A DNA stretch of 64,000 nt from Sphingomonas alba (GTDB lineage: Bacteria; Pseudomonadota; Alphaproteobacteria; Sphingomonadales; Sphingomonadaceae), in the NCBI RefSeq assembly GCF_023516555.1, contig NZ_JAMGBD010000001.1, positions 806,001 through 870,000 of the forward strand, given 5' to 3'. The notes below the pieces were generated by a model. That model did not search any database and had not been told where the DNA came from. It saw nothing but the letters and a program-made list of their open reading frames with translations. Shown one piece after another: positions 1-64,000 of the stretch (the stretch's first letter is position 1; each line of letters starts with the position of its first letter). Both the position numbers and the translations under genes were made by a program.

Positions 1-107
1 ATGACGAGGTCGGGTTTTTCCTCGTCGACACGCCGTTCAACGGCCTCGACCAGCAGGGGATCGTGGGCGCCGAAATGCAGGTCGGAGAGGTGGATCAACC
101 GGGGCAT
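1..107 (-). CDS. Metallophosphoesterase, N-terminal fragment (runs off the window)
   Basis: Reading leftward from ATG at 105-107 gives MPRLIHLSDLHFGAHD and continues open to the window edge. The SDLHFG segment is the first metal-binding block (D-x-H) of calcineurin-like phosphoesterases of the CpdA/Icc type, where Asp and His bind the dinuclear metal centre. Only 35 codons are present, so substrate cannot be inferred; cyclic-nucleotide or phospholipid phosphoesterases share this block. It is divergent from the APH-fold gene, with about 50 bases between the two starts. Confidence 0.75.
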   Translation of the reverse strand, partial: MPRLIHLSDLHFGAHDPLLVEAVERRVDEEKPDLV

Positions 108-157
108 GGCGCAGGAACGCGTTGCGAGGCCTGCGGTTCACCGCCTACATCGGCGGA

Positions 158-1225
158 ATGAACCGAACCGAAGCGAACAGCGGTACGCGCGAGGTTTCCG
201 AGCGCCTTCGCTTCGATGAAGCCGCTCTCGTCCTCTGGATGGAAGGCAATGTCGCCGGTTTCCGCGGCCCGCTCTCGGTCCAGCAGTTCAAGGGCGGCCA
301 GTCCAACCCGACCTATAGGCTCGACAGCCCGTCCGGTTCCTACGTCCTCAGGCGCAAGCCGCCGGGGAAACTCCTGCCCGGCGCCCATGCTGTCGACCGA
401 GAATATCGCGTCCTCGCCGCGCTTGGCGCCGCAGCCTTTCCGGTCCCGCGCGTCCACGGCCTGTGCGAAGACGAAACCGTCATCGGCACTCCGTTCTACG
501 TCATGGACATGGTCGAGGGCCGCATCGTCTGGGAAGCGCAATTCCCCGGCATGTCGAAACAGGAGCGAGCCGCCCACTTCGACGCGATGAACGCGACCAT
601 CGCCCGGCTTCACAGCTTCGACCCCCAGGCTATCGGCCTTGGCGACTACGGCCGCGCCGGCGGTTTCGTCGAGCGCCAGGTCGCCCGCTGGTCGAAGCAA
701 TATGAAGGCGATGTCGAGGCCGGCCGCGTTCCCGCCATGGACCGGCTCGTCGCCTGGCTGCGCGCCAACCTGCCCGGCGACAGCGGCGACTCCCGCGTGG
801 TCCACGGCGACTTCCGCTGCGACAATATGATCTTCGCGGCGAACGAGCCTCGCGTCGCCGCCGTCCTCGACTGGGAATTGTCGACACTTGGCGATCCGGC
901 CGCCGATTTTGTCTATCATCTGATGATGTATCGCATGCCCGCCGGAATGTTCACCGGCCTCGCCGGTCTCGACCTCGACGAACTCGGCATCCCCAGCGAG
1001 AAGGAATATATCGAAGCCTATTGCCGCCGGACCGGCCGCGACGGCCTGCCCCATGTCGATTATCTCGCCGTCTTTGTCATGTTTCGCCTCGCCGCCATCT
1101 GTCATGGCATCCGCGGCCGCCTTGCCCGCGGCAGCGCCTCTTCGGCCCATGCCGAAGCCACCGCGGCCGTCACCGATCCTCTCGCCGAATTGGCCTGGAA
1201 ACAGGCGGAATCCGCCCGCCTTTAA
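158..1225 (+). CDS. APH-fold phosphotransferase family protein
   Basis: This 355-residue protein has the aminoglycoside-phosphotransferase/choline-kinase-like fold. Visible blocks are the nucleotide-binding region with the conserved Lys (GSYVLRRKPPG), the catalytic loop VHGDFRCDN (H-G-D-x-x-x-x-N) and the metal-binding AVLDWE. Proteins with the GDPAADFVYHL pattern resemble the kinase-like domain of ACAD10/11, which acts in acyl-CoA metabolism in the cytoplasm. That role is an inference, and antibiotic resistance is unlikely. The ATG at 158 is preferred over a TTG at 122, which would overlap the divergent gene's control region. An imperfect hairpin (1226-1244) follows the stop. Confidence 0.82.
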   Translation: MNRTEANSGTREVSERLRFDEAALVLWMEGNVAGFRGPLSVQQFKGGQSNPTYRLDSPSGSYVLRRKPPGKLLPGAHAVDREYRVLAALGAAAFPVPRVHGLCEDETVIGTPFYVMDMVEGRIVWEAQFPGMSKQERAAHFDAMNATIARLHSFDPQAIGLGDYGRAGGFVERQVARWSKQYEGDVEAGRVPAMDRLVAWLRANLPGDSGDSRVVHGDFRCDNMIFAANEPRVAAVLDWELSTLGDPAADFVYHLMMYRMPAGMFTGLAGLDLDELGIPSEKEYIEAYCRRTGRDGLPHVDYLAVFVMFRLAAICHGIRGRLARGSASSAHAEATAAVTDPLAELAWKQAESARL

Positions 1226-1399
1226 GAGTCCCCGCGTGGGACTCAGCCCCCTCGCGTTAACTCGCAAATTTTCTTACCAGGGGTTAAACGCCTCTTAACC
1301 AACACGACTCGGCTTGATTCAGGGGACCGGCGGGGACGGTGATGCTTCGATTGGCAGTCCTTTTTGCGCGCGCGCGACGGAGCCGTCGCGGCTAGACGC

Positions 1400-3487
1400 A
1401 TGGACAAGGCGCCCCATTGGCGGAACGCGGCGGACCCGCTGACCGAACAGGCGAAGCCGACCCTCGCGGCGGTACGCGAGGACTTGGCGCGCGTGCCGCT
1501 GGCCCGCCGCATCGTCACCATCGTCTTTGTGCTCTTCGCCATTTTCATCGCTCGTTCGTCCTGGGACCTGGAAATCGCCGGCCATGACGTCCCCGGCGTC
1601 AAGGCGTTCATGCGCAATGCCGAGCGCGCCCTCTACGACACCCGCTCGCTGACCGCTTCGCTGCGCAAGCCGGTCGAGCAGGACAAGCGAATCATCCTCA
1701 TCCCGTTCACGCCGGATACGCAGCGGACGACGGGGGAGCGCTCGCCACTCGACCGCACGACCCTCGCCAATGCTCTGACCAACATCGACAAGATGGGGGC
1801 CAGGTCGATCGGCATCGACATCCTGATCGATCAGGCCCAGCCCGACGACCCCCTGCTGGTGAAGGCGCTTCACGACATGAAGACACCTGTCTGGCTGGGC
1901 TTCGCCACGAACGCGCACAACAGCTTTGATGTCGACGTCTGGCAGCAGGAGTTCATGGCGAACTTCGTCAAGCAGATCGGCAATCCGAACGTCCGCAAGA
2001 CTTCGATCCGGCTTGAGGCAGACAATGACAATGTGATGCGCAACTGGCCCGCACAATATCGCGACCTGCCGCCGTTCATGCCGGTCGCCATGACTGGCAT
2101 GACGCGCGCGGAGAATTATCGCGGCAGCGTGCTCTACCGGGCGCCTGTCGGCTTCGGCACGCAGGATCAACGCGAAGTCTTCACCAGCCTGCCAATCGAC
2201 CTCTTTGCGACACCGGAAGGCGCGGCGATGTTGGGCAATGAAGTGAAAGGCAAGTATGTCCTCATCGGCGGCGACCTGCCAGACCTCGACCAGTTCGACA
2301 CTCCCGCCTCCCTCCTCAGCAATGAGCCGACGACGGGCCTCAAGATCCACGCGACGATGATTGCGCAATTGCTCGATGGCCGGCTTCCCGGCCGCGTCGC
2401 CGGAGCGGCGCTCTGGATCGTCGCCTTCTTCGTCGTGCTTTGCGGCACGTTCACCTCGATGATCGATATCCGGCCGGGCTACCTGACCCTGGTTATCATG
2501 GGGCAACTGGCCTTCTTCTTCACCGTCCCCTTCCTGTTCGAGCTTCAGGGCATCGATACGCAGGGCCTGCCGGCCTTCGGCTGGATCGCAGGCTGGCTCC
2601 TCGCCTACATGGCGACCGAGGCGACGGTGAAGGCGATGGGCTCCGACCAGAAGCGCTTCGCCCAATCGGCGCTCGGCAAATATTTGCCTAAGGATATCGC
2701 CGCCCAGATCCTCAAGGATCCCAACAAACTGACCCTGCGCGGCGAGCGCTTGCCGCTGTTCACTTTGTTCACCGACATCCAGGGTTTCACCAACCTTTCG
2801 ACCCAGCTTCCCGCGGAGACAATGGCGTCGATCCTCAACGCCTATCTCGAAGGCATGAGCAACATCGTGCTCGACCATGGCGGGACGATCGACAAGTTCG
2901 TCGGCGATGCTGTCGTCGCCTTCTGGGGGGCGCCGATCGCCCGCCCAGACGACGGCGAGCGCGCCGTCGCCGCTGCCCTGGCGATGCTCGATTTCACCCG
3001 CAATTTCGGCAAGGATAATGCCGACCGGGCCCGGCTCGGCCGCACCCGCATCGGCCTTCACCACGGTGACGCAATCGTCGGCAATTTCGGCGGCGAGGGC
3101 AGGATCAGCTATACTGCCCTCGGTGACGCCATGAACACGGCCGCCCGCCTCGAGGGGGCGAACAAATATTTGAAGAGCGCGGCACTGATCAGCGAGGAGG
3201 TTCGCAAGATCATTACGACTGCCGACATCCTTCGGCCGATGGGCCGCATCGTATTGTCCGGTCGCCCGGTCCCAATCACGGTCTGGGAGCCGGCGACCGA
3301 CATGGATGCTGAAGTCCGCGCCGAACTTACCCGGCTGTGGGAACAGTTTGATTCAGGCGACAAGGAGGCACTGCATGCGATCGAGGCGATCGCCGCTTCC
3401 CGTCCCAACGACCCGGCTTTGTCCGCTTTCGCATACCGGCTGCTCCAGGCAGGTCCTGGCGGCCACTTCGTATTAGGGGAGAAGTAG
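1400..3487 (+). CDS. CHASE2 domain-containing adenylate/guanylate cyclase
   Basis: This is a membrane-bound class III nucleotide cyclase of 695 residues. An N-terminal transmembrane helix (about 30-55) leads to a large extracytoplasmic CHASE2 sensor region (about 60-320). Three helices follow (about 325-410), then the cyclase domain (about 450-640). The two metal-binding aspartates are visible as D459 in FTDIQGF and D503 in KFVGDAVVAFWG. The substrate-specifying residues cannot be settled by eye, so ATP versus GTP remains open. The ATG at 1400 is used because the frame upstream offers only a TTG. The next gene begins one base after the stop, so an exported protein is probably co-translated with the sensor. 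Confidence 0.88.
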   Translation: MDKAPHWRNAADPLTEQAKPTLAAVREDLARVPLARRIVTIVFVLFAIFIARSSWDLEIAGHDVPGVKAFMRNAERALYDTRSLTASLRKPVEQDKRIILIPFTPDTQRTTGERSPLDRTTLANALTNIDKMGARSIGIDILIDQAQPDDPLLVKALHDMKTPVWLGFATNAHNSFDVDVWQQEFMANFVKQIGNPNVRKTSIRLEADNDNVMRNWPAQYRDLPPFMPVAMTGMTRAENYRGSVLYRAPVGFGTQDQREVFTSLPIDLFATPEGAAMLGNEVKGKYVLIGGDLPDLDQFDTPASLLSNEPTTGLKIHATMIAQLLDGRLPGRVAGAALWIVAFFVVLCGTFTSMIDIRPGYLTLVIMGQLAFFFTVPFLFELQGIDTQGLPAFGWIAGWLLAYMATEATVKAMGSDQKRFAQSALGKYLPKDIAAQILKDPNKLTLRGERLPLFTLFTDIQGFTNLSTQLPAETMASILNAYLEGMSNIVLDHGGTIDKFVGDAVVAFWGAPIARPDDGERAVAAALAMLDFTRNFGKDNADRARLGRTRIGLHHGDAIVGNFGGEGRISYTALGDAMNTAARLEGANKYLKSAALISEEVRKIITTADILRPMGRIVLSGRPVPITVWEPATDMDAEVRAELTRLWEQFDSGDKEALHAIEAIAASRPNDPALSAFAYRLLQAGPGGHFVLGEK

Positions 3488-3488
3488 A

Positions 3489-4205
3489 ATGAAGAAGTTG
3501 GTTATTGCCGGCTGCGCGCTGGCTATCGCGTCAGTTGCCGCTGCTGCTGAGGCCGCGGTTCTCGTTGTTCGTTCCTCCGGTCCCTCTGCCAAGGCCTTTC
3601 CGGCCGGCAAGGCCATTCCAGAGGCCCAGACCATCAACCTCAAGGCCAACGACGTCGTCGTCCTGCTCGACAGCCGCGGCACCCGTACTCTCAAGGGGCC
3701 GGGCAAGTTCAGCGCCACGGCCTCGGCATCGACCAATACCACGTCGGCGCTTGCGGCCCTGACCGACCAGAACTCCAACCGCCGCAGCCGCGTCGGGGCC
3801 GTCCGCGGGGTGCCGACCGGCGCGACCGCGGGCCGCAACGTCTGGCAGGCGGACCTCGCCCGCTCGGGTAACCTGTGCTTCGCCAACCCGGCCGATCTTG
3901 GCATCTATCGGGCTGCTGGCGGCGGTGCCGAAACCGTGACGGTGACCGACAGTGCCAGCGGCAAGGCCGGCAAGGTCCAGTTCAACGCCGGCCAGACGAT
4001 CGCCAACTGGCCGACTGAAGTGCCAGTGGCTGCGGGCGGCCGCTATCAGATCGTCGGGGGCGCCTCGAACGTCAGCTACACCGCGCACCTGATCCAGCCG
4101 GTGCCGGCGGGCCTCGAGGGCCTGGCGCAGAGTTTCATCCGCAACGACTGCAGCGCTCAGCTGGATGTGCTGATCGATACTTTCGCCGGTCCATCGGCGA
4201 GCTAA
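3489..4205 (+). CDS. Exported protein of unknown function, partner of the CHASE2 cyclase
   Basis: The 238-residue product starts with a clear Sec signal peptide (MKKLVIAGCALAIASVAAAAEA). The mature part is rich in Ala, Gly, Thr and Val and has two Cys (near 150 and 217). I recognise no domain. The start lies one base after the cyclase stop with GGGGAGAAG as ribosome binding site, so the two form an operon. An inferred role is a periplasmic partner or ligand-presenting protein for the CHASE2 domain. A strong terminator follows. Confidence 0.72.
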   Translation: MKKLVIAGCALAIASVAAAAEAAVLVVRSSGPSAKAFPAGKAIPEAQTINLKANDVVVLLDSRGTRTLKGPGKFSATASASTNTTSALAALTDQNSNRRSRVGAVRGVPTGATAGRNVWQADLARSGNLCFANPADLGIYRAAGGGAETVTVTDSASGKAGKVQFNAGQTIANWPTEVPVAAGGRYQIVGGASNVSYTAHLIQPVPAGLEGLAQSFIRNDCSAQLDVLIDTFAGPSAS

Positions 4206-4220
4206 GTCGTCGCCCAAACA

Positions 4221-4257
4221 AAAAGCCCTCCCCGGCAATGCGCTGGGGAGGGCTTTT
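4221..4257. terminator. Bidirectional rho-independent terminator
   Basis: Perfect 13-bp inverted repeat: AAAAGCCCTCCCC at 4221-4233, an 11-base loop, GGGGAGGGCTTTT at 4245-4257. The A/T ends make it work in both directions between the convergent cyclase operon and the M3 peptidase gene. Confidence 0.9.
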
Positions 4258-4274
4258 CTTTGCCTTGAATTGAC

Positions 4275-6416
4275 TTAGTTCGTCGGGAAGCCGCGACGCT
4301 TCAGCAGCGCCTTGACGTCCGGGTCGCGGCCGCGGAACGCGCGATAGGCCTCCGCGCGGTCCGTCTCGTTGCCCGTGGACAGCAGCAGCGTGCGGAACTT
4401 GTCGGCAATGGTCCGGTCGAACGGATTGCCGGCTTCCTCGAACGCCGCCCAGGTGTCGGCGTCCATCGTCTCGGACCACAGGTAGGAATAATAGCCGGCC
4501 GAATAAGCGTCGGACGAGAAGAGGTGCCCGAACTGCGGCAGGCGGTGCCGCATCACCATCTCCTTGGGCATGCCGAGCTCGGCCAGTGTCTTCTTCTCGA
4601 ACGCGTCCGGATCGACGACACCGTTGGGATCGAGGTGCAGCTTCATGTCGACCAACGCCGACGATAGATAGGAGACCGTGGCGTAGCCCTGGTTGAAGGT
4701 CTCGGCCTTCTTGATCTTGTCGACCAGCGCGGCGGGCATCGGCTGCCCGGTTTTGTAGTTGATCGCATACTTTTCGAGCACCGGCCGCGTCAGCAGCCAA
4801 TTCTCGTTCACCTGGCTCGGATATTCCACGAAGTCGCGCTGCGATCCGCCTAGCGACGGATATTTCACGTCGACCAGGAAGTAATTGATGGCGTGACCGA
4901 ACTCATGGAACATGGTCGAGGCGTCGTCGAGGCTGAGTAATGTCGGCTTGCCCGGCTCCGGCTTGTTGAAGTTGTTGTTGTTCGACGCCAGCACCAGATT
5001 GTCGTTCAGTAGCCGAGCGCGACTGCGGTACGTGTTCATCCAGGCGCCCGAGCGCTTGCCTTCGCGGCCGAAGGTGTCGAGGTACCACAGACCGATCTTC
5101 TCGCCCGTCTTCGCATTGGTGACTTCGAACGTGCGGACGTCCGGGTTGAACACCGGAACCTTGCCGGTGTTTTCCTCGAAGTGCAGGTCGTAAAGCTGCT
5201 CGGCAGCCCACTGCATGCCCTTCAGCAGATTAGCCTGGTCGAAGTAGGGCTTAATTTCCTCTTCGCTGAGGTCGTACTTCGCCTTGCGGACCTTCTCCTC
5301 GTAATAGAGGTAATCCCAAGGCTTGATTTCCTTGAGGCCGTCCTTGCTGGCGAACTGCATCTGCTCGGCGACTTCCTCGTGAACCCGCGCCACGGCCGGC
5401 GTCCAGACCCGCATCATCAGGTCCATCGCGCGCTGAGGCGTCTTGGCCATGGTGTCAGCCATCCGGTACTCGGCGTGGTTCTTGAAACCCAGCAAGTGCG
5501 CACGGTCGGCGCGCAGCTTCACGATCTTGGCGATCGTCGCGTTGGTGTCGTCGGCATCGCCATTGTCACCGCGATTGACGAACTTGGTCCAGATCTTCTC
5601 GCGGAAAGCGCGATCGGTGCCGAACGTCATGATCGGTTCGAAGGCGGAACGGGTATTGCGGACGGCGTAGGTGCCGGCCGGAAGGCCCTTGGCCTTGGCG
5701 ACAGCGGCGGCCGCGTCCTTCACGTCCTGCGGAACGCCGGCCATTTCGGCCTCGCTCGCCGGCGTGAACTTGGCTTCATCGGCCAGCAGCTTTGAGTTGA
5801 AGTCGGAGAAAGCGGAGGACAGGTCCTGGTTGTACTTGGTCAGCTCCGCCTTCTGCGCCGGATTGAGGTTGGCGCCGTTGCGAACGAACGAGTCATACTG
5901 GCGGGTCAGCAGCCGCATCTGCTTGGCATCGAGGCCGAGCTTGTCGCGCTGGTCGTACAGCGCCTTGGTTCGGGCGAAGAGCTTCGGGTTGAGTGTGATT
6001 TCGTCGAACGCCGCCGACAGCTTCGGCGACCACTTCTTGTCGAGCGCGACATAGGCGTCGTTCGACATGTTGTCGGTCATCACGCCGAACAGGGTCAGCA
6101 CCCGCCCCAGCCGCTGGCCAGCCTTCTCGCCGGCGTCGATGGTGTTTTCCCAGGTCGGCGGCGCCGGATTGTTGGCGATCGCGTCATATTCGCGCTTCTG
6201 TTCGTCGACGGCGAACTGAATCGCCTCGTCGAACAGCTCCGGCTTCACCTTATCCCACGGCGGAACGCCGTCATAGGGGCCGGTCCAGTCGGCCAGCAGC
6301 GGATTGTTCGGAACCGCGGCGCTCGACGCCGCGGCGGCAGTCTCAGCGGCCATGACCGGCGTCACCGCCGCGGCCATTGCGAGCGCAGCCGCGCCCGCCA
6401 ACAGAATCACTTTCAT
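4275..6416 (-). CDS. dcp: Exported M3 family zinc metallopeptidase (peptidyl-dipeptidase Dcp-like)
   Basis: The 713-residue protein belongs to the oligopeptidase A/Dcp family (thimet-like M3), which cleaves short peptides, Dcp releasing C-terminal dipeptides. The zinc site is visible as HEFGH (residues 504-508) with the third ligand Glu531 in FVEYPSQ. An N-terminal signal peptide (MKVILLAGAAALAMAAAVTP) points to the periplasm, unlike cytosolic E. coli Dcp. The ATG at 6416 follows GGGAGTGGGG and is preferred over a GTG at 6425. Length matches the family. The exact Dcp assignment over other M3 peptidases is likely but not certain. Confidence 0.9.
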   Translation of the reverse strand: MKVILLAGAAALAMAAAVTPVMAAETAAAASSAAVPNNPLLADWTGPYDGVPPWDKVKPELFDEAIQFAVDEQKREYDAIANNPAPPTWENTIDAGEKAGQRLGRVLTLFGVMTDNMSNDAYVALDKKWSPKLSAAFDEITLNPKLFARTKALYDQRDKLGLDAKQMRLLTRQYDSFVRNGANLNPAQKAELTKYNQDLSSAFSDFNSKLLADEAKFTPASEAEMAGVPQDVKDAAAAVAKAKGLPAGTYAVRNTRSAFEPIMTFGTDRAFREKIWTKFVNRGDNGDADDTNATIAKIVKLRADRAHLLGFKNHAEYRMADTMAKTPQRAMDLMMRVWTPAVARVHEEVAEQMQFASKDGLKEIKPWDYLYYEEKVRKAKYDLSEEEIKPYFDQANLLKGMQWAAEQLYDLHFEENTGKVPVFNPDVRTFEVTNAKTGEKIGLWYLDTFGREGKRSGAWMNTYRSRARLLNDNLVLASNNNNFNKPEPGKPTLLSLDDASTMFHEFGHAINYFLVDVKYPSLGGSQRDFVEYPSQVNENWLLTRPVLEKYAINYKTGQPMPAALVDKIKKAETFNQGYATVSYLSSALVDMKLHLDPNGVVDPDAFEKKTLAELGMPKEMVMRHRLPQFGHLFSSDAYSAGYYSYLWSETMDADTWAAFEEAGNPFDRTIADKFRTLLLSTGNETDRAEAYRAFRGRDPDVKALLKRRGFPTN

Positions 6417-6513
6417 TATCCCCACTCCCGGATTTGGAAATTTCGCGCGAGCTTATAGGGGCCGCGCCAGACCCCTCGCAACTTTGATGTCGATGAACGG
6501 TCGGCACCCTCGA

Positions 6514-7047
6514 CTAAAGGATGGACGAGGCAAGCAAAAGCAACAACTTGACGTCGATCGCGACGCCCGCCGCCCGCCGCTGCTCGACGAACTCGGCCAC
6601 CTTGTCGCGCTCAACCAAATGCGTTTCGATGCCAAACTCTGTCGGCGTGCCGCAGGGCCTCACGCCATGCGCCCGAACCAAGTCGAAGCCCTCAGCCACC
6701 ATTCCCGGCGAACTGTAGAAAAAGCCCAGCCGTTCGATCCGCTCGGCCGTGTAGCCAGTCTCTTCCTCAAGCTCCTTGACCGCCGTTTCCTCGACCCCTT
6801 TGTCGTCCTCGTCGCCGACCAGCCCGGCCGGCAATTCCAGGCAGGTTCGTCCGCCCAACGGCACACGCGACTGTTCGATAAGGATGATTTTGCCGTCGGT
6901 CTCGGCGAGGATGACGACGGCACTCATGCCGCTGCAGCGCTCGACATATTCCCAGCCGCCGCGCTTCACGATGCGGATATATTTGCCCGCCCACTGGACC
7001 TCGGGCGGCTCTTGAATCCGATCATCCTGAGCTGGTCGAACGGCCAT
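6514..7047 (-). CDS. NUDIX hydrolase, ADP-ribose pyrophosphatase-like
   Basis: This 177-residue NUDIX protein has the box at about residues 76-99 (AGLVGDEDDKG followed by KELEEETGY). The usual Arg of REUxEE is Lys, and a two-residue insertion sits inside the loop. The LPAGL context is typical of ADP-ribose or nucleoside-diphosphate-sugar pyrophosphatases, so sugar-nucleotide hydrolysis in the cytoplasm is the likely activity. It begins directly after the upstream TPM gene with no gap and is the last gene of the lemA/TPM operon, though its tie to that function is unclear. Confidence 0.85.
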   Translation of the reverse strand: MAVRPAQDDRIQEPPEVQWAGKYIRIVKRGGWEYVERCSGMSAVVILAETDGKIILIEQSRVPLGGRTCLELPAGLVGDEDDKGVEETAVKELEEETGYTAERIERLGFFYSSPGMVAEGFDLVRAHGVRPCGTPTEFGIETHLVERDKVAEFVEQRRAAGVAIDVKLLLLLASSIL

Positions 7048-7719
7048 TTAGAGCTCAATGAGCTTGTCGGGGATCTCGTTCCGGTCGTCGGGCGCGCGCG
7101 GGAAATGCTCGGCCAGGACAACGCCGATCTGCTCGATCGCGGCGACCATTCCGTCCGCCACTTTTCCCTCGCGGACGTCAGTCAGCAACGCGTGCATGGC
7201 CTCGCCCCAGGTCTCCGGCGTCGTCACCGACGTGATGGCCTCGTCGCCAATGATCTCCGCCCGGCGTTCGGCCATCGACAGATAGATGAGGATCCCGGTC
7301 CGGCCCGCCGTGCGCCGTTCGGCGCCTGATTTGAACACGCTCACCGCCCGTCGCCGCACGCGCCGCGTCTTCGTCTGTCCGGGCGTCAGCGCCAGCCGCA
7401 GCGGCCGGTATTTCAGGATCAGGAGCGCGACCGTGAACTTGAACACGGCAAGCACCATCAGGAAGGTCAGCAGCTGCCTTAATGATGGCTCCGCTCCCCA
7501 GTCGCCGAACAGCGTCCCCCACCACCATTGCAGCGCCGATGGCCATGCCGCCGCCCATGCCAGTACGGCGATCAGCACCAATACCGCCCAGTGGAGCGCG
7601 ACGTCGTGATAGGGATCGCTCGTGTCAGTGACCGCGACCAGGATCTCGCCGGCGGTTGTCCCTTCCGCGGCGGCAATCGCGGCGCTGACGCGGTCACGGT
7701 CCGCCTCGTTTAAACGCAT
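7048..7719 (-). CDS. TPM-domain membrane protein
   Basis: Starting at MRLNEADRDR, the product has a TPM-fold region split around two transmembrane helices (about residues 40-105). The charged C-terminal part contains RRTAGRTGILIYLSMAERRAEIIGD, the late strand/helix of the TPM fold. The start codon overlaps the previous stop by one base (TAATG), so translation is coupled; an ATG two codons upstream is an alternative. Homologous small TPM proteins often accompany LemA and YgcG-like proteins. The function is unknown; envelope stress or quality control is suggested for relatives. Confidence 0.78.
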   Translation of the reverse strand: MRLNEADRDRVSAAIAAAEGTTAGEILVAVTDTSDPYHDVALHWAVLVLIAVLAWAAAWPSALQWWWGTLFGDWGAEPSLRQLLTFLMVLAVFKFTVALLILKYRPLRLALTPGQTKTRRVRRRAVSVFKSGAERRTAGRTGILIYLSMAERRAEIIGDEAITSVTTPETWGEAMHALLTDVREGKVADGMVAAIEQIGVVLAEHFPRAPDDRNEIPDKLIEL

Positions 7720-8537
7720 TACCATGATCCCGATGCTCCCCCACCGCCGAAGGACCCGCCGCCGCCGAAGCCGCCGAATCCTCCGCCGCCACCGCCGCCA
7801 CCGCCGCCCCAGCCGGAGCCACCGCCCCAACTCGAACCGCGCGAGCCTCTGCTGAGCTCATTCAAGCCCCAGAGCACGACCCAGGGACTGATCCCACTGC
7901 GACGGCGATAGCGCTTGCCGCCGGCCCGCCTGGCGATCGAGCTGATGATCACGAAGAAAATGACGACGATGAAGACCACCGGAATCGGGTTGACGTCCGC
8001 CTGCCGCTTTTTCTCGGCAGCCGCCACCGCGGCCGCCTGCTTCTTCGCTTCCTCGGGCGGCAGCTGCAGCTTCGCGATCAGCGCGTCCGTGCCGGCGACG
8101 ATCCCGCCGCCCATGTCGCCCGCCTTGAACTTGGGAATGATCTGCTGCCGGATGATGAGGCCGCTGACGGCGTCCGTCAGATAATCGTCGGCGCCGTAGC
8201 CGGTCTCGATCCGGACTTTGCGCTCGTTCGGCGCGACGAGCAGGATGACGCCATTGTCCTTGTCCTTGTCGCCGAGCTGCCAGTAGCGGCCGAGCCGATA
8301 GCCGTAATCTTCAATCGAATAGCCTTCGAGGCTGTTCACGGTCGCGACGACCAGCGCAAACCCGGTTTTGGCGTAATTGGCTCGAAGCTTGGAATCGAGG
8401 TCGAGCTTCTGCGCCGGCGACAGGATGTTTGCCTGGTCGACGACTGGCGAATCGCCATGAGCGGGGAATTTCTGCGCGGCGACCGGCAGCGCGAAAAGCG
8501 CCAGCCAGATTGCTGCCAGATAGCGGATCACTGTCAT
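7719..8537 (-). CDS. YgcG-like TPM-domain protein with Gly-rich tail
   Basis: The 272-residue protein has a signal peptide ending near AQKFPAHG, a TPM (Rossmann-like, Psb32-type) domain at about 30-155, a Lys/Ala/Glu-rich linker, one transmembrane helix at about 185-203 and a C-terminal tail of Gly, Ser and Trp. This is the classical YgcG layout with the TPM domain outside the membrane. It overlaps the upstream TPM lipoprotein gene by four bases (ATGA). Function in this family is not settled. Confidence 0.86.
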   Translation of the reverse strand: MTVIRYLAAIWLALFALPVAAQKFPAHGDSPVVDQANILSPAQKLDLDSKLRANYAKTGFALVVATVNSLEGYSIEDYGYRLGRYWQLGDKDKDNGVILLVAPNERKVRIETGYGADDYLTDAVSGLIIRQQIIPKFKAGDMGGGIVAGTDALIAKLQLPPEEAKKQAAAVAAAEKKRQADVNPIPVVFIVVIFFVIISSIARRAGGKRYRRRSGISPWVVLWGLNELSRGSRGSSWGGGSGWGGGGGGGGGGFGGFGGGGSFGGGGASGSW

Positions 8538-9073
8538 GACGCCTTCTTTCCCGCCCTGATCGGGCGCTTGGGATTGCTCCTGAGCAATCGGTCGATCTCG
8601 GTCACCGCGGTCTCGATCGCGTCGACCGGCAGGTTCTGGTCGAATTTCGGGCCCATCTCGTTGACGATGGCCTGGGTTCTTTCATCGGTCAGGATGGATT
8701 CCAGGCCGGTGCCGGCGGTCAGCCGGATGCTGCCTTCGTCGCGCGCCACGATCAGCAGGACGCCATTATCGACGCCTTCGCGCCCCAATCCCCAGCGGTT
8801 GCCGAGGTCATGGGCGACATCCTCGATCGACGCGCCGTGAAGCGTCTCAAGCGTCACGACGACCACCTGGTCCGTGGTCGCCTGCTCAAGCGCATCGAGC
8901 CGATCAGTGATCCGCTCTTCAGCGGCAGGTGACAAAAAGTCTGCATCATCGACGACATGGCCGGTCAGAACGACGTCGGCGGCGACCGCCCCCACGCCGC
9001 CCTCCTTGGCTTGCCATGCGGCAGCTGGGCTGCCGCAGGCTGCCAGGAGCAAAGCGACTGGAAGCAGCCGCAC
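8534..9073 (-). CDS. TPM-domain lipoprotein
   Basis: The N-terminus MRLLPVALLLAACGS carries a lipobox (LAAC), giving a membrane-anchored periplasmic lipoprotein with one TPM domain (about 40-160; VVDDADFLSPAAEERI and DNGVLLIVARDEGSIRL are family hallmarks). It is the second gene of the lemA operon: eight bases after lemA and overlapping the next gene by four. Having three TPM proteins in one operon is unusual. Confidence 0.84.
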   Translation of the reverse strand: MRLLPVALLLAACGSPAAAWQAKEGGVGAVAADVVLTGHVVDDADFLSPAAEERITDRLDALEQATTDQVVVVTLETLHGASIEDVAHDLGNRWGLGREGVDNGVLLIVARDEGSIRLTAGTGLESILTDERTQAIVNEMGPKFDQNLPVDAIETAVTEIDRLLRSNPKRPIRAGKKAS

Positions 9074-9081
9074 CGATGCCT

Positions 9082-9681
9082 TTACCCCGCGGTGTTGAAG
9101 TTGACGCTGGGGGCTTCCTGCGCGCTCGCCGCCGCCTGGAACGGCACCTTCGGCTTGGCGCCGTAGAAGACTCGGGCGCCGATGGCGTCGGGGAAGGTGC
9201 GGATGCGCGTGTTATAGGCCTGGACCGCCTCATTATAGTCGCGGCGCGACGTGTTGATGCGGTTCTCCGTGCCCTCCAGCTGGTCCTGAAGCGCCAGGAA
9301 GTTCTGGTTCGACTTCAGGTCCGGATAGGCCTCCTGCATCCGCTGCAGCGGGATGATTGCCGCCGACAGGCGCGCCTGGGCGTTGGCGAATTCCTGGACC
9401 TTGGCCGGATCCTCCAGGTCGGAGGCGCTGAGCTGGACGCTGCCGGCCTTGGCGCGTGCCTCGGTGACCTGGATCAGCACCGATTTCTCCTGCGCGGCAT
9501 AGCCCTTCACCGTCTCGACAAGGTTCGGGATCAGGTCGGAGCGGCGCTGATAATCGGCCTGGAGGTTGCCCCAGGCGGCGTTGACCTTTTCCTCGGCCGT
9601 CGGGACCGAGTTGATGCCGCAGCCGGCAACGCTGACGGCGGCGAGCGGAGCAAGAAGTCCAATTCGACGAACAACGGTCAT
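9082..9681 (-). CDS. lemA: LemA family lipoprotein
   Basis: The LemA fold is a long helical protein facing the periplasm. Family signatures are visible: VNAAWGNLQADYQRRSDLIPNL near the N-terminus and the NFLALQDQLEGTENRI segment. The start at ATG 9681 follows GAGGGGGA and yields a lipobox (VSVAGC), so this version is a lipoprotein rather than signal-anchored. A longer reading from 9792 lacks a ribosome site. It heads the operon lemA-TPM-TPM-TPM-nudix. LemA and TPM proteins co-occur widely; their joint role is not established. Confidence 0.9.
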   Translation of the reverse strand: MTVVRRIGLLAPLAAVSVAGCGINSVPTAEEKVNAAWGNLQADYQRRSDLIPNLVETVKGYAAQEKSVLIQVTEARAKAGSVQLSASDLEDPAKVQEFANAQARLSAAIIPLQRMQEAYPDLKSNQNFLALQDQLEGTENRINTSRRDYNEAVQAYNTRIRTFPDAIGARVFYGAKPKVPFQAAASAQEAPSVNFNTAG

Positions 9682-9842
9682 GGGTGCAGTCCCCCTCATG
9701 CAAAATGTTCCGAAGGCGAATCTAGAGGCCCGCAACGGCAATTCAATAGCTGTCCTAGTCGGACAACACACATTGGCCCGAAATACTTTCATTCCGGCCC
9801 GCGAACGCTAGTCTCGGTCGACGCGACGCATGGAGGGTAAGC

Positions 9843-10265
9843 ATGCTGAAGGAATTCCGCGACTTCATCGCCAAGGGCAATGTCCTCGACCTGGCAGTGG
9901 CCGTCATCATCGGTGCCGCCTTCGCCACCATCACCACCAGCCTCACCAACGACATCATCATGCCGGTCGTCGGTGCGATCTTCGGCGGCCTCGACTTCGC
10001 CAATCACTTTATCCTGCTCGGGCCGATACCGGACACGTTCAAGGGCGACCCGACCAGCTACGCGGCTCTCAAGGAAGCCGGCGTCGCAGTGCTCGGCTGG
10101 GGCCAGTTCGTGACTGTGGCCATCAACTTCCTGATCCTCGCCTTCGTCGTCTTCCTCATCGTCCGCCAGGCGAACAAAATGAAGAAGCCGGCCGAGGACG
10201 CTCCAGCCGGCCCGACGGAACTGGATCTGCTGGCCGAGATCAGGGACGAGCTGCGAAAGCGGTAG
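9843..10265 (+). CDS. mscL: Large-conductance mechanosensitive channel MscL
   Basis: The 140-residue protein matches MscL in length and order: N-terminal amphipathic helix (MLKEFRDFIAKGNVLDLAVAV), TM1 with GAAFATI, a periplasmic loop, TM2 (about 93-115) and a charged C-terminal helix (EIRDELRKR). It forms a homopentameric pore that releases solutes on hypo-osmotic shock. GGAGGG lies seven bases before the ATG. The gene is alone and convergent with the amidohydrolase gene, three bases away. Confidence 0.96.
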   Translation: MLKEFRDFIAKGNVLDLAVAVIIGAAFATITTSLTNDIIMPVVGAIFGGLDFANHFILLGPIPDTFKGDPTSYAALKEAGVAVLGWGQFVTVAINFLILAFVVFLIVRQANKMKKPAEDAPAGPTELDLLAEIRDELRKR

Positions 10266-10268
10266 GCC

Positions 10269-12311
10269 TTACTTTGGCCGGCCGCTGAAGCCGGCTTCCT
10301 TGCGCAGCGCGTCGCCGTCCATCAGCGCGCCGTCCAGCACCACCTTGTCGACATGATGGAGGTTGCCGATGTTCGCCTCGACGTCGCCGTCGACGAGCAG
10401 CAAATCGGCCTCTTTGCCGACAGTGATCGAACCCGTGCGCTGGTCGGCATGGACGTTGCGCGCGGCGTCGATGGTCGCGGTCGTCAGCGCCTCGGCCGGC
10501 TTCAGGCCAGCGTCGACGTAAAGTTCGAGCTCATGCACGATCTCTAGCCCCGACCCGTCGGTGCCGGCGACAATAGGCACGCCGGCGCGATACATGGTGG
10601 CGACATAGTCCAGCATATGCCGGTAACTCGTGGTGACGTCCTCGCGGGTGGTTCCTTCCGGCAGCGGCAGCGGCCCCGACTTGAACCCGCGCTCCGTCGC
10701 GGGCGGTAGCGTGCCGACATACGCGGTGTAAGGCGCGCCGACCTTGCCCGCTTCGGCCGTCAACACGCCTTCCACCACCACCAAGGTCGGATCGACTGCG
10801 ATCTTCTTCGCCGCCATCGTCGCGATCAGCGATTTCATCGGCTCGGCATTGAGGTCAACGTCCTTGAAATACTTGCCCGGCCCCAGCATCCGCATCAGGC
10901 CGTTCGACTTGGCGACTACCTCGTCGGGCATCGCTTCCATTGTCGCGAAATAGATGTGGGTGATTTCGTCGTATCCGGCGTTGATGGCGTCCATCGTCCG
11001 CATGCCCGCCGGGATGTGGCCGTGAACGTGCAGGCCCAACTTGTGCGCCTCGTCCGCGGCCGGCTTGATCCAGGCCGGATTCATCGACGTGTAGAATTTG
11101 ACCGCCGTGAGTCCGGCGTCCTTGATTTTGTGCACGGCGGCAATCGCCTCCTCAGGGCTCGACACGGTCGTGCTGCCTTGCGCTGATAGCGGCCCCTTGC
11201 CGTCGACGATGATCGACGAAAAAGCCTCGGGCCCCAGCAATGTGCCAGCCGCGCGGCGTTTGGCCTGGCTGACCTCCAGCTCCATCGGTCCGCCGGGATT
11301 GCGGACCGACGTCACGCCCAGCGCCAGTTCGCTCAGCAAGTTGAAGTCGTCGCTGACATGCATGTGGCTGTCCCAGATGCCGGGAACCAAAGTCTTGCCT
11401 GCGCCGTCGATGACCCTGGCGCCGGCGGGTAGTTTCGGCAGCATCTCGCCGACCATGGTGATCTTGCCGTCGCTGACGACGACATTCTGGCCGGGGACGA
11501 ACTTCTTTCCGAGCGCGTCGTAGATTTTGACGTTGCGGAACAGAATGGGCTTCTTGGCTTCGGCGGTCAGGAACTTGGCCGCGATCTTCGGGGACATTGC
11601 CGCGATGGCGTCGTCCTGCACTTTCTGCATCGCGACCTGATTGCCCTCATAGCCAGCTGGAAGCAGGGACAGGGCGCCGATCGACCCGAAGAACTGCCCC
11701 TTGGCGTCGACCCAGACCGGGGTCGGCGACTGCGAAATGCCCGTCATGAAGCGCAGGCTCACCTTCTGCGTGCCTTTGGGGCCGGCGACTTCGAGCGATG
11801 GCCCCTCCTGCATCACGCCACGACCGGAGGGCAGCAGGGTAAGTCCCTTGGGACCGGCAGCGAGCAGCTTGGCGACCTGCAGATCGCCGCTCAGGAAAGT
11901 GCCGCCGTTGGACACATAATATTCCGGCGACTTGTAGGTTGTCTGGCCCTCGTCGACCGGACTCTTCCAGCGCGCCAGCCCGTCGACGACCGAGAAAGTT
12001 TCACCAGCATCGCCGCTCGGCGTCACGCCGCGGACTTCGACCTTGTCGGGCATCCCGTCCTTGCCGGCATGGATCACCATGTCAGTCTCGAACACCAGGC
12101 CCCGCAACAGAATGGATTCTCGATAGGCGGTGCTGCCGTCCGGAAGCGTCCAGCGATATTCGTCCCCGTGCTTGCCGGCGGTCGAAACGACGACGAAGTG
12201 CGTCGCATCGGCAGGCGGCTTCATCAGCTGCTCCTTCGGAACCGGCGCAGCGAGCAAGGCGGCCGGCGCAACGGTAAGGCCGAGCGCGAGAGTCAGGTGG
12301 CGAATGGACAT
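10269..12311 (-). CDS. Exported amidohydrolase family protein
   Basis: This 680-residue protein has a signal peptide (MSIRHLTLALGLTVAPAALLA), a region of roughly 250 residues I do not recognise, and an amidohydrolase domain in the second half. The domain shows the HxH metal pair (WDSHMHVSD), a later His pair region (LHVHGHIP) and the late Asp (AGTDGSGLE). Related exported enzymes are imidazolonepropionase- or prolidase-like; substrate cannot be assigned. The ATG at 12311 is chosen over an upstream reading because it gives the signal peptide. The upstream DNA holds the ssrA terminator. Confidence 0.82.
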   Translation of the reverse strand: MSIRHLTLALGLTVAPAALLAAPVPKEQLMKPPADATHFVVVSTAGKHGDEYRWTLPDGSTAYRESILLRGLVFETDMVIHAGKDGMPDKVEVRGVTPSGDAGETFSVVDGLARWKSPVDEGQTTYKSPEYYVSNGGTFLSGDLQVAKLLAAGPKGLTLLPSGRGVMQEGPSLEVAGPKGTQKVSLRFMTGISQSPTPVWVDAKGQFFGSIGALSLLPAGYEGNQVAMQKVQDDAIAAMSPKIAAKFLTAEAKKPILFRNVKIYDALGKKFVPGQNVVVSDGKITMVGEMLPKLPAGARVIDGAGKTLVPGIWDSHMHVSDDFNLLSELALGVTSVRNPGGPMELEVSQAKRRAAGTLLGPEAFSSIIVDGKGPLSAQGSTTVSSPEEAIAAVHKIKDAGLTAVKFYTSMNPAWIKPAADEAHKLGLHVHGHIPAGMRTMDAINAGYDEITHIYFATMEAMPDEVVAKSNGLMRMLGPGKYFKDVDLNAEPMKSLIATMAAKKIAVDPTLVVVEGVLTAEAGKVGAPYTAYVGTLPPATERGFKSGPLPLPEGTTREDVTTSYRHMLDYVATMYRAGVPIVAGTDGSGLEIVHELELYVDAGLKPAEALTTATIDAARNVHADQRTGSITVGKEADLLLVDGDVEANIGNLHHVDKVVLDGALMDGDALRKEAGFSGRPK

Positions 12312-12381
12312 GTGTTTCCCCCTCGAAAATCGAGGCGGGAAACTGTGCGACCTGCGCGTTGTTGGCAAGAGAGGGAAAAGT

Positions 12382-12409
12382 GGGAGGCTTCTGTTGCCCG
12401 GTGCCTCCC
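12382..12409 (-). terminator. ssrA terminator hairpin
   Basis: On the minus strand GGGAGGC (12409-12403) pairs with GCCTCCC (12388-12382), followed by ACTTTTCCC. It ends the tmRNA transcript. The 14-base loop contains the second copy of a 14-base direct repeat (CTTCTGTTGCCCGG on the plus strand). Confidence 0.75.
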
Positions 12410-12424
12410 GAACCGCTGGATTCC

Positions 12425-12736
12425 CCTTCTGTTGCCCGGCGGGGTCCAACCGCGCTTTTGTCTTTGTAACTTCAGACCGTTAGGCCGTCAGTTACGCAGC
12501 AATCGCAAGAGCCTCGTTATCGTTGGCACTTGTGTGAATGAGCCGTCACGGTGGTCTCATACCGATCGGCAACCGGGCATTTACTGCACTCGTCGATCCT
12601 GTTTCGCCCCCATCAGCAGCGGCGGATTCCCCGCTCGATTTCCACCGCTGCTGGTGGAGGCGCCGGGGTACTGCCCCCCGGGTCCGAAATGCCTATTCTA
12701 CCCGACAATCTACCGACATAGCCGGTTACCCGGCCC
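12425..12736 (-). ncRNA. ssrA: Two-piece (permuted) tmRNA
   Basis: Reading leftward, an acceptor segment comes first and ends CGCCTCCACCA with its CCA at 12654-12652. An intervening segment (12651-12612) can fold as a hairpin. The coding segment starts GGGGGCGAAAC at 12611. GGGGGCG and CGCCTCC form a 7-bp acceptor stem (one G-U). The reading frame 12527-12492 encodes ANDNEALAIAA plus TAA, a Sphingomonadales-type proteolysis tag. The order acceptor-then-coding is the circular permutation known from alphaproteobacteria; precursor cleavage gives two RNAs. tmRNA with SmpB rescues stalled ribosomes. The outer ends of both pieces are estimates. I saw no smpB in the window. Confidence 0.93.
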
Positions 12737-12740
12737 CCCT

Positions 12741-12769
12741 TAGATAAGGTTTTACGCCCTTTTCTTCAA
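12741..12769 (-). promoter_or_regulatory. Predicted sigma-70-type promoter of ssrA
   Basis: TTGAAG at 12769-12764 and TATCTA at 12746-12741 on the minus strand, separated by exactly 17 bases. Transcription would begin about 12736-12734, at the A/G run that starts the acceptor segment. Confidence 0.65.
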
Positions 12770-12878
12770 GCAATTGACAAAAGCTAGCCACCGCGGAACC
12801 GTTACGAAAGCGATGGCGTTGGAACCGTTCAGTGGCTTGGGCTTACCCGCCGCCGCGAAACCATAAGGGGATGATTGC

Positions 12879-13148
12879 ATGAGGAAGATTTCTTTCGCGC
12901 TGGTCGGCGCTGCTGCCTTGGCCCTCTCGGCCTGCGGCGGCAAAGGCGATGATTCGCTGGGCGAGAACGTCCAGGAGAACATGGAAAACGCCGCTGACGC
13001 GCTCGACACGGCCGCCGATAATGCGGCGACCAACGCCGAGGCCGCGAACCTGGCGAACCAGGCTGACGCGCTGCGCAACGCGGGCGACAACGCCAAGCAG
13101 GCGATCGATAATGCCGACGTCAACGCGCAACAGGTCAATGGCATGTAA
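12879..13148 (+). CDS. Small Ala/Asn/Asp-rich lipoprotein
   Basis: The 89-residue protein has a lipoprotein signal (lipobox ALSAC, Cys19) and a helical, acidic mature region made of ENAADALDTAADNAATNAEA-like units that should form a long helix or coiled coil. AAGGGGATG precedes the ATG. It is related by eye to the lipoprotein at 13550-13813. Composition recalls small envelope lipoproteins such as entericidin or Lpp, but no function can be assigned. Confidence 0.75.
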   Translation: MRKISFALVGAAALALSACGGKGDDSLGENVQENMENAADALDTAADNAATNAEAANLANQADALRNAGDNAKQAIDNADVNAQQVNGM

Positions 13149-13176
13149 TTAGCCGTTACGGCTGATTTCATGGAAG

Positions 13177-13209
13177 GGCCGGTGCTCCTGCAGGAGTGCC
13201 GGCCTTTTT
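13177..13209 (+). terminator. Rho-independent terminator after the small lipoprotein gene
   Basis: GGCCGGTGCTCC (13177-13188), loop TGCA, GGAGTGCCGGCC (13193-13204), then TTTTT. The 12-bp stem contains two G-U pairs. Confidence 0.85.
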
Positions 13210-13285
13210 CATCGGAGCTTGCCTGCAGGCCGTTCAGCGCCCCGAAAGCTGGGCCGTTGCAATTTGGTCTCGGAGGTCGAGTACC

Positions 13286-13456
13286 ATGGACTCCCAGATT
13301 ATCGCCAAGTTGCGTGCCAAGGCGGAGCGCTGCCGCGAGCTTGCGGCCGAGGCTTCGGACGCCGAAGCCGCCCAGTCCCTGCTTCAGCTCGCCGACGAGA
13401 TCGAAACCGCCATCCCGGTGTTCGAGGACAATAAGGCCAAGCTCGGCGCCTCCTGA
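13286..13456 (+). CDS. Small helical protein of unknown function (56 aa)
   Basis: The product begins MDSQIIAKLRAKAERCRELA and looks like a single soluble alpha-helical hairpin. GGAGG lies nine bases before the ATG and decides this start. It sits between two related lipoprotein genes but is not itself exported. Similar short proteins with a Cys-Arg-Glu-Leu pattern occur in Sphingomonadales as hypothetical proteins; I cannot name the family. Confidence 0.6.
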   Translation: MDSQIIAKLRAKAERCRELAAEASDAEAAQSLLQLADEIETAIPVFEDNKAKLGAS

Positions 13457-13549
13457 GGCTTGCGTCGTTACCTTTCTGGAACGTTGCCGAGAGTCGCGCG
13501 TAATTGCCGGGCGCATGTCGCAGACTGACAATTCTCCAGGGAGATCATC

Positions 13550-13813
13550 GTGAGAAAATTCACCGTTTTGGCGCTGGCATTCGGCATTGGATCGCTCGCC
13601 GCCTGCAACCAGAGCCCGCAGGAGCAAAAGGCCGACAATATCGAGGCCAATGCCGAGAACACCGCGGACGCCATTGAAGCGAACGCTGACAATGCGGCCG
13701 ACAACATGCAGGCCAATGCCGACAACGCCGCGGACGCCACCCGCGCGGCTGGCGAGCAGAAGGCCGACGCTACCCGCAACGGCGCCGACGCCGACGGCAA
13801 TAGCGCCAACTAA
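13550..13813 (+). CDS. Small Ala/Asn/Asp-rich lipoprotein, relative of the 12879 gene
   Basis: An 87-residue lipoprotein (GTG start after AGGGAGA; lipobox SLAAC, Cys19) with a mature region of repeating EANADNAADN units. Together with the gene at 12879-13148 it forms a diverged pair sharing lipobox position, length and repeat style. A long helical, highly acidic periplasmic protein is expected. No catalytic feature is visible. A 13-bp terminator hairpin follows. Confidence 0.75.
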   Translation: MRKFTVLALAFGIGSLAACNQSPQEQKADNIEANAENTADAIEANADNAADNMQANADNAADATRAAGEQKADATRNGADADGNSAN

Positions 13814-13848
13814 CTAGTTCGGACTGCTTGCACGTAGGCAGTTCGACG

Positions 13849-13888
13849 AAGGGCGTCCGCGTTGTGCAATCCGCGGGCGCCCTTTTCG
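13849..13888 (+). terminator. Rho-independent terminator
   Basis: AAGGGCGTCCGCG (13849-13861), 10-base loop, CGCGGGCGCCCTT (13872-13884), then TTCG. One T-G pair in a 13-bp stem. It closes the lipoprotein gene. Confidence 0.8.
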
Positions 13889-13951
13889 ATTGCCCGGCCC
13901 ATTGCAGACAACAGGCCATCTGTTACGCTCCCGTAATCAGGGGGCGACTGG

Positions 13952-14668
13952 ATGCACCTCAAACTGCCAAGGCCGATGCACGGGTGGCGCGTCTTTGCCG
14001 GCGAGGTCGGCATCATCGTCATCGGTGTCTTGATCGCACTCGGCGCCGAACAGGTGGTCCAGGCGTCACACCAGCGGCAGGAGGCCAGGCAGGCCGACGA
14101 CATCATCCGCGCGGAACTCGGCCTCAACCTGGGGCGACTGCAGTCGCGCAATGAGATTCGCGAGTGCGTCAGCCGCAGGATCGAGGAGATTCAAGCAATC
14201 CTCGACAAGGGAGCGGACAATCCGTCGATTGTGACCCCGAGCTGGATCGGCAGGCCGCAATATTGGGCATTCCTCAGCGGACGCTGGGAAGCGGAAACCC
14301 AAGCGGGCAACACCGCGCTGATCGATCGCCACAAGCTAGCCGAATACGGGCTGATGTACGCCAAGATGGGCGACCTCCTGAACGAAATGGCCTTCGAGCA
14401 GACGGACTGGGCTAAGCTGAGGACGCTCGAACATCTGAAGCGCCTTGATTCCGTGGCGGCATTTCAGCTGAACACCGCACTGCAGGATGCCCGCTATCGC
14501 AACTGGAGACTGGCGCTGGTGACCAGCCAAGTGTTCGAACAGGCCAAGCCGCTGGGCCTGAAAGCGCTCAAGAACGTGACGCCAGGCTCGCGGGCGATCT
14601 GCCTGCCGATCACGACGACAAGGGCCGAAGCCAATCGCGTCAGCGTCTGGCCGTTCGGCGAGCCATAA
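13952..14668 (+). CDS. Membrane-anchored protein of unknown function
   Basis: The 238-residue protein has one N-terminal transmembrane helix (VFAGEVGIIVIGVLIALGAE, about 14-33) and a largely helical region with a short coiled coil. Its layout matches the gene at 17997-18770: a short basic N-terminus, the helix, a Q/N-rich acidic stretch, then a helical body of about 200 residues. AGGGGGCG precedes the ATG. I cannot assign a function; a sensor or scaffold at the inner membrane is a guess. Confidence 0.72.
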   Translation: MHLKLPRPMHGWRVFAGEVGIIVIGVLIALGAEQVVQASHQRQEARQADDIIRAELGLNLGRLQSRNEIRECVSRRIEEIQAILDKGADNPSIVTPSWIGRPQYWAFLSGRWEAETQAGNTALIDRHKLAEYGLMYAKMGDLLNEMAFEQTDWAKLRTLEHLKRLDSVAAFQLNTALQDARYRNWRLALVTSQVFEQAKPLGLKALKNVTPGSRAICLPITTTRAEANRVSVWPFGEP

Positions 14669-14786
14669 GGTGCCGATCCATTCGTGACATTACTTTGGTG
14701 CCGCTGCTGTTCCTCACCAGCGCCGCCCTGCGGCATCATCAGACCCGCCGGCGCGATGCAGCGATCAAACCGGCGGTCGCGGCCGC

Positions 14787-15452
14787 CTAGGCAGCCGGGG
14801 CGGAGGCTTCCGCCGCGATCTTTCGCAGTGCCTGCTCGAAATAGTCCGCCGGCTGGCCGCCGGAAATCAGGTAGCGGTCGTTGATGATGATTGCCGGAAC
14901 GCCGGTGATGCCCATGGACCGCCAGTGGGCCTCGGCCTCGCGGACCTCGGTCGCATAAAGCCCGGATTCCAGCACCTCGATCGCCGCCGCACGCTCCAGG
15001 CCCGCCGCTTCGGCAGCGTCGGCCAGCACCTCGCGGTCGCCTGGGTTCAGGCACTGCGTGAAATAGGAATGGAACAGCGCCTTCTTCAGCTCGCGCTGGC
15101 GCCTCTCGATCCCGGCCCAGTGCAACAGCCGGTGGGCATCGAACGTGTTGTAGACCCGCCCCTCCTCGGACGGCAGCGCGATGGTGAAGCCGAGCTCGGC
15201 CGCTCGTTCACGGATTATCGCGCGCCGCTCCAGCAATTGTTCCGGGCTCGATCCGTATCTCTGCGCGGCATAGTCGACCAGCCGTTGCCCCTCGAACGGC
15301 ATGTCCGGATTGAGCTCGAATGGCTGGAAACGGATGTCCGCCTCCACCAACCCGCCGACCCGGTCCAGCGCCTGCTCCAGTCCCAAGAGGCCGATGACGC
15401 ACCACGGACAGGACACGTCGGAAACGAAGTCGATTTTGATAGGCGTCGTCAT
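14787..15452 (-). CDS. DsbA family oxidoreductase (FrnE-like)
   Basis: The 221-residue thioredoxin-fold protein has the CPWC motif (residues 15-18) right after the first strand, an inserted helical domain and a late cis-Pro segment (GVPAIIINDRYLISGGQP). No signal peptide is present, so it acts in the cytoplasm as in the FrnE/2-hydroxychromene-isomerase-like branch, in thiol-disulfide exchange or oxidative protection. The ATG at 15452 is preferred because the longer reading would add unrelated sequence. It is divergent from a small gene at 15526. Confidence 0.88.
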   Translation of the reverse strand: MTTPIKIDFVSDVSCPWCVIGLLGLEQALDRVGGLVEADIRFQPFELNPDMPFEGQRLVDYAAQRYGSSPEQLLERRAIIRERAAELGFTIALPSEEGRVYNTFDAHRLLHWAGIERRQRELKKALFHSYFTQCLNPGDREVLADAAEAAGLERAAAIEVLESGLYATEVREAEAHWRSMGITGVPAIIINDRYLISGGQPADYFEQALRKIAAEASAPAA

Positions 15453-15525
15453 GGCATCACCCGCGAACAAATGTGCCGGAACCGTAACATCGGTTCTGCA
15501 TTCATGCACCAACCGGAGGGTTCCG

Positions 15526-15696
15526 ATGAAGCATTACCGCATCAACAAACTGACCAAGGCCGACGGCATCATCATCAAGAAGAAGGACATTTTGGCGACG
15601 TCCGACGCCGCGGCTGTCCAGCATGCGGCGGCTGACGACGACTGCCCAGTCTGCGACGTCCTGCGCGACGGCAAGAGAGTCGGCTCCGTCCTGTAG
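15526..15696 (+). CDS. Small cytosolic protein of unknown function (56 aa)
   Basis: The product MKHYRINKLTKADGIIIKKK continues to a CPVCDV segment (Cys near residues 40 and 43). CGGAGGG lies six bases before the ATG. The single C-x-x-C pair could bind a metal with a partner, but this is speculation. It is divergent from the DsbA-like gene with 73 bases between them, so the two could share a control region. Confidence 0.6.
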   Translation: MKHYRINKLTKADGIIIKKKDILATSDAAAVQHAAADDDCPVCDVLRDGKRVGSVL

Positions 15697-15759
15697 CGGG
15701 GAAACCCTGATAGTCCGGGGCTGCGAATTGCAGTTAGCGCGTCTCGCGGAGGCGGACGC

Positions 15760-16512
15760 ATGCGTACAGACTCACCTAGGCAAAAGCGGGGTCCTTGGTC
15801 CCGGCTCGCCCGGTCGGCAGCCCTGCTGGCGATCCTCATGTCCGTAGCAACAGACATCCAGGCGCGCGGGGGACGCGGCGGCGGCGGCGGTTTTCGCGGC
15901 GGTGGCGGCGGTATCCGCGGCGGCAGCTCGACCAGCTTTGGCCGGGGCAGCGACTTTGGGCGCGGGTCCTTTGATCGCGGCTCGGACAGCTACCGGTCCG
16001 GCGGGACGTTTAGCCGAAGCGGAGATTATAGCCGGTCGTCCCGGCTCGACGGCAACCGGTCCGGATCGAAGCTGGAGTCGAACGATCGTCCGCTCGGCGG
16101 CGGCTCGGCCTCGCAACTCCCTGCCAACCGGCCCGGCGGCGGTGGCTCCGCATCGCAATTGCCCGCAAACCGGCCGGGCGGAATAGGGGGATCGGCCTCT
16201 CAGCTGCCCGCCAACAGACCGGGCGAGGGAACTCGCTGGCGTCCGGATTGCCCGAAATGCAGCGACGGCTGGGACGGGTGGATCGATCATCCGATTGCGG
16301 CAGGAATCGCGATTGGAGCGATCGCGGGCTATCGCGCGGCGGTCGGTACGTACTGGTATGCGTTACCGCCGGAGTGCCCGCCCTACATCTGGAACGATTA
16401 TTATTATTACAGCTGCAACGGGACCTTCTTTGAGCCGATCTACGAGGGCGAGACCATCGTCTATGTGTCGGTGCCCGACCCTTCGGGAGGATCGCAGCCG
16501 CCCACGAAGTGA
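15760..16512 (+). CDS. Exported Gly/Arg/Ser-rich protein with three tandem repeats
   Basis: The 250-residue protein has a signal peptide (about residues 1-35), a Gly/Arg/Ser-rich low-complexity region, and three copies of SASQLPANRPGG (about 116-155). A conserved-looking C-terminal domain follows with a C-x-x-C (CPKCSDGW), a hydrophobic IAAGIAIGAIAGY stretch and an aromatic block (PPYIWNDYYYYSCNGTFFEP). The C-terminal block resembles exported proteins with Tyr/Trp-rich tails found in many Proteobacteria. Envelope or matrix localisation is likely; function unknown. GAGGCGG precedes the start. Confidence 0.75.
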   Translation: MRTDSPRQKRGPWSRLARSAALLAILMSVATDIQARGGRGGGGGFRGGGGGIRGGSSTSFGRGSDFGRGSFDRGSDSYRSGGTFSRSGDYSRSSRLDGNRSGSKLESNDRPLGGGSASQLPANRPGGGGSASQLPANRPGGIGGSASQLPANRPGEGTRWRPDCPKCSDGWDGWIDHPIAAGIAIGAIAGYRAAVGTYWYALPPECPPYIWNDYYYYSCNGTFFEPIYEGETIVYVSVPDPSGGSQPPTK

Positions 16513-16518
16513 GGCTAC

Positions 16519-17292
16519 TCAGGCGGCGGGGAAAATGCCCTCGCCGACGCCGCGCCGAACGCTCGTGAGCGGCTCGCGCGTCACCGGATAACCAAGACCT
16601 TCCGGGATGAAGAGGTGCGGCTCGCCGTCGTGATCGTCGATCCACGGGGTGATGGTCTCGATCGGATGCTCTGCGGCGTCGGCCCGGGCGGCGGCGATGC
16701 TGTCGAAGCGGGCCAGCCGCTCCAGGTTGCGGACGGTTGGGAAAATGGCGTTAGCCTCCCCGTGCGTGACCCGGGCAAGCACTTCGGCGGCAGCCAGCCA
16801 TTCGACGGCCTCGCATTCCCCCGCTTGTGGCCGCGGCTGCCACTCGCCGCCCGGCGCTTCGGCGATGAAGAAGATCGTGTCGAAGATTCGCGCCTGGTGA
16901 AAGGCGGGTTTCCACCGCGCGAAGGGCGTCAGCGCCTCAAGGTCGAGCGACAGGCAGTGCGACGCCAGCAACTCACGGAAATTGGCACCGTCGTGCAGCC
17001 GGGACTGCAGGCTCGCCGCGAGCCCGGCGTCGATGTCGGGCGCGATCCCGACTGGAATGCCGCTCTCCTCAAGCGTCTCGCGGATGGCGGCGATCCGGAA
17101 GGCGGCGTCGGCATCGGCAAAGCCCTCCGCCAGAGCGCGGTCCTCGGCGTCGACGCGGCCGCCGGGGAAGACCATGGCGCCGCCGGCGAAGGCCATGCGC
17201 CTGGTCCGCTCAACCATCAGCAGCTCGGGTGGGCCGTCGTGCCGCTCGCGCATGACGACCAGGGTCGCCGCGGGGATGGCGTCGTTGCTCAT
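16519..17292 (-). CDS. NUDIX hydrolase (NUDT19-like)
   Basis: The 257-residue protein has a NUDIX box with a long insertion: GGRVDAEDRALAEG, then AAIRETLEESGI. This arrangement, with a large insert between the Gly-rich part and RETxEESG, is typical of NUDT7/NUDT19-like coenzyme A pyrophosphatases. The substrate is thus possibly CoA or acyl-CoA esters, in the cytoplasm. It is convergent with the preceding exported-protein gene, six bases apart. Confidence 0.84.
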   Translation of the reverse strand: MSNDAIPAATLVVMRERHDGPPELLMVERTRRMAFAGGAMVFPGGRVDAEDRALAEGFADADAAFRIAAIRETLEESGIPVGIAPDIDAGLAASLQSRLHDGANFRELLASHCLSLDLEALTPFARWKPAFHQARIFDTIFFIAEAPGGEWQPRPQAGECEAVEWLAAAEVLARVTHGEANAIFPTVRNLERLARFDSIAAARADAAEHPIETITPWIDDHDGEPHLFIPEGLGYPVTREPLTSVRRGVGEGIFPAA

Positions 17293-17333
17293 CGGCCCGG
17301 CCTAGGCGTGTCAGGCTTTAAGGGAAAGTCGGC

Positions 17334-17450
17334 TTAGCGGCCCCAGGTGTCGACCGCGCTGGACAGCAGCCACCACAGCCCTCCGAAAAGAGCCATGAAG
17401 AACAAAACGAGCTTTACGCCGAGATAATCCCGGCTCGACCCCCTCAGCAT
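17334..17450 (-). CDS. Single-pass small membrane protein (38 aa)
   Basis: ATG at 17450 opens MLRGSSRDYLGVKLVLFFMA and continues through a hydrophobic, Trp-rich helix (ALFGGLWWLLSSA) to a TAA at 17334. GGGGGC directly precedes the start. One transmembrane helix and a short polar tail are visible. It is too short for most gene finders. Translation is plausible but unproven. Confidence 0.5.
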   Translation of the reverse strand: MLRGSSRDYLGVKLVLFFMALFGGLWWLLSSAVDTWGR

Positions 17451-17525
17451 GCCCCCGGCCTAACATAAGTGAACCGGGCAATGGCAGTTATCGAAGGGTA
17501 AGGTCGGTTAGGCGCAGCCCAAAAG

Positions 17526-17650
17526 GTTGCCGCGTCTTGTGGGTGGAAAGCTGACGCGGCGGCATTCGACCCACACGGGGCTCACATTCGACCCAGCCGG
17601 GACTCAAGTAACATGTGTTCCCAATGGCGGCTTTGGGTGGGAAGCTGCCG
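17526..17650. repeat. Cluster of hairpins with a shared loop sequence
   Basis: Two hairpins with unrelated stems carry near-identical loops. GCCGCGTC/GACGCGGC (17529-17560) encloses TGGGTGGAAAGC. GGCGGC/GCTGCC (17626-17649) encloses TTTGGGTGGGAA. Between them are two inverted copies of the core (TTCGACCCA near 17566 and 17588). Related copies lie at 17898-17919 and 57238-57267. This is the main content of the 200-base stretch between the small membrane gene and the next gene. Confidence 0.6.
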
Positions 17651-17869
17651 CTAGGCCAAGTGGCCGTTGGCCCGGCGTGCCAGCCGCCTGAAAGTCTCTA
17701 GGCAAATCACGGACGGCACCAGCACGGGCAATGCAATCCTGTTGGCAAAGGTCATAACGTCAGGTCGCGCAAGGCCCACCAGTAGCAACACGAACCACCC
17801 AGCCAGGACAGCAAAGCTCAACAGGTACAGCCCGGTGAACAGCAGATAGGTTCGTGCGGAGCCAGTCAT
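17651..17869 (-). CDS. Small membrane protein of unknown function (72 aa)
   Basis: Two hydrophobic helices are visible (about 8-32 and 40-58: LLFTGLYLLSFAVLAGWFVL and IALPVLVPSVICLETF), with a basic C-terminus. No ribosome binding site is obvious. Its 3' end abuts the repeat hairpin cluster and another copy lies just upstream, so it could be a chance frame between repeats. Confidence 0.4.
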   Translation of the reverse strand: MTGSARTYLLFTGLYLLSFAVLAGWFVLLLVGLARPDVMTFANRIALPVLVPSVICLETFRRLARRANGHLA

Positions 17870-17897
17870 GTCGGTGACAATACCGTTGGGCGCAATC

Positions 17898-17919
17898 TCC
17901 GCAATGGGTCGAAAGCGGA
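17898..17919. repeat. Dispersed hairpin with TGGGTCGAAA loop
   Basis: TCCGC (17898-17902) pairs with GCGGA (17915-17919) around a loop holding TGGGTCGAAA. It belongs to the same family as the 17526-17650 cluster and the copy at 57238. Confidence 0.55.
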
Positions 17920-17996
17920 CACTATCAGGTCGACATCTGAACCACAGGCTGGCGGGATATAGACGCTTGGCCTAGCGTAGCCTCCCGGGGGGAAGG

Positions 17997-18770
17997 ATGA
18001 TCCTCAAGAGGTTACGCGGGGAGGCAGCGCGTCAGAACTGGTTCGGGGTGGCGGTCGACCTCGTCATCCTCATCCTTGGCGTGTTCCTTGGCATCCAGGT
18101 CAACGACTGGAACCAGGCGCGGCTCGATCGCGCGGAGGGCCACGAATATCGCGAGCGACTCTATTCGGACCTCGAATCGAACCAGCGGGACCTGGCCTTC
18201 CGCATTCATTATGACGGACAGACCCTGGCGCACGCACAGGCGGCCCTCGCGGCGCTGGACAGACCGGTCACCGACAATCCCGGCGCGTTCATCATCCATG
18301 CCTATGAAGCCAGCAACCACGTCCCGCAGGCGATCCGGCATGTCACCTACGACGAAGTCGTCGCGTCCGGAAAGGCGGAGTTCCTCGGCAGCCGGGTGGT
18401 TCGGGAGCGCATCGCCAATTATCATGTCGGCATGGCGACCATGCAGCGCCTGTTCGACTACACGCCGCCTTATCGTGACGCTATCCGCTCGGCGCTGCCC
18501 TTTGCAGCCCAGTCGCAAGTCATGAAGGATTGCCCCGAAGTCCTCGCGGCGGACGAATATGGGAGCGTCACGCCAAGGCTAGCCGACGATTGCAAGTCGA
18601 CCATGGACGCCCGGGCAGCCGAGCGGTTCGCGGCGGAGGTACGCACGATCCCCAACCTCCGATGGCTACTCAATCGACAGGTTGCCGACCTCGACCAGAA
18701 GATCGGGAATGCGCGCCAATTGTCGGCCGAGGCCGAACGGCTGAAGAGGCAGATCCGCAAAGCATCCTAG
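17997..18770 (+). CDS. Membrane-anchored protein of unknown function, relative of the 13952 gene
   Basis: The 257-residue protein has one N-terminal helix (VAVDLVILILGVFLGIQVNDW, about 19-39) and a long helical region containing YRERLYSDLESNQRDLAF. The NDWNQAR motif just after the helix and the overall plan match the protein at 13952-14668, so they appear to be distant paralogues. GGGGGGAAGG lies upstream of the ATG. Two Cys (near 182 and 200) could form a disulfide if the body faces the periplasm. Function unknown. Confidence 0.75.
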   Translation: MILKRLRGEAARQNWFGVAVDLVILILGVFLGIQVNDWNQARLDRAEGHEYRERLYSDLESNQRDLAFRIHYDGQTLAHAQAALAALDRPVTDNPGAFIIHAYEASNHVPQAIRHVTYDEVVASGKAEFLGSRVVRERIANYHVGMATMQRLFDYTPPYRDAIRSALPFAAQSQVMKDCPEVLAADEYGSVTPRLADDCKSTMDARAAERFAAEVRTIPNLRWLLNRQVADLDQKIGNARQLSAEAERLKRQIRKAS

Positions 18771-18889
18771 CCTCGGCGCTATGTTGGCCCGCGGCTAGCG
18801 CCTGAAATCGCTCCAGAGCGGCCTCTAACCCAACCGCGGCTAGCGCCCGACTCGCGCACGCGCGCGCCCGAGTCGCGGCTTTGTCACAT

Positions 18890-18920
18890 AAGGAAAGGGC
18901 CCGCGGTTTCCCGCGAGCCC
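18890..18920 (-). terminator. Terminator of the SWIB-domain gene
   Basis: On the minus strand GGGCTCGCGG, a GAAA tetraloop and CCGCGGGCCC (18920-18897) are followed by TTTCCTT. The rest of the gap from 18771 holds two copies of CGCGGCTAGCGCC and no visible gene. Confidence 0.85.
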
Positions 18921-18946
18921 TCGTCCCTTCACGCGGTGACGCGCGA

Positions 18947-19213
18947 TTATTTCAGATGGTTCGAGAGATGCTTGTTCATCTCGAACATGGTGCAACGGTC
19001 CTTGCCGAAGACCTTGCGGAGCTTGTCGTCCGCAATGATTTCCCGCTTGTTTTGCGGGTTTTGCAGGTTGTTCTTGCGAATGTGATCCCAGACCTTGGAA
19101 ACCACTTCCGAACGGGGCAGCGGTGCGCTGCCGGTAATCGCGGCCAGATCCGCCGACGGAGTTACCGGGCGAGCCAATCCACCCCCTGCTTTACGACCAG
19201 TCCCTTTTGCCAT
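18947..19213 (-). CDS. SWIB/MDM2 domain-containing protein
   Basis: The 88-residue protein is a basic N-terminal tail (MAKGTGRKAGGGLARPV) plus one SWIB domain. The domain motifs are PLPRSEVVSKVWDHIRKNNLQ, NKREIIADDKLRKVFG and MFEMNKHLSNHL. In eukaryotes SWIB occurs in chromatin-remodelling subunits; stand-alone bacterial versions are known in Chlamydia (with topoisomerase) and in Sphingomonadales. DNA- or nucleoid-associated action is an inference. CAGGAGGG precedes the ATG and fixes the start. Confidence 0.88.
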   Translation of the reverse strand: MAKGTGRKAGGGLARPVTPSADLAAITGSAPLPRSEVVSKVWDHIRKNNLQNPQNKREIIADDKLRKVFGKDRCTMFEMNKHLSNHLK

Positions 19214-19292
19214 TTGGCCCTCCTGTTGTTTCTCTCTGACGATAGAGCGCAATTAGAGGGGCTTTGCAATGCTTCTGTAGAGGGAAAATAGG

Positions 19293-20099
19293 TTAATTCC
19301 GTCCGAAGGGGACCACGCGGTTAGCGGCATCGTGCCCGATGATGGCCCGGCCGCCGTAATTGATGCTCGCGCGCTCGCACCAATCCTTGACGATTGCCTC
19401 TTCGTCGCTGCCCCAAACGGGGTCGTTTTCGGGGATGTCGCTCATGTTGCCGACGCGCAGCTCGACGACCCCGCGCACGTTGGCGCTGCCGGTGATGTGG
19501 TACATCAGCCGGTCGATCCGGTAGTAATGCTCGCTGACTTCCTCGATCAGCAATTCATAGCCCGTCAGGTCCGGTTCCACCGCCGTTCCCAGCAAGCTCG
19601 ACAGCACCGTCAGATTATAGGCCTGGACCGGATAGCTGATGCTCGGCTCGACCCCGGCGCGGTCGCGCGTCAGGAGCCAGTCGAGCGAGCGGGTCACCGC
19701 CGCCTCGCCGCCGTCGCGCAAGATGTCCTGCGGCATCGGCCCGTGCGCCACCTCGCACCCTGCCTTGTGCAGCCCCGCCAGCAGGAAACCCGCGTCGCTG
19801 TAACCAAGGTACGTCTTCCTCATCGCGGTGACGCTCAGATCGGAGCAGGCCGCCTCGGCGATGCGGTTCGACCCATATCCCCCGCGCGCGAACCAGACGG
19901 CATCGACGCTCTCGTCCTCCATCACCTCGCGCAATGCCGACAGCCTCTGCTCGTCGCTGCCCGCGAAATGCCCGTCGCTCAGGAAGCATTGCGGATGGAT
20001 CGCCAGCTCGCAGTCCCTCCGCGTCGCGGCCAGCGCCGTCACCAGGTCGGCAGCTTCCTGCTTCAACGTGCAACTCGGCGCGACCAGCGCGATTTTCAT
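19293..20099 (-). CDS. ldcA: LD-carboxypeptidase (S66 family)
   Basis: The 268-residue protein matches murein LD-carboxypeptidases, which remove the terminal D-Ala from L-Ala-D-Glu-mDAP-D-Ala in cytoplasmic peptidoglycan recycling. Visible are FARGGYGSNRI, the nucleophile Ser101 in GYSDAG, the Glu segment LLIEEVSEHYYRIDR and the late His (IIGHDA). There is no signal peptide, consistent with a recycling role. It is divergent from mpl, whose substrate is the tripeptide this enzyme produces. Start at 20099 chosen for the family N-terminus MKIALVAPS. Confidence 0.9.
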   Translation of the reverse strand: MKIALVAPSCTLKQEAADLVTALAATRRDCELAIHPQCFLSDGHFAGSDEQRLSALREVMEDESVDAVWFARGGYGSNRIAEAACSDLSVTAMRKTYLGYSDAGFLLAGLHKAGCEVAHGPMPQDILRDGGEAAVTRSLDWLLTRDRAGVEPSISYPVQAYNLTVLSSLLGTAVEPDLTGYELLIEEVSEHYYRIDRLMYHITGSANVRGVVELRVGNMSDIPENDPVWGSDEEAIVKDWCERASINYGGRAIIGHDAANRVVPFGRN

Positions 20100-20146
20100 C
20101 AATTCCCCCTTTGCATGCCGGGCGCGCAATCCATAGGGCGAGGCCC

Positions 20147-21526
20147 ATGACTAATGCCACCTTCTTCTGCGGGATCGGCGGCAGCGGCATGCTGCCCCTC
20201 GCCTCCATCCTGCGTGCCCGCGGCGAAAAGGTCGCCGGGTCCGACCGCGCGCTCGACGCCGGCCGCCTCGCGCCCAAGTTTGATTATCTTCGCTCGCTCG
20301 GCATTCCGCTATTCCCGCAAGACGGCAGCGGCCTTGCCGAGGGCATGACGCTCGTGACTTCGGCAGCGGTGGAAGAGACCATCCCCGACGTCGTTCGCGC
20401 CCGCGAGCTCGGCCTGGCGCACCTTACCAGGCCACAGATGCTGGCCAGGCTGCTCAACGCCGCGCACCGCAGCGTCGCCGTCGGCGGCACCAGCGGAAAG
20501 TCGACAGTGACCGGGATGATCGGCTGGATCCTCCACGCCTGCCATCGCCAGCCGACCGTCATGAACGGGGCGGTGATGAAGAATTTCACTTCGCCCTCCT
20601 CGCCGTTTGCTTCCGCACTCGTCGGCGATCCCGAGCTGTTCATCAGCGAGGTCGATGAAAGCGATGGCTCGATCGCGCTCTATCACCCGACGGTCGCCGT
20701 ACTGACCAACATCAGCCTTGATCACATGGGCATGGATGAGCTCCGCGCCTTGTTCGGGGGCTTCCTCGAACGCTCCGGCAAGGCCGTCATCAACATGGAC
20801 GATCCCGAGACCCGCCTGCTCGGTGAGGCCTTGGGCGAGAGCAAGTTGCTCGGCTACGGTTTCGACAGCCCCAACGCGGCCTTTGCCGGTCGCAATCTCA
20901 CGCTCGATGCGGACAGCGCGGCGTTCGACATTCAGAACGGCGAAGAGATCGTGGCTGTTACATTGCCCCAGCCGGGCCGCCACAACGCCTCAAATGCGCT
21001 GGCCGCCTTGACCGCTTGCCACGCCCTCGGGATTCCCCTCGCCGATGCGTCCGCTGCTCTGTCCAGGTTCGAAGGCCTGAAGCGACGTTTGGAAACCGTT
21101 GGTGTGTCCGGCGGCGTCACCGTCATCGACGATTTCGCACACAATCCTGACAAGATCGCCGCCTCGCTCGCGACCCTGACCGCGCAGCCCAGCCGCCTGC
21201 TCATCATGTTCCAGCCGCACGGCTACGGCCCGCTCGCCAAGATGGGGGAGGAACTGGCCGAAACGTTCGCTCAAGGCCTGCGCGAAGGCGACCGGCTCTA
21301 TCTCCCCGATCCTGTCTACCAGGGCGGCACCGTCGACCGTTCGCGCGGTTCGGACTGGCTTGTCGAAACGATCGGCGGCGTCGCGCAGTACATTCCGGAA
21401 CGCGAGGCCATCGGCCGCGCGATCCTCGCCGAGGCCGCCGCCGGCGACCGCATCGTCATCATGGGTGCTCGCGACGATACATTGAGCGAATTCGCTGCCG
21501 AGATTGTTCAAAACCTGGGCAAGTGA
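20147..21526 (+). CDS. mpl: UDP-N-acetylmuramate:L-Ala-gamma-D-Glu-meso-DAP ligase
   Basis: The 459-residue Mur ligase has the N-terminal FCGIGGSGM Rossmann motif, the ATP-binding loop GGTSGKST (113-120), the carbamylated-Lys/Glu region EVDESDGS, NISLDHMG and the C-terminal domain IDDFAHNPDKI. It could be MurC, but the neighbouring ldcA and the lack of a division/cell-wall cluster favour Mpl. Mpl joins recycled tripeptide to UDP-MurNAc in the cytoplasm. The start at 20147 is 47 bases from the divergent ldcA start, so both likely share a control region. Confidence 0.85.
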   Translation: MTNATFFCGIGGSGMLPLASILRARGEKVAGSDRALDAGRLAPKFDYLRSLGIPLFPQDGSGLAEGMTLVTSAAVEETIPDVVRARELGLAHLTRPQMLARLLNAAHRSVAVGGTSGKSTVTGMIGWILHACHRQPTVMNGAVMKNFTSPSSPFASALVGDPELFISEVDESDGSIALYHPTVAVLTNISLDHMGMDELRALFGGFLERSGKAVINMDDPETRLLGEALGESKLLGYGFDSPNAAFAGRNLTLDADSAAFDIQNGEEIVAVTLPQPGRHNASNALAALTACHALGIPLADASAALSRFEGLKRRLETVGVSGGVTVIDDFAHNPDKIAASLATLTAQPSRLLIMFQPHGYGPLAKMGEELAETFAQGLREGDRLYLPDPVYQGGTVDRSRGSDWLVETIGGVAQYIPEREAIGRAILAEAAAGDRIVIMGARDDTLSEFAAEIVQNLGK

Positions 21527-21553
21527 CCGCGACCGGCCGGAAAATGTGCCCGC

Positions 21554-22105
21554 TTAGGCGGCGGCGGCGATGTCGACCTTTTCGACCCACTCTGGCCAAA
21601 ACACCGGTTCGCGGTTCGACCAACCCGGCGCAGTCGCCGCGCTTTCGCTGATCGACTGAAGCAAGGTGCGGCGACGGTCAGGATGCAGGTGCGGCAAGGC
21701 AGCGGCAGCACAGAAAGCCGCCGGCAGCCACGGCCTCGAACTGGCGCCCAGCAGTCGCTCGTAGAGGAAACGGAAAGCCGCGAAGCTCGTCAGGCGATCT
21801 TGCCCGAGGTCGAAGGCGGCAACTGTCACCAGCATGCCAAGGAACGGCTCGATCATGTCGAGACCGCTGTCATCGGGGATCTGCAGGCGCAGATGATCGA
21901 GTTGCTTGTAGAAGCGGGCCTGGGCGCGAATCGAGGCAACTTCGCCTTCGTCGCGGGCCCATGTGCCGATTGGGTCGGACCGACCGAAGGCAATATCGAG
22001 CGAGCGACGAATGTAACGCTGCGTCGCTTTCGGGAAGCTCGCGAATTCCTTCATCTCAGCAATCAGCAGCACCCCACCGGCTGGCTGATTGGTGCGCGTC
22101 GTCAT
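21554..22105 (-). CDS. Conserved-looking cytosolic protein of unknown function
   Basis: The 183-residue protein has a good ribosome site (AAGGAG) before ATG 22105 and high GC at third codon positions, so it is probably real. It has no signal peptide or transmembrane helix. Helical segments rich in Phe, Leu and Arg (FPKATQRYIRRSLDIAFGRS; LPHLHPDRRRTLLQSISES) are visible. I recognise no domain. It is convergent with mpl. The 190 bases between its start and the next gene hold nothing I recognise. Confidence 0.65.
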   Translation of the reverse strand: MTTRTNQPAGGVLLIAEMKEFASFPKATQRYIRRSLDIAFGRSDPIGTWARDEGEVASIRAQARFYKQLDHLRLQIPDDSGLDMIEPFLGMLVTVAAFDLGQDRLTSFAAFRFLYERLLGASSRPWLPAAFCAAAALPHLHPDRRRTLLQSISESAATAPGWSNREPVFWPEWVEKVDIAAAA

Positions 22106-22298
22106 GAACCCAACTCCTTTTGCACGGATGGGATCATGCTACTGCCTTGGTTGCGAATTGCTTAACCAAGATCCCACCCCCCATTCATATTGAATCAAAG
22201 GGTTAGGCTCGCGGCAAGTCGGAATTCTTCACGCTCCGTAATCGCGCAGCGTGTGTGTATTTTCTGCAACGGCGCGACTGTTTTGTTACGATTCCGGT

Positions 22299-22529
22299 CT
22301 ATTCTTCCGGGAAGGTCGACGACGGCGCCGGCTCGTTTCCGCCCGGCTGCGTCGCCGCCGGCGGATCGGACGCGTCCATGCTTTCGTCCGAACCAACATC
22401 TGCCTTTGCATCAAGATCTTCCGGGTGCTTCTTGAGCTTGAGTTCGAGTTCGCGTTCCGGGGCGCCTGACAATGTCGGCGGACGTTTTTCGGCTTCTTCC
22501 CGTCGCGGCTCTTTCGCCTCGTTAGTCAT
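22299..22529 (-). CDS. Small highly charged protein (76 aa), probably disordered
   Basis: The product from MTNEAKEPRREEAEKR is dominated by Glu, Lys, Pro and Asp and has no hydrophobic core, so it is probably disordered. A GTG four codons upstream is an alternative start. No domain is visible. It lies alone before the LytS/LytTR pair on the other strand. Confidence 0.5.
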   Translation of the reverse strand: MTNEAKEPRREEAEKRPPTLSGAPERELELKLKKHPEDLDAKADVGSDESMDASDPPAATQPGGNEPAPSSTFPEE

Positions 22530-22690
22530 GGCTCGATTCACTCCATCGATTCCTTGTCAAGCGTAACGAAAGGGGCCGGCGGCCGTTCCCCTAAGAAAAC
22601 TGTGGATTGTTCGACCGGCGGCGGCTGGGGTTCTGCCAAGCGACAGCGGGCGGATTGCAAGCAACGTGCGGCGGTTCATAAGTAACAGCC

Positions 22691-23902
22691 ATGAGTGACG
22701 AATTCTCCGAGGAGCGACGGTTCGCCGACTGGCGCCTCGCCTTGAAATCAATCCTCGGATTCTGGCTGGTCTACGCGGCGACGGTCGTCGCCCGCGCATT
22801 GCTTGGTGAGGACCCCTGGACCGTCCTTCACAACAAGGTGCCCACCATTATCGCCGGGACCCTGCTAACCTTCGTACTTTATGCGGTTCTGAATGCCTCC
22901 ACGCGAGGAACCTCCATGTACCGCAAAGCGATCATCGCGGCGGTGCTTTCGGCGTTAGCGGCCATCCTGCAAGCCGCGATCATCATCCAGCTCGAGCCCT
23001 ATTTTAAGCCGAGCAAGGAAGAGTTCCGAGTCCAGACCCGCGAAGGTTTCGTCGTCGTCGAACAGGGTTACCAGATCCGTATCGAGCGCGCCGCGAGCGA
23101 TCCGCTGGTCGTCACCATGCCGCGCATGGCGGAGATGGACCAAGAAAAGAAGATCCGCTGGATCGCTGACAGCTCGGTCACCTGGTTCTTCTTCTTTGCC
23201 GCCTGGAGTGCCTTCTATCTCGCCAGCCTGGCCCAGGCCCAGGCACTCGGAGCCCAGCGCCGTGCAGCCCAGGCCGAGGCCGCCGCCCGCGCTGCACAGG
23301 TCCGTGCATTGCGTTACCAGGTCAACCCGCACTTCCTGTTCAATACGCTGAACTCCCTGTCCTCGTTGGTGATGACCGGCCGCAACGAGCAGGCGGAGGA
23401 AATGCTGCTGAAGCTCTCCACCTTCTTCCGCACCAGCCTGTCAGTGGACCCATCGGCGGACGTGACACTCGCCGAGGAAATCGACCTCCAGCGGCTCTAT
23501 CTCGACATCGAAAAGGTCCGGTTCCCGTCGCGCCTCAGGGTCGAGATCGATATCCCGAAAGAAGTGGAATCGGCCCGCCTTCCGGCGTTGGTCCTGCAGC
23601 CCCTGGTCGAAAACGCGATCAAATACGGCGTCTCACCGACCCGCGAGCAGGTGACCCTCCGGATCGAGGCGCGCCCCCTCGGCGACGGCCGGTTCGAGAT
23701 TATCATTACCAATACCGGCAGTCCCGACGCCAGGCCGGCGAAGGACAGCGACAAGATCGAAAGCACCGGCGTCGGCATCGCCAATGTCGTCGAGAGGCTC
23801 AAGGCTCGATTCGGCACGCATGCGAAATGTGAATTTGGCCCGCTAAGCAATGGCGGCTATCAGGTTCACATCATCATGCCGCTGGATCGATCGAATGGAT
23901 GA
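22691..23902 (+). CDS. LytS/YehU-type sensor histidine kinase
   Basis: The 403-residue membrane kinase has about four N-terminal helices (about 17-38, 47-66, 77-97, 158-180) with a periplasmic segment of about 60 residues between the third and fourth, an Ala/Gln-rich linker, then the His_kinase domain with the phospho-acceptor His214 in NPHFLFNTLNSL. A GHKL ATPase with the N-box PLVENAIKYGV and late Gly box STGVGIANVVERL follows. It overlaps the response-regulator gene by eight bases, so the two are translationally coupled. Confidence 0.92.
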   Translation: MSDEFSEERRFADWRLALKSILGFWLVYAATVVARALLGEDPWTVLHNKVPTIIAGTLLTFVLYAVLNASTRGTSMYRKAIIAAVLSALAAILQAAIIIQLEPYFKPSKEEFRVQTREGFVVVEQGYQIRIERAASDPLVVTMPRMAEMDQEKKIRWIADSSVTWFFFFAAWSAFYLASLAQAQALGAQRRAAQAEAAARAAQVRALRYQVNPHFLFNTLNSLSSLVMTGRNEQAEEMLLKLSTFFRTSLSVDPSADVTLAEEIDLQRLYLDIEKVRFPSRLRVEIDIPKEVESARLPALVLQPLVENAIKYGVSPTREQVTLRIEARPLGDGRFEIIITNTGSPDARPAKDSDKIESTGVGIANVVERLKARFGTHAKCEFGPLSNGGYQVHIIMPLDRSNG

Positions 23903-24641
23903 GCCGCCGCTAAGAGTCCTGATTGCCGACGACGAGCCGCTGGCGGCGGAGCGCCTGCAACTGCTGCTTGCCCGCATTCAACATGTCGATCTGGTCGGCA
24001 CCGCAAGCGACGGTGAAGCGGCCGTGCGGCTCGCCGAGGGCCTAACGCCGGACGTCCTGTTGCTCGATATTGCCATGCCGGGAATGGATGGAATCGACGT
24101 CGCCCGCGCCCTTGCCGAGCGCCGTCCGTCGCCCGCAGTTGTGTTCGTCACCGCCTTCGACCAATTCGCCGTCGCCGCTTTCGAGGTTGCGGCCGTCGAC
24201 TATCTGATGAAGCCGATCGAGCCGGCGCGCCTGCAAAAGGCTTTGGACCGGGCTCGCATCCACCTGCGTCATCGCGGCGAGGAGGAAGCGCTGAGCGCAG
24301 CGCCTTCGGCCTACCTTGACGAATTCTGGGCCTCTGACCGCACGGGCCTGGTCCGTATCGCGTCGCGCGATGTCGACCGGGTCACGGCGGAGCGCGATTA
24401 CATGCGGCTGCATGTCGGCGCGCGCAGCTGGCTCATCCATCATTCGATGGCGTCACTTGAAGATCGATTGGATCCGCAGTTGTTCGTGCGGCTGCATCGC
24501 TCGGCGATCGTTCGCCGAGACTTCATTACCGGTTTTTCGCGCAACCCCTCGGGGCGCTGGATCGCCAGGCTTGGCGATGAGAGCGAGCAGCCGGTCGGGC
24601 GGCTGTACGCCGACCGGGTAAGGTCGATCGCCGGGCGCTAA
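23895..24641 (+). CDS. LytTR-type response regulator
   Basis: The 248-residue regulator has a receiver domain (about 7-120; acidic pair DD near 12-13, phospho-acceptor Asp58 in LLLDIAMPG, Lys in DYLMKPIEP) and a C-terminal LytTR DNA-binding domain (about 150-245; ERDYMRLHVGARSWLIHHSM, FVRLHRSAIV). It is the cognate partner of the overlapping LytS-like kinase. Targets are unknown. ATG 23895 is chosen because the longer reading lies wholly inside the kinase gene. Confidence 0.92.
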   Translation: MDEPPLRVLIADDEPLAAERLQLLLARIQHVDLVGTASDGEAAVRLAEGLTPDVLLLDIAMPGMDGIDVARALAERRPSPAVVFVTAFDQFAVAAFEVAAVDYLMKPIEPARLQKALDRARIHLRHRGEEEALSAAPSAYLDEFWASDRTGLVRIASRDVDRVTAERDYMRLHVGARSWLIHHSMASLEDRLDPQLFVRLHRSAIVRRDFITGFSRNPSGRWIARLGDESEQPVGRLYADRVRSIAGR

Positions 24642-24703
24642 CCCCTTCGGGCAGCCACTCCGGCGATCGCTGGATTTCAGTTAGGTTCATTCCTTCCTCC
24701 GCC

Positions 24704-24814
24704 TCAGGCGTTGAGGCGAAGCTCGGCAGAATCCATGGTTCCAGCTTGGGTAACCGTCGGAACGGTCAGCAGCGCGGACGTCAGCAAGGCGGCCAACATT
24801 ACGAAGGCTTTCAT
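24704..24814 (-). CDS. Very small exported peptide (36 aa)
   Basis: ATG at 24814 opens MKAFVMLAALLTSALLTVPT, a clean signal-peptide-like stretch, and the frame ends TMDSAELRLNA before TGA at 24704. AGGGAGA lies six bases before this ATG, favouring it over an ATG two codons upstream. After cleavage only about a dozen residues would remain. The rest of the 24642-25028 gap holds nothing else I recognise. Confidence 0.45.
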   Translation of the reverse strand: MKAFVMLAALLTSALLTVPTVTQAGTMDSAELRLNA

Positions 24815-25028
24815 TTCCATTCTCCCTTTTTACATTGCGGGCGAGGAGACCCTCGGGGTGATGAGGAAGCCTTTGAGGTCCCTCGCGCCGCAAATGCTGG
24901 ATAGGGTTAACCGGGGTTCAAAGCATGCGTTGCTCGACCGGCGAGCGGCGGGAGTCGGCAATCGGTACGGTCGCGAGACGAAAGCCGCTTATCGCCGGAT
25001 CAATCGACGAACGACGGTCATCTGGCGT

Positions 25029-26312
25029 TCATTTTCGAGAGGCAGTTCGCCGATCCACAGCCGCTGTCACGGCGACGTCCATCGTCACATTGCCAAGGGT
25101 ACGGATGATGTCCGGCACCATCTCAACGGCAATCAGGAGCGCAAGCGGCGCCAGCGGGATGCCTAGGGCGATGCCGATCGGCGCGATCGAGCTCACAAAA
25201 CTGATCTCGCCCGGAAGGCTCACCGCACTAAGACTCATTAGCACGGCCACGAAGACGGCGGCGATGGCGTGCGGCAGGTTTGGCTCCAACCCCATCCATT
25301 CGGCGATGTAGAAAAGCACTGCCAGGTTCATCGCCGGCCCGGTGGCGCGGAACAGCGCAACCGCCATCGGCAAGGTGACGTCCACCACCTCTTCGCGGAT
25401 GTTCAGAATGCGCGCCGAGGCGAGCATCGCGGGCAGCGAAGCCAACGACGACCGGGTAGAGATTGCCACGCTTTGCGGCGCAATGACCGCTCTCGAAAAG
25501 TCACCAAACTTCAAACCGCCGGCGACAACCGCCACCGGATAGGAAGCCAAGGTAACGATGACGCCAATCCCCGAGACCAGCAGGATGTAATAGCCAAGCG
25601 CGGCAAACGCCCCGCCGCCGGCGGTGGCTCCCAGACCGAAGGCAAGGGCGAGGACACCGATCGGCGCGATCGCCAACACCCAGCCGATCACGACCAGCAA
25701 TGCGTCGCTGATGCCCTCGAAGAAACCGACCAGGGTCTTGCGATGCTGATCCCGGATCCGCGTGACGGCCAGCGCAAACACCAATGTGAACAAGACCAGC
25801 GGCAGCACATCGCCGTTGGAGGCCGCGGCGATGACATTCGACGGCACCACGTTGCGGACGAAGTCCTCCGCGCTCGGTACCGCCGCAGATGCCGCCGAAG
25901 TGCCAATCGACGCCAGCCCCGCTTGCATCGCATCCGCTGCGTTGGGGGGAAGCGGGAAGATTCCGGTCAACACCGGCGTGAAGAATGCGCCAAGCACCGC
26001 GGAAGCAAGGAAGATGACGAGGAAATAGGCGATCGAAACCGTCGCGATCCGTCCACCGCGAGCCGCGTCCGCCGTCCGTGCGATGCCGGTGATCAGCAGC
26101 GCGACGATCAGCGGAATGACCGTCATCTTCAATGCGTTCAGCCATAACTCGCCGACGATCGATGTAACCTGGATCAGCGGTTCGCGGATGCCGTCGCCCG
26201 ACTTCGTGGCGACAATTCCGCCGACCAGGCCGACGATCAGTGCCAGCAGGACCCACCATGCGCGCGGGCCGCGAACGGGCTCAGCGCTTGCCGTTTCGGC
26301 GTTGACGCTCAC
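25029..26312 (-). CDS. Dicarboxylate/amino acid:cation symporter (DAACS family)
   Basis: The 427-residue inner-membrane transporter has the GltP/DctA/GltPh pattern: about eight helices, two re-entrant hairpins and the Ser-rich HP1 region (SVAISTRSSLASLPAML). TM7 has the variant ATGPAMNLAVLF in place of the usual NMDGT-type motif, so cation coupling or substrate choice may differ from classical glutamate carriers. GTG start after AAGGAGAG. It begins nine bases after the exported methyltransferase gene and is co-transcribed with it. Confidence 0.87.
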   Translation of the reverse strand: MSVNAETASAEPVRGPRAWWVLLALIVGLVGGIVATKSGDGIREPLIQVTSIVGELWLNALKMTVIPLIVALLITGIARTADAARGGRIATVSIAYFLVIFLASAVLGAFFTPVLTGIFPLPPNAADAMQAGLASIGTSAASAAVPSAEDFVRNVVPSNVIAAASNGDVLPLVLFTLVFALAVTRIRDQHRKTLVGFFEGISDALLVVIGWVLAIAPIGVLALAFGLGATAGGGAFAALGYYILLVSGIGVIVTLASYPVAVVAGGLKFGDFSRAVIAPQSVAISTRSSLASLPAMLASARILNIREEVVDVTLPMAVALFRATGPAMNLAVLFYIAEWMGLEPNLPHAIAAVFVAVLMSLSAVSLPGEISFVSSIAPIGIALGIPLAPLALLIAVEMVPDIIRTLGNVTMDVAVTAAVDRRTASRK

Positions 26313-26321
26313 TGGCTCTCC

Positions 26322-27077
26322 TTAGCGCGGCTTGCGGAACTTGAAGACGAAGCGATCCGTCTTGCCGCGAATCTTCGCGTCGAACACGTTAAGGCTATGG
26401 TCGTCGGCCGGATTGCGAAGCATGTCGCTCTCCGCTTCCAGCTTGAAGCCTGCGCGCTTGAAATCGGCCTTCACGGTCGCCGGGTCGATCCGATGATATT
26501 TCTCGACGGTTGCGCGCGTGTCGCCCGGTGCTGCGACATGGTCGATGACGCCGACGACAGCGCCGGGTTTCATCGCGTCGTATACGCCCTTAAGCCACTG
26601 GTCGGGGTCCATGCGGCTGATGCCGTTCTTGGTGCTTTCCCAATAGACGTCATGGTAATCGAGGTTGATCAGCATGAAGTCGTAGGTGTTAGAAGGAAAA
26701 TTCGGCGCCTCGAACGGACTCACCCGCATGTAGACGTTCGGCTGCCTGGCATTGAACGCTGTGAAGTTGTCCAACGTCTTCTGCCGGTAGAATTGCTGCG
26801 GCTGCCAAATCGATACGCGGCCCTTCGGACCGACGATCGGCGCCGTAATTTCCGCCCAATAAAGGTTGCCGCCGAACGGGTCCGACACGCGCATTCCGGA
26901 CTTGAGCCCGAGGAACTTCAAGACCTGGGCCGGCTTGCGGCTCTCGTCGAGCTTGACGTTGTTGGGGCTGCGCGCGCTGGTGTTGGCCACCGCCGCAGCG
27001 ATAGGCTCCGGCGCCGACCATGCCGGTGCCGCCAAAGCAATGGCCGCCGCTGTCGCGAATGAGAAGAGCTTCCGCAT
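26322..27077 (-). CDS. Exported class I methyltransferase-like protein
   Basis: The 251-residue protein has a clear signal peptide (MRKLFSFATAAAIALAAPAWSA) followed by a Rossmann-like methyltransferase fold. The motif I region is degenerate (SGMRVSDPFGGNLYW instead of E/DxGxGxG), with later FMLINLDYHDVYW and PGAVVGVIDHVAAPG. SAM is cytoplasmic, so a periplasmic enzyme of this fold is puzzling; it may bind another ligand. Similar exported proteins are common in Sphingomonadales (recalled). RBS GGGAGGC. It precedes the DAACS transporter gene. Confidence 0.78.
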   Translation of the reverse strand: MRKLFSFATAAAIALAAPAWSAPEPIAAAVANTSARSPNNVKLDESRKPAQVLKFLGLKSGMRVSDPFGGNLYWAEITAPIVGPKGRVSIWQPQQFYRQKTLDNFTAFNARQPNVYMRVSPFEAPNFPSNTYDFMLINLDYHDVYWESTKNGISRMDPDQWLKGVYDAMKPGAVVGVIDHVAAPGDTRATVEKYHRIDPATVKADFKRAGFKLEAESDMLRNPADDHSLNVFDAKIRGKTDRFVFKFRKPR

Positions 27078-27183
27078 GTCGATGCCTCCCTACTTTGGGA
27101 GCGAGGCTTAGCGCGGGGCCATTGCGGACGCTAGCAGCGTTTCACTGGGGACCCCGCCGACGGAATTCGGCGGATCGCTTGCC

Positions 27184-28764
27184 TCAGGCGGCTGCCCGTT
27201 TTCCAGCCTTCTCCGACGCCATGGCCTGGAGCAGCTTCAAGGCTTCATGCGCGCTGAGCGCCGAGCCCTCCTGCCATAGGCCGACGTAGCTCAAATGCTC
27301 GCCCGCAAAGACGATCGGGCCTTCGGGCTTGAGGAGCTCGAGATAGGCGCCGGTGCGGCGTCCGTTATCGGCGCCCGGCCCGCCATCCCACAGCGCGCCC
27401 ACGCCCTCGGAATAGGGGATGTTGCCCCAATTGACGACGACAGGCTTTTCCAGCAGCCGGGCCTTCCCGGGATGCAGGACCTCGATTGAGCCGGCGCTGA
27501 TCCGAACCTGCTCGGAGAATGGAAGCTTCGTGAACGCTTCCGGTGTGTCCTGATGCGTCCAGCCGGCGACATAGGCGCCGACGATAACGCCGCGCGGACT
27601 GTGGAAACTGTTGCTTGGGTAGATGACGTTTTCGTTGAGCTTGTCGGTCCAGCCGAGCCCGCCGTAAACGCCGTCGTCCTCCCAGAAGCGCGGCGCCTCG
27701 AAAGCCACCTTGGCGCTCTTGAGGTAATTGATGCCCTTCAGCGCCGCCTTCTTGGCCGGTGAGAAGTCATTCGGGATGCGCTCGAGCAATTGGGCAGGCA
27801 GTGTGACGACCGCAAAGTCGGCGCGCGTGATGCCGCCTTTGTGCTCGATCCGCACTCCACCGCCTTCGCGGCGGATGGCCGTCACCGGCTCGTTGAGCTT
27901 CACGGTCGGCTGAACCGCCATGTAAAGCGCATGGGCGATGCGATCCATGCCGCCGACCGGCTGCATCATCGTTGGCTGCATGTCGATGATGGACTCGAAG
28001 AATTGCGGGAATGCAGCCGCCCGCCCCGACAATACTTCGCGAAAAGCGAGCGGATCTAGCGGCTTCCCCGGATCGTCATAGCCTCCCGGCCAGTCTGAAT
28101 AGCCGAAGGACGGATTGGGCGTCGGCGCTCCCTTGCCGTCGAGCCCGCCGTAAAATTGCAGGAACTGCTTGAAGCCGTCGCGCTCTTCCTTCGGCATGTT
28201 CGCGTTGAGCGCGCCTTGGTCGATGGCCTTGGTGAGCAGTTCCGACAGATGGGCCCGAAGGCTGTAGACCATCTGACGGCCGGGGCGGACCTTGCCATTG
28301 AAGTCCCAGCCGGTCGCCATGGCGGTATTGACGAAGACTTCCATCGGCACGTTCAGCCGCTTGGCATAGCCGAGGATGGCGTGATGCCAGCTCGGGATGC
28401 GCGCCGGGCCGGCGTTGAAATACATGCCCTCGGAGAATTGCGCCTGCTGCAGCGCATGGCCGAGATGCTCGACCGCATCGCCGCCGCGAATAGACCATGC
28501 GCGGCCGCCGACGCGGTTGCGCGCCTCAAGCACCGTTACCCGGTAGCCCGCCTGCTGCAGCTCGTAGGCGGAGACCAGCCCGGCGATGCCGGCGCCAAGC
28601 ACAACCACGGACTTGCCGTTGCCGGAGGCCGGCGGCAGCGCGAACTGGGCGGCCGACGCAGGCGTGGCCGGCGACAGGCCCAACATGTTCATCGCTGCGA
28701 GCATGACGCCCGCGCCGCCGGCCGCGCCGACCCTCATCAACACATCCCGACGGCTAACCCCCAT
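27184..28764 (-). CDS. Exported flavin amine oxidase
   Basis: The 526-residue FAD enzyme begins with a Tat-type signal (SRRDVLMRVGAAGGAG) and has the dinucleotide motif VVVLGAGIAGLVSAYELQQAG, the R-x-GGR segment RNRVGGRAWS and a C-terminal FAD-binding GPIVFAGEHLSY. This is the flavin monoamine oxidase/L-amino-acid oxidase superfamily: oxidative deamination of an amine or amino acid to an imine with H2O2. Tat export fits a cofactor loaded in the cytoplasm. It lies 14 bases downstream of an exported RidA-like gene. Confidence 0.88.
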   Translation of the reverse strand: MGVSRRDVLMRVGAAGGAGVMLAAMNMLGLSPATPASAAQFALPPASGNGKSVVVLGAGIAGLVSAYELQQAGYRVTVLEARNRVGGRAWSIRGGDAVEHLGHALQQAQFSEGMYFNAGPARIPSWHHAILGYAKRLNVPMEVFVNTAMATGWDFNGKVRPGRQMVYSLRAHLSELLTKAIDQGALNANMPKEERDGFKQFLQFYGGLDGKGAPTPNPSFGYSDWPGGYDDPGKPLDPLAFREVLSGRAAAFPQFFESIIDMQPTMMQPVGGMDRIAHALYMAVQPTVKLNEPVTAIRREGGGVRIEHKGGITRADFAVVTLPAQLLERIPNDFSPAKKAALKGINYLKSAKVAFEAPRFWEDDGVYGGLGWTDKLNENVIYPSNSFHSPRGVIVGAYVAGWTHQDTPEAFTKLPFSEQVRISAGSIEVLHPGKARLLEKPVVVNWGNIPYSEGVGALWDGGPGADNGRRTGAYLELLKPEGPIVFAGEHLSYVGLWQEGSALSAHEALKLLQAMASEKAGKRAAA

Positions 28765-28778
28765 TCGCCCCCTCCTGC

Positions 28779-29258
28779 TTATTTCTTCGCGGCAGTGACC
28801 TCGATCTCGACCAGCCAGCCCTCACGGACGAGGCCCGCCACCTGCATGGTCGATCGCGCCGGCTTGTTCGCCTGCTCCTTGGTTCCGAAGGACGCGCTGT
28901 ACCCGCGCATCATGCCTGCGAAATCCATGCGCGACTGCCCCGGCGGCGCCACCAGGAACACGCGCATCATGACGACGTCGCCAAGGCCAAGGCCGCTCTG
29001 CTTCAGCACGCCTTCGATCTTGTGGATCACCGAGCGGGTCTGCGCCTCGGTATCGCCGAACTGTTCAACGCTGCCGTCCGGGGCAGCCGGATTGATGACC
29101 TCGGGTACCTGCCCGCTGACGTAGATAAGGCGGCTTCCGGCAGGCACTTCGACAGACGCGGAAATCGGTGAATCCGGCGCGCCCGAGCGCTTTGGACCTT
29201 CAGCCTGCAACGGCGATGCCGCCAGGCCCAACAGCAACAGTGCGAAAATCCTGCGCAT
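28779..29258 (-). CDS. Exported RidA/YjgF-family protein lacking the catalytic Arg
   Basis: The 159-residue protein has a signal peptide (MRRIFALLLLGLAASPLQA) and a RidA fold (LIYVSGQVPEV near 44-54, the late PARSTMQVAGL). In active RidA the last motif is VARL, whose Arg holds the imine substrate's carboxylate; here it is Gly142, so classical 2-imino-acid deaminase activity is doubtful. It is the first gene of a pair with the exported amine oxidase. Family membership is clear; the reaction is not. Confidence 0.85.
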   Translation of the reverse strand: MRRIFALLLLGLAASPLQAEGPKRSGAPDSPISASVEVPAGSRLIYVSGQVPEVINPAAPDGSVEQFGDTEAQTRSVIHKIEGVLKQSGLGLGDVVMMRVFLVAPPGQSRMDFAGMMRGYSASFGTKEQANKPARSTMQVAGLVREGWLVEIEVTAAKK

Positions 29259-29396
29259 CGCGACTCGCCCCCCTGTTCACCTTGCCTAGCACGAAGCTCG
29301 CCGCATCGCGCCCGCCACCGGTCGAATTTCGTTGGCACCTACCAGGCCCTCGGGACGTTCTTGCCGCATTCCCTTTCAAGCCAAGGAGTTAGGCAA

Positions 29397-29855
29397 ATGA
29401 TCGGCAAGTCCGAGAACATCACTATCCTCAACACCCTCACTGCGACCCTGATCGACAGCGTCGAGGGCTACCGCGACGCCGCGCAGAACACCGAGTCCGG
29501 CCGCTTCCAGGAACTGTTCCGCCAGATGGCCAACGAACGCAGCACCTGTGTCGAAGACCTGCGCGCCGAAGTCCGCCGGCTTGGCGGCGACGCGGAGGAC
29601 GATCAGTCGACGATGGGCTCGTTCCACCAGCGCTGGCTGGACCTCAAGGCCGCGATCACAGGCCGCGACGATAAGGCCATCATCAACGAGGTCGAGCGCG
29701 GCGAGGATTACCTGAAGGCCAAGTTCGAAAAAGCGCTCGACGACGGCGAACTGGACGGTGACAGCCGTTCGGTGGTTGAACGCGCTTTCCAATCGGTCCG
29801 CGAAGGCCATGACAAGGTCAGTGCCCTGAAGCACGGCATGGAAGCAGCTAGCTAG
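29397..29855 (+). CDS. PA2169-type four-helix-bundle protein (DUF2383)
   Basis: The 152-residue product fits the DUF2383 family of ferritin-like four-helix-bundle proteins often linked to stress responses: TLIDSVEGYRDAAQNT, FRQMANERSTCVEDLRAEV, GSFHQRWLDLKAAI and ALKHGMEAAS. AAGGAGTTAGG precedes the ATG. No transmembrane segment or signal peptide is present. The biochemical role in this family is unknown. It stands alone on the plus strand. Confidence 0.85.
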   Translation: MIGKSENITILNTLTATLIDSVEGYRDAAQNTESGRFQELFRQMANERSTCVEDLRAEVRRLGGDAEDDQSTMGSFHQRWLDLKAAITGRDDKAIINEVERGEDYLKAKFEKALDDGELDGDSRSVVERAFQSVREGHDKVSALKHGMEAAS

Positions 29856-29947
29856 GGGGGGGCGCAGGAGGCGCGGGTGCGCAGCGCTCGCGTCTCCACC
29901 TAACCGCCGGTTCTTGATATGAGGGGCTGCCCGCAAAGGAGGCCCCC

Positions 29948-30340
29948 ATGAGTGCATTGCGTCTATTGAGCGCCGCGATTCTAGCCGGTGCGACCCTCGT
30001 CTTGCCCGCCCATGACGTAGCCGCGCAGCCGACGAAGCCGACTGTCACCATCACCCTGGCCAGTCATTACTTCCAACCCAACCCGATTTACCTAGCTGGC
30101 GGAGTGCCAGTGCACCTGGTGCTCCAGAACAAGTCCGGGAAGACCCACGATTTCACCGCGCCCGACTTTTTCCGCACCTCTCAAATCCAAGCCGGAAGTG
30201 CGCCCGACGGCAAGATCACGCTGGAGAAAGGTCGCAGCGCGACTATCGACCTCATTCCCCGACGCGGAACCTACCGCCTGCACTGCAGCCAGCCGCTGCA
30301 CACAATGCTGGGAATGGCTGGGAAGATCGTCGTTAGCTGA
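29948..30340 (+). CDS. Exported cupredoxin-like copper protein
   Basis: The 130-residue protein has a signal peptide (cleaved near AAQPTKP) and a beta-sandwich of the cupredoxin type. A complete type-1 copper ligand set is visible: His67 (KTHDF), Cys113, His118 and Met123 in LHCSQPLHTMLGM. A small periplasmic electron carrier is likely; partner unknown. The similar domain of iron-uptake protein EfeO is an alternative. GGAGGCCCCC precedes the ATG. Convergent with the next gene, nine bases away. Confidence 0.87.
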   Translation: MSALRLLSAAILAGATLVLPAHDVAAQPTKPTVTITLASHYFQPNPIYLAGGVPVHLVLQNKSGKTHDFTAPDFFRTSQIQAGSAPDGKITLEKGRSATIDLIPRRGTYRLHCSQPLHTMLGMAGKIVVS

Positions 30341-30349
30341 TACCTCGAA

Positions 30350-31147
30350 TCAATATTCCAGCATCCAGGTCACGCGCCCAAAAGTGTACGTCCACCTCGG
30401 CTTACCGTCGTGGCCCATCGCGGGCTGATAATGCGCACGCTTCTTCATAACCGCGCATGTAGTGCCATCCAGGTCGCGATTACCGCTGGATTCGAGGACG
30501 TCGCAGGCACCAATTGAGCCGTCGGCCTCAATTTTCAGGCGAAAGCCCACTGACCCGCTTGCATTCGCGTCAATAGCCTTGTCCGGGTAATCATCGTTGC
30601 GGACAAGTCCCTGCAACGTGCCCTTCGGGGGAGTCGCGATCTCCGCTTGTGCCGCTTTATCGAAGCCCCAAGATGTGAGCAGATCAGACTCGCAGTCATT
30701 CAATGCTTTTAAGGCCTTGTCGAAGCTGGTCGGGGCCAAGAGAACATTGACGACTTTCGCGGCGTCGATGGCGATACTGTCGCCTTTGGCCAAGCCATCG
30801 AGAGCGGTTCGAGGCAAATTGATCGTTGTCACCCGCACTCCATTGGTTGTGACGCTCGAAAAGTAGGCGGGCGCTGGCACAAGACCGCTGCTAAGCCGAA
30901 CGTCAGCGATGCCGCCAACGCCTCTTCCCTTTGGCGACGGCTGAATCACCAGGATTGTCACCACATCAGAGTTGGGCGCGGGCTTTAACCCAAACAGGGT
31001 CGTGTTTGGCTTCGCGCCGAAGGGGCGGCTGATGATGCACGACGACTTGGCATATTCGACATGCCACTGACCGGACGGCAAAAGCTCGACCGGGGAGATA
31101 TCGGTCACAGCCAATAAGTGAGCTGCCAGAATCGCAAACGATGCCAT
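30350..31147 (-). CDS. Exported protein with TonB C-terminal-like domain
   Basis: The 265-residue protein starts with a signal-peptide-like hydrophobic stretch and ends in a TonB C-terminal-type domain: GSVGFRLKIEADGSIGACDVLESSG, then a Cys and KKRAHYQPA. A membrane anchor and Pro-rich linker typical of real TonB are missing, so it probably does not energise receptors. The paired Cys in the terminal domain could form a disulfide. Codon use is less GC-rich than neighbours. The gene at 32815-33348 carries a related terminal domain. Confidence 0.72.
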   Translation of the reverse strand: MASFAILAAHLLAVTDISPVELLPSGQWHVEYAKSSCIISRPFGAKPNTTLFGLKPAPNSDVVTILVIQPSPKGRGVGGIADVRLSSGLVPAPAYFSSVTTNGVRVTTINLPRTALDGLAKGDSIAIDAAKVVNVLLAPTSFDKALKALNDCESDLLTSWGFDKAAQAEIATPPKGTLQGLVRNDDYPDKAIDANASGSVGFRLKIEADGSIGACDVLESSGNRDLDGTTCAVMKKRAHYQPAMGHDGKPRWTYTFGRVTWMLEY

Positions 31148-31222
31148 TGACTACGCCTCCGCGAACGCGACCCGAGCCTGGCAACTATGCAATGACCGAT
31201 AGCGAGCCGCAATTCCTGAAAC

Positions 31223-31897
31223 TTAACCGCCGAAGATCAACTTGATGTAGTTGCGGTAGAGCCTGGTCTGCTTGCCCATCAGGCGCTCGTCTTTCAGCGC
31301 TTTTGACTGAATGATGGCGCCTTCGACAATGACGTTCATCAGGTCGGACAGGTCGCGCGCGTCGACCTCGATCTTCGGCGGGTGCGACGCCATGACTTCA
31401 CCCAGCCAGCGGGCAAATCGCTCACGCATGCGCGACAGATAGTCGACGTTCATCTGGCAGACGTCGCGGTCGAACATCCTCTCCTGATAGGTTACCGTCG
31501 CGACCATGCATCCGGGGTGCAGCGCCTCCATGTCGTCCATCATCTGCGCGTAGAGGTTGAGGAAGATTAGAAAGCTCTGCAAAGGGTCGTCGCTGAGTTC
31601 GCGCGCCCGCGCTTCCAGCGTATCGAGGATATTCTCATCCTCATTCAGGAACCGCTCGAACAGCTGCCGGGCCAGGTCGTTCTTGTCCTTGAAGTGGTAG
31701 AAGAAGCCGCTCTTGGTGATGCCGGCGGCCTCGACCAGTTCCTCTATTGACGTCGCCGCAAACCCCTTCTGGACGATGCTGTCGTACGCGATGTCCATGA
31801 TCCGCTCGCGGGTCTTCTCGCCCTTGGTCTGGGCGCCGCTATCCAACTGTACCGCAGGTCCAGTTTTCTCGACGATCCGGTCGACCATCCTTGCCAT
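31223..31897 (-). CDS. TetR/AcrR family transcriptional regulator
   Basis: The 224-residue protein has an N-terminal helix-turn-helix (TRERIMDIAYDSIVQKGFAATSIEELVEAAGITKSGFFYHFKDKNDL, split here for description as residues about 29-75) and an effector-binding C-terminal domain with several Cys and Met. It is divergent from the membrane hydroxylase gene at 32041, with 143 bases between starts, so it may control that gene and itself. The ligand is unknown. An alternative ATG lies three codons downstream. Confidence 0.9.
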   Translation of the reverse strand: MARMVDRIVEKTGPAVQLDSGAQTKGEKTRERIMDIAYDSIVQKGFAATSIEELVEAAGITKSGFFYHFKDKNDLARQLFERFLNEDENILDTLEARARELSDDPLQSFLIFLNLYAQMMDDMEALHPGCMVATVTYQERMFDRDVCQMNVDYLSRMRERFARWLGEVMASHPPKIEVDARDLSDLMNVIVEGAIIQSKALKDERLMGKQTRLYRNYIKLIFGG

Positions 31898-32040
31898 TCC
31901 CCATCGCGTGCGCGGCCTAAACTACCATCAAAACAGGCGAATTTCATGGGCGGGGAAAAGCGACCGCAAAGCTGCTAGAGAATGACGCCGGGTGGGCATA
32001 CTTCGTGGCCCCTGTTTGCAATGCACTCGGGGAATTTGGA

Positions 32041-32763
32041 ATGATCGGTTTGTACCATTATGTGGCCATCGGGCTTTTCGCTGGCTTTGCCGTGCTGGAG
32101 TTGATCGCTCGCGGCCGCAACTTTCCGGCCGTCACCAACTGGCGGCTGAAGGGCGCCGCGTTCCTGCTTCTCTACCTCGCCATCACCACCTATGCGCCCC
32201 TGTTCTGGGACGGCTGGCTGGGCGAGCACCGTCTGTTCCCGGCGGACCGCCTGCCTCTGTGGGCCCAGATTGTTGGCGGCTTTTTCCTGATCGAGCTGGC
32301 TATCTATGCGTGGCACCGGACGATGCACAATGTCACCTTCCTATGGCGCTGGTTCCACCAGATGCATCACAGCGCCGAGCGTGTGGACATCTGGGGGGCG
32401 CTCTATTTCCACCCGTTCGACAGCATCGGCTGGGCGTTGGTCGGCAGTCTGACGCTGGTTCTTGGCTTTGGAGTCAGCGCCGAAGCCGCGATCACGATCG
32501 GCCTCATCACCACTTTCTTCGGCCTCTTCCAGCACGTGAACATCGGGACGCCGCAGTGGCTCGGCTATTTCATCCAGAGGCCGGAGAGTCACAGCGGCCA
32601 CCACGAGCGCGGTGTCCATGCCCGCAATTATTCTGACCTGCCCTTCTGGGACATCGTCTTCGGCACCTTCTACAACCCCAAGGAGTTCGCCGGCGAAGTC
32701 GGCTTCCACGAGGGAGGATCGAAGGAAATGGGGCGATTGCTCGCGGGCCGCCTTATCGCCTGA
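32041..32763 (+). CDS. Sterol desaturase/fatty acid hydroxylase family membrane enzyme
   Basis: The 240-residue integral membrane protein has four or five helices and the eight-His diiron cluster pattern: HRTMH (near 92-96), HQMHHS (near 105-110), then HSGHHERGVH. Such enzymes hydroxylate or desaturate lipids, including sterols and carotenoids; the substrate here is unknown. ATG 32041 is used because TM1 begins just after it. A terminator follows the stop. The divergent TetR gene suggests regulated expression. Confidence 0.9.
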   Translation: MIGLYHYVAIGLFAGFAVLELIARGRNFPAVTNWRLKGAAFLLLYLAITTYAPLFWDGWLGEHRLFPADRLPLWAQIVGGFFLIELAIYAWHRTMHNVTFLWRWFHQMHHSAERVDIWGALYFHPFDSIGWALVGSLTLVLGFGVSAEAAITIGLITTFFGLFQHVNIGTPQWLGYFIQRPESHSGHHERGVHARNYSDLPFWDIVFGTFYNPKEFAGEVGFHEGGSKEMGRLLAGRLIA

Positions 32764-32772
32764 CGCAGAAAG

Positions 32773-32791
32773 GGCGCCAATGGCGCCTTTT
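32773..32791 (+). terminator. Short GC-rich terminator
   Basis: GGCGCC (32773-32778), loop AAT, GGCGCC (32782-32787), then TTTT; A residues precede the stem, so it may act in both directions between convergent genes. Confidence 0.75.
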
Positions 32792-32814
32792 CGAATCTCA
32801 GTTTGGCCGCCGCC

Positions 32815-33348
32815 TCAGGCGATCTGTTCCTGGTGGCCGTAGACGGTGACGGTCATGAAGGCTTCGCTTTGCGTGCCGGCAGGAGCGCTCGCCGCCACCT
32901 TGAACTGCTCGGTCTTGGCCTGGTCGCAGTCATAAGCTGGAAGCAGGTCGCCCGAAGTCGCCAGCACCTTGCACGAGCCGATCTCGCCCTTGGCGTCGAT
33001 CGTCAGGAACAGGACCTGCTGGCTCAGCAGTTTGTCGCCGGTAGGCAACTTGCCGGTATCGAGTTTGGTGCCCGGGCTGAAGCGGCGCTCGAAGGTGAGC
33101 TTCGAATAAACGCCATCCTGGCCCTTGGCCTGCTTCGGGCCGACACTCGCTGCCATGTCCTTGTCGCAGTCCTCGGCGCCGGTTTGAGACAGGCTGAACT
33201 GGTATTTGCAGGATTTCTGCGCACCCTTGTCGTCGAGCGTGACCGTAATCCGCTCGAACCAGGGCACGGCTGATTCAAGCACGAGATCCGAAGGAGTTGC
33301 GGGAGCCGGTGTGGACGCTGCGATAGCCGCTGCAAACAAGGCAAGCAC
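32815..33348 (-). CDS. Exported protein with degenerate TonB C-terminal-like domain
   Basis: The 177-residue protein has a signal peptide (MLALFAAAIAASTPAPA) and a terminal region VLFLTIDAKGEIGSCKVLATSGD followed by a Cys. This mirrors GFRLKIEADGSIGACDVLESSG of the 30350-31147 product. Two other Cys (KSCKYQF, AEDCDKD) lie in the N-terminal half. No anchor or Pro-rich linker is seen. Function unknown; probably a periplasmic protein whose domain was borrowed from TonB. Confidence 0.65.
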   Translation of the reverse strand: MLALFAAAIAASTPAPATPSDLVLESAVPWFERITVTLDDKGAQKSCKYQFSLSQTGAEDCDKDMAASVGPKQAKGQDGVYSKLTFERRFSPGTKLDTGKLPTGDKLLSQQVLFLTIDAKGEIGSCKVLATSGDLLPAYDCDQAKTEQFKVAASAPAGTQSEAFMTVTVYGHQEQIA

Positions 33349-33467
33349 GATGAAGTCTCCTTCGTGCCCGCTCCGGCGGCATGATTGCCGCCACCACCTC
33401 CTGCCTCAACGCATGAAATGCTCACTGTTCCCCGACACCGAGCCTAAAAATTCCTGACTGCGGAGCC

Positions 33468-34751
33468 CTAGCCCAACAGGAAGACGAAATAGATTCCCGT
33501 AGCCGCGGCCATGACCAGCGTGGCTAACCAACCGGCGACCCGCGCCCCGCGCGACAGGACAAGCTTGCCCATCGCACGGGGGTTACCAACGATCAGCATC
33601 ATCAGGACCATCAGCGGTGCAGCGAGCACGCCATTAATCACTGCGGCCCAGTAAAGTGCCCGGACCGGGTTGATTCCCAAAGACTGGAGCGATGCCCCGG
33701 CAAGCATCGTAAAAACTATGGCGCCATAAAACGTGCGAGCACGATTGGGTTTCGCATCGAGGCTGGCCGGCCGCCCGAACAGTTCCGACACGGCGTAGGC
33801 GACCGAGCCTGCCAGCACTGGCACCGCGAGGAGTCCCGTGCCGATAACTCCGATGGCGAACAGCAACGACGCATAGGGCCCGGCTATGGGTCTGAGGGCT
33901 TCCGCCGCCTGCGCCGCAGTCTCTATCGTGGTGATCCCGCTGGCATGGAGTGTCGCGGCGGTCGAGAAGACGATGGCAACAGATATCAATGTGCTGAAAG
34001 CCATCCCCGTGAGCGTGTCTTCCTTGATCCGGCTGATTTCGCCATCGGCCTGGCGCGGCGTGATGCACAGCGGCTTGGCATGGTGGCGGCGTTCCTCCTC
34101 GATCTCTTGCCCGGCCTGCCAGAAGAACAAGTAGGGGCTGATGGTGGTGCCAAGGATCGCAACGAAGGCCGTCGCATACCCGGCGCTCCATTCAACCTGG
34201 GGAACGACGAGGCTTCCAAGTGCCTCGCCCCACGGCACGTGAACGGCGAACAGGACGGCAATGTAGGTGAACAGGCTCAGGGTGAACCATTTGAGAATAG
34301 ACGCATAGTGCCGGTAGTCGACGAAGACTTCCAGCAGCAGGCAGAATGTGCCGAAGACAAGCGTGTAGAAAACAGCATTGCCGCCGATCAGCAGCTGGAG
34401 CGATGCGCCCATCGCACTGAGATCCGCACCGAGATTGATGACGTTGGCGACAAGGAGCAATCCGACAGCCAGCCACAAGAGCGGCTTTGGGTAATGGCGG
34501 CGAAGGTTGGCTGCGATCCCGCGACCTGTAACACGGCCAATCTCGGCGGCGACCGTTTGAATCACGTACAGCAACGGGAAACTGAGCACGAAGGTCCAGG
34601 AGAGGGCGTAGCCAAATTGCGCGCCGACCTGGCTGTGAGTGCCGATGCCGCTCGGGTCGTCGTCGGCGGCCCCAGTAACCAAGCCCGGGCCTAGCCTCGT
34701 CAGGAAGCCCTTCTTGCGCTTGTGCTTATGCTCTTCGCTTTCGCGGCCCAT
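33468..34751 (-). CDS. Nramp-family divalent metal transporter, NRMT-like
   Basis: The 427-residue transporter has eleven or so helices of the Nramp/SLC11 fold. The TM1 metal motif, normally DPGN, is DPSG (residues 32-35, preceded by two further Asp), and the TM6 motif, normally with a Met (MPH), reads TTISPYLFFWQAGQE. Loss of the soft Met ligand is characteristic of the Nramp-related magnesium transporter branch, so Mg2+ or Mn2+ transport is more likely than Fe2+. A basic N-terminus (HKHKRKKG) is cytoplasmic. Single gene; no regulator site was recognised. Confidence 0.85.
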   Translation of the reverse strand: MGRESEEHKHKRKKGFLTRLGPGLVTGAADDDPSGIGTHSQVGAQFGYALSWTFVLSFPLLYVIQTVAAEIGRVTGRGIAANLRRHYPKPLLWLAVGLLLVANVINLGADLSAMGASLQLLIGGNAVFYTLVFGTFCLLLEVFVDYRHYASILKWFTLSLFTYIAVLFAVHVPWGEALGSLVVPQVEWSAGYATAFVAILGTTISPYLFFWQAGQEIEEERRHHAKPLCITPRQADGEISRIKEDTLTGMAFSTLISVAIVFSTAATLHASGITTIETAAQAAEALRPIAGPYASLLFAIGVIGTGLLAVPVLAGSVAYAVSELFGRPASLDAKPNRARTFYGAIVFTMLAGASLQSLGINPVRALYWAAVINGVLAAPLMVLMMLIVGNPRAMGKLVLSRGARVAGWLATLVMAAATGIYFVFLLG

Positions 34752-34837
34752 TACCGCCTCCCCGCCGAGGGAACGTAGCTAAAGAAGGCGCCAATGCTAG
34801 TGTGGCGGTCGGCGCCGCGACCTGGCGTACATAGAAA

Positions 34838-34865
34838 TGGGGCCCGGCATTGCTGCCAGGCCCCA
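34838..34865 (-). terminator. Terminator-like hairpin
   Basis: TGGGGCCCGGCA (34838-34849), loop TTGC, TGCCAGGCCCCA (34854-34865), one C-A mismatch; on the minus strand it is followed by TTTCT. It implies transcription leftward from the 35-kb stretch. Confidence 0.6.
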
Positions 34866-35361
34866 CTGCGCCGAGCGAAGGATCTGCCGGTGTTCGTGAC
34901 CTTGATCCATGAACCCGAAGGCCCAAAAACCCGTCCTCGATCCTGGCGCACCAGCTCAGGCGTCGCTTTCCATCTTGGCGGTCCGAAGACCCGGTTCGTT
35001 GTTCGGTTCAGCTCCCGAGAGAGCCTCGCCCCCCAATTCCCCTCCGCATGGCCCTAAGGCTTCCGCGACCTTGATGTTCCGCGGCCCTTCTTGGGCTGGG
35101 TCCCTTTTCCGTGGCCTGTCTCCCTGGGGGGGAAACCACCTTCCGCAAAAGCGAGCACCAGCTCTTCCGGCGCCTCTTGCCGACTGGTCCGGAAATCCGT
35201 TCGCTGCGTCATCGTCCCGGAGGACAGTTCAGCTTCGAACCTCATTCCATCGCCTGCCGGCGGAGATCGGTCCTTCTGTCGCCTGCCGCACCTTCCTGCC
35301 GTTGCCGGCCCTCCGGGGAGGCGGGGACTTCCGTCCCGATCACAATTGGAACGTGCACAAT

Positions 35362-35470
35362 GATTCCGAGTCGCGCCAAGCGGAAAATGAGGCCCGAAGC
35401 CTGTGGATAACGGGGATATTGCGCATAACTCGCGATTCGCGGGCCGGGATTTCACCCAATCTGACGAGTC
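35362..35470. promoter_or_regulatory. DnaA box with four GANTC sites upstream of the helicase gene
   Basis: GANTC (the CcrM methylation site) occurs at 35362-35366, 35368-35372, 35434-35438 and 35466-35470. A perfect DnaA box (TTATCCACA on the minus strand) lies at 35402-35410. All are within 200 bases of the uvrD/pcrA start. Cell-cycle-dependent control of that gene is an inference. Confidence 0.45.
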
Positions 35471-35563
35471 GCGGCCCAAATAGAGACTGAGGGCGCTCAA
35501 TCAACCCTGATGTGAAGACTTCGCGCGGTTGCCGTTTCGTTCTCTCCCGCTTACCTCGGCCCG

Positions 35564-37855
35564 GTGCCCGAATCCCCCGTCCCCGCGTCTGAACCGGCCT
35601 ACATCGCCGGCCTGAACCCGCCGCAGCGCGAAGCGGTGCTGACGACCGAAGGGCCGGTGCTTGTCCTTGCCGGCGCGGGCACCGGTAAGACGGCAGCGCT
35701 GACGGCGCGCCTCGCGCATCTCATCGCGACGCGGAAGGCCTGGCCGAGCCAGATCCTGGCTGTGACCTTCACCAACAAGGCAGCGCGGGAGATGAAAGAG
35801 CGCATATCTGCGATCTCCGGCGGCGCGATTGAGGGCATGCCGTGGCTCGGGACCTTCCACGCCACCTGCGCCAAGATGCTGCGCAGCCATGCTGAGCTCG
35901 TCGGCATCCAGTCGAACTTCACCATCATCGATGTCGACGACCAGATCCGCCTCATCAAGCAGCTGATCACGGCGAGCAATCTCGACGAGAAGCGCTGGCC
36001 CGCACGCCAGTTCGCCGGACTCGTCGACCGCTGGAAGAACCGCGGCTGGACTCCGGCTGACATTGATGCCGCGGAGAGCGAGGCGTTCGCCAATGGCCGC
36101 GGGCAGGAATTGTACGCCGCCTACCAAGAGCGCCTGCGGACTTTAAACGCCTGCGACTTCGGCGACCTGCTGCTCCACATGCTGGTCATCTTCCGCAACC
36201 ATCCGGACGTGCTGGAGCAATACCGCCAGCGGTTCCTCTACATCCTGGTCGACGAATATCAGGACACGAACGCCGCCCAGTACGATTGGCTGAAGCTCCT
36301 CGCCGAGCCGCGCCGCAACCTTTGCTGCGTCGGCGACGACGACCAGTCGATCTATTCCTGGCGCGGCGCCGAGGTCGCCAACATCCTGCGTTTCGAAAAG
36401 GACTTTCCGGGAGCGACCGTCATCAGGCTCGAGCAGAATTACCGATCGACACCGCACATCCTTGCCGCGGCCACCGGCCTCATCGCGCATAACAGCGGCC
36501 GCCTAGGCAAGACCCTGTGGACCGAACAGGCGCAGGGCGACAAGGTGCGCGTCATCGGTGTCTGGGACGGCCCGGAGGAAGCCCGCCGTGTCGGCGAAGA
36601 CATCGAGCGGTTGCAGGCACGCGGTATCTCGCTCAATGAGACAGCCATCCTGGTCCGGGCCCAGTTCCAGACCCGCGAATTCGAAGAGCGGTTCATCGCC
36701 ATCGGCCTCAACTACCAAATCGTCGGCGGCTTCCGCTTCTACGAGCGCGCCGAAATTCGTGATGCGCTCGCCTATCTTCGCCTGATCCAGTCGCCGGCGG
36801 ATGATTTGGCGTTCGAGCGGATCGTCAACACGCCCAAGCGCGGGCTCGGCGACAAGGCGGTTGCCACGATCCACAGGCTCGCGCGCGCGCGCGGGGAGCC
36901 TTTACTGCTCGCTGCTGCTCAGATGCTCGACAGCGACGAGCTGACCCCGCAGGCACGCCGTTCGCTCGGGCGCTTCGTCGGCGACCTTGCGCGCTGGCGG
37001 CAGATGGCGAGCGAGCTGCCGCATCCTGAGCTCGCCCGCATCATGCTCGACGAGAGTGGCTACACCGCCATGTTGCAGGCCGAGCGCAGTGCGGAAGCGG
37101 CGGGCCGCCTCGAGAACCTCGCTGAGCTCACGCGCGCGATGGAGGAATATGACAACCTCTCCGCTTTCCTCGAGCATGTGTCGCTGGTCATGGACAACGA
37201 TAGCGTTAGTGCCGGCGACAAGGTCACGATCATGACCATCCACGCCGCCAAGGGGCTGGAGTTTCATCATGTCTGGCTTGCCGGCTGGGAGGAGGGTGTC
37301 TTCCCGTCGCAACGCTCGCTGGACGAGGGCGGACTTGCGTCGCTCGAAGAAGAGCGGCGCCTCGCTTATGTCGCGATCACCCGGGCGCGGCGCAACGCGA
37401 CCATCCTCCATGCCGCCAACCGCCGTATCTATGGCCAGTGGACGAGCAGCATCCCTTCCCGCTTCGTTGCCGAACTGCCGCGCGAGCATATCGAGGAAGA
37501 GACGACCATGACCGGTGGCGAAAGCTTGTGGCGTGCACAATGGTCGGAGCGGACCGATCCCTTCGCTCATCTGGGCCCGGCCCAGTCGATGCGCGCCTCA
37601 ACCCGGGGCCCGGGATGGCAACGCGCCTCGGCAACCGGCCGCTACAATAACCAGCCGCAGCGGATCGTGGAGGCCAAGGCCTCTGCCGTCAGCCTGGGCA
37701 ACAGGGGTCGCGACGACCTGTCGCTGGGTCAGCGCGTATTCCACAGCAAGTTCGGCTACGGCACCATCGCCGCGATCGAAGGAAACAAGCTCGAGATCGA
37801 CTTCGAGCACGCCGGCCGCAAGCGAGTTCTCGACAGCTTCGTGAGCGCAAGCTAG
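35564..37855 (+). CDS. uvrD: UvrD/PcrA-type ATP-dependent DNA helicase
   Basis: The 763-residue superfamily 1A helicase unwinds DNA 3' to 5' in repair and replication-conflict processing. Visible motifs: Q-motif LNPPQREAV, Walker A AGAGTGKT (36-43), TFTNKAAREMKERI, DEYQDTN (Walker B), DDDQSIYSWRGA, QNYRS, TIHAAKGLEFHHVWL and VAITRARR. The C-terminus (QRVFHSKFGYGTIAAIEGNK) matches the PcrA RNA-polymerase-binding Tudor-like domain. GTG is the likely start. The gene stands alone behind a region with a DnaA box and several GANTC sites. Confidence 0.94.
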   Translation: MPESPVPASEPAYIAGLNPPQREAVLTTEGPVLVLAGAGTGKTAALTARLAHLIATRKAWPSQILAVTFTNKAAREMKERISAISGGAIEGMPWLGTFHATCAKMLRSHAELVGIQSNFTIIDVDDQIRLIKQLITASNLDEKRWPARQFAGLVDRWKNRGWTPADIDAAESEAFANGRGQELYAAYQERLRTLNACDFGDLLLHMLVIFRNHPDVLEQYRQRFLYILVDEYQDTNAAQYDWLKLLAEPRRNLCCVGDDDQSIYSWRGAEVANILRFEKDFPGATVIRLEQNYRSTPHILAAATGLIAHNSGRLGKTLWTEQAQGDKVRVIGVWDGPEEARRVGEDIERLQARGISLNETAILVRAQFQTREFEERFIAIGLNYQIVGGFRFYERAEIRDALAYLRLIQSPADDLAFERIVNTPKRGLGDKAVATIHRLARARGEPLLLAAAQMLDSDELTPQARRSLGRFVGDLARWRQMASELPHPELARIMLDESGYTAMLQAERSAEAAGRLENLAELTRAMEEYDNLSAFLEHVSLVMDNDSVSAGDKVTIMTIHAAKGLEFHHVWLAGWEEGVFPSQRSLDEGGLASLEEERRLAYVAITRARRNATILHAANRRIYGQWTSSIPSRFVAELPREHIEEETTMTGGESLWRAQWSERTDPFAHLGPAQSMRASTRGPGWQRASATGRYNNQPQRIVEAKASAVSLGNRGRDDLSLGQRVFHSKFGYGTIAAIEGNKLEIDFEHAGRKRVLDSFVSAS

Positions 37856-37914
37856 TCGTCGCTGGCATTCAGCCTGTGCGCGTGCCGCAATCCCTCCGTC
37901 GAAGGGTGTCAAAA

Positions 37915-38832
37915 ATGCGCTTGCCACTGATATTGGCTGCGGCCCTATTCCTGAGCCAGCCGGCCGCCGCGCAGGTTCCAACTTACCCGGCGTCGTTTTC
38001 GACCCAGGAGATCACCACCAACGGCGCCACGATCCATGTGCGCGTTGGCGGCAAGGGACCGGCAGTTGTCTTGATCCACGGATATGGGGAGACCGGCGAC
38101 ATGTGGTCGCCGATGGCCGCGGACCTGATGCGCGACCACATGGTCGTAGTGCCAGACCTGCGCGGCCTGGGGCTGTCGTCAAAGCCCGCCGGCGGTTTCG
38201 ACAAAAAGACCCAGGCTGGCGATATCGCCGGCGTCCTCGATAAGCTTGGGATCAGGTCGGCTGACCTCGTCACCCATGACATCGGCAACATGGTCGGCTT
38301 CGCCTTTGCGATGGAGCATCCCGAGCGTGTGCGGCGCTTCGTCCTGATCGATGCCCCGGTTCCCGGCGTGGGACCGTGGGAGGAGATCCTCAAGAATCCG
38401 CTCCTCTGGCATTTCCGTTTCGGCGGGCCCGACATGGAGAGGCTCGTTGCCGGCCGCGAACGCATCTACCTCGATCGTTTCTGGAACGAATTCTCCGCCG
38501 ACCCCAAGCATTTCGACGAGGCGTCGCGGGCCCATTATGCAGCGCTTTATGCATTGCCTGGCGCGATGCACTCGGGGTTCGAGCAGTTTCAAGCCTTCGA
38601 TCAGGACGCGATCGACAACCGCGCCATGCTCGCCGCGAAGGGGAAACTGAAAATGCCGGTGCTCGCGCTCGGCGGTGAAAAGAGCTTTGGTACCCAGATG
38701 GCCGTGGTCATGCGTGCCGGCGCGGATAATGTCAGCGAAGGCGTCGTGCCGGATTCCGGGCACTGGATCATGGAGGAAAATCCGGCCGCGACCGTCAAGC
38801 TCGTCCGGGCATTCCTCGATACGGCGAACTAG
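37915..38832 (+). CDS. Exported alpha/beta hydrolase, epoxide-hydrolase-like
   Basis: The 305-residue protein has a signal peptide (cleavage near AAAQ, residue 20) and an alpha/beta hydrolase fold with oxyanion motif HGYGETGDMW (55-64). The nucleophile position is Asp122 in THDIGNMVG, as in epoxide hydrolases and haloalkane or fluoroacetate dehalogenases, not Ser. The catalytic His is in SGHWIMEENP. Hydrolysis via an alkyl-enzyme intermediate is expected; the substrate is unknown. ATG 37915 is used because it gives a proper signal peptide and GAAGGG lies upstream. Confidence 0.87.
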   Translation: MRLPLILAAALFLSQPAAAQVPTYPASFSTQEITTNGATIHVRVGGKGPAVVLIHGYGETGDMWSPMAADLMRDHMVVVPDLRGLGLSSKPAGGFDKKTQAGDIAGVLDKLGIRSADLVTHDIGNMVGFAFAMEHPERVRRFVLIDAPVPGVGPWEEILKNPLLWHFRFGGPDMERLVAGRERIYLDRFWNEFSADPKHFDEASRAHYAALYALPGAMHSGFEQFQAFDQDAIDNRAMLAAKGKLKMPVLALGGEKSFGTQMAVVMRAGADNVSEGVVPDSGHWIMEENPAATVKLVRAFLDTAN

Positions 38833-38835
38833 ACC

Positions 38836-38940
38836 TTACGCTGCTGTCATAGCGTAGGCGATGCCTCCGCCGACCACCAGGACCGTCATCAGAAGCGCGA
38901 TCAATTGCACCTTGCGGTTGCTTTCTGCCTCGAACTCCAT
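38836..38940 (-). CDS. Single-pass small membrane protein (34 aa)
   Basis: ATG at 38940 opens MEFEAESNRKVQLIALLMTV, followed by a hydrophobic helix (VLVVGGGIAYAMTAA) and a TAA at 38836. GAGGGGGAAG lies seven bases before the start, one of the best ribosome sites among the small frames here. It faces the hydrolase gene tail to tail, four bases apart. Confidence 0.55.
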   Translation of the reverse strand: MEFEAESNRKVQLIALLMTVLVVGGGIAYAMTAA

Positions 38941-39062
38941 GTGTCTTCCCCCTCATGCGAGCGAGAGCCTCGCCCACCTGAGGGTATACCACGAGTCCAG
39001 ACCCTCGGCGGCGCCATAAGTTCAACAAAAGCGATTAGATTCTAAGGTGTTGCCTGAAAGAC

Positions 39063-39695
39063 TCAGGCGACCTTGCGCCCGCTCTCGCGGATCCACGGGA
39101 TGATCGAGCTCCAGCTGAGGTCATCCAACAGCTCGATGCCGGCCAAATTGCCCTTGGCCCAGACCACTTCGCCGGGCGGTACGTTCAGGCCCTCGACGAA
39201 GACGGAAACGAAGGTTCCGCGCGCCGGCAATTCGTCGCCCTCGATCTGCAGGCCGCGTGCGGAAATATTGCGCAGGCTGGCGCCGGCGACGCTCGACCCC
39301 CACTTCAAATGAACGCGGCAGCGCAGCTCAACACGCGGCATGGAGCGTCGTTCGGCGGGCTGGCTTATCAGGTTGCGGTTGATGAGAGCCAGCATGTCGA
39401 TCGGCTGCTTAAAGACGACCCCCGCTTCGCCGCCCTTCACCCAGTCGATCGTGCCGAGCGGCCGCTGGCCATTGGCCAATTCCACCGCAACCTGCTCGCC
39501 CGGCGCGATGCTGACGTCGCCCCGAACGGTGACCCCAAGTGGCGAAATCCGGCGGAAAAAGCATTTCCAGCGCATCCCGCCGTCATGGATCATACCTGCG
39601 TCGAATGGCCCCTGCGCGTCGGCCGCAGCATTCTCGTCCGGCCAAGGCAGCCGGTTTTCCATGACGAAAGTGGTGACTGATGTGGATTCAGCCAT
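39063..39695 (-). CDS. PilZ-domain protein
   Basis: The 210-residue protein seems to contain two PilZ-like beta-barrels: one at about 40-105 without the c-di-GMP signature, and one at about 115-205 with RRSMPRVELRCRV and the late NISARGLQIEG that approximate the RxxxR and (D/N)xSxxG motifs. Binding of cyclic-di-GMP is plausible for the second. No enzyme domain is attached, so it may act as an adaptor. No c-di-GMP synthase is nearby. Confidence 0.82.
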   Translation of the reverse strand: MAESTSVTTFVMENRLPWPDENAAADAQGPFDAGMIHDGGMRWKCFFRRISPLGVTVRGDVSIAPGEQVAVELANGQRPLGTIDWVKGGEAGVVFKQPIDMLALINRNLISQPAERRSMPRVELRCRVHLKWGSSVAGASLRNISARGLQIEGDELPARGTFVSVFVEGLNVPPGEVVWAKGNLAGIELLDDLSWSSIIPWIRESGRKVA

Positions 39696-39806
39696 AAAAA
39701 ATTCCGAGCGGGTTCAGCCAGTCTTGCGCTTCAGACCACTAAGGACTTCCTAACGGCGCCCACACAGTTAATTGACGCTTCATGCCGTCGCCCCTACGTG
39801 CCCGCC

Positions 39807-40484
39807 ATGTTCGCGTGGTACCACCGCCGCTGGATCGACCTGGTGACCGCGATTTATATCTACAACGAGCATCGCGGTTACACGGCGCTCGACAGGGTAC
39901 TGGCGGCCGTAAGGAAGCGTTCGCCCGGTGATACGGCCTTCATCGCCGAAATCGAGCTGCACCGCGCCGACGAGCGCAAGCACTACGTCATGTTCAAACG
40001 CTGGTTCGAGAAGCGAGGCCGGATGCCGATCTTCGTCGACCGCACCTGCGGCCATATCGACCGCTTCGTCGAGCTTCTGTTTGGAACGCGGATAAACGAG
40101 CTCGATATTGAGACGTTCGTGCAGAGCCATGCGGATTTCGCCAAGCTATGCCGTGTCATCGCGCTGACCGAACGGCGTGGCTTTAAGCAGGTCGAAATCC
40201 TGCTCAAGCATCCGGCAATCCTCGCCGACCCGCAACTCACAAAGATCTTTCGCATCATCAAACAGGATGAGCCGCGCCACTGGAAACCATACGAAGCCTG
40301 GCTGAAGCACCACCAGGACCGCATACCCGCCTGGTGGGAACGAGCGATCGACCGGCTGATCCATTCGGAGCTTTTGTTCCTGAAGCTACCGGTCCTGTTC
40401 TTTAGCCCGGGCCTGAAGCGAAGGAGCGAGTTCGCCGACCATGACGAGGTTGAAACGGCGGAGAAGTTAGCGGCCGCAGCCTGA
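39807..40484 (+). CDS. Ferritin-like diiron protein of unknown function
   Basis: The 225-residue helical protein carries likely metal ligands in two helix pairs: EIELHRADERKHY (near 50-62) and EPRHWKPY (near 154-161), recalling the E..ExxH pattern of ferritin-like diiron proteins. The N-terminal YIYNEHRGY may add a Glu. A rubrerythrin-like or hydroxylase-type oxidase is possible; no substrate is implied. A GTG three codons upstream is an alternative start. Confidence 0.68.
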   Translation: MFAWYHRRWIDLVTAIYIYNEHRGYTALDRVLAAVRKRSPGDTAFIAEIELHRADERKHYVMFKRWFEKRGRMPIFVDRTCGHIDRFVELLFGTRINELDIETFVQSHADFAKLCRVIALTERRGFKQVEILLKHPAILADPQLTKIFRIIKQDEPRHWKPYEAWLKHHQDRIPAWWERAIDRLIHSELLFLKLPVLFFSPGLKRRSEFADHDEVETAEKLAAAA

Positions 40485-41237
40485 CTAATTGTCCCGCCCG
40501 AGCGTCCAACTCGGCGGATCGCTGGCTGGGAAACTTTCTCGGTCCGCTTCCTCGACCAGGCCATTGCCCTTTGGTGGCCGCTGCGCGTCCTCGGGATCCG
40601 CCATTCCGCGATTTTTCACCTGCCCTTCATCGTCGACGTCATCGATCCAGTGGTCGATCGTGTTGAGCACGGCGGCAAGGAGAGCCACGGCAACCAGCAA
40701 CACTGCAATACTGGTTCCGATCTGCGCAGGCGTCTGGGTCGCCGGATTGAGAAACCAATAAGCGTAGAACCCGTCCGCCGAGCCTCTCGCCAAAGCGTAA
40801 ACCAGATAGAACACTGGTGGGACTAGCGCCCACAGGATATCGCGCCATTTGAGCTGCTCGTGCAGGCTCGCCACCCAGGCACCCAGGAAAAGCACGGGAA
40901 CCGCATCGTGAAGCGCGTGATCGGCGAGCTTCTGAAGGCCTTGCGGATCCCATGTCTTGCGCAGCCACAGGGAGTAGACGAGTCCAACTAGCGCGATGGA
41001 GACGGCGGCGGCGTAACGCACTCTTGGTGTCGCCAGGCCGCGGCTACCCGTCGCCATTGCGCTGGCGACGATGGCCGTTCCGACATTGGCGAGGATCGTG
41101 AAGAAGGCGAGGAACCGCCACGCCCCCTCAACGACGCCAAAATTTTGCAGGATGAGCCAGAACTGCAACGCCAGCCCGGCCCAGCCGATGACGGCGGCAA
41201 GAGCCGCCAGCGTCCGTTCGATGCCCCGTCGTGTCAT
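40485..41237 (-). CDS. Pr6Pr family membrane protein with C-terminal ESFPASDPP motif
   Basis: The 250-residue protein has six predicted helices (about 10-195) in the Pr6Pr/FAR-17a-like pattern (RFLAFFTILANVGTAIV, HALHDAVPVLFLGAWV). A soluble tail follows with the motif ESFPASDPPSW, otherwise seen mostly in very short stand-alone proteins. The family is of unknown function, perhaps a lipid-modifying membrane protein. The tail fusion is the unusual feature. It is convergent with the ferritin-like gene, without gap. Confidence 0.8.
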   Translation of the reverse strand: MTRRGIERTLAALAAVIGWAGLALQFWLILQNFGVVEGAWRFLAFFTILANVGTAIVASAMATGSRGLATPRVRYAAAVSIALVGLVYSLWLRKTWDPQGLQKLADHALHDAVPVLFLGAWVASLHEQLKWRDILWALVPPVFYLVYALARGSADGFYAYWFLNPATQTPAQIGTSIAVLLVAVALLAAVLNTIDHWIDDVDDEGQVKNRGMADPEDAQRPPKGNGLVEEADRESFPASDPPSWTLGRDN

Positions 41238-41263
41238 GACGGCGATGTTACGGGACTTGCAGC

Positions 41264-41800
41264 TTAGCGCAACACCATCGTGTCGCCGTGGATTTCGACA
41301 CTGGCGAATTTGCTGAGAAACGTCTGGCCGAGCAGGGAAACACCCCCACCATCGAGGACGACTGCGTTCATGGCCTCGGCGGTCTTCTCGCCCAGTTTGA
41401 TGCGGTCGACGGTGACATATTCGCCCCTCACGTCGCCACCGGCCCCTTGGCCGATAACGTTGGGCATGCCGATGGAAATGCCGATACCGGCCTTGCGGGC
41501 ATCGTCGCGGGTCAAGGCGATGGCAGTGGCGCCGGTATCGATCAGCATGTGCACCCGGGCGCCGTTGATTTCGGGATCAGCGTAGAAGTGGCCGTCGGGT
41601 TGGCGTTGCAGAGTGACTGCATCGCCTGCAGCGGAGCCGGTATCGAGCGACGAAAGCGCTTCGCTGGAATTCGCCGCGTGGTCGACGGCAATGACCTGTC
41701 TTGAATTGGCCGAACTGCCAAGCTCCGGCTTTTGCGCGGTGTTTAGCAGTGATGCACCCAAGCCGACGAGCAGCAGAAATATCAGGACAGCGCGGACCAT
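41264..41800 (-). CDS. Retropepsin-like (clan AA) aspartic protease
   Basis: The 178-residue protein has an N-terminal anchor or signal (MVRAVLIFLLLVGLGASLL) and one pepsin-like lobe with the active site LIDTGATAIAL (Asp88) and the second conserved turn VSLLGQTFLSKF. This fits the single-lobe TIGR02281-type periplasmic proteases of Alphaproteobacteria, which act as dimers like retropepsins. Natural substrates are unknown. Downstream on this strand nothing is co-transcribed. Confidence 0.87.
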   Translation of the reverse strand: MVRAVLIFLLLVGLGASLLNTAQKPELGSSANSRQVIAVDHAANSSEALSSLDTGSAAGDAVTLQRQPDGHFYADPEINGARVHMLIDTGATAIALTRDDARKAGIGISIGMPNVIGQGAGGDVRGEYVTVDRIKLGEKTAEAMNAVVLDGGGVSLLGQTFLSKFASVEIHGDTMVLR

Positions 41801-41850
41801 CGCGCCAAGATAAGATTCCGGGGTAAAGAAACCTTTTCCTGCTTGGGCTC

Positions 41851-41884
41851 AAAAAAAAGGGCGGCCCGTCACCGGACCGCCCTT
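41851..41884 (-). terminator. Terminator of the rplJ-rplL operon
   Basis: On the minus strand AAGGGCGGTCC (41884-41874), a 6-base loop and GGGCCGCCCTT (41867-41857) precede a run of eight T. One T-G pair in an 11-bp stem. Confidence 0.92.
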
Positions 41885-41910
41885 CCCTTTCGACTGGAAG
41901 TCGAAGAAGC

Positions 41911-42288
41911 TTACTTGAGCTCAACGGTGCCGCCGGCTTCCTCGATCTGCTTCTTGATCTTCTCGGCTTCGTCCTTGTTGACGCCTTCCTTGACGGCCTT
42001 CGGAGCCGATTCAACGAGCGCCTTGGCTTCGCCGAGGCCCAGGCCGGTGATGGCGCGGACTTCCTTGATGACGTTGATCTTCTTGCCACCGTCGCCGGTG
42101 AGGATCACGTCGAACTCGGTCTTCTCTTCAGCGGCCGGAGCGGCAGCGCCGCCAGCAGCCGGGCCAGCAACCGCAACAGCAGCGGCAGCCGAAACGCCCC
42201 ACTTCTCTTCGAGGGCCTTGGCGAGGTCAGCGGCCTCGAGGACGGTCAGTTCGGACAGCTGGTCAACCAGCTTAGCAATGTCAGCCAT
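41911..42288 (-). CDS. rplL: 50S ribosomal protein L7/L12
   Basis: The 125-residue acidic stalk protein has the N-terminal dimerisation domain ([20 protein letters not shown]), an Ala-rich hinge ([12 protein letters not shown]) and the C-terminal factor-binding domain ([21 protein letters not shown]). Copies bind L10 and recruit translation factors. The second gene of an rplJ-rplL operon, ending in a strong terminator. Confidence 0.99.
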
Positions 42289-42350
42289 TTGATACTCCTT
42301 GGTGGGGTTTTACCCCAATTCGTGCGTTGAAAAATGAAACAGCGAAAAAC

Positions 42351-42863
42351 TTAGGCAGCCTGGGCACCATATGCCCCGAAGACCCGTGCCAGCTGAGCAC
42401 CCGGCTCGCTGACGGTGCGAGCGATCTTGGTCGCGGGCGCCTGGATGAGGCCCACGATCTTCGCGCGCAGTTCGTCGAGCGACGGCAGCTCGGCCAGTGC
42501 CTTGATCCCGGCGACATCCAGAAGGGTGTCGCCCATCGCGCCGCCGACGATCTCAAGGCGATCGTTGGTCTTCGCGAAGTCCACCGCGACCTTGGCGGCC
42601 GCAACGGGGTCGATCGAGGTAGCAAGCGCGGTCGGGCCGGTCAGCAGGTCGCTGATCGATCCATATTGCGTGCCCTCGAGCGCAATCTTGGCAAGCCGGT
42701 TCTTCGCGACCTTGAACTGGGCGCCGGCGTCGCGCATCTTCAATCGCAGATCGGTCGATTGTGCGACCGACAGCCCGAGATTGCGGGTGATGACCACCAC
42801 GCTCGTCTCGGTGAAGACGTTCTTCAGCTCGGCAACCAGATCGGCCTTTTGCGAACGATCCAT
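42351..42863 (-). CDS. rplJ: 50S ribosomal protein L10
   Basis: The 170-residue stalk base protein shows the L10 pattern ([41 protein letters not shown], and a C-terminal helix for L7/L12 binding). AAAGGAG precedes ATG 42863. It is separated from rplA by a 4.3-kb island, so it needs its own promoter, visible at 43100-43127. Confidence 0.98.
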
Positions 42864-43093
42864 GCCAACTCCTTTATCGACTTTGGGACGAGCCCGAAGC
42901 CGAAGTTCAACCAACCTTCCCGCACCATTGCGAAAAGGCACATTGTCCGTGGGGTTGGGGACCGGATGCGTCAGTTCAACGCACGAACGGACCGCTCTCG
43001 CGGTCCGATGATCTCTTTTCCCCGTCTAGGCCGCAAATTAAGAGGTGAACCTCAGCGACTGTCTCGGACGGCGCACCGGCGGACCGATGCGGA
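42864..43093 (-). promoter_or_regulatory. Long rplJ leader, candidate L10-binding leader
   Basis: The transcript from the predicted promoter would carry about 230 bases before rplJ. It includes a perfect 8-bp hairpin with a GAGA loop (43007-43000 pairing with 42995-42988, minus strand). L10 leaders in other bacteria bind the L10-L7/L12 complex for autoregulation. The kink-turn was not verified by eye. Confidence 0.5.
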
Positions 43094-43099
43094 GCCGCG

Positions 43100-43127
43100 C
43101 CTATAGCGAAATTCGCCCGACGATCAA
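43100..43127 (-). promoter_or_regulatory. Predicted promoter of rplJ-rplL
   Basis: TTGATC (43127-43122) and TATAGG (43105-43100) on the minus strand, spaced 16 bases. Transcription would start near 43093. Confidence 0.5.
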
Positions 43128-43202
43128 CCCTCTAGCTCTCGGGAGTTGACAAACCGACCTCCGAAGCGCCCCATCCACGCCGGTCTTCCGGTGGGGTTAG
43201 TG

Positions 43203-44270
43203 ATGGTCCGTCGCCTCTGGTCCGCAATCAGCTTCGTGATTTCAGTCCTCGCCTTTTCCGCCCTCTCCGCCACGCCGGCCGAAGCACAACAGCGCATTGT
43301 CGCCGTCGGTGACCTGCATGGCGACTACAATGTCTGGCTCGATATCGCGCGCGGCGCCGGGTTGATCGATACAGGCAATCACTGGGCGGGAGGTCGCACC
43401 ACGCTCGTCCAGCAGGGCGATATCGTCGACCGCGGACCGGATAGCCTGAAGATCATCCGGCACCTGCAGAAGCTTCAGAAGGAAGCGTCGAAGGCTGGCG
43501 GAAAAGTCGTCGTCTTACTGGGCAACCATGAAGCGATGAACATGACCGGCGACCTGCGTTATGTCGATGCGGGCGAGTTCGCGGCATTCGCGGATTCCCG
43601 CAGCGAGGCCCTCCGGCAGGCGACATGGGAAGCCAATTCCAAGACTTTCACGGCGTTCTACAAATCCAGGCAGCCAGCAGCCAGCGACAAGGACATCAAA
43701 GCGGCATGGTTTGCCGAAATGCCGCTCGGCCGGCTGGAGCATGACCGGGCCTGGGCGCCAGATGGCGAGGTCGGGCGTTGGGTATCGAGCCTGCCAGCCG
43801 TGGCCAGGATCGGCGACAGCATTTTCGTCCATGGCGGCCTGAGCGCGGCCTATGCGAATGTCCCCGTCGAGCAAATCAACAGCCGCGCCGACGCGGCGCT
43901 GAAAGCCCGCAACACGGCGCCGACCGCCATCATCAACGACCCTCTGGGGCCGCTCTGGTACCGCGGCAACATCACGCGCGGATCGCTCGACCAGGAAAAT
44001 TGGGCGGAAGCGCTCAAGGCCAATCCTGCGATTGCCAATACGCCACGTCCCAGCATCGATGCCGAACTGGACGCGGTGCTTGCGGGTTTTGGCGTGAAGC
44101 GGCTGGTTGTCGCGCACACGCCGAACCTGCCGGGAATTGAAATCAGCCATGGCGGCAAGCTGATCCGGATCGATACCGGCAACAGCCGCTATTACAACGG
44201 CCAGCCAAGCTGGCTGGAAATCAACGGCGACAGGGTCACGCCGCACGCCGTCGCAAGGAGCACTCACTAG
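43203..44270 (+). CDS. Exported PPP-type metallophosphatase (Shewanella-like phosphatase)
   Basis: The 355-residue protein has a signal peptide (MVRRLWSAISFVISVLAFSA, cleavage near EAQQ) and the PPP phosphatase motifs GDLHG (36-40), GDIVDRG (72-78) and GNHE (107-110), then a late His pair (VHGG, AHTPN). This fits Shelph-type protein phosphatases, which often prefer phosphotyrosine. Export means its substrates lie in the periplasm. ATG 43203 is preferred over TTG 43146. It lies 12 bases upstream of an exported CotH-kinase-like gene. Confidence 0.86.
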   Translation: MVRRLWSAISFVISVLAFSALSATPAEAQQRIVAVGDLHGDYNVWLDIARGAGLIDTGNHWAGGRTTLVQQGDIVDRGPDSLKIIRHLQKLQKEASKAGGKVVVLLGNHEAMNMTGDLRYVDAGEFAAFADSRSEALRQATWEANSKTFTAFYKSRQPAASDKDIKAAWFAEMPLGRLEHDRAWAPDGEVGRWVSSLPAVARIGDSIFVHGGLSAAYANVPVEQINSRADAALKARNTAPTAIINDPLGPLWYRGNITRGSLDQENWAEALKANPAIANTPRPSIDAELDAVLAGFGVKRLVVAHTPNLPGIEISHGGKLIRIDTGNSRYYNGQPSWLEINGDRVTPHAVARSTH

Positions 44271-44282
44271 GGGGAAGTGGAG

Positions 44283-45305
44283 ATGAAACGCCTTTTGATC
44301 GCATTGGGACTTTCGGCAGCCGCGACCGCCGCATTGGCTGCGCCGCCGAAGCCGCTCTTCGCCGACGACCAGCCGATCCACATTACGATCAAGGGGCCCA
44401 TCAGCCGGTTCGCGAGCAGCGAAGACCGGAAGAACACATTCCCGGCGACGATTACGTCGGGCACCGACAATCTTCCGGCGCAATTGTCGCCGCGCGGCAT
44501 CACTCGCCTGCGCAAGGACACTTGCGACTTTCCGCCGATGCGGGTGGACTTCACCGGGAACCCGCCCGCCACGTCAATATTCGCAGGCCAGAACCGGCTG
44601 AAACTGGTCACCCACTGCCAGTCGAACCCGGGCTTCCAGCAGTATGTCCTGCTCGAATATGCCACCTATCGTCTTTACAACCTGCTCAGCCCGATGAGCT
44701 TTCGGGTACGCCTGGCGCAGGTCGATTACGTTGAAGATAGCGGCAAGACCGGAACATCACGGCTGGGCTTTTTCATCGAAGATCTGGGCGACGTTGCGCA
44801 TCGCAACGAGATGAAGGAAGCGCAGGTCGGCGCCCGCATTCCGGTCGCCAATCTGAACCCGTCGGACGCGGCCCGGTTCGCCGTTTTCCAGTACATGATC
44901 TCAAACCTCGATTGGGCAATGCAGGCCGGCCCCGAAGGGGACGCCTGCTGTCACAATTCGCGGCTGATCAGCGCGAGTGCCGCACCGCCTTGGACGACCG
45001 TGCCATACGACTTTGATTACTCGGGACTGGTCGACGCGCCTTACGCCGCCCCTCCAGAAGGGATCAGCGTGTCCAGCGTAAAAATGCGCCGCTACCGCGG
45101 ATTCTGCCGTCACAATGCCGAGGCGCTGAAAGCGGCCGCCGACATCCGGGCCCAGAAGGCGGCGATGATGGCGGTGTTCACACAAATCCCGCAACTCGCA
45201 GAGAGCACGCGGAAGAAAGCAACCGCCTTCCTCGACAGGTCGTTCAACGATATCGCGACCGATGACGCGGTCACCAAAAACCTCTTGAAGACCTGCGTGA
45301 ACTAG
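44283..45305 (+). CDS. Exported CotH-kinase-like protein (remote)
   Basis: The 340-residue protein has a signal peptide (MKRLLIALGLSAAATAALAA). The body recalls the CotH atypical kinase order: RGITRLRKDTCDFPPMRVDF (71-90), a YVLLEYATYRLYNLLSPMSFRVR block (121-143), an FFIEDLGDVAHR-like block, a candidate catalytic N208/D210 (ISNLDW) and a metal-type DFD (243-245 in PYDFDYSG). Several Cys could form disulfides. Kinase activity is an inference from this pattern and from the neighbouring DUF4956 gene, which accompanies CotH in other bacteria. It may phosphorylate proteins that the upstream phosphatase dephosphorylates. Confidence 0.6.
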   Translation: MKRLLIALGLSAAATAALAAPPKPLFADDQPIHITIKGPISRFASSEDRKNTFPATITSGTDNLPAQLSPRGITRLRKDTCDFPPMRVDFTGNPPATSIFAGQNRLKLVTHCQSNPGFQQYVLLEYATYRLYNLLSPMSFRVRLAQVDYVEDSGKTGTSRLGFFIEDLGDVAHRNEMKEAQVGARIPVANLNPSDAARFAVFQYMISNLDWAMQAGPEGDACCHNSRLISASAAPPWTTVPYDFDYSGLVDAPYAAPPEGISVSSVKMRRYRGFCRHNAEALKAAADIRAQKAAMMAVFTQIPQLAESTRKKATAFLDRSFNDIATDDAVTKNLLKTCVN

Positions 45306-45991
45306 CCGGGGGGAAGGCCTTCGGTCGGAGCCTCTGCTGCCCGCTTGGCGGCCATGCTCGCCTGCCCCTTCTCGGGATTGAAGTCGCTCATGTAGCGCTT
45401 CATCCCTTCGCGCTCGCCATATTCGCTGATCCATAGCGCGAGGAAACAATAGTTGAAGGCGAGGCTCATCACGAGAGCGGCCTCGACCGCACCGATTCCT
45501 GAGGCAAGGCCAATGCCGACCGCCAACAGGATGTAGAGGGCGTCGCCGGAACTCTTGAGGCTGTTCTTGAAGCGAACCGCGCCAGCGATCCCGCCAAGCG
45601 CAAAAGCCAGCGCCAGGCTGTGCTGCACAACTACGACGATGGACGTCACGACGGACGGCAAGATCAGGATAGTGCTGATGATCGACTGATCATATTCGTC
45701 CTGCGTCCGCGTCCCCATGTAGACCCAGGTCACCGGGAAAGAGGTGATCAGCGCGCCGAGGATCGCCACCGTCAGCCACCCCAGGCTCTGCCCGATGCTC
45801 TTGACGTGCGCCGCCTGCGACACCGCTTCCAACGCGCTCGACTTGCCGCTGCCGCTGTTGATGAGTTCCTGCGCGCCACCGATCGGCAGATAGGATTGCA
45901 CGCCCGGATTATTATGGACGAGCAACCAGGCTCCGCCAAAGATGACGACATAATAGATCGTGAGCTGAACGAAGAGCTTGAATGCTTTCAT
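45302..45991 (-). CDS. DUF4956 membrane protein
   Basis: The 229-residue protein has an N-terminal helix (about 8-25), a loop, then four helices with the DUF4956 signature (VTWVYMGTRTQDEYDQSIISTILILPSVVTSIVVVVQ in parts, GGIAGAVRFKNSLKSSGDALYI). Family members sit beside VTC-type polyphosphate polymerases and CotH kinases in other bacteria and are thought to be membrane partners. Here a CotH-like gene converges on it (four bases overlap) and PPK2 lies upstream on the same strand. No biochemical role is established. Confidence 0.85.
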   Translation of the reverse strand: MKAFKLFVQLTIYYVVIFGGAWLLVHNNPGVQSYLPIGGAQELINSGSGKSSALEAVSQAAHVKSIGQSLGWLTVAILGALITSFPVTWVYMGTRTQDEYDQSIISTILILPSVVTSIVVVVQHSLALAFALGGIAGAVRFKNSLKSSGDALYILLAVGIGLASGIGAVEAALVMSLAFNYCFLALWISEYGEREGMKRYMSDFNPEKGQASMAAKRAAEAPTEGLPPG

Positions 45992-46055
45992 GGCCGGCGA
46001 ACCCCCCTGCAGCCTTGCCCCGAAGCATGTCAGGCTACGGACTTGGCCGTGACAG

Positions 46056-46844
46056 TCAATCCACCTGCATGTTCGGGATCGGTTTCAGTACGTCGAACTG
46101 TTCCTTCAACGGCTTGGTCGCGAGCGGCGGCCAGTCGATGGCGGGATAAGGCAATTGCGTGTCCGGCAAACGGTCCAGGAGGTCGCGGAGCAAAGTCAGG
46201 CGGCCGACGTGCTGGTCATTGAAATCGACCAGGGTCCATGGTGCCCACGGCTTGTGCGTGGCTTCCAGCATGCGCTCTCGGGCCTCGGTATAGGCCTGGT
46301 AGCGAGTCCGGGAGTCGATATCGACCGGAGACAGCTTCCAGCGGCGGCGCGGATTTTCAAGCCGGGCCTTGAAGCGTTCTTCCTGCTGTTGCTGATCGCA
46401 GCAGAGCCAATACTTGTAGATGAGGAACCCATCCTCGACGAGATGCTTCTCGAATTCGGGCACCTGCTGCAGGAACGCTTCTGCCTCTTGCGGGGTGCAA
46501 TAGCCCATGACCTTCTCGACGCCGGCGCGATTGTACCAGCTGCGGTCAAACAGGGTGATTTCACCCTTCGATGGAAAATGCTGGGTGTAACGCTGGAAGT
46601 ACCATTGCCCCTGTTCCCGGGGTGATGGCGCCGGTAGCGCGGCGACATGGCACTGGCGGGGGTTGAGGTTGCGGGCGATCATGTCGATCGACCCGCCCTT
46701 CCCCGCCGTGTCGCGGCCTTCGAAGATGACGATCAGCCGCTGGCCGGTCTCCGCGATCCACCGCGCGGCGTCGGACAATTCCTTGGTGTGGGGCTCGAGC
46801 AACTGCTCATATTCGTGACGGGTGAGAATGCTGTCTCCGCTCAT
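46056..46844 (-). CDS. ppk2: Polyphosphate kinase 2 family protein
   Basis: The 262-residue protein is a PPK2 of the single-domain type, transferring phosphate between polyphosphate and nucleotides in the cytoplasm. The Walker A-like loop is FEGRDTAGKGGS (41-52), the lid/Walker B region is LFDRSWYNRAG, and the family helix VPEFEKHLVEDGF is present. The nucleotide preference (GDP or ADP) cannot be read by eye. AGGGGGAGCAAGGGGC precedes ATG 46844. It follows the 2OG oxygenase-like gene by 17 bases, so both are probably co-transcribed. Confidence 0.93.
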   Translation of the reverse strand: MSGDSILTRHEYEQLLEPHTKELSDAARWIAETGQRLIVIFEGRDTAGKGGSIDMIARNLNPRQCHVAALPAPSPREQGQWYFQRYTQHFPSKGEITLFDRSWYNRAGVEKVMGYCTPQEAEAFLQQVPEFEKHLVEDGFLIYKYWLCCDQQQQEERFKARLENPRRRWKLSPVDIDSRTRYQAYTEARERMLEATHKPWAPWTLVDFNDQHVGRLTLLRDLLDRLPDTQLPYPAIDWPPLATKPLKEQFDVLKPIPNMQVD

Positions 46845-46861
46845 GCCCCTTGCTCCCCCTG

Positions 46862-47515
46862 TCAGGCGAAAGTGAAGTCCACCGGTTCGTGCATGCCCTT
46901 GCCGTCGAACGCCTGGTCCTTGTGCGGTCCGTCCGGATCGACCCAGTGCAGGAATAAGTGCGCCGACCAACGATTGGGATTGGGCGTTGTGCGGCCATGG
47001 CGGTGGTCGACGCCGCGATAGGCGACGGCGTCGCCAACCTGCATCGACAGCGACGCGCTGGGCTCCGTTCCGAAATCGCGAGCGATGAGGTCGAGCGAGC
47101 CATCCCAGCCTTCAAGCCCCAATTCCAGGGGCCAGGGTTCGTCGTCGCTGTAGCCTAAAGTCAGGGACATGCTGTGCTCGCACGCGGGGCGATCGCGGTG
47201 AACCAGGCAAAGGTCGCCATCGCGGTAAAGGCGGAAATAATTGTAGGTCGGGACGAGGCGGCGGCCGGCAACCTGCTCCATCGCCGGCGTCAGGCCCCAC
47301 AGGAAGGTCTTCATGGGCGCCAGGTCATTCCCGTAGAGCTCATAAACTCGGCGCGTCAGTATGTTCCCATCGAGGTCCTGGGGCAGCGCGGGGACGACGC
47401 CATCCGGGAGCTTGCGTTGCTGGATCAGCGAGACGATTGCCTGCGCGACCTCCGCCGGGATGAGCCCGCGGATCAGGGCATAGCCCTGTTGCTGGTAACT
47501 GCCTTCGATCTTCAT
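46862..47515 (-). CDS. 2OG-Fe(II) oxygenase-like protein
   Basis: The 217-residue protein looks like a double-stranded beta-helix dioxygenase. The iron triad would be His106 and Asp108 (LVHRDRP) plus a distal His at 171 or 173 (VDHRHGR), with Arg175 or a later Arg for 2-oxoglutarate. Substrate unknown; related proteins hydroxylate amino-acid side chains or lipids. It begins a two-gene unit with ppk2. Its start is about 30 bases from the end of the rplA terminator. Confidence 0.72.
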   Translation of the reverse strand: MKIEGSYQQQGYALIRGLIPAEVAQAIVSLIQQRKLPDGVVPALPQDLDGNILTRRVYELYGNDLAPMKTFLWGLTPAMEQVAGRRLVPTYNYFRLYRDGDLCLVHRDRPACEHSMSLTLGYSDDEPWPLELGLEGWDGSLDLIARDFGTEPSASLSMQVGDAVAYRGVDHRHGRTTPNPNRWSAHLFLHWVDPDGPHKDQAFDGKGMHEPVDFTFA

Positions 47516-47545
47516 GGCCGCCTCACTGGCACAGCGGAGCCTACA

Positions 47546-47579
47546 GAAAAAGGGCCAGGCAACCGAAGCTGCCCGACCC
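47546..47579 (-). terminator. Terminator of the rplK-rplA operon
   Basis: On the minus strand GGGTCGGGCAGC (47579-47568), a TTCG loop and GTTGCCTGGCCC (47563-47552), then TTTTTC. A 12-bp stem with three G-U pairs. Confidence 0.9.
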
Positions 47580-47607
47580 TTCCCTTTTTAGCTTCCGAGC
47601 CAGTGGC

Positions 47608-48306
47608 TTAGGCGCCGGCGACCTCGGTGAGGTCGACCTTGACGCCCGGGCCCATCGAGGAGCTGAGCGACAGCTTCTGGACGAACTTGCCCTTGGCGCC
47701 CGACGGCTTCGCCTTGACGATGGCGTCGACGAAGGCGTCGAAATTGGCCTTGAGGTCCGCTTCGGTGAAGCTCGCCTTGCCGATACCGGCGTGGATGATG
47801 CCGGCCTTTTCGACGCGGAATTCGACCTGGCCCGACTTGGCGTCGGTGACGGCCTTGGTGACGTCCATGGTGACGGTGCCGAGCTTCGGGTTCGGCATCA
47901 GGCCCTTGGGACCCAGCACCTTGCCGAGGCGGCCGACGACGCCCATCATGTCCGGCGTCGCGATGACGCGGTCATAATCGAGCTTGCCCGCCTGCATTTC
48001 TTCCATCAGGTCCTCGGCGCCCACCTTGTCGGCGCCCGCCTTGGTCGCTTCCTCTGCCTTGGCGCCCTTGGCGAAGACGGCGACACGCACGTCCTTGCCG
48101 GTGCCCTTGGGCAGGTTGACGACGCCGCGCACCATCTGGTCCGCGTGGCGCGGATCGACGCCCAGGTTCAACGCGACCTCGACGGTCTCGTCGAACTTGC
48201 TGGTCGCAAGGCTTTTGACGAGGCCGATCGCCTCATCGACAGCATAGAACTTCGTGGCGTCGACCTTGCCTTCGGCCGCCTTCTGCTTCTTGGTCAGCTT
48301 GGCCAT
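47608..48306 (-). CDS. rplA: 50S ribosomal protein L1
   Basis: The 232-residue protein has the L1 two-domain pattern ([52 protein letters not shown] and the C-terminal [11 protein letters not shown]). It forms the L1 stalk of the ribosome and can repress translation of the rplK-rplA message. It follows rplK by three bases. Confidence 0.99.
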
Positions 48307-48309
48307 CGT

Positions 48310-48741
48310 TTAGCCCTCCACAACCTGGAGGCCCATGGCGCGCGCCGAGCCTTCGATAATACGGGTCGCCGCCTCAATCGAGTTGGCGTTCAAATCCTTC
48401 ATCTTCGCTTCCGCAATCTCGGCGAGCTGCGAGCGGCGGATGGTGCCGGCCGAAACCTTGCCCGGCTCCTTGGAGCCCGACTTCAGCTTGGCAGCCTTCT
48501 TGAGAAGGAACGACGCCGGCGGCGTCTTGGTGGCGAAGGAGAACGAACGATCCGCATAGACGGTGATGACCGTCGGGATCGGGGCGCCCTTTTCCAGGTC
48601 CTGCGTCGCGGCGTTGAACGCCTTGCAGAATTCCATGATGTTGACGCCGCGCTGGCCAAGCGCCGGGCCGATCGGCGGCGACGGATTGGCGATGCCCGCG
48701 GGCACCTGCAGCTTGATATAGCCGGTGATTTTCTTTGCCAT
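48310..48741 (-). CDS. rplK: 50S ribosomal protein L11
   Basis: The 143-residue protein is canonical L11 ([36 protein letters not shown] in parts; C-terminal rRNA-binding domain with MKDLNA and GSARAMG). It binds the GTPase-associated centre of 23S rRNA. Normally nusG lies directly upstream; here a 2.5-kb insertion with two opposite-strand genes intervenes, so its own promoter is required. A weak candidate is TTGCTC (48919-48914) and TACAGG (48896-48891), spaced 17. Confidence 0.98.
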
Positions 48742-48760
48742 GTCTCACTCTGTATTTCGT

Positions 48761-48779
48761 CTGAAAGTCGTACTTTCAG
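48761..48779 (-). promoter_or_regulatory. Hairpin in the rplK leader
   Basis: CTGAAAGT and ACTTTCAG form a perfect 8-bp stem with a 3-base loop, ending 20 bases before the rplK start codon. It may mark the L1 target site on the operon mRNA; this is an inference. Confidence 0.45.
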
Positions 48780-49216
48780 CCGGTTTCAAGTTTAGCGGTT
48801 CAAGCGACCACCCGAAGGTAACCTCCCGCACGACCTGTTCCCCGGCGAAGGCCGGGGTCCAGTTTTCCATGCTTTCGCTTGGAGGCGGCGCCTGTAGCGG
48901 AAGACGCCGCGGAGAGCAAATTCGGGCACGAGGGTAACGCTTTCCTACGAAAACGGGGGGTTGTTACCCAAAGTGTTACCTTGTTCATCTTGGCGAGCGC
49001 TGCGTTGACCCGGCGCGAAACGGGGGGTTGTCAACTTCGTCAACTTTGCCCGGTGACTCGGCTGGCCGCTCATCCGTGAGGATATGCGCGATCTTGGGGG
49101 CTGTAGGACAGAGGTTTCTCGCCCGAGCGCAGGTGAGCGCTTTGCGAAGCAAACGGGAGCCAGCGCGTAGAGAGCGAGAAACCCGGACGGCCTGCGCCGA
49201 AGGCGACAGGACCGAC

Positions 49217-49237
49217 GTGACGAATTTACTTCGTGAC
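49217..49237 (+). repeat. Dispersed hairpin, copy 1
   Basis: GTGACGAA, TTTAC, TTCGTGAC: an imperfect palindrome that matches, in inverted orientation, the copy at 52177-52197 at 18 of 21 positions. Flanking bases also resemble each other (GGCCTGCG... and GACCTGCGG...). Confidence 0.6.
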
Positions 49238-49277
49238 AGACCTTGTTACTTTGACCTCGCTCGGTTTGGGGGTGTGT

Positions 49278-50150
49278 ATGGCCAAAGGCGTGTTCCTTGT
49301 CCGAGCAGACTCAATCTACGATGATCAACCGGAGGTTAGGTACCAATTCCCTCGGCAATATCTCAGTCGTGCGTCCCAATTTGTGGGAGACTGGATCGTC
49401 TATTTTGAACCCGTGAAAGCAGGGAAACAAGGATATCACGCCGTCGCGAAGGTCGAGCGCATCGTTCCCGACCCCTCAGCCGAAAGCAGATATCTCGCAC
49501 TTATTGAGCCCGGATCTTATCTGCCTTTGGAGCAAGCGGTACCCTTCCGCATCAACGGTGAAGTCGTTGAGAGGGGCGTCTTAAATGAGGAATCTCGAAT
49601 CTCTGGCCGCGCTCAGTCCGCGGTGCGCCCACTATCTGATTCCGATTTCAATCGAATTGTAGCACTCGGCCTTTCCGAAGATGGACTACCCACTGGGACT
49701 ATAACGGGGGTGGCTGAGGATCAGACTCCGTTCGACGTCCCCAGAGACCGCACGACTCTACTCACGTCTCGTTTGGTTCGAGACAAGGTATTCCGAGCGA
49801 AGGTCTTGGAAGCATACGATTCACGATGTGCGCTAACTGGGTTCAAGTTCATCAACGGCGGCGGAAAAGCAGAGGCCCAGGCTGCGCACATCAAGCCAGT
49901 CGAGGCAAACGGCCCAGACATCGTCACGAATGGCATCGCACTGTCCGGCACGGTTCACTGGATGTTCGACCGGGGTCTTTTATCGCTAGCGGACGATCTA
50001 ACGATTCTGTTGTCCAGTCGGATCAACGACGTCGACGGCGCGCGCAAACTGATTAATCCGTCGGGGCGGGCCAGTCCGCCATCAGCTTCGAACTTGCGGC
50101 CGCATCCGAAATACTTGGAGTGGCATCGTCAACATTGCTTCAAAGGATGA
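49278..50150 (+). CDS. HNH endonuclease with possible EVE/PUA-like N-terminal domain
   Basis: The 290-residue protein has an N-terminal region (1-120: GVFLVRADSIYDD, FVGDWIVYFEPVKAG, YHAVAKVERIVPDP) that looks like a PUA/EVE-type module, known in relatives to read modified bases. The C-terminal HNH nuclease has CALTGF, AAHIKP (His204), NGIALS (Asn218) and HWMFDRG (His227). A modification-dependent restriction nuclease is the likely role, acting on invading DNA. Base composition is clearly lower in GC than neighbouring genes, suggesting transfer. ATG 49278 gives the best N-terminus. The next gene starts 20 bases downstream. Confidence 0.82.
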   Translation: MAKGVFLVRADSIYDDQPEVRYQFPRQYLSRASQFVGDWIVYFEPVKAGKQGYHAVAKVERIVPDPSAESRYLALIEPGSYLPLEQAVPFRINGEVVERGVLNEESRISGRAQSAVRPLSDSDFNRIVALGLSEDGLPTGTITGVAEDQTPFDVPRDRTTLLTSRLVRDKVFRAKVLEAYDSRCALTGFKFINGGGKAEAQAAHIKPVEANGPDIVTNGIALSGTVHWMFDRGLLSLADDLTILLSSRINDVDGARKLINPSGRASPPSASNLRPHPKYLEWHRQHCFKG

Positions 50151-50169
50151 TCAAAGTGGGGCGGTGGCA

Positions 50170-51087
50170 ATGAGCGATCTCAAGCTTTTTCGTGTGAAAG
50201 GGAACGGCGTTGCTCAGCTGACAGGCGGAGCAGTCGCACTGGAAAAATCACTCCAATTGACGTTTGAGATGAATCTCGAAGCGCTTCTGGGCGTACGATT
50301 CCTAGCATCGGAATATGTGACAGAGGGCGGCCGGATGGACACGCTCGGCATCGATGAAAACGGCACGCCCGTGATTATCGAATACAAGCGATCATCAAAC
50401 GAGAATGTCATCAACCAGGGCCTGTTTTATCTGAACTGGTTGATGGGCCATCGAAAGGATTTCGAGTGGTCGGTACTTGAGCGCTTCGGTGCCGACGAAG
50501 CCAAAAAGGTCGATTGGTCCGGCCCCCGACTGATTTGCATCGCAGGCGATTTCACCAAGTATGATGAGCACGCGGTCAAGCAGATGAACCGTAATATCGA
50601 CCTAATCCGCTACCGAAAATTCGAGGGTGACCTTTTGCTTCTAGAGCAACTGACGACAACAAGCGCCAGCGCCTCTGGTGGGTCAGTCAGTACCGCATCG
50701 GGCATCAGCGCAGCGGGCGCTAAGGGGAAATACAAATCAGTTTCGCAGCAAATTCAGGAGGCACCCCCAGCCCTCAAAGATCAATATGAGTCGCTTGCAA
50801 GTTATCTGATGGCCTTGGGAGACGATGTTTCGGTAAAGCCAACGGAATGTTACGTCGCGTTTCGTCGCATCAAGAATTTTGCCTGTGTCGAAATTCGCAA
50901 CCAGATCAACAAGTTGCTGATTTACGGTAAGGTCAATCCCGACACAGTTCAATTAGAGCCGGGGTTCACCCGCGACGTCCGCAAAATCGGACACTACGGA
51001 ACCGGAGACCTGGAAATCACGATCGCAAGTGATTTAGATTTTGAAAAGGCGAAGCCCCTTTTGGATCGAGCATACAACGAAGCGTAG
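50170..51087 (+). CDS. PD-(D/E)XK-like nuclease with C-terminal DUF5655 domain
   Basis: The 305-residue protein has an N-terminal region resembling NucS-type restriction-fold nucleases: Asp57 (GRMDTLG), Glu71 and Lys73 (IIEYKR), then NQGLFYLNWL. A Ser/Ala/Gly linker (about 165-190) leads to a DUF5655 domain (about 205-303; KNFACVEIRNQINKLLIYGK, GFTRDVRKIGHYGTGDLEI). Together with the preceding HNH gene it forms a two-gene cassette on the plus strand inside a minus-strand ribosomal cluster. An antiphage or DNA-processing role is inferred. Composition is AT-rich compared with neighbours. Confidence 0.82.
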   Translation: MSDLKLFRVKGNGVAQLTGGAVALEKSLQLTFEMNLEALLGVRFLASEYVTEGGRMDTLGIDENGTPVIIEYKRSSNENVINQGLFYLNWLMGHRKDFEWSVLERFGADEAKKVDWSGPRLICIAGDFTKYDEHAVKQMNRNIDLIRYRKFEGDLLLLEQLTTTSASASGGSVSTASGISAAGAKGKYKSVSQQIQEAPPALKDQYESLASYLMALGDDVSVKPTECYVAFRRIKNFACVEIRNQINKLLIYGKVNPDTVQLEPGFTRDVRKIGHYGTGDLEITIASDLDFEKAKPLLDRAYNEA

Positions 51088-51111
51088 CGGACACCCCAAA
51101 CAGGACTTTCA

Positions 51112-51139
51112 AAAGAAAAGGGCCGCCGAAGCGGCCCTT
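51112..51139 (-). terminator. Terminator of the secE-nusG operon
   Basis: On the minus strand AAGGGCCGC (51139-51131), a TTCG loop, GCGGCCCTT (51126-51118), then TTTCTTTTG. It should end secE-nusG transcription before the cassette, and thus before rplK. Confidence 0.85.
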
Positions 51140-51220
51140 GGGGCGGCGTGCGGTCAGCAGGACAGACAGTGACCGCAACTTACTTGGCAGGCTGGCTACC
51201 CCGCCAAGCCGCTGAATGGA

Positions 51221-51238
51221 TTCCCGCCTGCGCGGGAA
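51221..51238. repeat. REP-like intergenic hairpin
   Basis: TTCCCGC, CTGC, GCGGGAA. Short sequences around it (TGGATTCCCGCC...GGGAATGACG) match a hairpin type widespread between alphaproteobacterial genes. A similar one (CCCCGGC/GCCGGGG) lies on the other side of the nuclease cassette at 48840-48857. Confidence 0.55.
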
Positions 51239-51250
51239 TGACGAGTGGAG

Positions 51251-51790
51251 CTATTTAACTCGCTCGACTTGTTCAAACTCGAGTTCGACAGGGGTCGCTC
51301 GACCAAAGATCGAGACGGAAACTTTGACCCTTGCCCGGTCGAAGTCCAGCTCCTCCACGACGCCGTTGAAGCTGGCGAAGGGGCCGTCGAGGACCTTGAC
51401 CGCGTCGCCGATCTCGTAATCGACCTTGACGCGCTGCTTGGGCGCGGCGGCGGCGGCTTCTTCGCGGGTGGAGAGGATGCGCGCGGCTTCGGCCTCGCTG
51501 ATCGCCTGCGGCTTGCCGTTGGGGCCGAGGAAGCCCGTCACCTTCGGCGTGTTCTTCACCAAATGGTAGACGTCGTCGTTGAGGTTGAGCTTGGCGAGCA
51601 CATAGCCCGGGAAGAACTTGCGGTCGGACGTGACCTTCTTGCCTCGGCGGATCTCCGTCACCTTCTCGGTCGGGACCTCGACGGCCTCAACCAGGGCATC
51701 GAGGCCCATGCGGGTGGCGTCGGCGAGGATCTGGTCCTTCACCTTGTTCTCGAAGCCGGAATAAGCGTGGATGATGTACCAGCGGGACAT
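51251..51790 (-). CDS. nusG: Transcription termination/antitermination protein NusG
   Basis: The 179-residue protein has the NGN domain (RWYIIHAYSGFENKVKDQI, KFFPGYVLAKL) and the KOW domain (YEIGDAVKVLDGPFASFNGVVEEL). It binds RNA polymerase, suppresses pausing and couples with ribosomes or Rho. It follows secE by 76 bases and ends before a terminator. Confidence 0.98.
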   Translation of the reverse strand: MSRWYIIHAYSGFENKVKDQILADATRMGLDALVEAVEVPTEKVTEIRRGKKVTSDRKFFPGYVLAKLNLNDDVYHLVKNTPKVTGFLGPNGKPQAISEAEAARILSTREEAAAAAPKQRVKVDYEIGDAVKVLDGPFASFNGVVEELDFDRARVKVSVSIFGRATPVELEFEQVERVK

Positions 51791-51866
51791 TTGCGTATTA
51801 CCTATTCAAAATCTCAAAACAGGCCCTCACCCCGACCCTCTCCCGATCGCGGGAGAGGGAGGAGCG

Positions 51867-52064
51867 CTAGCCGAGGAAGGTCAGCAGGAACTGGACGGTG
51901 GCGCTGAAGAATGCGTCGACGCCGAAGAAGAAGATCGCGAGCAGCGACGTCATGATCACGACCATGATGCCGGTGGTGATGGTTTCCTTGCGGGTCGGCC
52001 AGACGACCTTGGAGGCCTCTGATTTGACCTCACGGAAGAATTGACCGGGGGAGGTTTTCGCCAC
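51867..52064 (-). CDS. secE: Preprotein translocase subunit SecE
   Basis: The 65-residue protein has the conserved amphipathic helix (FFREVKSEASKVVWPTRKETI) and one transmembrane helix. It stabilises SecY in the inner membrane. The gene starts the secE-nusG unit, with tRNA-Trp upstream as in many bacteria. Confidence 0.97.
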   Translation of the reverse strand: MAKTSPGQFFREVKSEASKVVWPTRKETITTGIMVVIMTSLLAIFFFGVDAFFSATVQFLLTFLG

Positions 52065-52176
52065 TGTCTTCGTCGCTTTCGGTTTCCAGATAGAAAAAGG
52101 CTCCGCAGGCGCAAGGGCCGGCGGAGCTTGCGGTCACTTAGACCCGATGAGGTGAGTCTTCAAGGGATTGGTGGCC

Positions 52177-52197
52177 GTCACGGAGTAAATCCGTGAC
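52177..52197 (-). repeat. Dispersed hairpin, copy 2
   Basis: GTCACGGA, a 5-base loop, TCCGTGAC: a perfect 8-bp palindrome lying between secE and tRNA-Trp. It is the inverted counterpart of the copy at 49217-49237. Confidence 0.65.
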
Positions 52198-52281
52198 GTC
52201 GATCCTGCTCCGCAGGTCGGCCGGCCGTTTGGATCGCTTTGCGACCGGCTCCTAGCTGCCGCTAGTCGCCTTCCTCCGGCC

Positions 52282-52357
52282 TGGCAGGGGCAGAGGGACT
52301 CGAACCCACGACCCTCGGTTTTGGAGACCGATGCTCTACCAACTGAGCTATACCCCT
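52282..52357 (-). tRNA. tRNA-Trp (anticodon CCA)
   Basis: On the minus strand a 76-base cloverleaf with acceptor stem AGGGGTA/TGCCCCT, D arm with AGCTCAGTTGGTAGAGC, anticodon loop CTCCAAA, T arm GGGTTCGAGTCCC, and an encoded 3' CCA. The anticodon CCA reads the Trp codon. It precedes secE, as is common. Confidence 0.97.
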
Positions 52358-52403
52358 AGGCCGCCGCGCGAGGTAGCGGCGGGAGGTCCGAAGCGCAAGC
52401 GCC

Positions 52404-52673
52404 TCAGGGGCAAAGTCCCGGCGCGGAGGTCATGGTCCAGACCAGCGCCATGGCGGCGACGAATATCGCAACCCAGGCGGGCAAGTCCTTCAAGGCAGTC
52501 AGAACCCGGCCAATGGCATCGACCGTCTCGGCTGTAAGCTTCTCGCGCTGCACTTCCCCGCCGGGCTTCGCCGGGGTGAAGATCGCGTGGTAGGTTTCGA
52601 CGATTGCGACAATGAGCGACAGCCAGAGAAATGCATGGGCCGCGTAGGTGAAGCTAGAGCATAATCCACTCAT
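52404..52673 (-). CDS. Small membrane protein of unknown function (89 aa)
   Basis: Two helices are visible (about 12-32 and 66-84: HAFLWLSLIVAIVETYHAIF, AWVAIFVAAMALVWTM) around a charged cytoplasmic or periplasmic loop with KLTAETVDAIGRVLTALKDLP. GGGAGGGCG lies upstream of the ATG, supporting translation. No family is recognised. Confidence 0.65.
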   Translation of the reverse strand: MSGLCSSFTYAAHAFLWLSLIVAIVETYHAIFTPAKPGGEVQREKLTAETVDAIGRVLTALKDLPAWVAIFVAAMALVWTMTSAPGLCP

Positions 52674-52705
52674 GACGCCCTCCCTTGGCGATGAGTCAGA
52701 TTCGG

Positions 52706-54487
52706 CTAGGCGGCTATATCATAGGGTTGGATTTCACCCGAGAGGTAAAGGTTGCGCGCCTTGGTGCGGCTGAGCTTGCCCGAACTCGTGCGCGGCAGGG
52801 TGCGGGGCGGGACGAGCTCCACGACGGGCGTGATGCCGGTGATGGCGCGGACGCGCTCGCGGATGTCGTCGCGCAGGCGGCCGCGCTCTTCCGGATCCGA
52901 CACGCGGCAGTGGACGAGGACGGCGGGAGTCTCCTCCCCGCTCGGGCCGGTGATGGCGAAAGCGGCGATGTCGCCGGACTTGAAGCCGGGCAGCTGCTCG
53001 ACCGCCCATTCGATGTCCTGCGGCCAGTGGTTGCGCCCGTTGATGATGATCATGTCCTTGGCGCGGCCGACGATGAAGATGTAGCCGCCCGAGAGGTAGC
53101 CCATGTCGCCGGTGTCGAGCCAACCGTCGGCGCTGAGGCAGGCGTTGGTCGATTCCTGATCGCGGAAGTAGCTGTGCATGACGCTGGAGCCGCGGCAGTA
53201 GACCTTGCCGATCGAGCGGTCGGGGGAGACGGCGCCGGACGCATCGCGGACCTGGATCTCCATGCCCGCCACGGCCTTGCCGCAATTGACGATGGCGCGG
53301 TAGCGGCGCGGGCGCTCCTGGCTTGGCGTGCCGACGCCGGAGAGCTCGCTCTCCTCCACCAGCTCGATGCGGATACCCTGCCCCGGCGGCATGATCGAGA
53401 CGGCGAGAGTCGCCTCGGCGAGGCCGTAACTGGGGCAGAAGGCGCCCGCCTTGAAGCCGGCGTCGGCGAAGCTGTCGACGAAGGCCTGCATGACGTCCGG
53501 GCGGATCATGTCGGCGCCGTTGCCGGCAATCCGCCAGCGGGACAAATCGAAACGGTCGGCGGCGCGGGTCTGCGAGCTCATGCGGCGCGAGCAGATGTCG
53601 AAGCCGAAGGTCGGCGAATAGCTGACGGAGGTGCCGGGGTTGCGGCTGATCAGGTCGAGCCAGGCAAGCGGACGGCGAGCGAAATCCTCGGTCTTCAGAT
53701 AGTCGACGCTGATCTGGTTGGCGATCGGCGAGAGCATGCAGCCGACGAGGCCCATGTCATGATACCAGGGCAACCAGCTGATGACGCGATCGGCCGGGTC
53801 GACTTCGATCCCGACGCCGTGGGCGTGGAGGTTGTCGAGCAAGGCGCGATGGGTGACCGCGACGCCATGCGGGAAGCGGGTCGAGCCCGAAGAATATTGG
53901 AGATAGGCGATCTCGCCCTCGGTGGACGACGGCAAATCGGCGGAGGATTGATCGAGGCCGTCGAGGCCTTCCCAATTGCGCGACTCGACCTTGCAGATGC
54001 GCGCGGCCTCACCGGCGAAATCGGCCAGTTCCTGGGGATAGAGGAAAAGCTGCGGGTCGCTGCTGGTCAGCATGACGCGAAGCTGTTCGACATAGGCCTC
54101 GCGGCCGCCGAAGCTGGTCGGCAACGGCAGCGGTACGGGCCAGAGGCCGGCATAGACCGCGCCGAAGAAACAGGCGGCGAAATCCGGGCCGGTCTCGGCG
54201 ACGAGCGCAAGGCGGTCGCCCTTCTTGAGGCCGAGCGCCATGAAGCGGCGGGCGTGTGCCAGCGCGTCTTCGCGCAGCAAAGCGTAGGGATAGGCCTGGG
54301 CCAAAGTGCCGCGGGCATCATGGAAGTTCATGCCGCGCTGGCCGCGGGCGGCGTAATCGAGCGCCTCGCCGAGCGTCGGGAAGTCGGCCACGCGGCGCGG
54401 CAAGCTGTCGAGGGTTGGGGTTGCACCCGGAGGGGTCAAATCTTCCTCAAACGACGAATCGCGGTCGATCACACCCAGGTCCTGCAC
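52706..54487 (-). CDS. Fatty acyl-AMP ligase (FAAL family)
   Basis: The 593-residue adenylate-forming enzyme has the FAAL hallmarks: YLQYSSGSTRFPHGV (A3 loop), WLPWYHDMGLVG, SYGLAEAT, LDTGDMGYL, KDMIIINGRNHWPQDIE and the C-terminal SSGKLSRTKARNLY with the catalytic Lys. FAALs activate fatty acids as acyl-AMP for transfer to acyl carrier domains rather than to CoA. No polyketide synthase or carrier protein is nearby, so its acceptor is unclear. GTG 54487 is chosen; a longer reading into the recX region is judged false. Confidence 0.88.
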   Translation of the reverse strand: MQDLGVIDRDSSFEEDLTPPGATPTLDSLPRRVADFPTLGEALDYAARGQRGMNFHDARGTLAQAYPYALLREDALAHARRFMALGLKKGDRLALVAETGPDFAACFFGAVYAGLWPVPLPLPTSFGGREAYVEQLRVMLTSSDPQLFLYPQELADFAGEAARICKVESRNWEGLDGLDQSSADLPSSTEGEIAYLQYSSGSTRFPHGVAVTHRALLDNLHAHGVGIEVDPADRVISWLPWYHDMGLVGCMLSPIANQISVDYLKTEDFARRPLAWLDLISRNPGTSVSYSPTFGFDICSRRMSSQTRAADRFDLSRWRIAGNGADMIRPDVMQAFVDSFADAGFKAGAFCPSYGLAEATLAVSIMPPGQGIRIELVEESELSGVGTPSQERPRRYRAIVNCGKAVAGMEIQVRDASGAVSPDRSIGKVYCRGSSVMHSYFRDQESTNACLSADGWLDTGDMGYLSGGYIFIVGRAKDMIIINGRNHWPQDIEWAVEQLPGFKSGDIAAFAITGPSGEETPAVLVHCRVSDPEERGRLRDDIRERVRAITGITPVVELVPPRTLPRTSSGKLSRTKARNLYLSGEIQPYDIAA

Positions 54488-54604
54488 GTTTTTCCCCACG
54501 CGAGCTGCTCCTCGCAGCTGTTTTACGAAACTTCGGCTGTGGTCGGCAAATAGGGCAGAAGCATGGCGATTGCAGCCTCTGGGGGTGTTCCCTAGGCATA
54601 GGAC

Positions 54605-55153
54605 ATGCGCCCGAGAGGCCCGAAAAAGCCCCGTCCGCCACTGGATGAGGGCAAGCTCAACGAGCTGATGATGCACTATGTCGGCAAATTCGCGACCAGC
54701 CGGGCAAAGCTTGGAAGCTATTTGTCGCGCAAGGTCAGGGAGCGCGGCTGGGCGGGAAATGGCGAGCCGCCGGTCGAAGCGCTGGTCGCGAAGGCGGCGC
54801 GACTGGGCTTCGTCGACGATGCCGCCTTCGCGCTGTCGAAATCGCGATCGCTGACGGCGCGCGGATATGGGGCGCGGCGGGTCGGCCAGGCCCTGCACGC
54901 GGCGGGGATCGAGGAAAGCGACGGCGAAGCGGCGCGGGACCATGCGCGTGAGGAAGCGGTCGCAGCGGCGCTGCATTTCGCGAAACGGCGGCGCATCGGG
55001 CCCTATGCCAGTGAAAACCCCGAACCGGCACAAAAGGAGAAGGCGCTGGCGGCCATGGTCCGCGCCGGTCACGACTTCAGGCTGGCGAAGAGTATCCTTA
55101 GCCTGGCGCCGGGGGCGGAAATCGACGCCGAAAGCCTTCAGGATTTTGCCTGA
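54605..55153 (+). CDS. recX: Regulatory protein RecX
   Basis: The 182-residue protein has the RecX three-helix repeat pattern (LMMHYVGKFATSRAKLGSYLSRKVRERG, LGFVDDAAFALSKSRSLTARGYGARRVGQAL in parts). RecX caps RecA filaments and limits recombination. recA is not in the window. It is divergent from the FAAL gene. Confidence 0.88.
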   Translation: MRPRGPKKPRPPLDEGKLNELMMHYVGKFATSRAKLGSYLSRKVRERGWAGNGEPPVEALVAKAARLGFVDDAAFALSKSRSLTARGYGARRVGQALHAAGIEESDGEAARDHAREEAVAAALHFAKRRRIGPYASENPEPAQKEKALAAMVRAGHDFRLAKSILSLAPGAEIDAESLQDFA

Positions 55154-55203
55154 TTAAATGTCTTCTTAATATTGTTTAATGCCGGGCTTCCACGTGGTAA
55201 GAG

Positions 55204-55854
55204 TTGGAAGTGCGTCAAACGAGTGCCGAAGCGACGCCTATCGCGACCGAAGCGCCGAAGGGTGAAGAGCCCGTTGGCACCGCCGTTGATTCTGCGAGCG
55301 AGCCTGTGACCGTCGAAATCCTTCCAGACGAAGACGCGTTCCCCAACGGGATCCACGTCGAGGGCCGAATCAAATGGTTCGACGCGACGCGCGGCTTCGG
55401 CTTCCTGGTCAGCGACCAGGTCGAGGGCGACGTTCTCATCCATTTCTCCGTCCTGCGCGACCATGGCCGGCGCAGCCTGCCTGAGGGCGCGCTGGTCGAA
55501 TGCATCGCCGAGCAGCAGGATCGCGGGCTGCAGGCGCGCAAAATCCTGTCTATCGACCTTTCGAAGGTCTTGCCGGGCGCGGCCCGGCCCGCCATGCCTT
55601 CCGCCGACCGGGCCGATCGCAAGGCACTTGCCGATAACGCCGGGGAGTTCGAGCCGGTGGAGGTCAAGTGGTTCAATCGCGTCAAGGGCTACGGGTTCAT
55701 CAATCGCGTCGCGGACCCGGACAGCGATATCTTCGTCCATATGGAGACAGTGCGCAGCGCCGGGATCAACGACTTGCAGCCGGGCGACCGGATGGAAGCC
55801 CGGATCGCGGAGGGCAAGAAGGGCCTGACCGCCGTCGAGCTTCGCCACGTCTGA
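55204..55854 (+). CDS. Protein with two cold-shock domains
   Basis: The 216-residue protein has an acidic N-terminal tail (about 1-50) and two CSDs: IKWFDATRGFGFLVSD...DVLIHFSVL (about 55-115) and VKWFNRVKGYGFINRV...DIFVHMETV (about 150-215). Each keeps the aromatic RNP1/RNP2 residues that bind single-stranded nucleic acid. The double-domain form is typical of Alphaproteobacteria and acts as an RNA chaperone. The start could be TTG 55204 or GTG 55210. Its stop overlaps the next gene. Confidence 0.9.
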   Translation: MEVRQTSAEATPIATEAPKGEEPVGTAVDSASEPVTVEILPDEDAFPNGIHVEGRIKWFDATRGFGFLVSDQVEGDVLIHFSVLRDHGRRSLPEGALVECIAEQQDRGLQARKILSIDLSKVLPGAARPAMPSADRADRKALADNAGEFEPVEVKWFNRVKGYGFINRVADPDSDIFVHMETVRSAGINDLQPGDRMEARIAEGKKGLTAVELRHV

Positions 55855-56321
55855 TCGCCGGCGCGCTCGCGCTTGCGTTCCTCATCCCCCTCGCCGCCTG
55901 CCACCCCAAGCCAGGCAGTGAACCGCTGGAGCAATCCGCAGCAGGGCTCGACCAGGTGCCTCTGACGATCACCACCGCCGCGGGCCAGGCCCACCATTTC
56001 GTCGTGGAAGTCGCGCGGACGCCCGAGGAGCATGCCAACGGCCTGATGCACCGCCAGTCGATGCCGGCCGACCATGGCATGATCTTCCCCTATCAGCCGG
56101 CGCAGACGGTCGCCTTCTGGATGAAGGACACGCTCATCCCCCTCGACATGATCTTCGTCTCGCCGGGCGGCAAAATCCTCAGGATCGAGCAGAATGTCGT
56201 GCCGCTGTCGCTGGAGCCGGTCGGCTCAGGGGACATCGTCGAGGCCGTGCTGGAGATCAACGGAGGCCGTTCCGACGAACTGGGCATCAAGGCCGGGGAT
56301 ATGGTGGCCTGGAAGCGATAG
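55851..56321 (+). CDS. DUF192 lipoprotein (start uncertain)
   Basis: The body carries a DUF192 domain (about 45-150; VVEVARTPEEHANGLMHRQSMP, GMIFPYQPAQTVAFWMKDTLIPLDMIF). It is preceded by a hydrophobic stretch with a lipobox (IPLAAC), so a membrane-bound periplasmic lipoprotein is likely. No ATG, GTG or TTG lies close upstream; the only nearby start in frame is CTG 55851, inside the cold-shock stop. A GTG at 55668 deep inside that gene is the alternative. Function of DUF192 is unknown. Confidence 0.7.
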   Translation: MIAGALALAFLIPLAACHPKPGSEPLEQSAAGLDQVPLTITTAAGQAHHFVVEVARTPEEHANGLMHRQSMPADHGMIFPYQPAQTVAFWMKDTLIPLDMIFVSPGGKILRIEQNVVPLSLEPVGSGDIVEAVLEINGGRSDELGIKAGDMVAWKR

Positions 56322-56327
56322 CGCGGC

Positions 56328-57239
56328 ATGCTGGGCCGGGACGATATCGAGCGGATCTGGTTCGGTTGCGGCAATTTCGGCGGCATCGGGTCTTCGCCGA
56401 GCCTGCGCGACGCCGGCGACAGTGACACCCAGGCGCTGCAATTGCTCGACCATGCCCGGCGGCTTGGCATTCGCCGGTTCGACACGGCCAACACTTATGG
56501 CGGCGGCGCGAGCGAGACCGTCCTTGGCGAATGGCTGAGGGCGCAGGGCCCGGCATTCGTCCAAGGTGCACAGATCGCCACAAAGGTCGGCAATCCGCAC
56601 GGCGCTTCTGCCGGCGAGAGTCCGTTATGCCGCGCGCAGATCGCACATCACCTTGACCAATCCCTGCGCCGGCTGGGGGTCGAGCGGATCGACCTTTATT
56701 ACATTCACGAATTCGACCGGGTTACGCCGCTGGACGAGACGCTCGGCGCGATGGAGCGCGCAGCGGAGGCCGGCAAGATCGACCGCTTCGGCATTTCGAA
56801 CGCGACGCTGGCCGACGCGCAGGCGGTCCGGAAGCTAGCCGGCAGCAACCTCGGCGGGCGCTTCGAATATTTGCAGAATGAGTTCAACCTGCTCAGCCGA
56901 AGCGACGCGGAGGATTTCATCCCCTACTGCGCCGAAACCGGCCTTCGCTACACCGCCTTCAGCCCGCTCGCCGGTGGCTTCCTGACGGGTAAGTATCGAC
57001 CCGGTGATGAGGCGCCATCCGGCAGCCGGTTTGCCCACGCGCCGGAATTTGGTGCCGCCTATGCGACCGAGGAGAGTTTCGCCGCGATCGAGCGGCTACG
57101 CCAGCAGGCCGAGGCCGGAGGCCAGACCGTTGCCGAAGCCGCAATTCGCTTCGTCCTCGATACGCCGGGCGTCGACGGCCTGATCATCGCCCCGCGCCGC
57201 ATCGAGCATTTCGAGGGCTTGGGATTAGAGGCGGGCTAG
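56328..57239 (+). CDS. Aldo/keto reductase
   Basis: The 303-residue TIM-barrel oxidoreductase has the catalytic tetrad Asp52, Tyr57 (FDTANTYGGG), Lys86 (ATKVGN) and His127 (YYIHEFD), and NADPH-site motifs late in the chain (APRRIEHFEG). It reduces aldehydes or ketones with NADPH in the cytoplasm. Substrate unknown. It follows the DUF192 gene by six bases. Confidence 0.93.
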   Translation: MLGRDDIERIWFGCGNFGGIGSSPSLRDAGDSDTQALQLLDHARRLGIRRFDTANTYGGGASETVLGEWLRAQGPAFVQGAQIATKVGNPHGASAGESPLCRAQIAHHLDQSLRRLGVERIDLYYIHEFDRVTPLDETLGAMERAAEAGKIDRFGISNATLADAQAVRKLAGSNLGGRFEYLQNEFNLLSRSDAEDFIPYCAETGLRYTAFSPLAGGFLTGKYRPGDEAPSGSRFAHAPEFGAAYATEESFAAIERLRQQAEAGGQTVAEAAIRFVLDTPGVDGLIIAPRRIEHFEGLGLEAG

Positions 57240-57267
57240 CGTCCGATTTGGGTGGAAAGCGGACGCT
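57238..57267. repeat. Dispersed hairpin with TGGGTGGAAAG loop
   Basis: AGCGTCCG (57238-57245) pairs with CGGACGCT (57260-57267), loop containing TGGGTGGAAAG. Same family as 17529-17560, 17626-17649 and 17898-17919. Confidence 0.6.
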
Positions 57268-57325
57268 AGCGCTCTAGAGGCAGGAACAATCGAAAGCCGA
57301 CACGCGCCACTGATCCCGGTACATC

Positions 57326-58216
57326 CTAACCAAGGACTGCGAATTGCTTGCCGGCGCTTGCGCTCGCCACCTCCCGCTCGGCCTGCGTGAAACCATAGTC
57401 CGGAACGATTTCGCCCGACCGGTCTGAAACCGCGTCCCAGCTGCGGATCAATTCCTCGCCAGCATCCTCGCCGGCACCGATGAACATGCCATCGGTCAAT
57501 GTGATGTGAGATCGGGCAAAGTGCCCGGCTCCGGCGCAGACAATGGCCCTGGTCGGGGCGTCGGCTCCCGCCAACAGCAGCAGCGCAGGGCTGACGAGCT
57601 CCGGTGCAAGCGCGGCCAGCTGGTCGGTTCCAAGAATGTCCTGCGTCATGCCGGTCGCGGCGGTGGGCGCCAGGCAGTTTACGCGAATATTGTATTTCGA
57701 ACCTTCGATGGCGAGCGTCTGCATCAGCCCCACGAGCGCCATCTTGGCCGCGCCGTAATTGGCTTGCCCGAAATTGCCGAACAGGCCCGACGACGACGTC
57801 GTCATGACGATGCGCCCATAGTTCTGCTCGCGCATCAGTTCCCAAACGGCCTTTGTGCAGATGGCCGATCCGATGAGATGGACATCGACCACCAGGCGGA
57901 ACTCATCGATCGACATCTTGGTGAAGCTGCGGTCGCGAAGAATGCCTGCATTGTTGACGAGAATGTCGATGCGACCCCATTCGCGCACCGCGTCTTCGAC
58001 CATGCGCTCGACTGCCGCCTCGTTAGTCACCGAAGCGACGCTGCCGATCGCCTCGCCGCCGGCAGCCCGGATCGCTTCGACTGTCGCCTCGATGCTCTCC
58101 GGTGAAAGGTCGTTGACCACAACCTTCGCGCCTTTACGGGCGAGATATTCCGCATGGGCGCGGCCGAGCCCGCCGCCGGCCCCTGTGACGATCGCGACAT
58201 TGTCTTTGAGATTCAC
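57326..58216 (-). CDS. Short-chain dehydrogenase (MFE-2-like hydroxyacyl-CoA dehydrogenase type)
   Basis: The 296-residue SDR has TGAGGGLG (11-18), NNAG (88-91), the catalytic Ser141-143 region, Tyr154 and Lys158 (YGAAK). The long tail and overall pattern match the dehydrogenase part of peroxisomal MFE-2/17-beta-HSD4, which oxidises 3-hydroxyacyl-CoA or steroids with NAD. The neighbouring TetR gene and acyl-CoA ligase fit lipid or steroid metabolism. It follows the TetR gene on the same strand. Confidence 0.88.
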   Translation of the reverse strand: MNLKDNVAIVTGAGGGLGRAHAEYLARKGAKVVVNDLSPESIEATVEAIRAAGGEAIGSVASVTNEAAVERMVEDAVREWGRIDILVNNAGILRDRSFTKMSIDEFRLVVDVHLIGSAICTKAVWELMREQNYGRIVMTTSSSGLFGNFGQANYGAAKMALVGLMQTLAIEGSKYNIRVNCLAPTAATGMTQDILGTDQLAALAPELVSPALLLLAGADAPTRAIVCAGAGHFARSHITLTDGMFIGAGEDAGEELIRSWDAVSDRSGEIVPDYGFTQAEREVASASAGKQFAVLG

Positions 58217-58295
58217 CGACTGCTCCTGCGAATTTCAGGGGAGGCTAGAGGCAATGACATTCACTATCAAGATAGTGAGCGAAGCTTCCGGGCAA

Positions 58296-58976
58296 TCAGG
58301 CCTTGGGCGTGCAGATGGCGCGAATGCCGGCGGCCATGAACGTCGTCATGCGCTCCTTGACCGCCTGGAAATCGTCGGAGTGGCAAAGGCCGCCTGAAAG
58401 CTTATCGATGCGCCCCGTCCGCGCCAGCGTGAGCATCAGGGCCCCGGTCACGAAATGATATGCCCAGAAAATGTCCTTCGGCTCGGCCTCCGGGACCGCC
58501 TTTTTCAACAGGTCGATGAGCCGCAGGACGACCGGATCGAAATGGTTATCCATCATGTCCGCGCCCCATTCCGGGGTGTTCGCGACCTGGGCGGTTAGGG
58601 ATGCATAATTTTTCCAGCCCTCGCCCCCACTGATGTACGTATCGAGATCTGTGTCCAGGAAGGCGTGAAGCGCGCCTTCGACCGTCAGCTTGCCGCCGCA
58701 GCTTCGTTCATATTCTTCCATCGCCTTCATGCGGCGATCGATGGTCACGACCGCACGCCGCGCGAACACCGCATCGAACAATGCGCGCTTGTCGGAGAAA
58801 TAGTAGTTGAGAAGGGTGTGGTGGACGCCGACCAGCTTGGCCACGTCCTTCAGCGTCACACCATAGAGACCGTGCTTCGAAAAAAGATACTCGGCCGCGT
58901 TGAGGATCTGCTCGGTCATTTCCGCCCGCTGCCGGGCTTTGACGGAGCGACCTTGGTTTACCTTGCCTTCCTTCAT
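58296..58976 (-). CDS. TetR/AcrR family transcriptional regulator
   Basis: The 226-residue regulator has a basic N-terminal tail, a helix-turn-helix (ILNAAEYLFSKHG, GVTLKDVAKLVGVHHTLLNYYF) and a ligand domain with several aromatic residues. It is oriented toward the SDR gene and divergent from the MFS gene at 59152, so it may control both. Ligands of such regulators are often CoA thioesters or steroids; here unknown. Confidence 0.9.
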   Translation of the reverse strand: MKEGKVNQGRSVKARQRAEMTEQILNAAEYLFSKHGLYGVTLKDVAKLVGVHHTLLNYYFSDKRALFDAVFARRAVVTIDRRMKAMEEYERSCGGKLTVEGALHAFLDTDLDTYISGGEGWKNYASLTAQVANTPEWGADMMDNHFDPVVLRLIDLLKKAVPEAEPKDIFWAYHFVTGALMLTLARTGRIDKLSGGLCHSDDFQAVKERMTTFMAAGIRAICTPKA

Positions 58977-59151
58977 GCCGATGACTCTTCCCCCCCAGTT
59001 CGGTGCGCGTCAAGCCGCCCCGCGCCTGTCGCAACAATATTCACGCACGTGATAGTGTCCATTGACTCGGCTTTGCGATTGCACTCTAAACTCGTGCCGC
59101 GTTCGAAGTCCGGGAGAGGCTCTTGATCGTCTTTGTTTTCGCGGTCGAGGC

Positions 59152-60513
59152 ATGTTCCCGCCACCCGATCGTTCGTTCATGCAGCGCTGGTCGCAAGCCT
59201 TGACCGGGGTCGCCGCCGCAGGGGCCCACAACCCGCCGTCGCGCCGCACGCAGACCGTGATGCTCGTCACATTGACGTTCGTCTATGTTCTCAATTTCCT
59301 CGATCGCCAGCTGCTCGGCATTCTTGCCAAGCCGATCCAGGACAGCTTGCATATCACCGACGGGCAGCTGGGCCTTATCGGCGGACTCTATTTCGCCTTC
59401 TTCTATTGCTTCATCGCCATTCCGGTTGGCTGGTTCGCGGACCGCACTAACCGCGTGAATGTCCTGTCTTTGGCCTGCGCGATATGGAGCGCGGCAACCG
59501 CCGCCTGCGGCATGTCGGCGAACTACACGCAGCTGGTCATCGCCCGAATGACCGTGGGCTTTGGCGAAGCCGGCGGCGTTCCTCCATCCTATGCCTTGAT
59601 CACGGATACCTTTCCGCCCGGCGAACGCGGCACCGCTCTGGGAATCTACAATCTTGGTCCCCCGATCGGCGCCGCGATCGGCATTGCGTTCGGCGCGAGC
59701 ATCGCTGCGGCGTTCGACTGGCGCGATGCGTTCATCACGATCGGCGTCATCGGCATCGTTGCCGCGGTTGTCGTAAAGCTTACCATTCGTGAGCCCGAGC
59801 GCGGGGCCCTCGATCGCCTGCATTCGGGCGAAGGTCAGGGCGCGGCTCCCGCCAAGGCTCCATTCATCGCGACGATCACCGCATTCTTCCGCAACCCCGT
59901 CCTGCTGCTTGCATCCCTCGGCAGCGGAGCGACGCAGTTCGTCACTTACGGCTTAGGCAATTTCGCGGTCCTTTTCCTGATGCGGGAAAAGGGGATGACC
60001 CTGAACGACGTCGCCATCTGGTATGCTCTGGTCGTCGCCATGGGCATGAGTGGCGGCATGCTCGTGTCGGGACGCATCATCGACCGTTTCACCCGGCAAT
60101 CGCGTGCGGCTTACGCAGTGGCTCCGGCGATTTCGCTCGCCGCGGCAATGCCCTTTTATCTGCTGTTCGTCTGGGCACCAGACTGGCGGCTGGCACTGGT
60201 CTTCCTGACCGTCGCCATGTTCCTCAACTATTTCTATCTCTCCTCGTCGATCGCCCTCGTTCAGGAGGAAGTTCGTCCGGAAGAGCGCGTCCTGAGCGGC
60301 GCCTTGCTGCTGCTGGTCATGAACTTCATCGGGCTAGGGCTCGGCCCGACCTATGTCGGCGCGGCGAGCGATTACTTTGCGGCGCAGGGCCACGAAAATT
60401 CGCTGCAGATCTCGCTCTACACGATGACCCCCTTCTACCTCGTCGCCATCTTCTTTTTCGTCCTCCTCGCCCGGCGGCTGAAAGCCGAGCCGCGCTTCGC
60501 AAAGGCAAAATGA
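59152..60513 (+). CDS. MFS transporter, spinster-like
   Basis: The 453-residue carrier has twelve helices and MFS motif A (PVGWFADRTNR). It resembles the spinster/sphingolipid-type branch common in Sphingomonadales (NFLDRQLLGILAKPIQDSL). The substrate may be a lipid-like or aromatic acid. Alternative start ATG 59179 would shorten it by nine residues. It is one base upstream of a carboxylesterase gene, so they form an operon. Confidence 0.88.
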   Translation: MFPPPDRSFMQRWSQALTGVAAAGAHNPPSRRTQTVMLVTLTFVYVLNFLDRQLLGILAKPIQDSLHITDGQLGLIGGLYFAFFYCFIAIPVGWFADRTNRVNVLSLACAIWSAATAACGMSANYTQLVIARMTVGFGEAGGVPPSYALITDTFPPGERGTALGIYNLGPPIGAAIGIAFGASIAAAFDWRDAFITIGVIGIVAAVVVKLTIREPERGALDRLHSGEGQGAAPAKAPFIATITAFFRNPVLLLASLGSGATQFVTYGLGNFAVLFLMREKGMTLNDVAIWYALVVAMGMSGGMLVSGRIIDRFTRQSRAAYAVAPAISLAAAMPFYLLFVWAPDWRLALVFLTVAMFLNYFYLSSSIALVQEEVRPEERVLSGALLLLVMNFIGLGLGPTYVGAASDYFAAQGHENSLQISLYTMTPFYLVAIFFFVLLARRLKAEPRFAKAK

Positions 60514-60514
60514 C

Positions 60515-62143
60515 ATGCGCCCATGGCTCGTTTTGACTGCTGCGATTTTGTTGGCTTCCAACCCAGCCCAAGCCGCCCCATCGATCGCCAAGGCGCCCGC
60601 CGGCACCGTGCAGGGCAGCGAGAGCGCTGGCATGCGCACCTTCTTCGGCATTCCTTACGCCGAGCCGCCGGTCGGCAATTTGCGCTGGCGGCCTCCCGTG
60701 CCGCTGGCGAAATGGGACGGCGTGCGGCCGGCAACCGAACTCGGCAAGGCTTGCTTCCAGCCCACGAGCAAATTGGCAACCGTCTACAATCCGGCCAGCC
60801 CCCCGCCGATGAGCGAGGACTGCCTGACCTTGAATGTGTGGGCTCCCGCAAAAGCGAAAAAGGCGCCGGTCCTTGTCTGGATCCACGGCGGCGCTTTGCA
60901 AACCGGCTTCAGCGGCGAAGGAACCTATAACGGGGGCAAGCTCGCTGATCGCGGCCTCGTGGTTGTCTCCATCAACTATCGCCTCGGTGTGCTAGGCTGG
61001 CTCGCCCATCCGGAACTGAGCGCTGAAAGCAAGGACGGCATTTCCGGCAACTACGGCCTGCTCGACCAGATTCTCGCGCTCCGCTGGGTCCATGACAATA
61101 TCGCCGCGTTCGGTGGCGACCCGTCGAACGTCACGATCATGGGAGAGTCGGCGGGCGCGCTCAGCGTCATGTTCCTCATGCAGTCGCCGCCCGCCCAAGG
61201 GCTGTTCCACAAAGCGATCGCGCAAAGCGCCTACATGATCACGATGCCCGACCTGAAGCGCGACACGTTCGGCCAGCCGTCGGGCGAGTCCGTCGGGACC
61301 TATGTCCAGCAGCATCTCGGTGCGAGCGGGATCGCGGCGATGCGCGCGATGGAACCGAAAGCGCTGCTCGAGGCTGCCGCCAAGCTTAACTATTCCCCCT
61401 GGGCATCGGTCGACGGAAAGATATTGCCGGACCAGACCGTCAATACGTTCGACCAGAAGAAGCAGTCACGCATTCCGATGCTGGCCGGCTTCAACCAGGG
61501 CGAAATTCGTTCGCTGACGATCTTGCTGCCGACGGCCCCGGCAACCGCCGCGGATTATGAAAAGGAAATTCGCGCGCGATACGGCGATCTCGCCGATGCC
61601 TTTTTGAAACTCTATCCCGCGACAGATTACCGCGAGAGCATGCTCGCAGCGACGCGCGACAGCCTCTACGGCTGGACTGCGGAACGGCTGGTGCGCGACC
61701 AGGCGGCGCTGGGACAACGCGCTTATCTCTATTTGTTCGACCACGGCTACCCGGCAATGGACAAGGCCGGCCTTCACGCCTTTCACGCCAGCGAACTGCC
61801 ATACATGTTCGGTACATTCGACAAGCTCGGGCCGAACTGGCCGAAGATTCCGGCCACGGCGACCGAGCAGAGCATGTCGGAAGCAATGCTCGATTATTGG
61901 GCGAGCTTCGCTGCGACCGGCAAACCGACCGCGAAGAACCAGCCCGCTTGGCCCGCCTATGGAGCCACCCGCAGCTTCATGCACTTCGCTAGCACGCCGC
62001 AACCCGCAAGCGAGCTGATGCCCGGCATGTTCAAGCTCAATGAGGAAGTCATGTGCCGCCGCCGGGCCCAGGGCAACCAGCCGTGGAACTGGAACGTCGG
62101 CATTGCTTCGCCGTCCATGCCACCCAAGGCAGCCGGTTGCTGA
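60515..62143 (+). CDS. Exported carboxylesterase (type B)
   Basis: The 542-residue protein has a signal peptide (MRPWLVLTAAILLASNPAQA) and the type-B carboxylesterase motifs: EDCLTLNVWAP, IHGGA (oxyanion), nucleophile Ser212 in GESAG and a late His in HASELPYMFG. It hydrolyses ester substrates in the periplasm or outside. Its operon with the MFS carrier suggests uptake of the released product. The acyl-CoA ligase lies convergent downstream. Confidence 0.93.
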   Translation: MRPWLVLTAAILLASNPAQAAPSIAKAPAGTVQGSESAGMRTFFGIPYAEPPVGNLRWRPPVPLAKWDGVRPATELGKACFQPTSKLATVYNPASPPPMSEDCLTLNVWAPAKAKKAPVLVWIHGGALQTGFSGEGTYNGGKLADRGLVVVSINYRLGVLGWLAHPELSAESKDGISGNYGLLDQILALRWVHDNIAAFGGDPSNVTIMGESAGALSVMFLMQSPPAQGLFHKAIAQSAYMITMPDLKRDTFGQPSGESVGTYVQQHLGASGIAAMRAMEPKALLEAAAKLNYSPWASVDGKILPDQTVNTFDQKKQSRIPMLAGFNQGEIRSLTILLPTAPATAADYEKEIRARYGDLADAFLKLYPATDYRESMLAATRDSLYGWTAERLVRDQAALGQRAYLYLFDHGYPAMDKAGLHAFHASELPYMFGTFDKLGPNWPKIPATATEQSMSEAMLDYWASFAATGKPTAKNQPAWPAYGATRSFMHFASTPQPASELMPGMFKLNEEVMCRRRAQGNQPWNWNVGIASPSMPPKAAGC

Positions 62144-62146
62144 TCG

Positions 62147-63727
62147 TTACTGCGTAACTGCCTGGGCGGTGAGCTGTCCGGCGGCGAAGTCGGCGCGCAA
62201 CTGGCGCTTGTCGATCTTGCCGGACGCTGAAAGCGGAATCTGCTCGACCTGCACGACGTCCGAAGGCAGCCACCAGTCGGGAACCTTGCCCCTGAGCAGG
62301 CCGACCGGATCGATTGCCGCTAAATCTTCTTCGCATTCAACGACCATTACCGGCCGCTCGCCCCATTTGGCATCGTCGCGGGCGATGACGGCGACGTGCC
62401 GCACTCGCGGATGCATGCCAACGATCGCCTCGATCTCGGTCGGATTGATCCACTCGCCGCCGGATTTGATCAGGTCCTTCGAACGGCCGCAGATGGTGAC
62501 GAACCCCGCCTCGTCGATCATCGCCAGGTCGCCGGTGTCGAAATAGCCTTCCTTGTCGAGTGCGGGCTGCTCGGCGCCGTAATAGCGATCGACCACGCTG
62601 TGGCCCTTGACCTTCAGATGGCCCTGCACGCCCCTTTGCTTCGGCAAGGTCGCTCCGGTGGCGTCGGTGAGCTTGAGGTTCAGGCCCATCGCGGGCCTGC
62701 CCGACCCGCGCGGCAAACCCGCTATGCGTCCCGGCGGCGCCATCGTCCCGATCGGCGACAGCTCGGTCATTCCCCAGCTGGTCTGGATCTCGGCGCCAAG
62801 CACTTGCTCGAGCCGGCGCAGCAAGGAATCCGGGCAGCTCGACCCGCCGATCAGCACGCGCTTGAGCGATGGCAATTGGTCGCCTGTCTGCTGAACGTGA
62901 TCGGCAAGTCCGAGCCAGACCGACTGGACGCCGACGGCAATAGTCACGGACTCCTCACGGATCAGCCTGGCAAGACTGGCGCCGTCCAGATCGCGCCCCG
63001 GCAGCACCAAGGTCGATCCGACTGCCGGCGCTGCGAAGGGAAGGCCCCAGCCATTGGCGTGGAACATCGGTACCGCCAGGAGCAGGACATCGTCCGCGGT
63101 CAACGCCACTACATCAGCCTGCAACGCCCTCAACGTGTGCAGATAGTTGGAGCGATGCGTGTAGAGGACGCCCTTCGGCTTGTCCGTCGTGCCCGACGTG
63201 TAGCAGAGGCCCGCCGGCGCGTTTTCGTCGAACTCTCCCCAGGCGACCTTGCGGCCGCGTTCCCGCAATAGTGTTTCGAACTGCACCGCGCCCGTTCCGG
63301 CATCGGCCTTGCCATCAAGGATGATGACATGTTCGATGCTTCGGCATTGCGGCAGCAGCTGTGCGGCCAACGGCGCCAGGTCCGCTGAAACCGCCAACGC
63401 CCGGCCCTCTGCCTCGTTCACGATGGCGACTAGGTGGTCGACCGAGAAGCGCGGGTTGAGCGTATGGCAGACGATGCCGGCGCCCATCGCGGCGAAATAG
63501 ATTTCGAAATGGTGCGGCGTGTTCCAGGCCAGCGTCGCCAGCCTGTCTCCCGCTTCGAGGTCCAGGGACTCCAGCGCGCCGGACATCCGGTTGCTGCGAT
63601 CGTAGACGTCGGCGTAACTGGTCCGCGCCTGTACGGCACCGCCGCTTGCCCCGACAATCGTCTTGTCACCGAACCACCGAGCCGCATGTTCGAGGAACTT
63701 GTCTACGGTCAGGCCATAAGACTGCAT
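62147..63727 (-). CDS. Acyl-CoA synthetase (AMP-binding)
   Basis: The 526-residue enzyme has the P-loop YTSGTTDKPKGV, the FACS signature GYFDTGDLAMIDEAGFV, RSKDLIKSGGEW and the catalytic Lys in SASGKIDKRQLR. It matches medium- or long-chain fatty acyl-CoA synthetases in length and motifs. Substrate is unknown; neighbours with MFE-2-like SDR and esterase suggest lipid-like acids. Convergent with the esterase gene, three bases apart. Confidence 0.93.
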   Translation of the reverse strand: MQSYGLTVDKFLEHAARWFGDKTIVGASGGAVQARTSYADVYDRSNRMSGALESLDLEAGDRLATLAWNTPHHFEIYFAAMGAGIVCHTLNPRFSVDHLVAIVNEAEGRALAVSADLAPLAAQLLPQCRSIEHVIILDGKADAGTGAVQFETLLRERGRKVAWGEFDENAPAGLCYTSGTTDKPKGVLYTHRSNYLHTLRALQADVVALTADDVLLLAVPMFHANGWGLPFAAPAVGSTLVLPGRDLDGASLARLIREESVTIAVGVQSVWLGLADHVQQTGDQLPSLKRVLIGGSSCPDSLLRRLEQVLGAEIQTSWGMTELSPIGTMAPPGRIAGLPRGSGRPAMGLNLKLTDATGATLPKQRGVQGHLKVKGHSVVDRYYGAEQPALDKEGYFDTGDLAMIDEAGFVTICGRSKDLIKSGGEWINPTEIEAIVGMHPRVRHVAVIARDDAKWGERPVMVVECEEDLAAIDPVGLLRGKVPDWWLPSDVVQVEQIPLSASGKIDKRQLRADFAAGQLTAQAVTQ

Positions 63728-63750
63728 GAAAACCGCCCGCCGGTCCGAGG

Positions 63751-63783
63751 AAAAGGTCGCCGGCCTCCAGGTCGGAGGCCGGC
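63751..63783 (-). terminator. Terminator of the TonB-dependent receptor gene
   Basis: On the minus strand GCCGGCCTCC (63783-63774), a 5-base loop and GGAGGCCGGC (63768-63759), then GACCTTTTCC. A perfect 10-bp stem just beyond the receptor stop codon. Confidence 0.8.
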
Positions 63784-63790
63784 ACGAGGC

Positions 63791-64000
63791 TTAGAACTGC
63801 TTGTTGACCTTGATTCCGTACTGGCGCGGAGCACCGGCGAAATCGAGGTTGCTGTTGAGAGCCGCCACGTAATGCTGGTCGGTCAGGTTGGTGCCATAAG
63901 CAGTCACCGTCCAGCTGCCGTGGTTCCAAGCGATCTCCGCGTTGACGATCTTCCGGGCCTCCAAGAGGTCGCCAAGGTCCTTACGCTGGAACAACGTTGC
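63791..64000 (-). CDS. TonB-dependent receptor, C-terminal fragment (runs off the window)
   Basis: The 69 visible codons encode the final beta-strands of an outer-membrane barrel (IAWNHGSWTVTAYGTNLTDQ, then RQYGIKVNKQF) ending in the terminal Phe required for BAM recognition. The ligand cannot be inferred. A terminator follows the stop. Gene context with the lipid-related enzymes hints at a hydrophobic substrate. Confidence 0.85.
   Translation of the reverse strand, partial: ATLFQRKDLGDLLEARKIVNAEIAWNHGSWTVTAYGTNLTDQHYVAALNSNLDFAGAPRQYGIKVNKQF

Follow-up and report, generated by a model that had tools for sequence, protein, structure and literature searches.

VcaM4I is an EVE-HNH modification-dependent type IV endonuclease in which a hydrophobic pocket formed by P24, W82 and Y130 receives the flipped modified base and H224, N241, D250 and D254 are the catalytic residues (PMC7897488). 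EVE-HNH fusions have previously been described as putative type IV enzymes, and MmcQ/YjbR domains, which adopt a double-wing fold and are likely to bind DNA, are found in defence clusters (PMC7641849). PDC-S18 is listed by PADLOC as a candidate phage defence made up of a single gene. In this study, we analyzed a stretch of 64,000 nucleotides from Sphingomonas alba (hereafter, the window, whose numbering is used throughout) in which genes of these two catalogued kinds, an EVE-HNH type IV enzyme and a PDC-S18 candidate, lie side by side between nusG and rplK.

Results

Two foreign-looking genes between nusG and rplK

The genes rplK (48310-48741, minus strand), rplA and nusG (51251-51790, minus strand) were found where the initial annotation had placed them, and the 2,510 bp from nusG to rplK contain two genes on the plus strand. 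Gene 1 (49278-50150, 290 amino acids, with a start that agrees with its homologues) and gene 2 (50170-51087, 305 amino acids) are codirectional and separated by 19 bp. The annotation had spoken of two opposite-strand genes that interrupt the secE-nusG-rplK-rplA order; the insert is real and the genes do oppose nusG and rplK, but they share a strand with each other, and the interruption is not peculiar to this genome, as approximately one third of the family likewise carries genes between nusG and rplK.

When the 44 non-overlapping open reading frames (ORFs) of at least 200 amino acids in the window were compared, gene 1 and gene 2 ranked below all 42 others in GC content, GC3 and codon likelihood. 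Against a mean GC content of 0.632 (s.d. 0.024), gene 1 stands at 0.551 (z -3.3) and gene 2 at 0.515 (z -4.8). The lower GC content claimed for the cassette is thus borne out, the two genes being the most atypical of the 44, and this composition makes both look foreign.

nusG-rplK is a recurrent insertion site

As the initial annotation had proposed, the nusG-rplK gap was compared across Sphingomonadales. In all 28 genomes of the genus in which the two genes are linked, the gap measures 0.6-10.5 kb and is filled mostly with different genes; it exceeds 800 bp in 27 of them, the exception being L075 with 611 bp. Of the 141 linked genomes from the rest of the family, 46 have a gap of more than 800 bp and most of the others one of 70-335 bp; ten genomes from the order's other families have gaps of 113-249 bp. 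The genus differs strongly from the remaining family members (Fisher p 1e-10) and these differ weakly from the other families (p 0.03), with counts not corrected for shared descent in either case. Throughout the 36 loci measured, the spacing between rplK and rplA, which served as a control, stays within 0-7 bp; the enlargement is therefore specific to the nusG-rplK junction. These results show nusG-rplK to be a recurrent insertion site for varied cargo, so that the insertion in S. alba is no one-off event, and the family survey rejects a feature restricted to the genus. The literature that we searched contained no paper on a nusG-rplK hotspot, which is no proof that the hotspot is unpublished.

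The order can also be broken in other ways. In four members of the family (G281, G324, G206 and G244), rearrangement has left nusG and rplK far apart or in opposite orientation, and in two congeners (L046 and L061) rplK was not found within 15 kb downstream of nusG. In L075 (G010), nusG is matched at about 2031-2566 as two pieces that overlap and differ in frame, which probably reflects an assembly error or a frameshift.

The gaps of the genus hold 128 ORFs, including the two of the window, and few families recur among them. Pfam tallies list hydrolases, sigma and anti-sigma factors, transporters, kinases, PEP carboxylase and glycosyltransferases. Type I restriction-modification genes (in L048, as we read it) are also present, and so are an MmeI-like enzyme in L060 and a small number of methylases. 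A dedicated defence island was rejected, as the 126 gap ORFs examined with Pfam and PADLOC are mostly general cargo that includes a few restriction-modification systems.

The cassette is bordered by native sequence

On the left, the region 48742-48903 (minus strand) appears to be the conserved promoter/leader of rplK: it has blastn matches to congeners, and the blocks that congeners share upstream of rplK, namely GCTANGGGCGCC, then TGCGGGAGG, then ACCGCTAAACTTGA, are recognisable within it. The native sequence therefore extends to approximately position 48903, and the foreign part spans approximately 48.9-51.1 kb. A palindrome at 48761-48779, to which congeners have similar hairpins at the same place, would be a hairpin of this leader, for which Rfam gave no match. 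On the right, the native edge is a predicted intrinsic terminator of nusG (51118-51139, minus strand) with a 9-bp stem and a T-rich tail; the terminator scan as a whole returned no more sites than shuffled sequences, and this call relies mainly on position and on the similar hairpins that sit just 3' of nusG in congeners.

The repeats that the initial annotation had taken for borders have other explanations. One REP-like hairpin (51221-51242), whose motif occurs in 12 perfect copies genome-wide as a dispersed repeat, lies between the nusG stop codon and the predicted nusG terminator, and the second (48838-48859) falls, by its position among the conserved blocks, inside the rplK promoter/leader; both are thus parts of native transcription units. 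The 10-bp inverted repeat on the left is the leader hairpin at 48761-48779. The 14-base direct repeat is a G-run pair (48951-49035; copies at 48951-48964 and 49018-49031) internal to a dispersed element, and a similar pair with 68-bp spacing elsewhere in the genome rules out a target duplication. A further dispersed intergenic element, about 115 bp long (approximately 49122-49238), is matched more weakly at 10 other genomic places and occurs within the nusG-rplK gaps of some congeners (L048, L052, L054, L063 and L064); it could be a source of homology for cargo exchange.

Hairpins on both sides of the cassette would fit a REP-bounded mobile unit that brought both genes in as one transposable piece. 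The two hairpins differ in sequence, however, and one lies inside the 3' end of nusG and the other inside the leader region of rplK; no integrase or transposase gene was found in 48742-51250, and the congeners have other cargo with other edges. We consider such a unit extremely improbable. Neither terminal repeats nor a target duplication was found at the cassette, its repeats being dispersed elements, and the cassette does not qualify as a self-mobilising element. Integration directed by a tRNA was also considered and discarded: the sole nearby tRNA gene (Trp, 52282-52357) is beyond nusG, off the junction.

Gene 1 resembles modification-dependent EVE-HNH endonucleases

The HNH domain predicted in gene 1 was recovered as HNH_2 (PF13391). 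Across 22 homologues, the putative catalytic residues H204, N218 and H227 are invariant and D231 is present in at least 90%. An AlphaFold model built with these 22 homologues has a mean pLDDT of 76, with residues 1-130 mostly at 74-94, and a fold search of the PDB with this model returned VcaM4I (6yex) as the best match, followed by TagI; the E-value for VcaM4I (4e-8) owes most to the HNH half. The N-terminal domain matched the folds of the EVE protein PH1033 (1wmm), the McrB N-terminal domain, YTH and ASCH. A profile search of the PDB matched VcaM4I and TagI over the HNH half, and a sequence search of the PDB with the N-terminal domain yielded no EVE chain and nothing useful; the domain is identified by its predicted fold. 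Structure prediction and fold search together support the N-terminal PUA/EVE-like fold that had been suggested.

Gene 1 thus appears to share with VcaM4I (PMC7897488; 6yex) an N-terminal EVE-like domain and a C-terminal HNH domain. Residues H224, N241, D250 and D254 of VcaM4I correspond to H204, N218, H227 and D231 of gene 1, although the overall identity is only about 16% and a histidine (H227) replaces D250. The HNH half is also related to the phosphorothioate-dependent HNH enzymes of the ScoMcrA type (NF045808, E 8e-27), but the match is limited to residues 163-289 and its score of 94 bits falls short of the 180 required, and gene 1 was therefore not assigned to the phosphorothioate-dependent endonucleases.

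A search of the genome for C5-cytosine methylases (PF00145) found none, as would be expected if the gene 1 enzyme attacks 5mC or 5hmC; the cassette itself contains no methylase. The HNH family is patchy in the order (69 of 351 genomes) and also occurs on plasmids of Alphaproteobacteria; of 51 such plasmids, 29 are predicted to be conjugative. In three loci (L100, L106 and L108), HNH homologues lie near an ORF that, as read from sequence, is integrase-like, suggesting carriage on integrative elements. The assignment of gene 1 as a modification-sensing restriction enzyme is well supported, its dependence on modification being suggested by the predicted sensor fold.

Gene 2 belongs to a family often found beside restriction genes

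The call of a PD-(D/E)XK-DUF5655 protein was confirmed for gene 2, which combines a NucS-like nuclease domain (NucS_C) with DUF5655 (PF18899). Residues 1-304 match PADLOC PDC-S18 at E 2e-141, that is, nearly end to end, and D57, E71, K73 and Q83, which are invariant in the family, fit a PD-(D/E)XK core. The fold search matched the N-terminal half to NucS/EndoMS, the mismatch endonuclease, and the DUF5655 half to E. coli YjbR (2fki; probability 0.99, TM 0.60 by target), with an E-value of only 0.06. The predicted fold therefore likens the DUF5655 half to the double-wing MmcQ/YjbR domains, although in the cases described earlier these are fused to EVE (PMC7641849) and here the partner is a PD-(D/E)XK nuclease. 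Armadillo matches of gene 2 were dismissed as repeat artefacts.

The NucS-like fold of the N-terminal half raises the question of whether the locus serves defence at all: the HNH protein might be a nuclease for housekeeping or repair, and gene 2 might act as a nuclease in mismatch repair in the manner of NucS/EndoMS. Outside the nuclease domain, though, gene 2 has nothing of NucS, with DUF5655 at its C-terminus instead, and the NCBIfam NucS models match a short stretch only, at 25.5 bits against a cut-off of 216, so gene 2 was rejected as a full-length NucS/EndoMS. Patchy distribution, atypical composition and restriction-operon contexts are likewise unlike those of a core repair gene, and we regard a role in repair as very unlikely.

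We inspected 83 DUF5655 loci from many phyla, with up to 6 kb on each side. Genes for hsdM, hsdS, hsdR or MmeI-like enzymes were near 47 of them as compared with 2 of 40 control loci (Fisher p 9e-9), an enrichment that is indicative because the controls are longer nusG regions not matched for phylum. Of 78 loci, 62 have their upstream neighbour on the same strand, and in 42 it lies within 60 bp; HsdS, MmeI and HsdM are the commonest families among these neighbours, and several DUF5655 genes overlap hsdS by 4 bp. On an annotated Cupriavidus plasmid, a methyltransferase gene (hsdM), HsdS, DUF5655 (4-bp overlap) and a DEAD-box helicase form one run; single loci have type III restriction or DRT neighbours. 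Direct adjacency to HsdS, HsdM, MmeI-like, type III restriction or DRT genes occurs in L127, L129, L135, L136, L140-L142, L150, L152, L154, L172 and L219. PDC-S18 genes are thus often companions of restriction operons, although the family is catalogued as a solo gene, and gene 2 is likely to be a nuclease of this habit. Within the order, the DUF5655 family is patchy (10 of 351 genomes). No paper on DUF5655 or PDC-S18 was found in the literature searched; this does not prove that its association with restriction operons is unpublished.

The exact pair is rare

Among the 351 genomes of the order, the HNH and DUF5655 families adjoin only in the window, and the sole further adjacent case among the 83 DUF5655 loci is a Sphingomonas metagenome-assembled genome (L134), in which the HNH protein is 59% identical, its gene is convergent with DUF5655 and an MmeI-like gene lies on the other side. 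With the window and one convergent case, the exact pair is not a conserved system, and co-conservation does not show a joint function. The initial annotation had proposed a modification-sensing restriction module of a combination that could not be placed in a named system. The reading as a nuclease and defence cassette stands, but the survey gives no support to a single module in the sense of a conserved system; each protein on its own is of a known kind.

This rarity bears on whether the two genes might be independent solo defence genes, made neighbours in a permissive accessory locus and sharing expression with no shared mechanism. HNH homologues usually lack a DUF5655 neighbour and most DUF5655 genes lack an HNH gene of this type; the two do not form an operon in L134; PADLOC treats PDC-S18 as a single-gene candidate; and the nusG-rplK site accepts varied cargo. 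Against this, the short spacing and common direction of gene 1 and gene 2 suggest co-transcription, DUF5655 genes tend to follow a restriction gene directly, and the two families have come to adjoin a second time in L134. We regard independence as possible but rather unlikely. Gene 1 and gene 2 probably constitute an anti-phage defence pair, in which both the effect on phages and the cooperation of the two proteins are what we infer.

Discussion

Taking together how the genes are arranged, their predicted folds and catalytic residues, their foreign composition, the contexts of the two families and the variability of the site, we favour, and hold to be reasonably likely, the explanation of a horizontally acquired two-gene restriction cassette at a recurrent site, composed of a type IV enzyme and an accessory nuclease. 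The patchy distribution of both families and their occurrence on plasmids also speak for it. The cassette would be seated between the terminator of nusG and a promoter that belongs to rplK. The EVE-like domain of gene 1 probably senses a modified base of incoming DNA, and the HNH domain would then cut this DNA. Gene 2, with its PD-(D/E)XK nuclease and putative DNA-binding MmcQ/YjbR-like domain, probably cuts or degrades the same invading DNA; its family is often accessory to restriction operons, and its partner here would be a type IV enzyme. Cargo most likely enters the site by recombination in the conserved flanks.

A plausible reason for the re-use of this site is that a terminator lies on one side and a promoter on the other: the site would tolerate cargo because nusG has its own presumed terminator and rplK its own presumed promoter/leader. 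More tentatively, we speculate that the DUF5655/PDC-S18 family could team up generally with restriction enzymes, be they type I, MmeI-like, type III or modification-dependent type IV, and add a second step of DNA degradation or sensing, and that such modules may be among the nusG-rplK cargo of Sphingomonadales relatives; we consider this wider role doubtful at present.

In our view, the parts worth reporting are the variable nusG-rplK locus and the association of PDC-S18 with restriction operons. Through its frequent embedding in such operons, PDC-S18, an orphan defence candidate, gains a testable role. Although the order of nusG and rplK is often regarded as invariant, in one bacterial family this junction has frequently been used anew for insertions, and the site could serve the study of integrase-free entry of cargo into a ribosomal locus.
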